A stretch of DNA of 64,000 nucleotides, taken from contig NC_132901.1 of the NCBI RefSeq assembly GCF_030463535.1, positions 751,980 to 815,979 of the forward strand, given 5' to 3'. The notes under the pieces were generated by a model. That model was given only the letters and a program-made list of their open reading frames with translations, had not been told where the DNA came from and ran no database searches. Positions 1 through 64,000 of this stretch are shown piece after piece (position 1 is the stretch's first letter; each line of letters opens with the position of its first letter). The DNA is from Salminus brasiliensis. Lineage: Eukaryota; Chordata; Actinopteri; Characiformes; Bryconidae. A program made the translations under genes and the position numbers.

Positions 1-3396
<3,396 letters not shown>

Positions 3397-3592
3397 CAGC
3401 TGCAGCCGCTGTACTCTGCCTTATGGTGCCTTTCTCTGGTACTGTTGTGATCTCCATGTGCCCTCTGCCCCCTGAACCCGGACTACGAACTCTCATCCTT
3501 ATATATATTAAATATGCTACTCCTCACACTCAGTGCTCAGTACCGTACCGAGCATTGTTTACAACCTACACACACCCTCACGGAACATGTGG

Positions 3593-3593
<1 letters not shown>

Positions 3594-3644
<51 letters not shown>
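3594..3644 (+). repeat. (TG)n microsatellite
   Basis: About 25 TG dinucleotides in the chic2 3' UTR. Translations giving VCVCV strings come from this run. Confidence 0.95.
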
Positions 3645-3647
<3 letters not shown>

Positions 3648-4107
3648 CCACAGATGTGCATCAAAAAAACTGCAACCGTGGCTTACAGGTAGCTGGAATA
3701 AGGCCGACCCTCACCCCCCAAAAACCACACCCACACATTTTAACCCCCTAACCAATCGAAACTGGAAAATCTTCTGCTGACTCTGGACATTTGGACCTGC
3801 ACCTTCATCCACGCTGGTGAAATGACCACGGGCATCGATTGACGTCTCGTTTGTGCAGCTGAAGAGCCAACCTAGCGGAGTTAGTCCACAGCACAAGGCA
3901 CTGCTCGTCACGTTTTTAAAGGACTCGTTCAGTAAGGAGCCGAGTGTGTTTACTTCTTCAACCTAAATGTAGACATGTTTAGAGTCTTATCTTTGTTTCT
4001 TTAGGATTACACTGGTGCTACGAGGCTAATTTGACTAGGAAGGCAACAACTGGCATAAGTTAGGCCTAACTTATCACTCGCTTGCCTCACACTCCTTCAT
4101 TACTCAG

Positions 4108-4510
4108 GCTGTGAGAAGAGTTTATTCAGAGCTGGGCTTGGTGTGAAACTGAGCTTCACTGTAGAGAAACGTACCCACTCTGATTTCTTTAGTGATGGTG
4201 AATGGAATCTGGAGTCGGTCGCCATGACTACAACACAGATATACCCCATAATTTACTTCCTATCCATCCCACCCAGTGTAGCTACGTGTGAATTCTTAGG
4301 GACTACTTTCTGTAGCTGCACTACACCCTAAAGGCAGCATGTATCCCTCCACCATTTTAATGATCTGGTTCTAAAAGCAGGTTCTAGAGCCGAACTCTTC
4401 TCAGAACTCTGGTAGAACAGTGTCTCAGGCATCAGGCAGCGTCTTCATCACCATTAGGTGAAGAACTTTCTGTGAGGAGCTTTTAGAGGTTCCATCTCCA
4501 CTGTGGACAA
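4108..4510 (+). repeat. Dispersed repeat family C, copy 1
   Basis: Shares blocks such as ccaccattttaatgatctgg and ggttctagagccgaactctt with 47165-47560 and 52180-52660. It is non-coding and lies in the chic2 3' UTR. Class unknown; no tRNA-like box or transposase was seen. Confidence 0.75.
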
Positions 4511-6536
4511 AGTTTGAATAGAACAGAAAACCAGTCTGACTTTGGCCTCGTAGCTTCAGCGTAAATCGAACGAAGCAAACCTTACGCATCAGACGTACGT
4601 TTGGGATGAGAAGAGAAAGCAAGCATGTTTAGTTCTTTCCGAACTTTTCCTTTAAGTTGGATCGGACTTGAGAATGGAGTTTGACGTATTGACGCTGACG
4701 TATCGGTCGAGCAACAGCTTCTACCTGAGGGCCAAAGCTGTAGTCATTTTAAAACCCACCCCCTTTCATTTCACCTGCCCACAAACAGACCCCCTACAGA
4801 GACAATCGCACACTGGCTGCTACGCTAAAGGGCCAGACTCGGACTAGACTTGGATCTTGTCCAAGTCTAATTTAAAATAATACAGACTGGACTGGGAAGA
4901 CTTTTCTGGACGGTCCAGGTAGCAGCTGGGTTTCAGTGATGCAGCACAGGATTAATTGATTATTATTATTATAACTTTTTTTTTTTTTTAGTATTTTTTT
5001 AGCCTTGTTTACCTGCTCTGTTTAAAAACAACAAGCAGATACTGTTTTTCTTGATTTGTGTGTGAGTGATTTGTATTTGTCCGTCCTCGAGTGAAACCAG
5101 GCGTCGCAAGTGGAGCGGGAAAACGGTTGACTGCAGTACATCTGATTTGGATTTTTATGTATTTTTTACATTTTTATTTTGTCAGTTTTTCTGGCTAACG
5201 TTAACCATATGTTCTCGTGTAGTCCTTCTAAAAAGTCTAATTCACAGTTTTCACCTCAAATATTGTTTAAAATATGTTTTACACTGGAGCTACGAGACTG
5301 AGTGCAGGAGAGATGTGTATTAGCATGATGCTAACTGCAGACCTAAATCCTCTCACGCTCTCCTCAGACCGTGTCGGGGTGTTTGGTAATGCCTAATCGA
5401 CTCGATTATGCATATTATCCATAAACATGGACTAAAGATGACTTGAATGAATTGTTTTCAGCTTTGCAAACATTTGAACTTTAGTTCATGTTCTAGATAA
5501 CGGTCAGCCAACATAACTGAGCATCTCCTCATGGTTTGAGGAGTGTGAGACTTGAGGCTAAGCTTTGGGAGCGATGTTCGCTTCGTAGCTCCAGTAAAAC
5601 TAAAGCGTAAAAGTATATTTTCATGAAAACATTAACATTTCATGTCTTAGCTGACCGACTATGTTTAAATTGAGGCAGAATATGTTGTAAATGTAATTTT
5701 TTGGCAGATTTTTACCTCAGAAGAATCATTTATGCCAGTTAGCTTTATGCTAAACGATCATGCTTAGTGGTTCCTTGCACGCCATGTTAGCATATTTACA
5801 GTGAAATATCCTTACTTCAGTCGCTCCAAAGTATAAATGTGTCCCAGCTTTTAGCGATGTACATACTTTTGGAAGCTAATGTTTTTTTAATTTTACTGGA
5901 TATACAAGTATACAACTAGCTACCATGTTGGAGGAATTAGCATGTGCGCTAACTAGCCAGCCTTTTATTGAATCCAGGGTGACTTTAACTCAATGCTACC
6001 TTAAGTGGAGAGCAAACCTTGCCTTTAAGTGATGGTAGGACCAATAAATAAATAAATGAATCTGATTGATACGGTTGACCCTAAACGTAGCTGATCAGCT
6101 AAGACATGTTCGGTGTCGGAAGTTTGCTGACGGACTCCATCAGTTAGCATCGCTGTACCTTCAGGCCCAACTCGTAGCCCTTTCTTCAGCCTTCGATGGT
6201 TTTAGCTCTACACTGTGATGTTTGCAGCCTGGAAAGAGGAAAGCCTGAGGCACCGAACATAATCTGACTGATGAATCGTTTGGATTATGAGGGAAAACCG
6301 TGTGAAATGAGGTCTCGTCACTTTCACTTTAACAGAATCCCACCCAGGGGCCCAGAAACCCCAGACTGGATCAGATCCACCATGTTTATGGTTTGTGTGT
6401 ATGTGAGGAACATGACTTACGTTGTATTAAAAGGACAAATCCAGCTTTCTGTACGTCTGTCTATACCCAGGACCAGTCCATCCTTTTTTAAACGTTGGTA
6501 TCTCTGAAGAGTATTTAAGTACTGTGTATGTACAGT

Positions 6537-6542
6537 AATAAA
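6537..6542 (+). terminator. chic2: chic2 candidate poly(A) signal
   Basis: AATAAA lies about 3.1 kb after the chic2 stop and is followed by GT-rich sequence (gagtgtgac, then ttcgagttgtgttt). It is the best-placed signal before the convergent fip1l1 transcript. Confidence 0.5.
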
Positions 6543-6570
6543 ATACCCCAAAAACACGAGTGTGACGGAA

Positions 6571-6576
6571 TTTATT
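6571..6576 (-). terminator. fip1l1: fip1l1 candidate poly(A) signal (distal)
   Basis: Plus-strand tttatt reads AATAAA on the minus strand, with a second copy at 6617-6622. Beyond it the minus strand is T/G-rich (GTTTTTGGGG). If used, the fip1l1 3' UTR would be about 2.1 kb and end opposite the chic2 poly(A) site. Proximal ATTAAA sequences near 7464 are alternatives. Confidence 0.35.
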
Positions 6577-8720
6577 CGTTTTTCGAGTTGTGTTTCGAGT
6601 GTTCTAGCTAAATATATTTATTTACTATAAAAAATATATCATTTAGATATTACCCTGTTAGCTCCTTCGCTAGCAACATTGCTCTAGATTTGGGCAAAAC
6701 GTCCTAATAAGGAGTTGAATTAGCTTCTTATGAATGTTCAGTTCCACCTTAAATGGTGCAGTAGTTACGTTAGGGTTCCTGTAGGGCGGCTGAATGTAAC
6801 TGCAGTAGATTTAAGGTGGAACAAGAAAATCGAACGATCTCGATTCCCAAAAATAATAAACTAACTGAGTTGGTTAAATTAGTTTGGTGACAATTCTAAT
6901 CTACCAAATTCCTGTCTGTCTTTTTAAAGTATGTTTGGTGAAGCCTAAAAGGCTAATCCAGCTAATAAGCAAGTTGTTTGTTTGTTTAATTAATTAAACA
7001 TTTAATGAATGAAAAATTAGCCTGTAAGCTAATTTTTCTAGGCTTCACAGACACTGTATGACTATTATCTAGAAACATTAAGTCAAGTACGTTTGCATAG
7101 CTAACAACAGTAGTAGCATTTACTTCTGACATTTAAAAAAAAAAACATGTTTTGGATGTTTTGGTTTGAACCATGGTAAGATTATCTTCCCCATAAACTA
7201 TCTGATGCTAGCATAGCAAGGCATTAGCCAACCTAGCACAAAACCTTCAACTCAGTCACGCTAACCCTTACATTTCTGGAACGTGACGGGGTTGAAAGGT
7301 TGTTACAGGGTTGAATGACCGCCACTTTCTGGTGGCACCCATTCCTGGGAATGACTCTCGGGCTACGAAGAGGAAAACGTCAATCAGCCTGCTCGGCCAA
7401 TCAGCCCTAATTTAAATAATCCACACGACACTCGTTACAGAAATTACCAAATGCCTTTTTTTTTTAATCCAACAAACCAACATCTACAATTACTTAGAAA
7501 AAAAAAAAACAATCAAAAAAAGGACAAAAGAACTAAAACTCAAAAGTCGACAAACTGCTGCGATTCCGAGACACTACAGAAGATCTGGGCGTGTTGCTGC
7601 GAGCGCGACCCAGCGGACCCCAGCGTTGGGGTAGGTCGCCGCTGGTTCCAGGACTCCTGGGATCTTTCATTTCACAAAGCAGGATTTCATCGTCAGCCTA
7701 CAGACAGTTCAAAGGAATTCTCCAGGGATTTTCCAACCTAACCTTCGATCTAGCGAATCCGTGGCGCACACCACCATGACCACCATGACCAGTGGGCGGA
7801 TGGCTTCTATTTGGGTATCGCATTTGGGTTCTAGATTTCTTTGAAAGCACAGCAGAAGGTTCTGAAACATCTTCACAGTGATTTCTACATCCTTGTAATC
7901 GTACAAAGGTCTTACAAATGGCATTAAGGAACCTTTTTCGGTTCCTTAAAGAACCACTGTTCTTTCAATGGCATCACACATGAGTGAAGAACCTTCTAAA
8001 GGTTTAAAGAAGTGAACGTCTCAGCAGTAGCTCTTTACGGAACCAAGAAGGGTTCTTCCACGTCGTCGCTTTGTTTTGTTTTTTTTAAAGAGTTTGAGTG
8101 TTTTGGGTTTGTGATCTTCATCAATTGCAATCGTAGCGCCTCTACAGATCATTTCTGCCACACAAGAACCTCTTATCTCCAACAACAGCAGGTTCACAGG
8201 AGAAAAAAAAAACAACCTTGGAAGTTATTTTGGAGCATTTCTATTGGTCCGTTCATCATGACGTTCTGATATAACGTAAAGAATAACTGCCAGATTTACA
8301 TTACGAAGAAAAGTGAGAAACATGGATATATATATTTAAAAAAAAAAAAAAACAAGATACAAGGTTTTTTCAGGAGACCACTGCTTAACAACGCAGACAG
8401 AGGTTAGGTTGGAGAACGTTGGGAGTTTCCTTCGAGCCTAGAGCCGAGACTGTCCAACGGGAGAAGAGCGAAGCAAGGTCGTTTACGTACGATTTTTCAT
8501 TAGCGAGCATAATCAGTCCAGTTCTAATCGAATTCAGAGCGGGCTGTTCTTACTCCTCTGATACGTTTAAAGTATCGTGATATTCCCCCAGTATCGCCCA
8601 GCCCCTGAACCTAACGTCATTCCTAACGAGATTCCCATTGGACGGTCCTTCCTTTAGACCTAAGCTCTCCGGCTCTGTCGGAAGTCCTGCTTTGTGAAAC
8701 GACCTCCTGCTGAGGGGCAG
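6577..8720 (-). other. fip1l1: fip1l1 3' UTR region
   Basis: The sequence between the fip1l1 stop codon and the candidate poly(A) signals has no conserved ORF and no intron signature. It contains A- and T-runs near 7458, 7498 and 8338 and ordinary AT-rich sequence. It is assigned to the fip1l1 UTR by position only. Confidence 0.4.
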
Positions 8721-11700
8721 TTACTCCATGGCCTCCTGGTTCTCCTGGTCAGCTGCTCGCTCCTCGCTCGGCTCTTTGCCCTCTTTGCTTCTCTTGGACT
8801 TCTTATGCTTGTGTCTGCGGTGGCCGTCGCCTTCTTCACTGTCGTGCCTCCGTCTGCTACTGCTGAGAGTAGAGAGAGAGAGAGGTGGAGGGGTGAGGGG
8901 GTGAAGAGAAGGGTGCCGAGTCCTATCCGGTCTGGGTTTACACAGGAAGGATGGGGGTTAGGGTTAGGCACCACGTTTAAGGTCATCTCGGCCCCTAGGA
9001 TTTGAACCATCGACCTTCTGGGCCCCCAGCCTGCTTGGCCCCTGTACAGCTGTGTGTCTGAGCTTTACCTGCGTGATGACTTGTGTCGGCCCTCCTCCTT
9101 CTCTCGGTGTCTTCTCTCTCGGTGACGCTCCTCCTTCTCCCGACTCGACCGCTCCCGGTGCCGGTCGTACCCGCGGTCGCCGTAGTCACGGTAGCGGTAG
9201 CGCTCCTCGTCACTGCGAAAGCACACACATACACAGCTTGAAGAGAAGAAGTACTGCCAATAGAATAGGACACTCTGGAGCAGATCAACATCATGAACCT
9301 ATTGGCATCAACTCTTTTCAGAAGAAGTGATGAATGAGCAGATGTCCAAATACTTTTGTCCACCAAGTAGATGACCCATTGGAAAAAATTAACCCCACCT
9401 GCACCCTCCCTAAACCTGATAACTGCCAGATGAGGGCTTGCTTGAGTGCCTAAGATCATTGTCCTGCTGCAGAACCCAACTGCGCTTGAGCTTCAGGTCA
9501 CAGACTGACAGGCAGACATCCACCTTCAGGATCGTATGAACTGTGGTCAGTGTGTTGAGCTGACCTGTTGTAGGCCATGGACGACGGGCTGTGCTCCCTC
9601 TCGCGCTCCCTCTCCCGGTCGTGTGCTCGCTCTCTTGGCCTCTCGCGCTCCCTCTCTTTGTCTCGCTCTTTCTCCCGGCGGGGGTAATAGTCCCACTGTT
9701 TGGAGTTCTCCATCATACCAGGCCAGCTGCTCACAGGAGGCTGAATGGGTGGAGGGTAACTGCCTGGGGACAAAAACAAACAAACAAACGAGTAAATAAA
9801 CCTGACAGCGAAACTACATTACCCACAATTCACAGCTGCTTTTCTTTCTTTTTTTAGTTTTATGTAATTAAGTACTTAATCGTACTGTAGTCCTGCTTTT
9901 CCTAGCCCCAATCTAGAGCCAAATCTGAGTGGACGTGCTAGTTAGTACAATGATGGCTGCACTCCTAAAAAAATCTAATCGGGTTCTTCAAAGGTTCTTC
10001 AGTGAGAACAATGGTTTTATACAGAACCATGGCGCTCAAGGAATCACCTTAGCGATTATTGCTATCTCTAACAAAGCTCCACACGCTTGAAAAAGAAAAT
10101 GCTAATAAAATGCTGCTAATTCTGTAGCATCGGCTACAAGATGCCCACGCTGGCTAGCATCACACACGTCGAGTGCTGGTGGGAGACAGGGAGGACCGTC
10201 CTACCCAACCAGAGAGTGAGAGGACATGTATGCTTTCTGGGACTACCGATGAGAGAGAGCCAGCACTTAGGCAGTCGCTCCACCCGGGAGGCTTAGAGGG
10301 CCGCAATTATCATCATATTCATTATTTATTATAATATTGTTTTAGGCATATCAAATAATGTGAATTAGCTCCATTTTACAGCAGTCCTGAGGAACCCTGA
10401 AAGTGTTCTGCTATTGTTAGAAGAACCTAGAACCCTTAAAGAACCGAAATATTCAAAAACCCCTCGTCTGAAACCTCAGATCTTAGATCTGCATGGACAG
10501 CACGTCTGCAGTGCTGGCTTTACCTGTACAGGTGTTAACTGACCTGGTGGGAAGGGATAGGGAGCGACCGGACGGCAGTCATACCCTCCAGGATGCCCAC
10601 TGCTGGAGAAAACACACCACCATCATCATCATCATCATCACAGTAGGCCAGTGCTGATTGGTCTACACTAACAGTGAGTCCAACTACAACCAGCAGACAG
10701 ACCCCAATAGACCATTAGGCTCCTCCCACAGGCTGAGAATCTGACAGCTGACTAGTTGAGGTCTTACTTGTCCAAAGTGGGGATGAGGGAAGGGGGCGGG
10801 CCTCCAGGAGGTGGCGGAAAACCTGTAACACAAACAAACTCAGTTCCGCTGTATTAGAACCAACAGTGGTTCTGTAGGTTCTAGAGTAAGTTCTACAGAG
10901 ATCAGAGCGTACCTGGAGGAGGAACGGTGATGGGCAGTCCTGCAAAGACAAAGAGGGGGAAAAAGGAGAGAAACAGTCTGAGACACAGTGATAGACCATC
11001 CCACTGACCGACTGACCACACAGCTAGCCTAATGTTCTTGGGTCAGGTGTTCTATGGGGTTCTTGTCACCTTAGTTTTAGAACGTGTGGTGAAGATCTGA
11101 CCACCCTACAGGTCAAACCGTATAAAAGAACGAAAGCGAGATCGAGAATAAGAGACACTGACTTGGTGGAGGGATGAGGGGCGGAGCCTGGCTGACTGGT
11201 GGCGGGGGCAGGAAGGGTGGTGGGGGCATGTTTGGAGGCAGTGGTCCCGGGGGGAAGAAGGTGGGTATTTTAGCGGGCGCAGGTTCAGCTTCTGAAGAGG
11301 GATGCTCCGAAATCACCTGACCCACGGATGAAGAGAGGAAAAAAAAGAAAATATAACACCACACACATCAGGGGGCGGGGCTTATGCTTCAGACACACCC
11401 CTAACCAAAATTATTCCATTTATTTCATTGCTTTTTAACCCAATATAAGTCATCCCCATTACCCCCCCCCATCTATCCACTGAGACACCCTTTGTTGCTT
11501 GAAGAAAGAAAATGCTAATAAAATGCTAACTGCTAACTCTGTAGCATCGGCTACCAGACGCCCACGCTGGTTAGCATCACCCATGCTGAGTGTTGGTGGG
11601 GCACAGGGAGGACCGTCCTACCCACCCAGAAAGTGAGTGGACAGGTACGCTCTCTGGGACTCCTGATGAGAGAGCCAGCACTTAGACAGTCGCTCCACCC

Positions 11701-12074
11701 GGGAGGCTTAGAGGGCTGCAATCAATCATTTACCTGGATGTTGTTTCCCTCCAGATTGTGGCGGCGCCGTCCCTCCACTCTGCTGATCGTGGCCGTCTGT
11801 CCACCAATCACATCAATGGTCCCGCTGGACTTCCTGCAACACACACACACACACACACACAATTTATTCGTCACACACCAAAACCACCCAGCAGAATTTT
11901 TTATTTTTTTTACAAATGTATTAAATTACTTTTATTAATTAATTGATTAATTAATTGATTAATTAAGGTTTATAATTGGTCCGCTGGACAGAGCTGCTAA
12001 TGAAAGGTGCTGCCCAACGTGACGGTGGCTACATCAAATCTGTGCATCAATCCGTTTAATAGAGGAAAATATAA

Positions 12075-12107
<33 letters not shown>

Positions 12108-12545
12108 CCATGTGTGACCAGCCACATCATCATAAACAAACATACAAACAAACAAATAAATAAATAAAAGCATTAAAGGGCCCATATCCTGCATTCCTCC
12201 ATGTATGAGGTTTCTACAGGTTTATAGAATTACTGCGCCAGTATATGTAAATGAGCTGCGTTCTGAATGGCTGCCCTGTTCAGGCTGAACCACTCACAAT
12301 GTTTTTTGTGACATCATAAAAAAACAATGAATGAGCCCTGTTCTAAAGGGCTCTCCCCTTTGTTGTGCTTGGCTCCTCATTTGCTTAACCCCCTATTTTC
12401 TCTAGTTAACCCAACCCGTTCATAACTCCCCCCCCCAGGACCCCCCGGTAGGGGGAGAGCGTCATCGACCCACCCAGGGAGAGAGAGACACAGAGAGAGA
12501 CACACAGAGACAGAGAGAGAGAGACAGAGAGACAGAGAGAGAGAC

Positions 12546-12578
<33 letters not shown>

Positions 12579-12695
12579 CAGAGAGACAGAGAGACAGACA
12601 GAGAGACAGAGAGAGAGAGAGACAGAGAGACAGACAGAGAGACAGAGAGAGAGAGAGACAGAGAGACAGACAGAGAGACAGAGAGAGAGAGAGAC

Positions 12696-12734
<39 letters not shown>

Positions 12735-13275
12735 CAGAGAGACAGAGAGACAGAGAGAGAGAGAGAGACAGAGAGAGACAGAGGCCGGTTGCGCTCACTC
12801 AGGCTCTGGCATGGCTCGGGACTCGACCTCACGACCCCCCCTGAGCCCCTGAGTTTTTATGACATCACAAAAACGAGGAATTCAAATCAGGCTGCTCGTC
12901 ACTGTGCTTTTCATACTGACGTCTACAAATGAGCTCTTTTCTGATTGGCTGCCCTGGATTAAGCCACATTCCAGGTTGAAACACTCCGTGAAGAGGGCGG
13001 AGCTAAGCAAGCTTCTGTTGTTTATGACATCACAAAAACTGTGAGGTCGTGAAGATCTCTGCGATATGGGCCCTTTAAACCGGACGCTTGGCCCCGGATT
13101 TACTGGAGGAATTCTCAGGCCTTGAGGAAAAACAAGCCACTCCCATGTTCACACCCACTTACGTATAATAGGGCGTGTCTTGAGCGGCTGGCCCCGCCCA
13201 CTGTGGAGGGGATATCCTATGAGGGCATGAGTAAAGGGAGACAGGCAGAGAAGAGTTACTGCCTCCTCACGCACA

Positions 13276-13335
<60 letters not shown>

Positions 13336-13411
13336 GTCAACAGCCTTGTGGCCCACTGTGACCCTAATTCACACAGACACAAAGCCATAACACTATATAT
13401 GTATGTATGTA

Positions 13412-13464
<53 letters not shown>

Positions 13465-13614
13465 GTGTGTGTATGTGTGTGTGTGTGTGTTCGTACCTGG
13501 CAGGGTTGGCGAGGCCTGTCTTGTAGAGGCTGGATGGGGAGGTGAAGTCAGGTTTAGGGATGTGGGCGACTACAGGAACCTCTTTATCATTACCTGTCCT
13601 GCCCTGCTGAACCT

Positions 13615-13666
<52 letters not shown>

Positions 13667-14332
13667 AAATGACCAATAAACACAAAAGTCCAAAAGTTTG
13701 TGGACACCCCTTCTAATAAATGCATTCAGCTACTTTAAGCTGCACCCATTGCTGACACAGTAGCGAAGTACTGCCAATAGAATAGGACTCTCTGGACCAA
13801 GCTGCCTAATGTCAGGCGTGGGCTAGTAGAGGGGTCTGATAAAGCCCCCCAGAATTGAGGAGCTGTGGAGCAGTGGAGGAGCTGTGTTCTCTGGAATGAT
13901 GGTGGTGGAGGAGCTCCATCCAGTACTTTTGGGATGAGCTGAGGATGATGAGGTGGGGTGGTGATCAACATCTGAATGCAATCAAATCGATGGACAAAAG
14001 TATTGGGACACCTGCTCGTTCATAGTTTCATCTAAAATCGAGGGTAGGAAGGGAGGAAGTCTTTCTACTAGACTTCGGAGCAGAGCATTGCAGTGAGGAT
14101 TTGATTGCACTCAGCCAGGTGTATCAGCAACGGGTGCAAAGTAAATCAGCCGGACACGACGGCACTGGAGGAACGTCAGCAGGCCTTACGGAGATCTTGC
14201 TGGTGGTGGAGGTGATGTTGGTGGCGTCGAGGCCCATGCGCAGCCGCTTCTGCTTCTCACAGTACGCCTTCCACGTCTCCTCGTTAAAGCCGTAGTTGAA
14301 GTAGTCCGACAGGTCCGCACCTGTGTGTGTAT

Positions 14333-14397
<65 letters not shown>

Positions 14398-15628
14398 TTT
14401 CACTACAGCAGTCACAATGTTGCCGATTTTTTCAGGATCTTCTGAGAACTTCCATGAGAAGCACAGATCACGGACATGCCCCACACACACACACACACGC
14501 ACACACGCACACACACACACACCTGGCTTTCTCCAGGGCTTCTCCTCGAAGGACTCCATCTCCACCTCCAGCACGGGAACGCCGTTAATGTTCCCGGGAG
14601 CGTCCAGGTCCACCCCCTTCACCTTCGCTCCGACTGGAACACGCAAACGTACAGAGACAGTGAGCTCGCGCCACATCGACGCCAATCAACCAATCAGATC
14701 AATCAACCAATCAATCAAATCTGTATCTGATCTAAAACATCAAAGGTTTTTGTTTATATATAAATATGAAATCAATGAGAGAGCAACACCAGCGGCCACT
14801 CAGCCCCGCCTCCTTTATCACCTCTGGCGCAACGGCTGGTCGCCGTGCCGTAACCGTGGGCGGGTCAATTTACACGAGGGTGCCACCCAAACCGAGCCCC
14901 GCCCCGTTTTAGAGCGCCACAGCGACACGGGGACAGCTGGAGTTAGCCATTAGCCTAGTGCATACTTTCATTGCGCCCCCTTTTTTGGGGCAGCTTCCCC
15001 GAGCAGTCCGACAGAGAGTCGGGACGGTGGGCGATTTCTCAGGTTTAGCCGGGTCTGGGGCCGGTTCTGGTGTTATATCAGTTGGACCGGTTGTGCTGAA
15101 AGCGCTATTCTGAGGCTCAGCCCTTCCCTAATTCTCGCTGGTGCTGCTCTCTGAGCTACACGGCTGATGCCGGAGGTCCGGTGTCCGTACCTGCTCCGTA
15201 CGGCCTGCTGCTGCCGGACTTTATGTTCAGGTTGACCGGCGTCGCCCCGTACGTCCTGAAAAACACAGCACAGCTGTTAGAACCGAACTCCCCTTTAGAA
15301 CCTCCTGAGGTCCGTGGTTGGGTGACAGGGCTAAGAGTTCTTTAGAGGTTCTGGCCCAATCCGCGACGGACTCGGACTCACGTGTACTGCGGTGCGCCTG
15401 TCTTGATGTCGCCGATGGTGACGCGGACGTCGTCGTCGTCGTCATCGCTGTCGCTTTCGCTGTCTTCGTCCTCCCCGGCCGCTTCCTCCTAACAGAACAC
15501 AGAACCGGACCGTCACACAGCAGAACCTACGACCTGCGTGTGTTGCCATGCCGACAGCATCACTAGTGCCAGTCTGACGAACAATGTTTGGACTAGAATA
15601 GCAAGCGTGCTAGCACCACACAGAACCG

Positions 15629-15662
<34 letters not shown>

Positions 15663-15810
15663 AGAGAGAGAGAGAGAGAGACAGAGAGCGAGAGAGAGAG
15701 ACAGAGAGACAGAGAGAGAGAGAGAGAGATACAGAGAGAGACAGAGAGAGAGAGAGAGACAGAGAGAGACAGAGAGAGAGAGAGAGAGACAGAGAGCGAG
15801 AGAGAGAGAC

Positions 15811-15849
<39 letters not shown>

Positions 15850-17038
15850 GACAGAGAGAGAGAGAGAGACAGAGAGAGACAGAGAGAGACAGACAGAGAC
15901 AGACAGAGAGAGAGAGAGAGACAGACAGAGAGAGAGAGACAGACAGAGAGAGAGAGACAGACAGAGAGACAGAGAGAGAGAGAGACAGACAGAGCACTCG
16001 TTAGAACCCCAGATGGGCCGTTACCTGATTGGCCACTCCGTTGCCAGTAGCGATCTCCTCAGTAACAGGAGGGGCTGATGGGGCGCTGCTGAAGCAGAGG
16101 AATCAGAATCAGAACTGGACCAGATACAGAACCCAACCCCTCAAATTACGCTGAATTTTCGTTATAAAGTAACGTTAGTACGATTTTTTGGATGGAACGT
16201 GATTTGCTCACCTGATGGCTGCGGACAGTTTGGCCGCCTCCTCCTCCTCCTCATTTTCTTTGGTTTCTCCTTCATCTGGAAAAACGCAATCGATAATCAA
16301 TACTTAATAATCAACAATTAATAATCAACAATTAACGAAAAGCAATCTCAATCATCCGGGTCTTTTATCTCGAGAGCTTCAAACCTCAAAACAACCTTTA
16401 AGGTAAATGTGATAATTCTGTAGAATCATGTATTAATTATCGGAAATTAGCCAATACAATAACAGTAACCGTTACGGCTCTTCGTTAGAGCAACGTAACC
16501 ACGTCACAGTTTGAGCGTAAACACATAAACCAGGATCACCCAGAGGCCTCTGCAGCACAGCGCTGAGGATTGTGGGCCAGGGTTTACGGAGGGGAGACTG
16601 GTGCCAGTCTGAGTCCAGTGCTTGTTAGCAACATTAGCCTAGCATCTCCAGCTGTAGGCTACAGAAGCACGCGTCAGACACCAACTTCGTCTCGGCTGAT
16701 TGATCAGGCCTGGGATGGATGATCGATGAATAAAATTGATTATGCATCGAGGTGCTCCTTTAACGTCGCTGCTGTGCGCATGCGCAGAACAGCGCGGGTC
16801 GGTCTGCCCTCGTTCCTCGCGGGTCGTATCCAGTAACTGTTTAAGAGCGGGGGCTCGGGACCGTTATCTGGACGTTAGCTGGACGTTAGCTGGACGTTAG
16901 CGGGACGTTATCTGGCCGTTAGCGGGACGTTAGCTGGCCGTTAGCTGTGAGCTCACCTCCGTACAGCCATTCCTCCTCCTCGTCCCCCGCCGCGCTCGCC
17001 TCCTGCCCGGGCGCTTTCTCCGCCTCTTCCGCGGACAT
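8721..17038 (-). CDS. fip1l1: FIP1L1, pre-mRNA 3'-end processing factor FIP1 (complete)
   Basis: Sixteen coding exons, read right to left: 17038-16957, 16275-16212, 16088-16025, 15488-15382, 15255-15191, 14633-14523, 14320-14190, 13612-13497, 11833-11734, 11316-11163, 10939-10913, 10822-10768, 10602-10544, 9763-9565, 9212-9069 and 8862-8721. Lengths sum to 1620 nt, giving 539 aa, and every phase joins. Order of parts: acidic N-terminus (DEEEEWLYG), an Asp/Ser run then [13 protein letters not shown], the Fip1 motif around residues 160-205 ([19 protein letters not shown]), a Pro-rich block at about 300-378, RE/RD repeats at about 400-435 and an Arg/Lys-rich C-terminus. FIP1 is a CPSF subunit that binds poly(A) polymerase and U-rich RNA in the nucleus. 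Human FIP1L1 is 594 aa; the Ser-rich stretch after residue 247, encoded by an optional exon in mammals, was not found here. The exon 10 donor (GTCAGT) is the weakest. Teleosts can carry two copies; a or b is not assigned. Confidence 0.95.
9224..9362 (+). mobile_element. Family A element, internally deleted copy 2
   Basis: In fip1l1 intron 15. It keeps the agtactgccaatagaatagg block and the right tip aatacttttgtccacc, but the middle block with ggagctgtggagcagtgg is missing. Confidence 0.65.
10090..10312 (+). repeat. Dispersed repeat family D, copy 1
   Basis: In fip1l1 intron 13. About 85% similar by eye to 11505-11727, sharing gggaggaccgtcctaccca and cagtcgctccacccgggagg. SINE-like in size, but no clear A or B box was identified. 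Confidence 0.65.
11505..11727 (+). repeat. Dispersed repeat family D, copy 2, beside fip1l1 exon 9
   Basis: Second copy of the 10090 repeat. Its end lies within about 10 bp of the exon 9 donor (exon edge 11734), so the start of intron 9 on the sense strand is repeat sequence. Confidence 0.7.
12473..12785 (+). repeat. (GAGA/GACA)n purine tract in fip1l1 intron 8
   Basis: About 310 bp of GAGAGACA-type repeats. On the fip1l1 sense strand it is a long CT-rich polypyrimidine tract. It produces the LSLSLS and SVSLSL pseudo-ORFs. Confidence 0.95.
13286..13333 (+). repeat. (CA)n microsatellite
   Basis: About 24 CA units in fip1l1 intron 8. Confidence 0.95.
13396..13490 (+). repeat. Compound (GTAT)(GT)(AT)(GT) microsatellite
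   Basis: GTAT, GT, AT, then GT runs end only 7 bp from the fip1l1 exon 8 donor (exon edge 13497), so the donor-proximal intron is alternating purine-pyrimidine DNA. Confidence 0.9.
13619..13661 (+). repeat. (CA)n microsatellite at fip1l1 exon 8 acceptor
   Basis: About 21 CA units begin 7 bp from the exon 8 start (13612). On the sense strand this is (TG)n leading into the acceptor GTGCTGTCAG, so the usual polypyrimidine tract is replaced by TG repeats. Confidence 0.9.
13685..14117. mobile_element. Family A elements, copy 3 plus inverted fragment
   Basis: In fip1l1 intron 7. A + copy (13685 to about 13985, starting tccaaaagtttgtggacacc) abuts a minus-oriented end fragment (13993-14117, from gacaaaagtattgggacacc to gtgaggatttgattgcactc), giving a head-to-head arrangement. 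Confidence 0.65.
14335..14394 (+). repeat. (AC)n microsatellite at fip1l1 exon 7 acceptor
   Basis: About 30 AC units begin 15 bp from the exon 7 start (14320). The sense-strand acceptor region is therefore (GT)n followed by GTACATACACACACAG. Confidence 0.92.
15632..15993 (+). repeat. (GAGA/GACA)n purine tract in fip1l1 intron 3
   Basis: About 360 bp of the same kind of purine repeat as at 12473, here filling most of intron 3 (15489-16024). The sense strand is polypyrimidine. Its translations in all frames are artefacts. Confidence 0.95.
16775..16786 (+). promoter_or_regulatory. Perfect NRF-1 type palindrome
   Basis: TGCGCATGCGCA is an exact NRF-1 consensus palindrome. It lies in a CpG-rich stretch of fip1l1 intron 1, about 250 bp downstream of the start codon, where promoter elements of housekeeping genes are common. 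Site recognition is by sequence only. Confidence 0.55.
16865..16948 (+). repeat. GGACGTTAGCT 11-bp tandem repeat beside fip1l1 exon 1
   Basis: About seven units of TGGACGTTAGC with variants (GGGACGTTAGC, TGGCCGTTAGC) end 8 bp from the exon 1 edge (16957), placing the array at the start of intron 1. Confidence 0.85.
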
Positions 17039-17299
17039 CTCAGCTCCGCTCACCCCGCCGAACCGCCCGGACCGCTGGGTGTGACCCGAACCCCAGAACC
17101 GCGCAGAGAACCGGAGCAGAGAAGCGCAACAACAGGCTAACACCGCGAAACCGAGCCGCCTGCACACCGCCCGCAGGAAGCCTGCCCGCTGAAGACGCAG
17201 CTTCCGCTTCACTGTGTCATAATAAAAGTCCCTGCGCCAAAACAACACACGCTGTTTCCCTACGGAGCTCCTACTGCTCCTACATTTTAATAAGGCGTG

Positions 17300-18200
17300 G
17301 CCACGGGATAATATTATGAGGCCATGAAATGATATAATAACACGATCAGACAATATATTGAGGCCACCAGATCCTGTATTGAGCATATTATGTCTGAATT
17401 ACAGACATACGAATATATTTAGGCCACAAGATTATATATTGAGACCTCCAGATCATAGAAGGCCATAAGATAATAAATTATAAAAAAATATAAATTGATT
17501 AAGGGTATGTCATATCATATAATATAATATATTGACGCCATGAACAAATAATATTTGTAAATATTGGCCGCCAGATCATACACTGAGGTTATCAGATACT
17601 ACAGCGAGGCTATGAGATAATAAATTGTATAAATATTAATATATTAATAATAAGTATGCAATTCAAAAATATATTTTTATATAATTTAATATATTTAGGC
17701 CAGATGTTTTTTTTTTTGATGATATATTGAGGCAACCAGATCATAGAAGGCCATAAGATAATAAATTATAAAAAATATAAATTGATTAAGGATATGTCAT
17801 AATAATATTTGTAATTATTGGCCGTCAGATCGTACACTGAGGTTATCAGATACTACAGCGAGGCTATGAGATAATAAATTGTATCAATATTAATATATTT
17901 AATATATTTAGGCCAGATGTTAATATATCAGGACCATGAGATACAATTTCGATGATATATTGAGGCAACCAGAAAGTATATTAGAGACACGTCATATATA
18001 GAGACCACAAGATAATATATGGAGACAATAATAATAAATAATATTATATTATTATTAATATTAATGATAATAATAGGGGAATATTTCATTTCCCTATGAA
18101 GCTCCTAAGGTGACACCGTGGCTGTTTTTAATAAGATAATATCATGCGGCAAAATATTGAGGCCACGAAATATTATTCCATAATAAAAGTCCGAGGCAAT
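17300..18200 (+). repeat. AT-rich duplicated block with GAGGCCA..AGAT motif
   Basis: Motifs such as atattgaggcca and ccagatcata recur throughout. Two segments are near copies: 17447-17510 matches 17735-17800, and 17563-17645 matches 17817-17900 (shared ggttatcagatactacagcg). The spacings differ (288 and 255 bp), so the duplication has since gained or lost sequence. Confidence 0.75.
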
Positions 18201-18497
18201 GTAAAACTGAGGCGATTAAATCAAACGTAAATGTAAAGGCAGAGCACCCCCTCCAGTGCCCTAATGTGGTTCATATTTCTACACCTAAATAAAAAGACTT
18301 TTATTTTGTAAAATGTGTGTTTAAGAACTTAACCTGACCGGAAGTGACCTACTCCGTCACTAAGTCGTTGTCCTAGGGAGCGCCGCTCCGTTATTGTGGG
18401 TCTCAGCTCCTCCCGGGCTTTGCCGCGTCTCTCGGGGGGCTGTGTGCTCGGCCGCCGCCTGCGGAGCGTTCAGAGGCCCAGGCTTTCCTCCGGAGGG

Positions 18498-18524
18498 ATG
18501 GCAGCGGCTCCGAGCAGCGGGTGA
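18498..18524 (+). other. Upstream ORF in tspan5 leader
   Basis: An ATG in the presumed 5' UTR opens an 8-codon ORF (MAAAPSSG) that ends 103 bp before the tspan5 start. Its context, gggATGg, is reasonable. The GGGTGAGC at its end also resembles a splice donor, so it could instead mark an alternative first exon. Confidence 0.35.
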
Positions 18525-18627
18525 GCGGGGCACGGCGGCGGGGCGGGGGGCTCGGCGGCGGCGGGGAGGAGGGGGGGGCGGCTCGTTTCCAGCGGGGCTC
18601 TCGGAGGGACAGCAGCGCGCGGTCATC

Positions 18628-18893
18628 ATGTCCGGGAAGCACTTCAACGCGCACGAGGTCGGCTGCTGCATCAAATACTTCATCTTCGGATTCAACATCA
18701 TCTTCTGGGTGAGGGGCGCGCGCTGTCATTGCTTTGCGCGTTCACGCAGCCCGAGGCGGGAGCGCGCTCTGCTTTCTCCTCCGTGACTGTCAGTCTGTCC
18801 GTGTAGCCCAGATCCCAGAGCGCGAGGGTCCAGGTGTTCCAGGTGTTCCAGGTGTTCCAGGTGCACGGGACCTAAAACCCTGCAGCTGTTATA

Positions 18894-18927
<34 letters not shown>

Positions 18928-21900
18928 GTTAATTATGTTATAACAATAATTATAACAGTTAAGTAATTAGTACTTAATTACTATATATTCTTGCAGCTGC
19001 TGATAAATCTGTGTAATAATTGCAGTAATTTCATTAATCATTTAATAATTTTATTATTAGTTGGTGACAGTGATGATTATTAATAATAATTTTTTTTTTG
19101 CTTCAGCTGCTGTTTGATATCAATGTAATAACAGTAGTCATATAATCATCCTCATGGCCATCATAAGAAAAAAAAACTATATTAAAATGTAATCATCTTT
19201 TTATTATTAGTAGTAGTAATAATGTAATTTATCATATTAATATTGTATTGCTACTTTTACTTTTTTATTTATTTATTTGCAGTAATAATGTAGTAATGTA
19301 ATAATAGTAGTATAATGGTATAATAATAATCCTCTTTATTATGATGATGTATGTTATCTACTTTTGCAACAACTACGATTATCAGTGTAGATTTGCTGTA
19401 ATAATAATAATAATAATAATACCTGTTTTTAATAGTAAGTAAATAAAATTAATAATGAATTAGTAAACACTAATAACAGTAAAAACAATCGTTGAGGTGA
19501 TTGTTGTTATTATGAATAATAATTTACTGCTACATATTTTTGGAATTGAGGTATGAGGGAACATTAAACATTAAAAGTTATTATTATTATTATTATTATT
19601 ATTGGTGACCTGCTGTTCATAATGTTTTATAGCTACATATTTTCACCACTGCTTTATGATATATTCATATATGAGTTATTTAAATACTACAGTGCTAGAA
19701 TAATACAGTGATATAATAATAAAGTAATAATCCGCATAATTCTGATGATATATGTAGATTGCATTTATTACACACATTACATAAAAAAATATATATATAT
19801 ATATGTATAATAAATGAATAATAATAGTCTATTTTAATGCGTATTATTATATGATATTAAACACAGAATAGTAATAATAATAATAATTATAACAATAGTA
19901 ATAGGTCTGGTCTGTTTCTGGGACAGTAATAGTAAGTAAAAGGTGGATCAGCAGACCCCCTCCACCAACATCCCCCCCACCCCCCCCCCAAAACACCACC
20001 CTCCCCCCTCCCAGTCCACTGTTTCACTCAATATCACTGCTGTTGAATTTCTCCTCAGCTGCTGGGGGTGGCGTTCCTGTCCGTGGCATTATGGGCCTGG
20101 AGTGAGAAGGTAACCAAACACACACACACACACTCCTCATCATACACACTGATCAGCCATATCATTAGCACCACCGCCAGTGAAAAGCACTGATTATCTT
20201 CATCTACAGTCGGTTCTTGAAGGGGGTGAAGGTGTTGAAGCCGAGCGTAAGAATCTGAGACACTTTGACCCGAACCAGACTGTGATGTTCTAGATAGACG
20301 ACTGGGTCAGAACATCTCCAGAACATCAGGCATTGATGCTCATGGAGACTTAACTTACAGGATCTGCTGCTGATGTTAGTTAGTCTTGGTGTCGGACACC
20401 ACAGCAGGACGCCAAGTGTCCTCGCCTCGACGGGTCAGAGCTGTTGTGGCGGCACGGGGGGGAATCTACTCAATATTAGGCAGGTGGTACTAATGTTATG
20501 GCTGATTAATGTATATATATATATTTCTAAAGTTATATGTCTCTATATTATAATAACATATAGGTACTGAAAGTCTGTATATATGTGACTCTCTCTCTCT
20601 CTCTCTCTCTCTCTCAGGGGGTTCTCTCTAATATCTCCTCCATCACTGACCTGGGGGGGTTCGACCCTGTCTGGCTGTTCCTGGTGGTCGGTGGGGTGAT
20701 GTTTGTGTTGGGATTTGCCGGCTGCATCGGAGCGCTTCGGGAAAATTCCTTCCTGCTTAAGTTTGTGAGTTTGTTTCCTGTGTGTGTGTGTGTGTGTGTG
20801 TGTGTGGTGGACGGAAGACTAAAGTTTTCCTGACAACACCTAGACAAAGACCGGCACTTCTAGGACAATGAGCTCTGGACGAATGGACCTTGAGTCTTGT
20901 CCTGATGATGTTTTTTTTACAGTAAGGGTCCATGAACGTCCATGAAGATCGAGCTTGTTTGGTGTCGTTCTGATGGTAGACGCTGTACTTTGACAGTCTA
21001 GGCTCGCTGTAGACTTCTTATTAGTGGACAGTGGAACAGCGGCTGATTTCTAACTGTTCTGAGATCTGTTCTGAGAACACCCCGACTCAGAGAGCTCTTT
21101 GGATCTGGCCATGGTGATCTTCATCCCTCACTTCAACCATCAAGAGCAGACCAAAAATTAGTCTCCTTGCGTGTTCAAGGTGGTATATAGTAACTTCAGG
21201 CTCCTGCAGATGGCGCTGCATGAGGATGATGGGGTTTATAAATACCTGTGGGATGTTTGACGGAACTCAGGCTTTGAGAAAAGTGCAGTGCAGTGCAGTG
21301 AGGGTCTCGTTGGGTGTGTCGAAAAGCAAAGAGTCGCAAAGCAGATACAGTTAATGGTTGGCTAAAAGGAGTGGCTGCAGTTGGGCGTAGCCAAAGGTGG
21401 TCATACGGGTCTACCAGCAGTTGCAGAAATCCCAGCCTACAGGAAATCCTCTTTATTCTACAGCAGACGTGAGCGAAGACCTCTTGTGAGCCACTCTGCT
21501 CCATATGTTGATGGTCTGCAGTTCCCTGTGGAGGGTTCTTTCAGAAGTTGGTGGTGAAGAACCTGCGCTGGCTTCTAGAAGCAGTTCTTGTCTGGAAGTG
21601 AAGCCGTTTTCAGTCACAAGCCGTGAACGTCAGTTTCATCTTTCGGACAGTTTTAAGGAGAATTTCCTGTAGGCTGGGATTTCTGCCACTGCTGGTAGAC
21701 CCGTATGACCGTATGCTTCCATACACCTGCAGATTCACCTCCTTCCTTCACACTGTGGTCTTTGGCCACGCCCAAATGCAGCCACTCCTTTTTTCCACAC
21801 ATCCAACGAGACCCTCACTGCACTATTCTCACAGCCCGAGTCCCGTCACACACCCCACAGGTATTTATAACCCCATCATCCTCATGCAGCACCATCTGCA

Positions 21901-22981
21901 GCAGTCAGGGGTTCAGCTCCACCCCCCTCCAACTTGCTTCTCTCACTCCCTTCCTTCGTCTCCTCCAGTTTTCCGTGTTCCTGGGGATAATATTTTTCCT
22001 GGAGCTGACCACTGGAGTTCTGGCCTTCGTCTTTAAAGACTGGATCAAAGATCAGCTCAAGTTCTTCATCAACAACAACATCAGAGCCTACAGAGACGAC
22101 ATCGACCTGCAGAACCTCATCGACTTCACACAGGAATACGTAAGAGCTTTCCTCCTTCGTTATTATTATGCATAGGTACCTACATACACCGGTCAGCCAT
22201 AACATTAGTACCACTGAGAGTGGCTTCGGTCAAGACGTGGGATCTACATATTAGGCAGCGAGTGAACAGTCAGGTCTTGAAGGCCAGGAGTTGAAAGCCG
22301 AGCGCAAGAATTCTAGACAATGACTGGGTTAGAGCATCTCCAAAACATCAGGCAGGTCATGTGAGGTGTTCTCTCCTGGGATGCAGTGGACAGTACCTAC
22401 CAAAAGTGCTCCAAGGAAGGACAACCTTGCATTATGGGTGCCTAAGGCTCAATGATGCTAACACAGCAGGACGCCTTCAGTGTCTGTGTCTCCAAGGGTC
22501 AGAACTGTTGTGGTGGCCCAAAGGGGGACCTATTCAATATTAGACAGGTGGTGCTAATGTTATGTAATGTTGTTGTTATATATCCCTATATTATAATAAC
22601 ATATAGGTACTGAAAGTCTGTATATATATATATATATATACACGTGTGTGTGTGTAGTGGGAGTGCTGTGGAGCGTTTGGGCCGGAGGACTGGAATCTGA
22701 ACATCTACTTTAACTGCACCGACACCAATCTGAGCCGGGAGAAATGTGGAGTCCCGTTTTCCTGCTGCACGAAGGACCCTGCTGTGAGTACACACACACA
22801 CACACACACATATACAGGGCCAGTGATTACATCACCAGTTCAGAATGTCGCTCCTTCTTCCAGAAGCCCGGAGAACAGAAACAGGGAGTGATCCGGATCT
22901 CCAGACTTAGCGCCGCCCAGAAAGACTCCACACTCAACAGCCTCGAGCTCCTCGAGTGTAAAAGCCTAATTAATCAGACCT

Positions 22982-23027
<46 letters not shown>

Positions 23028-24869
23028 GGAGGATGTGATCAACACTCAGTGTGGCTATGACATCCGAGCTAAACCTGTGAGTACCCCCTCACTCCAGAGA
23101 GCTCGGCTCGTCAGTGTGAGCTCACATTACCGTCATCTGTTATGCAGTCAGCTAACCAGCAAAGAGTTGCAGTTGGGGCTGGACGGTATCCAAAGTTTCC
23201 ATACGTCATGTTCCCGCTGGAACACATCCCCTGTAGTCGGACTGAGTGGTAAAGCATTCTGGAGCTCGGCTGCAGGGTTTATTAGGGAAAACGGCCAAAC
23301 CGGGACTGAAACCAGCGACTATCTGCCGAAATGAAAGACAGCTGGTCTCAAAAGAACCAGCGATGTGTAGCCGGGAACGGCTGACGGCTGACTGAGGCTC
23401 GGATCAGACCCGTTTACAGGATAAAGCCTCATAATTGAGAGCAGGGAGTCTGTTTTTTTTAGGCTGGCTCATCCAGGGTTGCTAGCTTTCCCTCTTACTT
23501 AAACTTAGCAACAGGAAGTGATTGGACTGCAGTGTTGGAAAAGAGCTGGGAGCTGATTGGTCAGGGACCAGGGAGTCCGACCGGATTATAAAAAGTAAAC
23601 ACTACAAAACATTACAAGTCATTTTAAGAAATTTTGACTAAACTAAGTCAATCAGTCCAGAATGTCTGATTACAGAATCTGATACTAAAAATAATTTATA
23701 CACACATGAAGATCAGATCGGACAGGTATCAGATGCTCTTCCACTCTTCCACAGACTTATAGAATTCAAAGCTCCTCTAATCTTAGACTCTACTAAACAC
23801 AAGTCAGTATGGAGACCATAGTACTCTTCTCTTCGCCTGAGTACTCTCAGAAGAGGAGGGTCTTCAGTAGTCTGGGTTTGAAGCGAGCATTGGACTCTGC
23901 TGTTCAAAGGATGGCGTGCCGAGCCGAGCCGTACTTGAAGCTGGAAGGGCTCTTGGTGCAGACCGGCTTTTGACCATCGCCATCAAGTACTAAGGGGCCG
24001 GTGCAGTCATGGCCTTGTAGGTCAGCGTCAGGAGAGGAGCTGAACATGACTGAACTTAGAGGCGATGAAGAGAAGATCATGAGACTCTGACTCTGATCAG
24101 ATCGGGGGGGGGGCGCAAAATAACCTGATGGGTTACAGTAAGTATGTGTGTGTGTTTGTGTTGTAGGACTCGGAGCAGAAGACGTTCATCTACACTAAAG
24201 GCTGCGTTCCGCAGTTTGAGAAATGGTTGCAGGAGAACCTTACAGTGGTCGCCGGGATTTTCATAGGAATCGCACTGCTACAGGTGTGTGTGTGTGTGTA
24301 CTATTGAGTAGTGTCGTTTGGCGCTGGAGCTACAAGGCTAACAAACCATAGACGTCAACTGTCTCCCAAATCGCGTGAGGTCTTCATTAAGGTGCCGCAG
24401 ACCCTGTTACTTACCACACTTTGGGCTCAACGAATTTTTCTCATTTTTCTAATTCCTAATAATCCATGATGCGTTAAAGTCGTAGATTAAGACCACGCTG
24501 ACAAGCCTACGGCCCCTCGAAGAACAGCTGAGCGCTATCCGGCGATTCGCGTTAGCCATGTAGCTCCAGCGCTGATCGATGCCTGTGTAAATGACGTTTA
24601 TTTACAGAACAGTAGAACAGTATGTCAGGAATGAGGGGGGAAATGGTGTACATTGGATTTTCGATGAAAGCTGGAATCGGCCGGTTATACGTAAAAATAA
24701 AAAGTCGTAATCGGCCAAGAAAAACCGATGTTGTGAACGATGTTTTTTTGGGGCAGAAAAAAACACAACAAACTCTGATCAAATTCTGCTTGTTTGGTTT
24801 CAGATCTTCGGGATTTGTCTGGCTCAGAATCTGCTGAGCGACATCGAGGCGGTGAGAGAGAGCTGGTAA
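18628..24869 (+). CDS. tspan5: Tetraspanin of the TspanC8 group, closest to TSPAN5 (complete)
   Basis: Eight coding exons: 18628-18708, 20059-20109, 20618-20764, 21969-22139, 22658-22783, 23029-23076, 24167-24283 and 24804-24869 (stop TAA), all phase 0, 268 aa, the same length as human TSPAN5. Visible: four membrane segments, small loop with sequon N49-I-S, and a large loop with CCG (153-155), PFSCC (183-187) and eight cysteines (153, 154, 170, 180, 186, 187, 200, 221), which defines TspanC8. Sequons N169, N174 and N232. TspanC8 members bind ADAM10 and direct its exit from the ER and its substrate choice, including Notch. TSPAN5 is preferred over TSPAN17 by [19 protein letters not shown] and [13 protein letters not shown]; which teleost copy (a or b) is not assigned. 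The final Trp-stop overlaps a good splice donor (see findings). Confidence 0.92.
18831..18864 (+). repeat. CCAGGTGTT 10-bp tandem repeat
   Basis: About three and a half CAGGTGTTCC units in tspan5 intron 1, each containing the E-box CAGGTG. Confidence 0.8.
18893..19900 (+). repeat. AT-rich ATA/ATT trinucleotide region, tspan5 intron 1
   Basis: AATAAT and TTATTA runs at 18893-18925, 19400-19421, 19577-19602 and elsewhere in AT-rich low-complexity DNA. No gene or conserved element is visible in it. Confidence 0.8.
20143..20513. mobile_element. MITE family B, copy 1 (tspan5 intron 2)
   Basis: About 371 bp bounded by inverted repeats: left gatcagccatatcattagca, right tactaatgttatggctgat. The interior holds tgatgttctagatagacgac and the block caccacagcaggacgcc. 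No transposase. Related to 22185-22564 and 49369-49748. Confidence 0.75.
20543..20584 (+). repeat. 42-bp exact repeat, copy 1
   Basis: Identical to 22586-22627. Starts ctatattataataacatata and continues through ggtactgaaagtctg. It lies just after MITE B1 and 34 bp before tspan5 exon 3. Confidence 0.85.
20588..20615 (+). repeat. (CT)n tract at tspan5 exon 3 acceptor
   Basis: A CT run leading directly into CAG forms the polypyrimidine tract of exon 3 (20618). Confidence 0.9.
21205..21905. repeat. Large imperfect inverted repeat, tspan5 intron 3
   Basis: The arm at 21205-21455 matches the reverse complement of 21655-21905. Arm landmarks are gatggggtttataaatacct against aggtatttataaccccatca, and cagaaatcccagcctacagg against cctgtaggctgggatttctg. 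The spacer is about 200 bp. The arms are well conserved at both ends and diverged in the middle. The right arm ends about 60 bp before exon 4. Confidence 0.8.
22185..22564. mobile_element. MITE family B, copy 2 (tspan5 intron 4)
   Basis: Left end ggtcagccataacattagta, right end ggtggtgctaatgttatg. It shares the interior caggacgcc and gggacctattcaatattag features with copy 1 and is followed by the same 42-bp flank. Confidence 0.75.
22586..22627 (+). repeat. 42-bp exact repeat, copy 2, with following (TA)n(GT)n
   Basis: Second copy of 20543-20584, followed by TATATA then GTGTGT leading into the exon 5 acceptor TAG at 22655-22657. The acceptor has no pyrimidine tract other than the GT run. Confidence 0.85.
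22984..23026 (+). repeat. (CT)n tract at tspan5 exon 6 acceptor
   Basis: About 20 CT units serve as the polypyrimidine tract of exon 6 (23029). Confidence 0.9.
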
Positions 24870-24909
24870 GAACTGAGCTGAGGGGCCTGAAACTTCTGCA
24901 CAGGGCCGA

Positions 24910-24946
<37 letters not shown>

Positions 24947-27900
24947 GTGTGTGTGTGTGTGTACAGGTAGGTATAGAGGTCTGAAGTCTGACTTCTCTCT
25001 TTCTTCTCAAATCCTTTTCAGTCTGTTTACCTGATGAGCTGAACCCGTTGCACCCGCCGTCGACCAACGCAGCCTCATCTCGGTATCCAAGCAACCAGCG
25101 AGGAGCTTCATATTCATAATTGCATCCTTTTTTTGTTTTGTTTTCCTTCAAACATCGTTACCATGACAACAGTGACGACCCAGAGATTCTGTCACTTTCT
25201 TAAATACGCTGCAGAGCCTGGAATAGAGAGAGCGAGAGTCATCTCATGCCCGTTGCATAGACCGTTGTAAGACTGCAGTACATCCATCGGCCACAAGGTG
25301 CCGCAATTCTTTTTATTTACAGGAAACATCTGACGAGACCACGAATTGGCATGTAGTCGATGAGTCGAGACGAGTTTGGTGTCTGAACTTATTTGAGATA
25401 TTTCCACCATGCTGACTGATCTGGTACGAGCTTTCACCGCATGTTAAGTTAGCGTTAGCCTCGCGTTAGGCCACTACGAAGGAAGCAAGCAAGCATTGGA
25501 CACCAGACAAGTCTTGGCTGATCGACCATCTGATGGCTTGATCTAGTCTGGAATCACCTCCACCTGGCAACAGAACTCCGACCGAAGCCTTCCAACCGCA
25601 GCAATGCAACAAAGCCCAGGCGGTGTTCAACAACATCAACAATTCGACATTTTCATAGTTACGTTATTGCGCTAACTGGTCCCGAATAAGCTTGTTCAGC
25701 TCACCTGAAGCTACCTTAAAATTTACAACCTGAGAGTTAACCTGCAGATACACTCGTCCATGGTGCTGTTGTTCCAATTTCTGAACAGGGCTTTAAAACT
25801 ATCTTCAGAAAATCATCGGTCATCTCTCGCAGTCGTCGACTCGGCTTCACTTTCCGCGAAGTTCCGTCATCGTCATTATGAAGTGAGCTGTATATATGAG
25901 GTCATTTGTAAGCGCAGCATTTATTGTATTTTATTAGTTTGGTCTGGAAACAGTAGTTAGATATAAAATCAGTTGTGTAAATACACAGCGTCGTATTTCA
26001 GGTAGGGAAGGAGATGGCACTGCATGCGTACTGGAATAACATTAGATTTGAACATTATGTGTTGAATTTTAGAACTATATTCTTTTTGTTAATGGTAACG
26101 ATGAGCATATCAGCGTGGATTTGAATATTGAAACCGATGGCAGGGATGTGGCTGATCCAGGCATATTTTTATTGGGTCGGGTTTCGGCTATCTGAAGCCT
26201 GATCCAGTTCCGATCCTTTGTTTTTACCACTGTGCTCTAGCAGAGCGCCCTCTGGTGTGCTCTAGGCGCCGATTACGGACATTATTCCCAGTCCGTGGCG
26301 GTGAGGAGCGTTCTCAGAGCGTAACAGTGGTCCTAGAGCTGAGAAGATGTTTGCATATAAGAACATTCTTACGGAATTCTTCGTTTTTCGCCTAAAATCC
26401 TTCGTAATTTTTTTTTCCAAAGAATGTTTTTGAAAATCCGGCTGATGTTTGTATAAATAATATTTGAATAAGTCATTAAGAAATTCTCAAATATTCTCTT
26501 AAGAAATTTGTAGTTATCTTCTTAAGAAGTTGTTTTCTTATTTAGGCCGTTGTAACAGACTTTAATGCTGTATTTCACAACCGATTATAAACCTTGCCAA
26601 ATAACATTGTAATATTCCAATATTCCGGTAAATCCGTGCAGTAAACTGAGAAAAAGCAGAATCAAACTAAGCGTTCTAACGTTATTTGTAAACAAGAGCT
26701 AGAAGTAAATGTTCTTTATTTAGAAACGATTTAAACTGGTCATTTTAGAGTCTGACCTTCTGACCTCTTACAGTCTAAGAAGAGTGTGAGGGTTTCGTAA
26801 AGTTAAGAAAATAAGTACATATTTTTTTAGAGAATATCATTTATTCCTAATTTTTTCAGTTAAAGTTAAGAAGATCAAAATCAGAGAATTCTTGTTACCG
26901 CTCAGCAGACTAAGACGCTGACGCTATGGCTGGCGAGGATCTGCGAGTTTGAATCCTGGGTCAAGCTGCTTTTCCCCTCATCACTCCCATTATGAGGAAA
27001 ATACCTGGATCAGAATATCCCTAGCTATTGGTTCTAATGTAAGGTCTGACTGCAGCGTTTTCCACTAGAGCTCTTGGGGTCACTTGGTCCAGAAGCTCCA
27101 ATGCAGTTCTGAATGTCGGACAGATTCTGCTTTGAATGTCAAATGTATTTTAAAGTGTTATTCGCTAAGATTTAAATGCAATGCTAATGCTAATTTATAT
27201 CCTTTTCCATTGGGAATACTTTGCACAAGTTAGCTCATTTTATTAGCGTAAACTGACTTTTTGGAACAGGGAGTTGGGAGAGGAATGCAGAGTTCTGCTT
27301 TAATGCACATAAGAAAAAGTTACAGAAAGCTGCTTTAAGGTATCTAAAGTAAAAGTCAGAATTGCACCAGGAAGCAGTCAGGGTGCAAAATGCATTGTTC
27401 TAGAGCAATGACTGTAGAGAACATGGACGCCGTGGCTCTGTCCCCTTCTGTTCTGTAGAAATAAAGCCAGAATTGTCCGCTATGTTGTCAAATCTGCAAC
27501 CAGACTCTGTGCAAAAGAGACCAGAGGCGGAGCCAGAGTCGCCAACTCATTTGGAAGCCCTGCCCCCTTCTTCCAGACCAAGCCTCAGTGTCTCAGACCG
27601 TCTTCATTGAGCTTCCAGTGCAGAAGCAGAGCGGTTTCCCCCCTGGGTTCCCAGTTTGTCCGTTCGGTAAGTGGACGCTCCTCCATGTAATGACCAGAGA
27701 GGACGCCATGCAGGTCCACCATGCAGAGGACCGGCCTCTTCCAGCCAGGGCTGCCAGCCAATTGCTTAATTGCTAAGTGTAGCCCCACATTGTTACGATA
27801 GAGCAGAGTAAGAGGTTGAAAATGGGCCGATATCAGCATTTGGGAACACTGGAGATGAAAGACAATTTAGAGGAGGAAGATGAGATGGAAAAATGGGTGT

Positions 27901-29222
27901 GGCTATTTGTCATTGAAACATATGGGGGTGGGAGGAGCTCCAAATCATACTGCAACCAGCCAGCAGAGGCGCTAGACCTGTGGTTGCTTCACTTCTGAGA
28001 GATACTGCGCTGTCCATGTTTTCTACAGTCATGGTTCTAGAGTGGGTTCTCCACAAATTCTGTTGCTTTCTAAAGGCCTACTCACACTAGCGTTTATCAA
28101 AAATCCAATAACAAGTTTGTGAGCGAAATTACATCCACTTCAGATTGTGGTTCGCAATTTGGCTTGTTTGCTACCAACCAGCTCGGACAGTTTCTTCATT
28201 CTTACTACAGAATTGCTAACTTTAGCTAACATGCTAATTCACTGCAAAATTTCAGACTCGACAAAAGTGCTAGTTTTGTAATTAGACGTAAAAACTGTAA
28301 GCAGAAATGGGCGCAATTCTGTGAGAACTGAATTACACAACCGAATTCAGAGCGTGAGCTAATAGCACGACTGCTTTAGCTAAGTTGACTTCTGAAGGGC
28401 GGGGCTTTGTTAAGCAGCGCTTAATTTGACACAGCAATCAGAGGTGGTGTGGAGCTGAATTAGACGATTAGATGTTAGATGTTTACTTTTTTTTTTTTTA
28501 ACTCTTTATGGTTGGCGAGTTAACATGTTAAGTGACTGCAAACTGCCCCTAAATGAAGCATTTTTTAATTTGTTATCCTGCTTTTCCGATCTCACTTTTT
28601 TGATCAAGCGTAATTTTGTGGATGTCTAGTGTGACTGCAGCCCAACTGTGGACACGTTCAAATAATTGTCCTGATTTGTGAAAGCTTAGTTTAGTGATCT
28701 GTACTTTGTGTGAAGACCTCCTGTCAAAATGATGGTCTCTCAACCTGAAGAATTATAAACTTAAATGTTGGTGAAATTGTTACTTTAATTTTTTTTTAAG
28801 TACGTTTGCAGAAATTACATTTTGTTTGACCACTTTGTTGATTCTAACTTTAGTTACACTAAAATGTAGGTGTTTCCTTCTCCTGGAACATTACTAGTTT
28901 GTAGATACGAGGTTTTGTTTTGACGGTGAAAAGGTAACTTTAGCACAGTCAAGCCAAGCTGGTCAGTTGAAGTGTTTTGTAACTTTGCACTTTTTTTATT
29001 TTCACTTTTATTTTTACTCAGCTCAGCTCTTCATGTCCAAGTAACTGCACTCTGTCCCCTCTTGGTTTTTCAACACGATTGTCTAGCTAGTTATAAACTC
29101 CACACACATGTAGCTCATAGTGAAAGCTAATTCTCAAGCTCATTAGTCAGAATGTGTCGTTGCAGATTTTGAATATTTGTTTTGCATTTTGTGACTGAAA
29201 CCATATTTGTGCTGTCAGGTTA

Positions 29223-29542
29223 CAGCAGCTGTCAAATGTTTGGACTCTGGATCTGACTGAATGTATGTTTTTTCTCGTACAGAAATTATTAACCGAAAAC
29301 GTAATATTGAAATGCTTGACGTTTGTTTCTGGGAAGAATCTAAAATAGGATCTAACTATATCTATACTATACGTATTTGGTAGCTTTGATGTGTATATTA
29401 TCAGATAGATAGATAGGCTATGTGCATTTTATATAATTAGTTATCTAGAACAGTAAGAAATTTGGGGTCACTGTGGAAAATGGTAAAAAGACAGAAAAAA
29501 CTCTTAGTTGAGTAGGTGAGTCCAAACTTTTGACCAGTGCTG
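29223..29542. mobile_element. Short Tc1-like element with 25-bp inverted repeats
   Basis: The left end at 29223-29247 (cagcagctgtcaaatgtttg...) and right end at 29518-29542 (...caaacttttgaccagtgctg) are imperfect inverted repeats, each flanked by TA (29221-29222 and 29543-29544). This TA duplication is the Tc1/mariner signature. 320 bp, no transposase. It lies in the tspan5 3' UTR. Confidence 0.75.
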
Positions 29543-29828
29543 TAAACAACACTGCTTCACTCACAGTTCACCTTTAAGATTCTTTTCACCATACAGCCAA
29601 TGAGAATAAAGGAATCTGACTGGCATATAAAAACCACGGGTCGACCCAATCAGATTCATTATTTTAGCACTTGTTAAGCTTCTGAACAGGGTTCTGAACA
29701 GTATTAACGACTGTAGTGTGTTGATGTTGTTGCCGTGGTTTGTTTGATTATCACAGTCTTTTTACAGTATTGTATTTGACAAACATAAACTATTGGCCAT
29801 CTTTCCCGGAGATGGAGGTGTTGTAAAC

Positions 29829-29834
29829 AATAAA
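29829..29834 (+). terminator. tspan5: tspan5 poly(A) signal
   Basis: AATAAA followed about 20 bp later by a strong GT-rich element (gtaagtgtgtttgtgttctg), the classic cleavage-site arrangement. Confidence 0.7.
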
Positions 29835-30009
29835 GTTTGATATGTTTTTGTAAGTGTGTTTGTGTTCTGTTTCCAGTGCCCTGGTTACCAAAATCATGTG
29901 ACCATTGTGTCAGGAGGGACATTACGAGTTGGCACCGTATCCTAAAGTACTTTTCCTACATTTCATGCTACATATTATTTCTGCTTATTATTATTATTGG
30001 CTAACTGTA

Positions 30010-30930
30010 AAACATTCCATAGTCAGGTGTAATTCACTTTAATATTCACATAAAATTCACTTTTATATTTAAGTGTAATTCACGATTATATTCAAACACA
30101 AGATGCATTTTTATAAGTAGTGGAAATTCACTTTTATAAATAGTTGAAATTCACTTTTTTTTACGGAACTAAAATTCACTTTTATTCTGAACTGAAATTC
30201 ACTTTTATAAATAGTTGAAATTCACTTTTTTTTACGGAACTAAAATTCACTTTTATTCTGAACTGAAATTCACTTTTATAAGTAGTTGAAATTCACTTTT
30301 TTTACGGAACTAAAATTCACTTTTATGCTGAACTGAAATTCACTTTTATAAATAGTTGAAATTCACTTTTTTTTTACAGAACTAAAATTCATTTTTATAC
30401 TGAACTGAAATTCACTTTTATAAATAGTTGAAATTCACTTTTTTTTACGGAACTAAAATTCACTTTTATGCTGAACTGAAATTCACTTTTATAAATAGTT
30501 GAAATTCACTTTTTTTTACAGAACTAAAATTCATTTTTATACTGAACTGAAATTCACTTTTATAAATAATTGAAATTCACTTTTTTTTACAGAACTAAAA
30601 TTCATTTTTATACTGAACTGAAATTCACTTTTATAAATAGTTGAAATTCACTTTTTTTTACAGAACTAAAATTCATTTTTATACTGAACTGAAATTCACT
30701 TTTATAAATAGTTGAAATTCACTTTTTTTTACGGAACTAAAATTCACTTTTATGCTGAACTGAAATTCACTTTTATAAATAGTTGAAATTCACTTTTTTT
30801 TACAGAACTAAAATTCATTTTTATACTGAACTGAAATTCACTTTTATAAATAGTTGAAATTCACTTTTTTACGGAACAGAAATTCATTAAAATTCACCTT
30901 TTGATTCAGGACTAAATTCACATTTATTTG
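30010..30930 (+). repeat. 71-bp satellite of three TTCACTTTT subunits
   Basis: About 12 units. Each has three 23-25 bp subunits that start TTCACTTTT and end GTTGAAA, AACTAAAA or AACTGAAA. The first 120 bp and last 60 bp are degenerate. The array starts about 170 bp past the tspan5 poly(A) signal. Confidence 0.92.
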
Positions 30931-31285
30931 ACCAAGGGTTTGAAAGTCACACCTGTGTTTGAGTGTGTGTGTTAGAATGGACATGGGCAGCAACAGACCC
31001 ACAACCCTCTGAAACACAGCTCAGCATCTGCCATCTGTGTCTGTGAGTAAACCAGGGGAGATTCTGCTAAGATTTAAAAAGTTGAAGGGAAATAATAACT
31101 AGATTTCTTCTAAGGTCACTTTTCCAGTGACCAGCTGAATGGGCATAAGTGTTACCTCACATAACTGGCCAGGCTGGTATTTTAAGGATTTAGGTTGAAG
31201 CTGGTTTTGTTGTGTAATTCTGATACAGGCCATTAGATGGCGCTCCTCTACAAGACTGAGAGTGAGGGCAGGGATGAATGCAGGT

Positions 31286-31470
31286 CTGGTTACAGTGTAA
31301 AGTATTGGGACTACTGATGGCAGGGTTGTGGGTTCAATACCAGGGTTTGCCAAGATGCCACTCCTGGGCCCTTGAGCAAGGCCCTTAACCCTCCCTGCTC
31401 TCGGGACGTCCACTGTGTAATGGGTCAAAGGGGGAGGCCGAATTCCATCTGTGTCCAACACTAATGGTGA
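31286..31470 (+). repeat. tRNA-derived SINE fragment
   Basis: Contains ggttgtgggttcaatacc, resembling a tRNA B box, then cttgagcaaggcccttaacc, a block widespread in fish tRNA-derived SINEs (recognised from memory of the family). Confidence 0.6.
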
Positions 31471-31489
31471 AAATTGGCGTCTGCTTTTG

Positions 31490-31825
31490 TTGGACTATCT
31501 GCACTGCTGTGAGGATTTGATTGCATTCAGCGGTGGATGATGATCACCACTCCACACCTCATTTTATCCAAAAGTACTGGATGGAGCTCCTCCACCATCA
31601 TTCCAGAGTCATCATCACAGTTCTTCCACTGCTCCACAGCTCCTCAATGCTGGGGGGCTTTATAGCCCTCTAGCCCACGCCTGGCATTAGGCAGCATGGG
31701 GGCAGTACTTCTTCTCTACAGGGACTAGACAAGCTGTGTGTGTGCATTTGCACATCAATTTAAAGTAGCTGAATGCATTCATTAGAAGTGGTGTCCACAA
31801 ACATTTGGACATATGGCGTGTGGAC
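31490..31825 (-). mobile_element. Family A element, copy 4
   Basis: Minus orientation. It runs from ctgtgaggatttgattgcat through ctccacagctcctcaatgct to the terminal ggtgtccacaaacatttgga. Confidence 0.75.
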
Positions 31826-31954
31826 ATCTGTATGGAAATAAAACTAGGTTTCAGGGTTGTGTCCACCTTCGGGCGCTGATGGGAATGAAACCTTGGGAAG
31901 TAAATCACCTTAAGTGCACTTGATTACACAACCCCCTCCCGCCTGGGGAAGCAG

Positions 31955-32025
31955 CATGGGTAATCTAGGCGGATTAGGAGCCGCTGTGTATCCTTAATCC
32001 CACCACGATTAAAATAGGATTAAAT
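31955..32025. promoter_or_regulatory. Cluster of OTX/CRX-type GGATTA sites
   Basis: GGATTA at 31971-31976, TAATCC at 31995-32000 and GGATTA at 32017-32022, with half-site TAATCT at 31961, all in unique sequence between a transposon copy and the minisatellite. NCKX2 is a cone photoreceptor gene in vertebrates and CRX/OTX factors bind this core, so it is a candidate distal element for slc24a2. Confidence 0.3.
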
Positions 32026-32298
32026 CTCATCTCCTGGCCACAGCATGACATCCACTCCTCACCGCTAGAACACTTCGCCTCCTCTCAGCCCTCCCACCTG
32101 CCCGCCTGTCTGCCGGCGCAGGAATGGTCGCTGTCTCAGCATTCTCTCACCACCTTGTCCCCATCCCACCCACCGAGTCTCACTTCGGTCAGCAGTACTC
32201 GCTCTCTAGTGTGATCACTCTCCGCAACATCAGGAGGATCAATCATTCTCTAAGATGCAGATCACTCCGTAACAACCACCCTGTAACCATCACTTCGT

Positions 32299-34387
32299 AT
32301 TAGAGCTTCATACTGGATATTAATGTTACAAGAGATTCATACTGGATATGAATGCTATTAGAGCTTCATACTGGATATTAATGCTATTAGAGCTTCATAC
32401 TGGATATTAATGCTATTAGAGCTTCATACTGGATATTATTGTTATTAGAGCTTCATACTGGATATTAATGTTATTAGAGCTTCATACTGGATATTAATGA
32501 TATTAGAGCTTCATACTGGATATTAATGTTATTAGAGTTTCATACTGGATATTAATGTTATTAGAGCTTCATACTGGATATTAATGATAGAACTTCATAC
32601 TGGATATTAATGTTATTAGAGCTTCATACTGGATATTAATGTTATTAGAGCTTCATACTGGATATTAATGTTACAAGAGATTCATACTGGATATGAATGC
32701 TATTAGAGCTTCATACTGGATATTAATGCTATTAGAGCTTCATACTGGATATTAATGCTATTAGAGCTTCATACTGGATATTATTGTTATTAGAGCTTCA
32801 TACTGGATATTAATGTTATTAGAGCTTCATACTGGATATTAATGATATTAGAGCTTCATACTGGATATTAATGTTATTAGAGTTTCATACTGGATATTAA
32901 TGTTATTAGAGCTTCATACTGGATATTAATGATAGAACTTCATACTGGATATTAATGTTATTAGAGCTTCATACTGGATATTAATGTTATTAGAGCTTCA
33001 TACTGGATATTAATGTTAGAACTTCATACTGGATATTAATGATATTAGAGCTTCATACTGGATATTAATGTTAGAACTTCATACTGGATATTAATGTTAT
33101 TAGAGCTTCATACTGGATATTAATGTTAGAACTTCATACTGGATATTAATGATATTAGAGCTTCATACTGGATATTAATGTTATTAGAACTTCATACTGG
33201 ATATTCATATTATTAGAGCTTCATACTGGATATTAATGTTATTAGAACTTCATACTGGATATTAATGTTATTAGAGCTTCATACTGGATATCAATGTTAC
33301 TAGAGCTTCATACTGGATATTAAAGTTATTAGAGCTTCATACTGGATATTAATGTTATTAGAGCTTCATACTGGATATTAATGTTAGAACTTCATACTGG
33401 ATATTAATGATATTAGAGCTTCATACTGGATATTAAAGTTATTAGAACTTCATACTGGATATTAATGTTATTAGAACTTCATACTGGATATTAATGCTAT
33501 TAGAGCTTCATACTGGATATTAATGTTATTAGAGCTTCATACTGGATATTAATGTTAGAACTTCATACTGGATATTAATGATATTAGAGCTTCATACTGG
33601 ATATTAAAGTTATTAGAGCTTCATACTGGATATTAATGTTATTAGAACTTCATACTGGATATTAATGCTATTAGAGCTTCATACTGGATATTAAAGTTAT
33701 TAGAGCTTCATACTGGATATTAATGTTATTAGAGCTTCATACTGGATATTAATGTTAGAACTTCATACTGGATATTAATGATATTAGAGCTTCATACTGG
33801 ATATTAAAGTTATTAGAACTTCATACTGGATATTAATGTTATTAGAACTTCATACTGGATATTAATGCTATTAGAGCTTCATACTGGATATTAATGTTAT
33901 TAGAACTTCATATTGGATATTAATGCTATTAGAACTTCATACTGGATATTAATGTTATTAGAGCTTCATACTGGATATTACTGTTATTAGAGCTTCATAC
34001 TGGATATTAAAGTTATTAGAACTTCATACTGGATATTAATGTTATTAGAGCTTCATACTGGATATTAAAGTTATTAGAACTTCATACTGGATATTAATGT
34101 TATTAGAGCTTCATACTGGATATTAATGCTATTAGAACTTCATACTGGATATTAAAGTTATTAGAGCTTCATACTGGATATTAATGTTATTAGAGCTTCA
34201 TACTGGATATTAATGTTATTAGAGCTTCATACTGGGTATTAATGTTATTAGAGTTTCATACTGGATATTAATGTTATTAGAGCTTCATACTGGATATTAA
34301 TGCTATTAGAACTTCATACTGGATATTAAAGTTATTAGAGCTTCACACTGGATATTAGTGTTATTAGAACTTCATACTGGATATGTT
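32299..34387 (+). repeat. 29-bp minisatellite, array 1
   Basis: About 72 units of 29 bp containing AGCTTCATACTGGATATTAA, with a 26-bp variant lacking one ATT (GTTAGAACTTC). Single-base variants recur. A 345-bp block is repeated: the rare agagattcat variant occurs at 32331 and 32676, and ggatattatt at 32431 and 32776. Confidence 0.97.
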
Positions 34388-34532
34388 TCTATATTATTAT
34401 ATGTCTGAGTTGGTAAATCTGATAAATTTGTCCAGAATGGAGAAAACTCCCAATTCTTGCTCCTAGAAGAAAGTAGAAGATGACTGGTGGTGGAATTAAC
34501 CAGTAGCTAAGCTTAAATGTCCTCGGTTGTGT

Positions 34533-34582
34533 ATGTGTGTGTGTGTGTGTGTGAGTGTGTGTATGTGTGTGTGTATGCGTGC
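34533..34582 (+). repeat. (GT)n microsatellite
   Basis: An interrupted GT run with GA, TA and CG interruptions, between array 1 and the ATCC array. Confidence 0.85.
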
Positions 34583-34916
34583 AGTTGGTTTCAGCCGCAG
34601 CGGCGCGGACAGGCTCTATTTCAAGCCCCGGTAGGAGCTTTGGCACTTAGAGGCCTAATCTGCTGCTCCTCACAGAGATGCAGTAATCTATAGCCGTATA
34701 GTGAAGGATTAACCACAGCACCCAGCACAGACCACACAGACCCCTCACTGAGCATCCCACCAACACTGATTCACCCAGTTATCCAGCAACTGACAGACCA
34801 CAGACCGAACCACACAAACCAAATGATAGGAGTAAAAACAATCATCAAATCTCATCCCTCACATATCAAAACTAGCTTTGCTTTTTAGAACAAGTTTGAC
34901 ATGTTCATGCCTGAAA

Positions 34917-36745
34917 CCATCCATCCATCCATCCATCCTACCATCCATCTTACCAACCATTCATCCAACCATCTATCCATCCATCTTACCAACCATTCAT
35001 CCAACCATCCATCTTACCAACCATTCATCCAACCATCTATCCATCCATCTTACCAACCATTCATCCAACCATCCATCTTACCAACCATTCATCCAACCAT
35101 CTATCCATCCATCTTACCAACCATTCATCCAACCATCTATCCATCCATCTTACCAACCATTCATCCAACCATCCATCTTACCAACCATTCATCCAACCAT
35201 CCATCTTACCAACCATTCATCCAACCATCTATCCATCCATCTTACCAACCATTCATCCAACCATCCATCCTACCATCCATTCATCCAACCTACCATCTAT
35301 CCAACCTTCCATCCATCCTACCATCTATCCATCCTACCATCCATCCTACTATCCATTCATCCAACCATCTATCCATCCATCTATCCATCCATCTATCCAT
35401 CCTACCATCCATCCTACCATCTATCCATCCATCCATCCATCCTACTATCTATCCATCCATCTATCCATCCATCCATCCTACCATCCATCCTACCATCTAT
35501 CCATCCATCTATCCATCCATCCATCCTACCATCTATCCATCCATCCATCCATCCTACCATCTATCCATCCATCCATCCATCCTACCATCTATCCATCCAT
35601 CTATCCATCCATCCATCCTACCATCCATCCTACCATCTATCCATCCATCTATCCATCCATCCATCCTACCATCCATCCTACCATCTATCCATCCATCTAT
35701 CCATCCATCCATCCTACCATCTATCCATCCATCCATCCATCCTACCATCTATCCATCCATCCATCCATCCTACCATCTATCCATCCATCTATCCATCCAT
35801 CCATCCTACCATCCATCCTACCATCCATCCTACCATCTATCCTACCATCTATCCATCCATCCATCCATCCTACCATCTATCCATCTATCCATCCATCCTA
35901 CCATCTATCCATCCTACCATCTATCCATCCTACCATCTATCCATCCATCCATCCATCCTACCATCTATCCATCCTACCATCTATCCATCCATCCATCCAT
36001 CTATCCATCCTACCATCTATCCATCCATCCTACCATCCATCCTACCATCTATCCATCCATCCATCCATCCTACCATCTATCCATCCATCTATCCATCCTA
36101 CCATCTATCCATCCATCCTACCATCCATCCTACCATCTATCCATCCATCCTACCATCCATCCTACCATCTATCCATCCATCCTACCATCTTACCACCCAT
36201 TCATCCATCCATCTTACCATCCATTTATCCAACCATCTATCCATCCATCCAGCCATCTTACCATCCATTCATCCTACCATCTATCCATCCATCCAGGCAT
36301 CTGCCCATCCATTCATCCAACATTCTATTTATCCATCCATCCTACCATCTATCCATCCATTCTAAAATATATCCATCCATCCTGCTATCCCACCTTATAT
36401 CCATCCAGCCAACCCTCTATCCTTTTATACAACCATCTACCCATCTCTCCTACCATCCATCCATCCTTCCTACCATCTATCCATCCATTTTTTCATCCTA
36501 CCATCTATCCATCCATCCAAACATCTGTCCATTCACCCTACCGTGTGTTCATCCATTCTACCATCTGTCCATTCAACCATCTATCAAATCGTCCATCAAA
36601 CGATCCATCATCCAGACAACCATCTATTCATCCTTCCTAACATTTATCCTTCGTACCATCTCTTCCTTCAACTATCCATGCATCCGTCTAATCAACCATC
36701 TACGTCCTTTACATCAACCCATCCATCCATCATCGAATCATTAAG
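34917..36745 (+). repeat. ATCC tetranucleotide satellite
   Basis: About 1.5 kb of CCATCCAT interspersed with CCTA and CTAT variants, then about 350 bp of decaying repeats. In the first 400 bp a longer unit (accaaccattcatccaacca) repeats. The open frames of up to 579 codons on this strand ([10 protein letters not shown] strings) result from the 4-bp repeat lacking stops. Confidence 0.97.
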
Positions 36746-37079
36746 CATCATATTTATGTAATCTTCCAGCATGTCTGATCTCCAACCCAAATCCTAAATG
36801 CCTGATGCAGCTTATCAAGAGATTCCTCAGATCGACCAGGTGTGGGGAAAAAGGGTCGAAGCTGCACGAAGGAGCAAAGACAGTGACATGGGCATCTAAA
36901 GGAGAGTCAGAGATGAGCCTCAGGTTGAAACAGCAATAAAATTAGCGGTGGGAATCTGAACTGGCTGATTTCAGCAGATTCAGCGTTTTTTTCTTTTTTC
37001 TGCTGTAACGAAAAAAGGAGACATAAAGGATCTCTCTAAAGTCTCTGGGCCTCTTTTATAACTCAGCCCTGTTACGACC

Positions 37080-37125
37080 TCACCTTGCCTGGTGAAGGAC
37101 AGGAAGGTGCAGGTTGGTTAAGGAC

Positions 37126-37158
<33 letters not shown>

Positions 37159-37303
37159 GGAGAGAGATTTAGCTCTAATTCTGATTCGTGGCGGCTCTGC
37201 TCTGACAGTGTCATTCCTGATCCATGCTGGTGAAGCTGTGCTGGATTTCCTCCGTCAGGAGCTGGACTGTCTCGCGCTCTCCACCACCCACCACAGATCC
37301 TGA
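37080..37303 (+). other. slc24a2: Possible non-coding first exon of slc24a2
   Basis: A relatively GC-rich unique stretch with a GA run (37126-37165) that ends CCTGAG before GTAAAAG, a usable donor. The first clear acceptor before the slc24a2 start is at 40963-40964 (tttttcag), so an upstream leader exon must exist. This is the best candidate but unproven. Confidence 0.25.
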
Positions 37304-37819
37304 GGTAAAAGAAAAAGAGACAGATTTCTTTGATCATCTAGTTTTCTTTTTGTTGTTGTTGTTGTTGTTGGGTGAGAAACATAAAGATAAGGCTTTGTGT
37401 TTAGGAAACACCGTAGCATTGACCCTCACAGGTCACCCGCGGAGTAAATGCCTCTTCTGTTTACATACTATTTACTTTTTTAACAGAGAAAAAAACAGAC
37501 TGGAATCTATCAACAAGAGCATTAACTACAAATAAACGTAAACAAAATATGTAATTATATATTTAATTATGCAGTTCTCCTTCTGTAAATAATTACATTA
37601 TGTAAATCCAATGTATACAAAGTCACTATACTGTGTTGCAAGCTGGGAAGAAGTACAGGTGGGCGATATGAGGATATTTGATCGAAACCAGGATGAATTT
37701 TGTTCGTCAGTGCTTAAAGAACACAGACATCACTGTAAATCACTGTATTTACTATGGGAAGGTATATGGGAAGACGTGGGTCGCCATGGTTTGAACCCTG
37801 TAGCTGCTTCTGTAGACTG

Positions 37820-37965
37820 TGTGAATAATTCTGGATGAACGGGCCAACAGTAATGCTCTAAACTATTCGGAATAAACACTTATTTTATACTGACTTCCGT
37901 TCAAAGTTCTCCTGTAAAGGTGCCATTTTGGAGATACGTGTTTTTCACTACTGGTGCATTTTGTC
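37820..37965 (+). repeat. Dispersed repeat G, copy 1
   Basis: Matches 50440-50585 by eye (ccattttggaga, cttattttatactgacttcc). Non-coding. Confidence 0.55.
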
Positions 37966-38417
37966 AGCCTAGCCCTCAGTCATAAGCAGTTATAAAGGCT
38001 TCAATTCCACTTTATCTGGTTCTTTAGGGAGATGTTTCTCTGAATGGTGTGTACGAGTGAATGTGAAGAAATGTTTTCATCTTCAAGAAAGGCCTGTACA
38101 TTCTGTGAATCTCAATTCAGACATGGTTCCTCAGGGTTCCTCGAGGTTCTTCTTGAGCACTGCTCAAAGAAAAGGCTGCGTTGAAAGTCTAGTTGGATTC
38201 TGAAGTGGAGCGCTGGTTCAGTAACAGTGTTTGAGATTAGATTACCTGAATTACATCAGTGCATTACATCAGCTGCCAGTTGCCCCCTGTACTGTAGACT
38301 AGTGTCCAATGCCTCAGAGTAGTCTTCATCTAATTAATGCCAGTCAAAGGTCTGGACCCACCTACGCGGAGGTGGACAATCTGGGCTTGATGTTTGACTC
38401 CTTATGAAGCTTTCTAC

Positions 38418-38680
38418 TAGGATGTTGAAGGATGATGATCACCACCCTAACTCTTTCCTTTCAAAAGTACTGGATGGAGCTCCTCCACCATCATTCCAGA
38501 GAACACAGCTCTTCCACTGCTCCACAGCTCCTCAATGCTGGGGGGCTTTATACCCCTCTAGCCCACGGCTGGTTTGTGTATGTCCATGTTGTGTAGTCCT
38601 GTTATATTACATTATAATATATTATATATATATATTATACAGAGAGGGGTGTCCACAAACATTTGGACATGTAGCGTATG
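38418..38680 (-). mobile_element. Family A element, copy 5
   Basis: Runs from gatgatgatcaccacc through ctccacagctcctcaatgct to ggtgtccacaaacatttgga. A TATA-rich insertion (38603-38640) interrupts it. Confidence 0.7.
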
Positions 38681-40159
38681 CGTTAAACAACCGTTAGGCA
38701 GAGTGAAAGTAAATCACTGCAAATGAGCCTGAGCAGGGAAGCTGCAGGGAAAGTCAGGATAGCAGCAGCTTATTGATCGGATTAAGTCATTAGGCCGACA
38801 GATGGACAGCGCTGCGCTCTCCGCCGTGCTGGTGGAGGAAAGGTTCTGCAGGTTCTAATGCAGTGGTCACCAGCAATGTCCTGATTCACGCACTGCCCAT
38901 CAGCTGGGTAATGTTCAATTTTCACCATCACGCTTCAGTTCAGTGAGGCTTATTTTCAGTGTAGCCGAGAATTAACAGCAAATAAACTGATAGAGAAAGT
39001 AAAAAAAAATAAATCTAATAATAAATCATAATAAGATTGAATATAATTATATAAATATTTTATCCCAAATAAAAACTGTAAAAAAAAAAAAAAAAAAAAG
39101 TATATAAATATATGACATTTAAAAAATCTACATGACATCATATGATAATTATGATAATTAGGTCTAAGTAAGATTTTAAAATCTTAACAAATTTAAATAT
39201 ATATAATATCAGACAAAAAAACTAAAAACTGACTAAAAATGACTGAAATTACAGTAAATTACCAGTATTAATAAATAAAAATAAGAAAATAAATAATGAA
39301 AAGTAAACAAAAAATGTAAAAAATTAAACAAAAATAGTGTAAATGTAGTAAATCAGTTCCAGACAGAGCAGAGGTGGAGGTGGCAGAGGAGGTGGACGTG
39401 GTTGGACATAAACAGTGAGTGACTCCACCCAGCTGAGCTTCAGTGTTTCCTGTACTGAACTCCAGCTCGCTGCTGCACTGGGACTAACTGGGATTTTCCC
39501 AGTCCGGTTAAAACCCTCGGTACCTGGCAGCTGATCCAACCACTGGAGCAAGTCTAATCATTACTATCATTATTAATAGGCATCACTGAAGTGATGTATG
39601 CTGGCATGTGACCAGCTGAGTGTTTCCTGTCGAGCTGTGAGTGTGTTTAGCCTCAGCGAAGAGTCCTCCATGGTTTTTATTCCCAATCTAGAAGCTCTAG
39701 AGTTTTGTTGTTTTTTTTTTTTAAATGCAAGCTGGCCTAAAATCGTTGCAAGACCGTGAACCTACCTGCACGACTGAGCTCCAGCCCACCTCCAGTTCTC
39801 AGGATTCAGCTGATTTAGTAGACTAATGATCTGGATCAGATGTTCTAGGTGATATCCATGGTGTTGCTAGGTGGATGTTATGGTATCCCAGCAATGGGAA
39901 CCATCATGTGACTGCATCTTGTTCTGTATCCTCACCTTCGGGACGCAAGTAAACAATGATTCCAGTATACGGTTCTGTCACTCTGCATTAGTGTTACCCA
40001 GGACTGACCAGTGGTGACCACTGAATTGGATTCCATGAGGTCAAGTGTTACAAAGACGTCTGGAATTGAGACAACTCCTTTTAGATGCCCATGTACAGCA
40101 GTGGTCACCATCCCTGCACCTCGAGATCTTCATGAGGATCCTTTGACGACAAAACTATA

Positions 40160-40515
40160 TGCACTCTATGCTCAAAAGTTTGTGGACACCCCTTCTAATG
40201 ATGTGCAAGTGCACACACACAGCTAGTCTAGTCACCCACAGAGAAGTACAGCCAATAGAATTGGACTCTCTGGAGCACATAATGCCTAATGCCAGGCGTG
40301 GGCTAGAGTGGGATGAGTTGGGGAGCTCTTGTCGATGAACACAATCAAATCCTCACAGCAATGATCTGCTACAAAATGTAGTGGAAAGTCTTCTTCTCTG
40401 GACAGTAGACAGTTACTCCAACAGAAACAGAATCTGCTCTTTTTAATACCCTTGATTTCAGAAGAAACAATGAATGCAGGTGCAGGTGTCCCAATACTTT
40501 TGTCCATTTATTGCA
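40160..40515 (+). mobile_element. Family A element, copy 6 (both ends present)
   Basis: The left tip tcaaaagtttgtggacaccc and right tip aggtgtcccaatacttttgt are both kept, showing the inverted-repeat structure of the family. An internal segment around the box ggagctgtggagcagtgg is deleted. Confidence 0.75.
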
Positions 40516-40964
40516 CATTTCCAAAGTACGATCATACAGTCTAAACAGTCTGACTGGAGCCTTGCAACAAAATCTGAGATGAGCAGCATGACTGAAGATT
40601 AGGCAAAGGCTGTCGGTGCTGTATTTAGCCACATGGCAGTCCCTCACATGGGCAAGTTAACAGGTAACAGTGAGGTGACTGACCGCCTGATCTGTCCCGT
40701 ACTGCTGTAGAGACTTTCAGAGATTCAGGCCGAGAGCAAACATGAAGGCATGGACATCTGTGCCATTTGTAACTTAAACATTGTTGAGTTCCGCCTCAGA
40801 ACTGGTGTCCTTCATCCCAGGACTGACCAGCGGTAATCGTCCGGCCTGGTCACTGAACCGGACTTCACTGCACCAATTCTAGTTATGAGACGACTCGGAT
40901 TTCATTGATTTATTGAAGATGAATCATCTCTAACACCCCTCTCCCATCTTTTCTTCTTTTTCAG

Positions 40965-41109
40965 ATATTATTATGAGGAAACCTTTAGAGAATCTCGACC
41001 CTGCGTGGAATCGGGGAGTCCATCCTTTCGATCAGGTTTAAGTGTAGGTGGGGCCATGTCTGGTGCTCCACAGGTGTAAGACCTCACACTGGACGGCCAC
41101 CCATCAACC
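40965..41109 (+). other. slc24a2: slc24a2 5' UTR part of coding exon 1
   Basis: The acceptor ttcttctttttcag ends at 40964, giving 145 nt of leader before the ATG. An upstream ATG at 40974 opens a short frame that stops at once in TAG. Confidence 0.55.
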
Positions 41110-44100
41110 ATGGTTCCCACGTTCTCCTGCATAGAGCTGGGGCCAGAGCTCGCCTCTTCGCTGCCGAGTAAGAAACGGCACCTGAGGCAGCACGTGAGGA
41201 GGAAGCTGCGCCCTTCGCGGATCCTGGGCTTCGTCCTCAGCTTCTGTGCCCTCGCCCTGCTCCTGTCTTGGAGTGCCTTCAAAGGAACGGCCAAGTCTCT
41301 GCTCGGACAACTGGACGATCCACTGTCCCACAGAACTCTGCGCTCCATCGATGGGGATCGTAACGCTTCAGCGGATGTACCACGAGCCATGGCATCTTCG
41401 ATGGAGAGCCAGGGGGACTACCCCGAGGACCTGTTCACTCTGGAGGAGAGGCGGCAAGGAGCTGTGGTTCTGCACATGTTCGGCATGCTCTACATGTTCA
41501 TCGCGCTGGCCATTGTCTGTGACGAGTTCTTCGTTCCTGCTCTCACCGTCATCACCGAGAAGCTCGAGATTTCGGATGACGTGGCCGGCGCCACCTTCAT
41601 GGCTGCCGGAGGCTCTGCCCCTGAGCTCTTTACGTCCGTGATTGGCGTCTTCATTTCCCATAGCAACGTAGGCATTGGGACCATCGTGGGCTCGGCTGTC
41701 TTCAACATCCTGTTTGTAATTGGGATGTGCGCCTTGTTTTCACGCGAGATCTTGAATCTCACTTGGTGGCCACTCTTCCGGGATGTCTCCTTCTACATCA
41801 TTGACCTCATAATGCTCATTGTCTTCTTCCTGGATAACTATATTACCTATGTGGAGAGCATTGCGCTTCTAATGGCCTACGTATCCTATGTGCTCTTCAT
41901 GAAGTACAATGCCAATGTGGAGGGTGTGGTTAAGAGCTTAATGAACAGAAACCAGGTGGAAGAAATAGAAGCTGCCCCAAAGGTGAGTCAGCTTGCGTAG
42001 TCTTGTGTGGGAATGTGTGCTTTCGCTGGACAAGTCTGCTGGTTCCCGGTCCGCTGGTTCCCGGTCCGCTGGTTCCCAGTCCACTGGTTCCCAGTCCTGC
42101 TCCCGCCCTACACCTGACCTGTCCTGCTTAATTAAACAAACACACAAACCCTTCCTGAGTTCAACTGGGTGAGTTAAGACAGAGCAAGGGTACTATAGGA
42201 CCAGGACTCGAAGTGAGTATGTGTCAGGTGCCTGGCCGAGGAAATTACCAACGAGTAGCCTCGTGGACTAGTCCAGTGCTTCCAAATCATTCTCCTGGAC
42301 GAATAACACTCCTTTGATTTGCAAGGCAACTTAGTTACTTAGAGGCAGGGCCGGGCTCGGGGTGGCTCAGCGATGTACAAGTCATCAGCAGCCAGAGTCC
42401 CATGGCACAAATGGCAATGGGATGTTGGCCGACCCTGCGCTTTCCTCAGACCGCGTTGGCTGTCTGGCAATGCCGCATCGGAGGCAGTACGAAAAGAGGT
42501 GGTGGCTGGACTCATATGTATCGGAGGAGACATGTTAAGTCCCTACCCTCCTAGTGTCGGGAGCATTTTTAGCGAATTCTATAAAACCAGGCCTGGACTG
42601 GACACCATTAGACCTTGTGTCATGTGTTTGGCTGAGGAAATCTCAGACATGCAGGAGACTAAGGCAAGAGTCACCTGCTTTATCACCAGGCTCTGCTGGA
42701 TTAGGCATTGGCACATGCAGCATCGCCTGGGCAGAAACAGCTAAGGAAGGCCCAAGCACCTGTTGGGCGTAGAGAGAAGGAGAGATCAGCAGCGAATATC
42801 ATGTGTAAAAAGAGAGGGCTGCACTTCAACACCATGATTTCCAACCTTGGCCATGGGGTACCTCTGTCCTGAAAGCTAGGATGCTTGAATTGTAGATATC
42901 TTAGCATCCTTTATGGCTACGAATCGAGTCGTGTTTTAATCCGAAGGTGAAACCTCCAACTCAGCCTGGCTCTTTTCGTTCATGTTACTGTTCATATTAA
43001 GTGTGGACACAGAGTTGATGGTGATCTTGACATGCTTGTATAGTGTATAGGGTAGCATTAGCACTACACTGCATATGAGAGGCCCACTGAGCGATCTACT
43101 GGAAGACCTCCGTTAAGCAGGTCTCTGTGTTTTATCAAAGTGAATTCAACTTAAATGAACACATTCAGAGGGCTCTACTGCGAGGTTGTGTATTGTGGAG
43201 TGACATTCTTGACAGCATGTGATCAGTATCACATGATCACAGTCGTTAAATCGGACCTATCAAAAGAAACACTGATTTAGAAAATGAGTCTGCCCCTAGG
43301 TCTCATTACATAGATTGTAAACATTATGGACAAGGGTGCACGCTATGGGGTTCCGAGTGGTCCAGTGGACCAAGGCGCTGTCACCATGCTGCTCGCCATC
43401 AGCAGCCGTTGGCCTTGCTCTCTACTCCCCGCAACACTCCTAGCGTGATGTTGCTCAGCACAGGCGTCTGTCAGCCGCTGTTCCTTTGAGTGCGATGGCT
43501 ACCTAGCAATGCTGCCTTAGCAGCAGTTTGAAAAAAGAGGCAGTGGCTAGCTTCACCCTCCTAGGGTTTTTAATATGAATGTATTTTTTAGTCTAAACAA
43601 ATTGGTCCTCAGGGGACTCCCAGATGGTTCAATGGTCTGATGAGGACCTTTTTTCTATGGCAGTGGTTTCCAACCCTGGTCCTAGAGGACCTCCTGCCAT
43701 GCACATTTTAGTGTTTCCATTGCTCCCAACACACCTGACTGAGCTCATCTGCTAGTTAACAAGCCCTCTCCTGAGATGAGCAGGAAAGCACTAAACCGTG
43801 CAAGACAGGGGGTCCACCAGGACCAAGGTTGGGAACCACTGGTCTACGGCATTCCTCAAAAACCTATAAGAGCGCCAGTACGCCGATAAAACACATTTCC
43901 AAAACCTCTCGGTTGTTTTAGAGAACTGTTCTTTCTGTATTTGACTCCTCGAATGGCAGCGGAGGCTCTGGAGTTCATTTTTTAATTTTTTTTTGACTTG
44001 GATGAGTTTTGCGGTCTGATGCAACCGTGCAACCTGCTCCTTTGTCTGTCACACAGCTGGAGTCGGATTTGTTGCTTTCCGACGTGGTCTGTCCTTCTTA

Positions 44101-47100
44101 CGGAGCTCAGGTGACTTGAGTTAGCTCCAGCGCACTAGGCGTAGCAGGCTTATAGATGAGCATAGGGCTTAACACCCACACGAGAATCCTCAGTAGTTAC
44201 ATTTCTAAACACCCATGTTCACTAGAATGCTGAGTTTTACCAAGCCAGGTTCATTCGACCCCAAAAGGTTTGGGAATATGATTCCAGCAAGCAGTACTTT
44301 TGAGATGCTAGAGTTACGCGTCCTACTCTCGACTGTCAGACACTGTAGCGCTCCCTGTGGTGAACTTGTGAGGCAACTATGAGAATTCTAATAAATGTTT
44401 GTTTGATCTTTTTAATAATACTAAAATATATCAAATGAACTGTTCTGTTTAGCGATACTACAGAGTGAGGTAAGTGGGTTCTGAGCAAGTCCAATTCATT
44501 GGCATATCTGCCTCCTCCTAAGATGCCCCTCAGGCTTCCTACCAGCCTACCAGTCTCTGAACAAAAGGCCGCTCTACTAAGTAACTGATACCGTTCACGT
44601 AAGGTAGGACTGAGATGACGTCCACTCCTTTATTATCTTTTCTAAGCAGGAATTGTAGCTGTGAATCATTTTTACAAAAATGATGGCGCTCCAAAGGGTT
44701 CTGTGAGGGGGTGCTATAGGGAAGACGAAGAATAGGATTTTAAGAAGAATTTAAAAGCTTAGAAATGTTCTTCACACAAAACTGGAGCCGAACCCTTATA
44801 ATGTAGCACCTTTATTTTGAACAGTGTAAGCCTGACTATTCAATCTAAGTTAAATCGCCACTGTAGTTTACATTCGGGTTATTATTTCATGTACAAATCG
44901 AATTATAAAGTCATTTATAATGTATTATTATAGTTCATTAATAAATAACAGTTCAATAACAGTTGTTCACAGTTGTCACACTCGGCATGTGCATGACTGG
45001 GGCAGGTGATTTGTCATCAGCAGGAAGTTCACACGTTTATTTGTATTGGGTGTATTGTTTTTATATGTTATTATATTATATTTATGTATTTTTTGAAACT
45101 GGCAGGCTATTGGCTAATTCAAACTGCATTGCAAGTTCTATTAAAAAGTGCTTAATCTTTCAGTCCTAATGAAGGTAACATGAACTGTCTTGAGCGTTTC
45201 AGTGGTTCATAACAGCGCAGAATTAGCCGAATTTTGAATATTGTACTTTTTTAATGTTGAATGTTCTAAAAAACATCTTCAGCCACTCATTTTTTAATGC
45301 ATTTACATTTAAAAGGAATACTTTTAAAAGTATTCTACCGTTTTTTTGGCTGTAAATTTGCTGTAATTCCTTCACTGCAATTGTTTTCTGCAAAACTGTA
45401 GGTCTTGATTGCTTTTCAGATCGTTTGAGGTGGTGTACACAGGAAAAATGACACAAACTGTGTCTGAATACTTATGAACCCCACTGTGTCTCATTGCTGT
45501 TGGGGCAAAAAGTTGTATGTCAATATGTGGGATTAAACCCTGTTCCATTAACCTAAAAAAAGCTTTGTCGTTCTCCTGTGAAATCATCACTTGGGAGGTT
45601 TGGGAGAAACGTCTGTAGCTTGATTGTTTGTTTTTATTGTTTTGGCAATCATTGTAACCTAAATTTTGATCTACTGGACTGGAATGAGATCCCAGGGAGA
45701 ATCTGCTGAATCTGCTTTGTGGCAGCAGTGGAAGGCTGGCACTCTAAACCATCAAATTCTAAAATGCTGAGAATTACAGGCGTGTAACAGATGAACTTGG
45801 GGATGGAGATGCGAGCGTGGAGCTGGTGCAGGCAGCACATGTCTCTTTTGCCGCTCTTTTAGCCACGGCTCTGGGCTAATCCAGTAAGCGCGTTAGATCC
45901 TGTTAGCGAAGCTAAGTATAGGCAGGTGTCACCTGGAGTCAAAACAGCACGACCCCGTCCCACCGCTGCCAGCTAACCACCGTCTTTTACTCGCCTTTTA
46001 GCGACGCCCTTTTTAGGCCCGTTTCAGTGCTGACCGTAAAGGCGTACATGGGTCCGCGGACTTTAACGGCGGACGCTTCTCCGCGTCCTCCGTTCGTGCC
46101 GTCTGACCGCATGCCTGAAATCCCTGTGTAATCCAGAATCACCTGCTTACCGTGGGTGACGACGGCAACCAAAATAAAAAAAGGCTCTTAGTGCTTAAGG
46201 GAATGACCTGCCCACCGAGGATGACTTTTGATAGACACCAGCTTCCCAACAAGCATTTTCAGTGGGAATAGCTTAGCATGGAGCGATTTGGCTGCTTGTT
46301 CCTTTACAAACATCAGGAAAGAGGAAGCTGGAGGGTCTACATGAATGAGTTACACCCACCCAAAACATGCTAAAATGAATCAACTCAAATATGTTAGCAT
46401 TAGCCAACAGACTCCAAACACCAAAGTGTTAAAAGACATGCACAGCTCTTTATTATTATTACTATGACTATTAATGGACTTATTAGAAGCTAACAAGTAA
46501 TAATAAAGGTCTTTGTCCAGTAAAGCCCAAACAAATCGGGCTCTTCTAATTGGCTTATTCAGAATGCATTATGTCCTGTATTAGTAAAATAAACGGAGGT
46601 CTGTTATGTGCAGACGAATAACCGAATTTGCAATGCAAATGAGTGTCTATTATCATAATCAATAAGTACATTTGTGTGGCCTGTGATGATCTAATGAAAA
46701 CTGTATTAATGCTGTTAACAGTGTTGGTCTGACTGAGCAGTCTGTTTTCTTCCCCTTCTGTTTGATAAGGCTGTGATATCTGATCTGATTACTGAAGGTT
46801 ACATGTGATGAATTCACACGCTAGACTCCATCGCCCCGCCCTCTCAGCCTCTCAGAGCTGTTCTCTCTCTCAGTAATCTTCTTACATTGTTGCCTTAGGT
46901 AAAGCAAACTGCACTTTCAAGTGGAACTCCACCACATTTTCGGAACTGAGATGAGCTCATTTATGTATATAGTGTAAATTGTGTGTATATACTGCTATTC
47001 TTTTCTTATTTTGAGTTATATTATTAGCTCTTTACACCTCCAGTATCTCTTCTTATCTTTTTCTGCTGGTATGTTCTATTATATCTATTCTCTCACGTGA

Positions 47101-50100
47101 GCAGCCGGTCATTAATAGCAGCCTAATCACCCCAAGGCTTATCTCACACTGAGGTGTATGACTCAGTAACTACAGGGACTTCCACTCTGATTTCTTTACA
47201 GTGGTGGTGAATGGACCCAGGAGTTGGTTGCCATGACTACAACACAGATATAGCCACTATTTTATGTAGTATCCAAACCCACCAGTGATGATGATGAGGG
47301 TAAAATAGTGAAGAATAGAGAATCTCAACTAATGCAGTTCTCCTTAGGGACTACTTTCTGTAGCCGCACTACACCCTGCAGCATGTATCCCTCCACCATT
47401 TTAATGATCTGGTTCTAAAAGCAGGTTCTAGAGCCGAACTCTTCTCAGAACTCTGGTAGAACCGTGTCTCAGGCATCAGGCAGCGTCTTCATCACCATTA
47501 GGTGAAGAACTTTCTGTGTTTAGTTGAGATTCTCCACTATTTTACCATCATCATCATCATCATCATCGTTCCATATAAAAGTCAGAAGACTTGTGTAGCT
47601 GCACTGGTGGGGTTGTCTTCACTATCCACTAAATTACAGAGTGTTTTGTTAGTGGGAAATAAAAGCTTGGGAATGATCTGCTATATGTGCACTATATTGA
47701 ACAAAATGGGTTGTGGAGAAGATGAGAAGATCAGTGAGGTCAGGTTCTGATGTTGGATGATTAGTCCGCCACTCCAACTCATGCCAAAGGTATTGGGCGG
47801 AGCTCCATCACTCTGGAGAAGCATGCGGCCCAGTATTCAGGGATTTGATGGTATACCTCACACTCTCACAATGGAGAATGACCACCTTGAAATGTGGTCA
47901 CAGTCAATCAGCCAGGACTAATTTTGTGTGATTAGTTTTTTTACACTGGAGCTATGAGGCTAATGTAGCTAACAAGTAAGGGACGTTTATGGTCCAGCAA
48001 TTAGCATGCTGCTAACCAAATGTCTAAGCCAACACACATAATCCCAGTAATCAGACCGGCGTATGTGATTTCTGACACGGTTTGACTCTGACTGTTCTCT
48101 ATAAACTTGGACTGAAGTATGCTACATTGACAAAAGTATTGGGACACCTGTTAATTCACTGTTTCTTCTCAAATCAGGGGTATTAAAAAGGGATTATCTT
48201 GCTTTTGTTGAGTAGTGAGGTCAGGATGTTGGACGGTCACCTTATCCCCTCACCTTAACTCTAAAAGTACTTCTCTCATTCCAGAGAACACAGTTCTTCC
48301 ACTGCTCCACAGCTCAATGCTGGGGGGCTTTATACCCCTCTACTAGCCCACATTTGGCATTAGTCAGCATGGCTCCTGCAGAGAGTCCTATTCTATTGGC
48401 AGTGCTTCTCTGCAGGGACTAGACAAGCTGAGAGTGTGCATTTACAGTGGCTGAATGCGTTTATTAGAAGAAGTGTCCACAAATATGTGGACATATAAGT
48501 GTATGCTGGCATGGCTAAACACAGTAGCATCAGCTGCCTTGTTCATTTTGAAGCTGAGAGCCACTCGAAGGGGGATGAGTCAGCGCTTCTCGCTCGCTCC
48601 AGCTGCCCAGTAGCTGCTTAATCATCCTTAATTATCGTCAGCTGGTAAAAGGATCTCGCCTTTAGTCTAAGAACTGCTGTTCCTGCTTAACTGCTTATGT
48701 AAGTAGCGATGGAGCAAGCGCCGCGGTTCAGCACTACAGAGCACTTCGAACTGTTGACCGCAAACTTATTCTATTCTGCTAACTAGCACTGTGTTCACAC
48801 CTCGTGACCAAAGCATTCCTGGGCTGCTAGGTTTCTGGAAGTCATAGTGTTGGGAGCTGTGGTGATAGCGGTGGCAGGATTTGTGGAGGCTGGTCTAAAG
48901 GCAGGAACGCTGCAGGACTCCCAAGGTGCCAAAGTTCTACAGGCTCAGTTTAGCAGCGCTAAAGATAGGCAACTGCTACATTGCATGAGCTTGCTTCAGC
49001 TCCCGCTAATAGCTCGACTGTAACTCTACAAAGTTAATTAGCTGCTCACTGGAAAGCCTTTTCCAGGTTTTGTCAAATGAACTTAACTCGGGTGACTTGC
49101 GTAACTATTTACACAACTGCCGAAAAGGACGGCCGACATCCTTGTGTCTGGCTGTCCTCAATTTTCGAAGCTCTTCCAGTTGTCCCAAAAAGCTATCAAG
49201 CCCATTCGTCCGTTGATCGTATCCTCAGACAAATCCCTCGTTTCCGTGCTGAAGCTTTTCCGAGGCCTGAAGAATTTGCTGGAGGTTCTACTGTGACTGT
49301 GACTTCATTCAGCAAATCAAACCTTCTCATGCTAGCATATCACATTGCATATCAAAGTCCATTCAAATGCACCATGCAGCCATAACATTAGCATAACATG
49401 AGTACGCCCTCCTTGTGCCGTCACAACAGATCTGACCAATCGAGGCATGGACTCCACAAGACCTCCTGCTGTGGTGTCCGGCACCAAGTCTAACTAGCGT
49501 TAGCAGCAGATCCTTAAAGTCCTGTAAGTTGGGATTTGGGTGGGACCTCCATGAGCTTCTTTGAGCTTTAGGAGCCCAAGACCCTGTCGCCGGTTCACCG
49601 GTTGTCCTTTCTTGGAGCACTGAGACCACCCCACAAGACCTGCCTGATGTTTTAGAGATGTTCTACTCCAGTCGTCTAGAACATCGCAGTCTGATTCCTG
49701 TCCAAGTGTCTCAGATGAGGATAATCAGCGTTAGGGCTGATCAGTGTAGTTGATGCAGTTTCTGCCCATTACATCCCCACCAGTAGGACCATGCCCATGC
49801 TCCATTTTTGTGTGCTAATCCAAGGCTAATCCTGAAGAATTTGGCTCCAGTTCTGAGTCTTTGAGGTCTTTTTTAAACATTTTAAAAAATCTATTAATTA
49901 AAAAATTCAACTCCATCATTTGGATGTTTAGATTCTGCCATTATGTCTTAGTACAATCATGACCACAGACAAATCTGATCCCAGATCAGGCTTGGGTTCT
50001 GGTTCTTTCGTATAATCACGAATTCCAAATGTGTTCGTCTCACGGCACCAATCTGAAGTTAGCAAAGAGGAGGTCCTTTAGTGTCAGACAGCACAGCTCT

Positions 50101-53100
50101 CCAGTTGGCTGACCTCTGCTTTAAACCCCATCATGGATGCCTCACCTGGGTTTATTTCTGTCCGACCTGCAGGCCACAGGCCACGGCTTATCGTCCACCT
50201 GCCACAGGCAGGACATGGGTGAGGGACAGGAACGTGAGTGCGGCTCGGCTGATCGCTAACGGAGCGTGCTAGCGCTTAAGATCCATTTCCATGGTCTGCC
50301 AAAATGATTGCGCTGGGTTTCAGGCCCTCGTGTGGTGCATCTGCGTTAAATGAACACGCGTCTTTATACTTCTCGGTTTAGTTTGAGACATGTAGCTTTA
50401 GCTTAGCTTAAACACCAGTGCAGGTGATAAATAGAGAGTGAAATCAATTTGGATGAATGGACCAATAGAAATATCTTACTAAACTACTTGGAATACACTC
50501 TTATTTTACACCGACTTCCATTCGACGCTGTAAAGTCACCATTTTGGAGAGTTTCAGTCACTTTTGACACATTTTTCTGCAACCATTGGGTGTTTATTTT
50601 ATTGAACACTCGGATTGCACTGAACGTTTGAACAGTTCCAACCCTTTCAGTCACAGTATGCATACACTGTAACCAGTAGCTCGACTCTCAGGCCTATTCT
50701 AAGTTTCACAAGTTCAGTTAAATATGAATAAGAACTGTTTTATAAGCTGAATTTTGAGAATTTTTCTAAATCAGTTGTTTGTTTGTAACCAAGTTCAGAA
50801 TGTAGTGGACTGTATGGTGTGTTAAAACACAAGGACATTACTGTGTGACCTGTGCATCTTTCAGCTTTGTGTTGATGTAGCCTGATGTAACTTCTTCACA
50901 TTCTAAATTCTACAATCTACAAAATCACACTCCACTATACACAACGCTTTACCGTATCGAACCGTACTGAGTGAAAAGATACTGCTTGCTATGGCATCAT
51001 ACCGTAGTTGTAGCTTTGACAAGCATGATAAAATATCCCATCATGCTCTGGCCTTTGGGAATTGCTGTACACAGTAGTCCAAAGCTCATGTGCAATGCTA
51101 CCCTACTGCTGACTATGCTTAGCTAGAAGCTTTTGCTGCCTAATGAAAAACTAAGACCGTAAACAGATGCTCGTAATATTCCTGTTTCTGAGATTCCAAT
51201 AGAGCCCTTAAAGCGATAGTCTGACGGACAATCAAGTGTGCCCGGTTTCTCTCCCTTACTCCAAATGTACTTAATCAGAGAAGACCAGTTTGATGTTGGG
51301 ATTTAGGAGCTACGAGGCTGTCGTAACTAATGGCAGCAATGGTAGCGTATGTATACCAATTAGCATGGTAGTAACTGTATGCCTAAACTGTCACAACAGT
51401 GGTTTCTGAAACTGTGGGACTCAACGTTACGGACAACTATCGCTTTAATGGAGAATTGTAACTATATTATGATTGACGTAGCTGCTCAATTTGGAGTAAT
51501 TGTGAACAATGAGGCATTTAATGGTTTTTTTAACCTTGTGCCACAGCACCTAATAAGGCCTGGCCGATATATTATTTGGCAGATGAAATTTACAATTTAA
51601 CTGGAATTGCCCAAAAACATTCATTAAAAATAATTAAAAAGTGCCTTTTTTGCTCATGGCTTTGCTGGGATTCAAACCCACTGTCTATTAAAGGCAGGAC
51701 AACCTTAACAGCAGTGCAATGGGGGGGGGGGGTAATGTAAATGACCCCTTGTTTTCACATTTCCATAAACTAGTAAACCTGAACACAAATAATTATGGTT
51801 AAAGCTATCAACACACCTAAAATGACAATTGTAACCAATCATGTTTGTGTCATTAAAGTAAAATTACTGTTTTGAGTACAATATTCTACATTAACATAAA
51901 AAAAAGAAAGCTATACTACACAATTTTACTAGTTTTCTGAATTTGTAACCCCCTAAAATCAGCACTACTACACAATTGTCATATCGGTCATGCCTTACCA
52001 TTAAATAAATCTAATGAAAGTGGACTCCCCATAATTTTGGGAGTCTTTACCAGTCATGTCAGAAAATATGACGTATGGAAGTGAGGGCATTACCATTAAC
52101 ACGCAATTGTATGACTTAATTCAGTGTTTTCCATTGCTGAATTACCACTATAAAGATTTATAAAAAATTCTCTGCATAGCTCAGTCTGTGAGAAGACTTT
52201 ATTCAGAGGGGAGTTTGGTGTGAAACGGTGCTTTACCGTAGAGACACTTACCCACTCTGATTTCTTTACAGTGGTAGTGAGTTGAACCAGACCCTACAGC
52301 TACACGAGTCTTCTGAGTTTTATATGGATTGATGATGATGATGATGATGGTAAAATAGTGAATAGAGAATCTCAACTAATGGGGACTACTTTCTGTAGCT
52401 GCACTACACCCTAAAGGCAGCATGTATCCCTCCACCATTTTAATGATCTGATTTTAAAAGCAGGTTCTAGAGCCGAGCTCTTCTCAGAACTCTGGTAGAA
52501 CAGTGTCTCAGGCATCAGGCAGCGTCTTCATCTCCATTAGGTGAAGAACTTTCTGTAAGTTTTTTTTTGTCTGGAGCTTTTAGAGGTTCTGGTTCTGCTC
52601 TCCACCACTGTGAACAGCTCTGACTGGGTAAGGTTATCTAGAACCGAGCGTTTCACACCAAACTATTGATGGAATGTCCCTAACTGAGCAATATTGACAA
52701 TTTTTTAAATACTGTTTTAACTGAGTAATATTGATATTGCAGTGCTTCTTACTGTGGGCTGTGGCCATCCTAAAGGCTTGAGTAATGTATTTGAAAATAT
52801 TGCAAGGTTCACTGCAAAAATGTAAATATTTGCAAGTAAAAACATCGAAAACACTAAAGAGCAGAATTAAGGTTGTTACGATAATTCTATTTTTTTATAT
52901 ATTCTTGTTTTAATAATTATTTTAATCAGTGAGAATTATTTTAGTTATTATTTTATCAGTTCTTATCATTACTCATAACTCACACAAGACAGCAGTTTAG
53001 TCTAGGAGATTTCTACAGTAAAGGGTGAACTGCACCTGGTAAACCAGCTGCCTATTGTTCAGCAGTCTAACAGAGTGTGTGTAGTTGTGTGATTGTGATG

Positions 53101-56100
53101 TGAGTTATAATCTCATTGAGTAACGACTCTCTCTGTCTTCCTGAAGGTTAACAATACCGTAGACGATGAGAACAAACTGTCGGTGAGTACAGCTCAACCT
53201 TCCCACGTTAAAGTCCTTTTCCAAGGTTTTTCTGCAACCTTGGGCAATTTGGGTCTTTACTGTGTTGGGCTACGAGAGGCTCAGCGGCCTAATGCTCTAC
53301 CAATGTTGCCCAGGGGCCCGCCATGCCGCTTTGCAATCAGCAGCCGGAGTCTGATAGGGCACAACTGGCGCTTTGCTCTGAGCATATCGCTGGCCTTACA
53401 TGTGTCAGAGCGTTGTTAACACTGGGGGGATCTACGAATGGATGGATTCATTGGCAGAACCAAATTGTTGGGAAAAAGGGGAAATATTTGACAAACTAAA
53501 TTAAAAGTAATTAAAGTCTTCACCTTACTGCCGGGACCTAAACGTTGCCCAATGTGTCAGAAACAGTACATATCACCAATCAGTGCACTGTTGATAATTC
53601 TGCTGATTGCAGTGCTACACCACTGTAGTATGGTATATAAACCTAATAAAAAGCTAATCAGAGCTCTAACTGACTTTCCTTTAGGCTAAACCCCGTCTCC
53701 AGAGAGGGGGAAGCTCCGCCTCTTTGCACAACTCACTGATGAGAAACAGCATCTTCCAGCTAATGATCCACACACTGGATCCACTCAGTGAGGGTAAACA
53801 CACACTCAAACATACACACAAATATATCTTGTCTGTGCTGGGTGTATTGTGCAGCGTACCGTGTTTAAAACCTAGGCAGGTATAAAACGGCTTAAAACTA
53901 CAATTCACAAAAACCTGTAGCAGTCCTGAACCAGAGGGGGCGCTGCAGAGGCTAAACTCACCACTTTAATGATGTCATTTTGTGCGGATCTGTGTGTGTG
54001 TTGCAGGAAAGTTCAAGGAGAAAGCTTCTATTCTGCACAAGATTGCAAGAAAAAAGGGTCAAGATGACATCAACGGCATTGGTGAGTAGCCAAGCACAGG
54101 GATGACGTGGTCTTCCTGGTCTATAAAGTTCTGTTGCTGAGTTCTTCTTCTGTGTTTATTTGTTGTGAAACAGATAAGAACCTGCCCAACAGCAGCAATG
54201 TGGAGGTGGAAGTGACTCCACCCATGAACGGCAGCGCAGGACAAGAGGTGAGTTGTTTAACCCCATAAACCCACCGGACACACTTGCATTCATGTGGATT
54301 GCCAGTGGATTGACACCTTCCACCTATTCATGGCAATAGCATTTCCCTCTCCCCAACTCATCCCATCCAAAAGTACTGGATGGAGCTCCACCACCATCAT
54401 TCCAGAGAACACAGCTCCTCCACTGCTCCACAGCTCCTCAATGCTGGGGGGGCTTTATACCCCTCTAGCCCACGCCTGGCATTAGGCAGGTTCATGTTTA
54501 TCTGCTCCCGCAGAGAGTCCTATTCTATTGGCAGTACTTCTTCTCTACAGGGACTAGACAAGTTGTTTGTGTGTATTTGCACATCTGTGTCAGCAATGGG
54601 TGCAACTTAAAGTGTCTGACTGCCTTCATTAGAAGGGGTTTCTGTAACATGAACGACCCCAGTGGCTCGGTGGTTGACTTCAGTGTGTTTGTGTGCACTT
54701 GGTACCTCAGGCTGAAGAGGAAGGGGAGGATGAGGATCAGCCCCTCAGCCTGGGGTGGCCGGACACGCCGCGGAAACAGCTGACGTACCTCTTCATCCTA
54801 CCCATCGTGTTCCCGCTGTGGCTCACGCTGCCTGACGTCCGCAGAGAGGTACCGCGGGGATCATACACACCCGGAATTGCTGTTGACCAATCACAAGAAA
54901 ACACAATTCCTCATTAGCATAGCTCAAATCAGCAGCGCTGTACTTCAGTCTGTCTTTATAGATTGCAGTGAGTCATGCAGCTTCAGGAACCACAGAGATT
55001 ACTGAAAGGGGGGTCTGCGATGATTTAGAGATGCAGCTAGCACCATGCTAACTGGTGGAGTATACATGTCCATTACTTGTTAGCTACAAAACTGCAGAAG
55101 CACACTGCAAACACTGCACGCGGCCTTCAGGCGCTTATTGATTACGAAGTGATGACGGCGCTTTGTAATTCTTTCTTTCAGACTTCAAAGAAGTTCTTTC
55201 CCTTCACGTTTCTGGGTTCGATCACTTGGATTGCTGCCTTCTCCTATCTGATGGTGTGGTGGGCTCACCAGGTGAGTAGCAATACACGTCCCAATCAGAT
55301 GTCATGATATCATGATAAAAAATACATATTGGACAAGCTGAGAGATCCGTAAGTATTACTGGACGGTAGAGAAGTGTGTAGACTGAGGTGGTAAAGTAAT
55401 ACTACAGGATTTGACAGGACTGAGATATGACCTCCTCGTCATCCTGCATAGTGCGGTTTATGACATGCTGAGCCAATGACAGCAGAGCTACCCTCCCTAC
55501 TGTAGTCAGTGGAGCATCAGCATTATTGTGAAGCTGCTATTTTAAGGTCGAAATGCTACAGAATGCTGCTTTAAAAACAAGTTTAGAATGTATGGATTGT
55601 AATGGACCTTTTTGTATGGACTACATTTCGCAGAAGTGTGGTCACTGTAAGGGAGAGAGCGGGCGTTCGGTGCTGGCAGAGGTAGCTACAGGTGAAGGCC
55701 GATGTCTCTTTGGGCCGCGGTGCGACTCTGACCTGAGCGATAAAAGCAGCCAAATCCCAAAGCCAATTAGCCGTTCCTTTCTGTTCCTGCAGGTCCAGCC
55801 GCGCTTAAGGCCGTGACATGCTACTTTTAAAACTCCAGGGTTTCTCGTAACAGGGCTGAGGCACTAACAAGGGTGAAGTGTACCTGGGCATGAACTAGAC
55901 CAACCAGCACTGATGCAACCAGATCATCAGGCGTGGGTCTTCTAGTCATAGTCAGGTGTAATGATGTTGTGCTAGTACTGATGTACTGATTTTAGACTAT
56001 GCTTAAGGGTCTGAATGCTATAATGCTATATTATTGGATTTGATTGAATCGCAGTGTCTGCATTTGAAGGTTTCTGCTATAACGAATTCTCCTCTGAGCT

Positions 56101-57586
56101 TACGTCACGCAACCCTGCCTGCAGTCTGGCTAGCCTGGAACTGTAAAAGCCTCTTAGCTAACCTCATTTGATAAATCTAACTGGTTTGTTTGGGGTGCAA
56201 TGATTTCTATACAGTATCAGTAAATCTAGCATTTCCCATTCACGTTCAAGACTAAGCATTTTGCATTGTTTTGAGACGGGATAGGATTTACACTGGGTCC
56301 TGAGGAATCATTTTTCATAGGGGATACAGAAAATTACAAGCTGAATTCTCCTTTTGTTTGTGTATGTACTGAGTGTACTGAGCACTGTTGTGGTTTACCC
56401 TGCAGGTTGGTGAGACCATAGGCATCACAGAGGAGATCATGGGGCTGACCATCCTGGCTGCTGGAACCTCCATTCCTGATCTCATCACCTCAGTCATTGT
56501 GGCCAGAAAGGGTCTGGGGGACATGGCTGTTTCCAGCTCTGTGGGCTCCAACATCTTTGACATCACTGTGGGGTATGACATCACTCCTCCTCATCCTTCT
56601 CCTGTTCAACAGAAGTTCAACATTAATATCCAGTATGAAGTTCTAATAACATTAATATCCAGTATGAAGCTCTAATAGCATTAATATCCAGTATGAAGTT
56701 CTAATAACATTAATATCCAGTATGAAGCTCTAATAGCATTAATATCCAGTATGAAGTTCTAATAACATTAATATCCAGTATGAAGCTCTAATAGCATTAA
56801 TATCCAGTATGAAGCACTAATAACATTAATATCCAGTATGAAGCTCTAATAACATTAATATCCAGTATGAAGCTCTAATAGCATTAATATCCAGTATGAA
56901 GCTCTAATAACATTAATATCCAGTATGAAGCTCTAATAACATTAATATCCAGTATGAAGTTCTAATAACATTAATATCCAGTATGAAGCTCTAATAACAT
57001 TAATATCCAGTATGAAGCTCTAATATCATTAATATCCAGTATGAAGTTCTAATAACATTAATATCCAGTATGAAGTTCTAATAGCATTAATATCCAGTAT
57101 GAAGCACTAATAACATTAATATCCAGTATGAAGCTCTAATAACATTAATATCCAGTATGAAGCTCTAATAACATTAATATCCAGTATTAAGTTCTAATAC
57201 AATTATTATGAAGAATGAAGGTGGTCCTATTACTCAATACCACTATTGACATCAATATTACAAGTGTTTCCAAACTTTTGAACAGTACTGAATCCTGAAG
57301 GAACTGCTCACTGACCAGTGTCCTTTCTCTCCTCAGCTTGCCGTTTCCGTGGCTCCTGTATTCGTTGCTCCACGACATGAAGTCCGTCGTGGTCAGCAGT
57401 AATGGCCTTTTCTGCGCCATCGTGCTGCTCTTCCTCATGCTCCTCTTCGTCATCATGTCCATCGCCGTTTGCAAGTGGAGGATGAGCAAGCTGCTCGGCT
57501 TCCTCATGTTCATGCTCTACTTCGTCTTCCTGGTGGTCAGCGTCATGCTGGAGGACAAGGTCATCACCTGCCCCATTTCCGTCTGA
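41110..57586 (+). CDS. slc24a2: NCKX2, K+-dependent Na+/Ca2+ exchanger (complete)
   Basis: Nine coding exons: 41110-41982, 53147-53182, 53685-53793, 54007-54081, 54174-54247, 54711-54848, 55182-55271, 56406-56572 and 57337-57586 (TGA). Phases join; 1812 nt, 603 aa. N-terminal hydrophobic segment (about 38-56), extracellular sequon N85-A-S, alpha-1 repeat with [10 protein letters not shown] (Glu172), a hydrophilic cytosolic loop (about 280-415) with [20 protein letters not shown] and [13 protein letters not shown], then alpha-2 with [14 protein letters not shown] (Asp490). Both acidic residues match ion-binding positions of the family. The protein moves 4 Na+ in for 1 Ca2+ and 1 K+ out. The loop motifs and KASILHKIA indicate NCKX2 rather than the much longer NCKX1. 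Human NCKX2 is 661 aa; the 17-residue alternatively spliced loop segment is absent here. The start is chosen because an acceptor (40964) and leader precede it and the N-terminus aligns in length. Confidence 0.93.
42035..42098 (+). repeat. CCGCTGGTTCCCGGT tandem repeat
   Basis: Four to five units of 15 bp (GCTGGTTCCCGGTCC, later CCAGT variants), 53 bp into intron 1. Confidence 0.85.
42350..42575 (+). repeat. SINE-like repeat E, copy 1
   Basis: Shares ggaggcagtacgaaaagagg and the head ggggtggctcagcgatg with other fish SINE-like repeats. Related to 43345-43575 (gaaaaaagaggcagtggct). Confidence 0.6.
43345..43575 (+). repeat. SINE-like repeat E, copy 2
   Basis: The head gttccgagtggtccagtgga resembles a tRNA A-box region; the tail gaggcagtggctagcttcac matches copy 1 loosely. 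Confidence 0.55.
43661..43841. mobile_element. 181-bp MITE with long inverted repeats
   Basis: Left cagtggtttccaaccctggt and right accaaggttgggaaccactg are near-perfect inverted repeats. A common fish element type. No coding capacity. Confidence 0.8.
47165..47560 (+). repeat. Dispersed repeat family C, copy 2, with internal hairpin
   Basis: Shares the family C body. Gagaatctcaacta at 47318 and its inverse tagttgagattctcc at 47522, each with GATGAT or ATCATC runs, form inverted arms around it. Confidence 0.7.
48128..48505 (-). mobile_element. Family A element, copy 7 (both ends present)
   Basis: Starts gacaaaagtattgggacacc and ends gtgtccacaaatatgtggac; interior ctccacagctcaatgctggg. Confidence 0.75.
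49369..49748. mobile_element. MITE family B, copy 3 (slc24a2 intron 1)
   Basis: Left end gcagccataacattagc; right end gggctgatcagtgta. The interior shares cacagcaggac-type and agatgttct-type blocks in inverse order with 20143-20513. Confidence 0.6.
50440..50585 (+). repeat. Dispersed repeat G, copy 2
   Basis: Partner of 37820-37965 (shared ccattttggaga, gacttcc). Confidence 0.55.
52180..52660 (+). repeat. Dispersed repeat family C, copy 3
   Basis: Begins tctgtgagaagactttattc; contains the GATGAT run, aatagagaatctcaactaat and the family body. Lies in intron 1, about 490 bp before exon 2. Confidence 0.75.
53267..53425 (+). repeat. SINE-like repeat E fragment
   Basis: aggctcagcggcctaatgct followed by gccatgccgctttgcaatca and cagcagccggagtctgat resembles the head of copies at 42350 and 43345. 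It lies in the short intron 2 of slc24a2. Confidence 0.4.
54350..54648 (-). mobile_element. Family A element, copy 8
   Basis: In slc24a2 intron 5. Runs from ccaaaagtactggatggagc through ctccacagctcctcaatgct to gcaatgggtgcaacttaaag. Its outer tips are missing. Confidence 0.7.
56619..57198 (-). repeat. 29-bp minisatellite, array 2 (inverted), slc24a2 intron 8
   Basis: About 20 units of the same 29-bp repeat as 32299-34387 but in reverse orientation (reads TTAATATCCAGTATGAAGCT on +). It starts 47 bp after the exon 8 donor and fills most of the 764-bp intron. Confidence 0.97.
57264..57290 (-). mobile_element. Terminal inverted repeat bordering array 2
   Basis: The reverse complement begins CAGTACTGTTCAAAAGTTTG and matches the left end of the 59033-59806 element (CACTACTGTTCAAAAGCTTG) at 23 of 27 positions by eye. 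It marks one end of a related element containing array 2. The opposite end, near exon 8, is degenerate or lost. Confidence 0.65.
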
Positions 57587-58900
57587 GAGGTTCGTCTCGT
57601 GCCGCCCTGGTGGAACGCACCTTCGGAAACCACAGGAATCACGCAGAACCCCCCGGAGAACCTGAGAAAAACGAGGACAATGTGGCGCAAGAAAACCTTC
57701 TCCCATAAAGGAACTGTGGTTGTTTTTATTTCTACTGATATTTTATTAGCCGTTTTTCAAGGGAATGAAAGTGACCCATCCCTCCTAGCTCGACGTGGGC
57801 GACGATCTGCACATGCGTGGTAGATTTAGGCTGTTGCGATTCGTGGGATGGACACAGAACGAACGCAGAACGGGCACAGGTAACGGGAGATGCCGCACCC
57901 AAACCTAAAGGAGCTGGACGGACGGAATCTCTCTCCAAAGACTCAGGGAAAAAAGAAGAGTTCACGTTCAGGACTTGAACTTCACACTGTCGCGTTAACA
58001 GAATTAAAAACAAAAAAATAATAATAATAAAAAAGCCTTGTGTTACACACTGAACGTAAAAACTGACGATAAGGGTGGGCGACGCGACGACGAAGCACTG
58101 GCTTGGCTTTGTCAGCGTACGGGTCACGTTTGAACGCTTCATTCCTGTGTATACTGTATCATTTTAACATGGCAAACCTTAGTGCCATTTAGACCTAGCG
58201 TTCAGACTTCTATAGCTACGGCGTTCCGCTAATCCGTCCAAGTCGTGGATTTGTTAAAAACGTATACTGAATATAATCTAACAAAGTTAAGCTTATCCTT
58301 TGTAACCAACTGTGCAACATTTTATATGTTGTTTCCTTTGCAATGACTGTCCAATGAAAGGGCTGTCATTTGCCAAGGTCTGAGGGGCGGGGCGTCCGCT
58401 TCCTTTCTCTAACTATCAAGGTTCGTTAGTTTGAAGAAAACCAAATGCACCGTTTCTCCCCCTCAACCGACATGGATTTGATCAGATAAGATAGGTTTGG
58501 TGCCCTAGAGATATAAGGAATGGTATTAGCCAATGAGCTTGATGCCTCAGCCTGCATGGAGTAGTGCAGCAATCATATTTACCCAATCTTTTCGGCCTAT
58601 GTGGTTCCTGGCGCAGCCAACAGACTCTCAACAGATACAGGTCATTTATGGCATATGTGGCACCTAGAATCGGACGAAGTCATCACTGTCGTTCAAAAGC
58701 AGCGACATATTTGCTTATTTAAGAAAAAAAAAAGTTCATCTTTACCAGGTGAAGAATATATAAATGCATATTCACATGTTCATTCTTATATTCCTATATG
58801 TTCTGTAGTAACGTATGAATATGTATCAATCTCAAATGTCTTAACTCTACATTTTTACAATGTTAAAACTGTCTGAAATCGGACGTTTAATCAAACTTCA
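57587..58900 (+). other. slc24a2: slc24a2 3' UTR (end uncertain)
   Basis: Unique sequence follows the stop. AATAATAATAATAAA near 58018-58029 is a possible poly(A) signal; another AATAAA lies at about 60426. Nothing coding is visible in between. Confidence 0.4.
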
Positions 58901-59032
58901 GGCACCGGCCACGTCTTGGCTGATCAGCTCCGTTTAGGGTAAGAGGGGTGAAAAGGAGTAAATATGAATTTTCTTCAAACTATTTCTTTATGAACTAAGG
59001 CTCCTAGTACACTCCTGACTTTAATGCACATA

Positions 59033-59806
59033 CACTACTGTTCAAAAGCTTGGAATCACGTTATATATTCGCAATTATGACTTTTTAGGAACAATCTGGA
59101 GGTCAATTATGCACCAAACTGTGTTTTTTAATTATCTTCGATTCTGTTCTGAAGTGATAGAAAATATACTGAAATTATGGAATTATATCACACATGTTCA
59201 GTCCTTTAATTGCCTTACAAATTTAACCTCCACTCCACTGACATCCTGGATAATAATTTTATTGGTACACACTGGATATTAATGTTATTAGAACTTCAAT
59301 CCAGATGTTGATTTTATTGATATTATTCATTTAACTTATTCCGGACCTTAATTTTACTAGAACGTAATTCTGGATATTAACGTTATTAGAGCTTTATTCC
59401 AGATATTAATGTTATCAGAACTTAAATACATGGATGGTGATTCTATTAAAACTTAGTCTGGGCCAGAATTTTACTAGAATGTCAGTCTGGATATTAATTT
59501 TACTAGAACTTCATTCTGCATAATAATGTTATTAGAGATACAATCCAGATGTTGATTTTATTATTTATGAACCAGAATTTTACAAGAACTTCATACTGGA
59601 TATTAATGTTATTAGAGCTTCATTTTCGAATAATCTAGTTTCAGACTCTTAGATTTTTTCTAAAATCGACAGCCTCCCACAGATGATCTGAAAGCAGTGA
59701 CGTTACACAGGACTGACGGTATGGTCGTTTCATACAGTGGTATAACGCAACCAGACTGATTCTTACATTATCTAAAACAGTGATTCCAAACTTTTGAGCG
59801 GTAGCG
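59033..59806. mobile_element. Tc1-like element with degenerate minisatellite interior
   Basis: Inverted repeats at 59033-59059 (cactactgttcaaaagcttg...) and 59780-59806 (...aaacttttgagcggtagcg), flanked by TA on both sides (59031-59032, 59807-59808). The interior 59240-59640 consists of degenerate units resembling the 29-bp minisatellite (for example ggatattaatgttattagaa, tcattctgcataataatgtt). No transposase frame. Confidence 0.75.
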
Positions 59807-60076
59807 TACATAACGAGCCGCACTTCCTCTACAACTGGTTGAGTGTGTGTGTGTGTGTGAGGTCAGGTACTGGCATGGTATCTTTAGATCCAATCCAGGA
59901 TTCAGAAGATCACTCTTTCTGCTGTTCAGAATTCAAAGACCAAACACAGACTGGACGGCTGATCCAATCACAGCCTTCATGAGCTTCTACTGTCTAATTT
60001 CACTCTTTCTCTCAGACACATGCTCTTCCTTCCCGTCCGTCATTTTTATATGTACGATAGGTGCATTTTCATCTTC

Positions 60077-60115
60077 ATCAGCAGCAGCAGCAGCAGCAGC
60101 AGCATCATCATCAAG
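60077..60115 (+). repeat. (AGC)n(ATC)n trinucleotide repeat
   Basis: About eight AGC then four ATC units in the slc24a2 3' flank. Confidence 0.9.
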
Positions 60116-60180
60116 ACCTACTGTATCTAGGGCATTTAACTACATTAAACATCAGTTACTCACCTTTTGTTTCTGGGAAT

Positions 60181-60246
60181 GCTGAACTGAGCTGAGCTGA
60201 ACTGAACTGGGCTGAGCTGGGCTGGTTTGGGCTGGACTGAGCTGAT
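60181..60246 (+). repeat. GAGCT/GAACT/GGGCT pentamer repeat
   Basis: About 12 pentamers of GAGCT, GAACT and GGGCT type. The surrounding 59810-60480 has no recognised gene. Confidence 0.8.
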
Positions 60247-60548
60247 GGGGCAGGCTGTCTGACCTGTGTGGGCAGATGTTGCAGATGTGAATGGATTTGT
60301 TCTGATCACATTTTTCTGACGGTGCTCTTAATGTCGCTTCCACCACCTCCGCAGTCCACATTATGCTTAGATAAGAAAGCTCCTGTATCTATCATCTCAG
60401 AGTGTTGTGTATGAACACTGACAGAAATAAAAATGACCTGTAAACTGAACTCTACCTGTGGTGCTACTTCCAGAGGAGCAGTCAGGATCGCTGGGGCTGG
60501 AGTAAGTATCTGAAATTAATAAGCATTAATTAATATTAATCATTGGAC

Positions 60549-62970
60549 TTTATTAGAGCTTCATACTGGATATTAATGCTATTAGAACTTCATACTGGAT
60601 ATTAATGTTATTAGAGCTTCATACTGGATATGAATGTAATTAGAGCTTCATACTGGATATGAATGCTATTAGAGCTTCATACTGGATATTAATGGTATTA
60701 GAGCTTCATACTGGATATTAATGTTATTAGAACTTCATACTGGATATTAATGATATTAGAGCTTCATACTGGATATTAATGTTATTAGAACTTCATGCTG
60801 GATATTAATGTTTTAGAGCTTCATACTGGATATTAATGTTATTAGAGCTTCATACTGGATATTAATGTTATTAGAGCTTCATACTGGATATTAATGTTAT
60901 TAGAACCTCATGCTGGATATTAATGTTTTAGAGCTTCATACTGGATATTAATGTTATTAGAGCTTCATACTGGATATTAATGTTATTAGAACCTCATGCT
61001 GGATATTAATGTTTTAGAGCTTCATACTGGATATTAATGTTATTAGAACCTCATGCTGGATATTAATGTTATAGAGCTTCATACTGGATATTAATGTTAT
61101 TAGAGCTTCATACTGGATATTAATGTTATTAGAACCTCATGCTGGATATTAATGTTTTAGAGCTTCATACTGGATATTAATGTTATTAGAACCTCATGCT
61201 GGATATTAATGTTTTAGAGCTTCATACTGGATATTAATGTTATTAGAACTTCATACTGGATATGAATGCTATTAGAGCTTCATACTGGATATGAATGCTA
61301 TTAGAGATTCATACTGGATATGAATGCTATTAGAGCTTCATACTGGATATGAATGTTATTAGAACTTCATACTGGATATTAATGTTATTAGAGCTTCATA
61401 CTGGATATGAATGTAATTAGAGCTTCATACTGGATATGAATGTAATTAGAGCTTCATACTGGATATGAATGCTATTAGAGCTTCATACTGGATATTAATG
61501 GTATTAGAGCTTCATACTGGATATTAATGTTATTAGAACTTCATACTGGATATTAATGTTATTAGAGCTTCATACTGGATATTAATGTTATTAGAGCTTC
61601 ATACTGGATATTAATATTATTAGAACTTCATACTGGATATTAATGTTATTAGAACTTCATACTGGATATTAATGATATTAGAGCTTCATACTGGGTATTA
61701 ATGTTATTAGAACTTCATACTGGATATTAATGTTATTAGAGCTTCATACTGGATATGAATGTAATTAGAGCTTCATACTGGATATTAATGCCATTAGAGC
61801 TTCATACTGGATATTAATGCCATTAGAACTTCATACTGGATATTAATGCCATTAGAACTTCATACTGGATATTAATGTTATTAGAACTTCATACTGGATA
61901 TTAATGATATTAGAGCTTCATACTGGATATTAATGTTATTAGAACTTCATACTGGATATTAATGCCATTAGAACTTCATACTGGATATTAATGTTATTAG
62001 AACTTCATACTGGATATTAATGATATTAGAGCTTCATACTGGGTATTAATGTTATTAGAACTTCATACTGGATATTAATGTTATTAGAGCTTCATACTGG
62101 ATATTAATGTTATTAGAGCTTCATACTGGATATGAATGTAATTAGAGCTTCATACTGGATATGAATGCCATTAGAACTTCATACTGGATATTAATGTTAT
62201 TAGAACTTCATACTGGATATTAACGTAATTAGAGCTTCATACTGGATATTAACGTAATTAGAGCTTCATACTGGATATTAACGTAATTAGAACTTCATAC
62301 TGGATATTAATGATATTAGAGCTTCATACTGGGTATTAATGTTATTAGAACTTCATACTGGATATTAATGTTATTAGAGCTTCATACTGGATATGAATGT
62401 AATTAGAGCTTCATACTGGATATTAATGCCATTAGAGCTTCATACTGGATATTAATGCCATTAGAACTTCATACTGGATATTAATGCCATTAGAACTTCA
62501 TACTGGATATTAATGTTATTAGAACTTCATACTGGATATTAATGATATTAGAGCTTCATACTGGGTATTAATGTTATTAGAACTTCATACTGGATATTAA
62601 TGCCATTAGAACTTCATACTGGATATTAATGTTATTAGAACTTCATACTGGATATTAATGATATTAGAGCTTCATACTGGGTATTAATGTTATTAGAACT
62701 TCATACTGGATATTAATGTTATTAGAGCTTCATACTGGATATTAATGTTATTAGAGCTTCATACTGGATATGAATGTAATTAGAGCTTCATACTGGATAT
62801 GAATGCCATTAGAACTTCATACTGGATATGAATGCCATTAGAACTTCATACTGGATATTAATGTTATTAGAACTTCATACTGGATATTAACGTAATTAGA
62901 GCTTCATACTGGATATTAACGTAATTAGAGCTTCATACTGGATATTAATGTAATTAGAGCTTCATACTCT
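60549..62970 (+). repeat. 29-bp minisatellite, array 3
   Basis: About 83 units, same strand as array 1, with array-specific variants (tgccattagaactt, taacgtaattag, actgggtatt, tcatgctgg). Variants recur at regular distances, showing multi-unit duplication. It ends at a TTAGC-rich unique sequence. Confidence 0.97.
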
Positions 62971-63159
62971 AGGCTAAAAGGCTAAAGCATCTCATAAGTA
63001 ATGGAAGAAGCTTATTAGCAAATTAGCTTCGCAGCTCCAGTGCAAAAAAAGTATTAAGCTGGGGGTAAATGGTAGACATCCCTATCTTTTAATGTCTTTA
63101 AATCCTGTCATTCTTGTCACAGGTGTCACTAGAACCAGATCTTTAATATTGTTCAACCC

Positions 63160-63195
63160 CCTTTCAGCAGTTTTAATGTTATGGCTGATCTGAGT
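63160..63195 (+). mobile_element. MITE family B terminal fragment
   Basis: Ttttaatgttatggctgatc matches the right terminal repeat of family B. No partner end was found nearby. Confidence 0.4.
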
Positions 63196-63477
63196 GTGCA
63201 CATATAGAGGAGATATGACCCTGATATTAATATAGATATCCTTACCTCAGAACTGCGAGCGTTAGCTCCGTTAGCCAAGCTAGCTAAATTCACAAAGAAC
63301 TGTGGCTAATGTTGCTCTGACGCCATTATAAATAACTGCATTTATTATAAAAACACCAATAATTCCTCAAATATTATGAAATGTTATGATATATTAACCT
63401 GTTTAAGGATATATGACGGAAAAACTGCAGCGAAAAGCTAAAGCTAGTCATTTCCCCTCACCTGCCGCGCGCTGGAG

Positions 63478-63545
63478 CCGTTGATGTTCCGTTAAACAAT
63501 TAATTTAAATAATGGCGGGAACGGCGCTCGCGGTGAGCCGTGTCA
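63478..63545. promoter_or_regulatory. CpG-rich candidate promoter at right edge
   Basis: A short GC-rich patch in AT-rich DNA. On the minus strand GCGCGGCAG is followed by GTGAGGGG, a strong donor. On the plus strand ATGGCGGGAACGGCGCTCGCG precedes GTGAGC, also donor-like. Either could be the first exon of a gene outside the window. Confidence 0.3.
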
Positions 63546-63564
63546 GATTGTTGAGCTTCAGCAG

Positions 63565-63565
<1 letters not shown>

Positions 63566-63603
<38 letters not shown>
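63566..63603 (+). repeat. (ATA)n microsatellite
   Basis: About 12 ATA units between the CpG patch and the next possible ATG. Confidence 0.95.
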
Positions 63604-63605
<2 letters not shown>

Positions 63606-63826
63606 CAGAACTTGTTACAATTGTTGCAGTTGATACAATTCGTGTAAGAATAAACACGCTATAAAATTAGATATATATATAATTTTATATCTATATATAA
63701 ATTAGACACAAATAGAGAAAACATTGAAAAATGTGCATATAAATTATATGAATATAGTAAATATAGAATATATAGTAATTATAATAATTGTTTACATTAT
63801 CCCGCCTGGAGCACGTATTAAAAACA

Positions 63827-63934
63827 ATGGCGGATAAGGCTGCAAGGGCAGCAGCGAAGGCTTCCCAGTGTAAAACGGGTCCGTGCCGTTACCATTTCGA
63901 GGGCCAGCCTGCCAAACCCGCACTACTACGATGA
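63827..63934 (+). other. Short ORF in good start context, unknown
   Basis: ATG in the context acaATGG opens a 35-codon frame (MADKAARAAAKASQ...) in GC-richer sequence at the window edge. It could be a real first exon whose donor is not obvious, or part of a repeat: the following cgcaattgggtcgcagcc resembles a dispersed fish sequence. Not recognised as a known protein. Confidence 0.25.
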
Positions 63935-64000
63935 GTTCAGTACATTCCTCATAGTATTAGTGTGTATTAGTACGCAATTGGGTCGCAGCCATAGTTTCGT

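Follow-up and report, generated by a model that had tools for sequence, protein, structure and literature searches.

Putative Tc1/mariner-type elements enclosing a 29-bp minisatellite that also forms free arrays in the Salminus brasiliensis genome

We analyzed a 64,000-nucleotide stretch of the Salminus brasiliensis genome (hereafter, the window), located 0.75–0.82 Mb from the start of its contig in an assembly of 1.07 Gb, and found at positions 59033–59806 of the forward strand a 774-bp element with inverted ends, TA on both sides and an interior of diverged 29-bp minisatellite units. The same arrangement of TA, end, expanded array, end and TA was found at three other sites of the genome (L035, L041 and L058). 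Judged from the sequences, old nonautonomous elements of Tc1/mariner type probably took up, or at one time contained, a minisatellite that then expanded or decayed within them, and the repeat also exists outside. In the samples read, enclosed arrays were far rarer than either empty ends or free arrays, and the type of an array follows its position; on these grounds, capture or hitchhiking of the repeat appears more likely than its birth inside the element.

The two ends of the window element, 59033–59059 on the forward and 59780–59806 on the reverse strand, are identical at 23 of 27 positions in inverted orientation and are flanked by TA target-site duplications at 59031–59032 and 59807–59808, which bears out the inverted repeats with TA flanks of the original prediction. 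A 20-base end pattern with up to three mismatches matched four sites in the window against 0.03 expected from shuffled sequences, and a 29-base pattern of TA and end, with the same tolerance, matched 332 sites in the genome against none for the reversed pattern; a chance inverted repeat was rejected on these counts. Both the many copies of the terminal inverted repeat and the TA target-site duplications, the latter present in the window element and in L035, L041 and L058, are features of Tc1/mariner elements. Given the TA target, the length of the ends (~29 bp) and a resemblance to the ends of fish Tc1-like elements, we take the window element to be of Tc1/mariner type, and its sequence is that of an old, immobile and nonautonomous copy. 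Inside the ends lie a left arm of about 182 bp (59060–59245) and a right arm of about 156 bp (59625–59779), with the alignment to the repeat unit stopping at 59651. A genome search with 59033–59245 returned the query as the sole match; the known end copies were missed too, so the result excludes close full-length relatives only.

Between the arms lie 13 diverged 29-bp units (59246–59624, forward strand). The region 59242–59651 scored 170 against the cyclic 29-bp consensus, while 100 dinucleotide shuffles had a mean of 16 and a maximum of 38, and no 300-bp piece of the window that lay outside the element and clear of the three clean arrays scored above 30. The units lie 1 to 12 of 29 bases from the consensus, with a mean divergence of 23–24%, and their divergence is more uneven than a single decay rate would give (P = 0.0014, or P = 0.0034 with the units aligned one by one). 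Because units four apart share deviations (18 of 20,000 permutations, and 144 of 20,000 after unit-by-unit realignment) and TRF found a period of 117 bp, the interior looks like an A-B-C-D higher-order repeat of four units. The distances of the units were first taken from a single running alignment that flattered unit 59272; the unit-by-unit repeat gave the same conclusions with a weaker periodicity. In the unit-by-unit alignment, units 59596, 59272 and 59370 are only 1, 3 and 3 bases, respectively, from the consensus of the arrays.

The 29-bp unit forms three arrays in the window. Those at 32298–34384 (~73 units) and 60550–62968 (~84 units), both on the forward strand, have no end detected at their edges; judged by eye, the first units of the former (32298–33000) seem to recur as a block of roughly 12. 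The third array, of about 21 units on the reverse strand (56619–57220), lies in the intron 56573–57336 of a gene of the Na/Ca-exchanger family. The exons flanking this intron match consecutive parts of the exchanger domain with E-values of 3e-17 and 3e-5, the second being just under Pfam's cut-off, and the original prediction names the gene slc24a2. The terminal repeat of the same family that was predicted to border the intron array is present at 57264–57290 on the reverse strand, matching the left end of the window element at 24 of 27 positions. At the other edge of the array, a weak end-like 14-mer on the forward strand (56598–56611, 12 of 14 positions) is suggestive only, its score being equalled by 1.67% of 45-bp background pieces, and the dinucleotides adjoining both end-like sites are not TA. 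Removing the stretch between the clear and the weak end leaves 71 bp of the 764-bp intron.

The interior of the window element is both close to and distinct from these arrays. Unit 59596, its last full unit, is the nearest or tied nearest for 174 of the 175 full units of the window arrays, and the 39 bp at 59585–59623, comprising this unit and its upstream junction, are identical to sequence in all three arrays. However, 9 of the 12 full interior units end in T (unit by unit; 8 of 13 in the running alignment), compared with 0 of the 175 array units, and at this diagnostic base the interior is unlike the window arrays but like those lying in chromosome interiors. On the last base, therefore, the interior does not seem to have decayed from the local arrays, and it is not demonstrably their direct parent either. 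The comparison of rare variants common to the interior and the window arrays gave no clear signal (Fisher P = 0.07).

Drawing on 100 of the 332 end sites, we read 50 for 1.3–1.5 kb inward (L010–L039 and L071–L090), and 49 of them were readable; three further sites of the 100 belong to known elements or the intron array. Across the 50 loci, the end sequence is conserved over ~29–30 bp and little beyond, and at seven of them a partner end with TA behind it lies in the 1.3–1.5 kb read. The window copy apart, 47 of the 49 readable copies contain no 29-bp units inward of the end, and the other two, L033 (the same locus as L058) and L035, enclose an expanded array between two ends with TA outside. 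The original prediction had expected many copies with 3–15 degenerate units; none of the 49 other readable copies was of this kind, leaving the window copy as the only one. Among the 50 sites read, the pattern expected of a transposon-seeded satellite, with many copies holding few units and a minority expanded, was thus not seen. Units outside the end occurred at 2 of 30 sites (L010–L039), weakly at L034 and strongly at L031, where a 29-bp array (positions 1501–2441 of the locus) sits just outside, not inside, an end with TA.

Among the three elements whose arrays are expanded, L035 was reached by way of its end. L041 and L058 were taken from candidates ranked solely on how well they matched the repeat interior (query positions 210–602), although the query contained the ends. 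The number of enclosed units ranges from 13 in the window element through ~18 in L058 and ~27 in L035 to ~42 in L041, with element lengths of 774, 929, 1184 and 1391 bp, respectively; an array of variable length thus lies between ends with a target duplication at several loci, as in the miDNA4 elements discussed below. The paired ends are identical at 23 (window), 22 (L035), 19 (L041) and 21 (L058) of 27 positions, and such low identity suggests old insertions. Three elements have long arms of similar lengths (left, 182, 180 and 163 bp; right, 156, 144 and 177 bp), a hint of descent from a single ancestor and hence of a single origin followed by spread; L041, with arms of 44 and 79 bp, is outside this pattern. 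At the sequence level, there is a weak alignment between the left arm of the window element and that of L035, with 7 of 1,000 shuffles reaching the global score in what was the best of 21 comparisons, and one pair of the cross-side control reached 10 of 1,000 in local score. None of the other same-side pairs aligned, and with a single weak pair the homology of the arms is not established. The left arm of L035 had 18 matches in the genome, of which the 17 others fall within its first 48 bp, save one extending to 73; beyond ~47 bp, this was the only second copy found for the left arm of either L035 or the window element, for which the search had missed known ends.

From the repeat side, 39 of 639 candidates were scored, and we grouped the resulting matches into 37 array loci, which are thus those most similar to the window interior; 30 of them were taken with flanks and seven as edges only. 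About 69 of the 74 array edges were readable (one edge each was hidden at L061, L067, L069, L091 and L102), some with flanks shorter than 350 bp. An inward-facing end matching at 18 or more of 27 positions was found within 350 bp at 6 of the 37 loci, and no wrong-way end reached that score at any of them. Both ends with TA were present at L041 and L058, and single inward ends at L045, with TA, and at L047, L062 and L096, without it. With a uniform scatter, 0.003 ends with up to three mismatches would be expected near the edges of the 30 loci, and the finding of two, at L041 and L058, makes the link between ends and arrays real. Nevertheless, it covers a minority of the arrays: 31 of the 37 loci have no inward end of at least 18 of 27 within 350 bp of a readable edge. 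By the test set in the original prediction, the genome thus gives a mixed answer, with expanded arrays between ends at three other sites and no such end at most array loci. Free arrays, which are also seen with satellite-carrying MITEs, make up these 31 loci and two of the three window arrays. With the threshold lowered to 17 of 27 and L041 and L058 left out, eight inward against two wrong-way edges among the 30 loci carried an end, a surplus of the kind that decayed ends would give. A gapped edge test of 24 loci was less clean, with 8 inward and 3 outward of 48 edges passing the 2% background level.

The arrays are concentrated near contig ends, which we took as chromosome ends. Counting the window arrays as one locus and excluding the window element, 21 of the 37 array loci lie within 4 Mb of a contig end, compared with 6.4 expected (P = 7e-8, although loci of one cluster are not independent), whereas 11 of 43 end sites do, compared with 8.2 expected (P = 0.18); these 43 sites are the head of the list of pattern sites minus two in the window. 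By the last base of the unit, 32 loci (L035, L040–L059, L061–L070 and the window arrays, with the seven edge-only loci outside the count) split into 20 of A-type and 12 of T-type. Within 6 Mb of a contig end lie 19 of the 20 A-type and none of the 12 T-type loci (P = 6e-8), a cut-off chosen among three: at 4 Mb the counts are 17 of 20 and 0 of 12, and a cut-off at 8 Mb takes in 20 of 20 A-type and 1 of 12 T-type loci. Such a split by distance to the contig end recurs across many chromosomes and points to an exchange of sequence among their ends. The expanded enclosed arrays follow their neighborhood, L041 being T-type in an interior and L035 and L058 A-type near contig ends; this would be expected if the region, and not the element, determined what an array contains. 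The window element is unlike its neighbors, being mostly T-type though near a contig end, so three of the four enclosed arrays match their surroundings.

In the reading that we consider the most probable, elements with these ends would have acquired the tandem repeat, or descended from one that had, and would owe their movement to a transposase that recognizes the ends. Once they were inserted, slippage or unequal exchange may have expanded and homogenized the repeat, as at L035, L041, L058 and perhaps the intron array, or the repeat may have decayed, as in the window copy. The free arrays favoring contig ends would have spread or grown by another route, or lost their ends beyond recognition.

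The original prediction had the minisatellite arise inside the transposon, be carried to new sites and then expand, with the free arrays as descendants whose ends have decayed. The expanded arrays between ends at L035, L041 and L058 speak for this reading, and so do the intron array with its clear and its weak end, the bounded stretch making up nearly the whole intron, and the closeness of unit 59596 and the 39-bp segment to the window arrays. The similar arm lengths and the surplus of weak inward ends keep this reading alive. Birth and carriage are nonetheless disfavored by the near-universal emptiness of the readable end copies and the absence of copies with few degenerate units among them, by the many arrays without ends, by the T that ends most interior units and no local array unit, by the crowding of arrays but not of end sites toward contig ends, and by the shortness of the L035 left arm segment that has other copies. 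We therefore regard an origin inside the transposon as rather doubtful. A bolder form, in which one ancestral TA-inserting element with arms of ~150–180 bp and a four-unit repeat seeded the minisatellite genome-wide, most of the descendant arrays outlived their ends, and homogenization of arrays on different chromosomes according to position then produced an A-type near chromosome ends and a T-type in interiors, would be unlikely.

Alternatively, the interior could have been copied from the local arrays and then have decayed, the nearby array at a distance of 0.7 kb being one possible source by insertion or conversion. The original prediction was correct in seeing degenerate units of the local 29-bp repeat here, and the unit common to both and the three interior units closest to the array consensus are compatible with such a copy. 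Uniform decay of a homogeneous array was rejected, however: in addition to the uneven divergence of the units and their four-unit periodicity, simulated uniform decay kept an exact 39-bp match in 28 of 200 runs at 15%, 3 of 200 at 20% and 0 of 200 at 25% divergence. With the last-base state also unlike that of the local arrays, a local copy appears very improbable. It is hardly credible that chance, or the coincidental insertion of two solo ends next to an array, produced the inverted ends around the repeats in place of a single element, for although few end sites have a partner and the L031 array sits outside an end, in four cases both ends face inward with TA on both outer sides, and the ends near array edges exceed the 0.003 expected at 30 loci, with no wrong-way counterparts of 18 of 27 or better at the 37.

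Capture of a repeat by a short-ended transposon, as favored here, has been proposed before. Transposons holding a satellite are already known, and the present case is a further member of the kind. The closest is a satellite-bearing Tc1/mariner MITE of Xenopus tropicalis, miDNA4 (Scalvenzi and Pollet 2014), which is described in two reviews (PMC12628747, PMC9659126); capture of a preexisting repeat, reportedly inferred by those authors, and a later loss of the ends have been proposed for it. Like the window element, miDNA4 is short-ended and nonautonomous, with a variable number of satellite units and arrays lacking ends elsewhere; unlike this MITE family, the elements studied here were seen to have only ~29–47 bp of their ends in common, and they carry a 29-bp minisatellite whose two subfamilies are linked to position. 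Xstir of Xenopus (Hikosaka and Kawahara 2004), as summarized in PMC12628747, coexists as a MITE, a tandem array and composite forms of one sequence, resembling the side-by-side element, array and composite forms of the present repeat. The Xstir repeat may derive from internal MITE sequence, whereas in the window element the alignment to the 29-bp unit ends at 59242 and 59651. In Tetris of Drosophila virilis, the internal tandem repeats of a DNA transposon (TIR-220) likewise also form long arrays (PMC4079207), but Tetris is a foldback element with ~220-bp repeats inside its inverted repeats. MITE elements of the Donax clam contain tandem repeats according to a title cited in PMC12628747. A text search of the library of papers with stretches of the 29-bp repeat and the ends found no paper, and titles and the beginnings of abstracts gave no case either; pattern scans of viral and bacterial collections returned nothing but one match in a bacterial MAG, which we took as chance. 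The present elements, with their expanded arrays enclosed by transposon ends, add a case to the few known satellite-holding transposons and give the question of capture versus birth a concrete system.

The window contains further repeats. A long inverted repeat at 21201–21904, with arms of ~255 bp that are 74% identical, looks like a foldback element. A second short-ended element lies at 27399–28041, its 30-bp inverted ends being 90% identical and TA flanking 27403–28037 on both sides. The stretch of ~95 bp at 29446–29540 is bordered at one side by a related end, GGTCAAAAGTTTGGACTCAC, and opposite it, as judged by eye, by a poorer match. Finally, a tandem array of 71/142-bp period occupies 30123–30886, with 94–96% matching.
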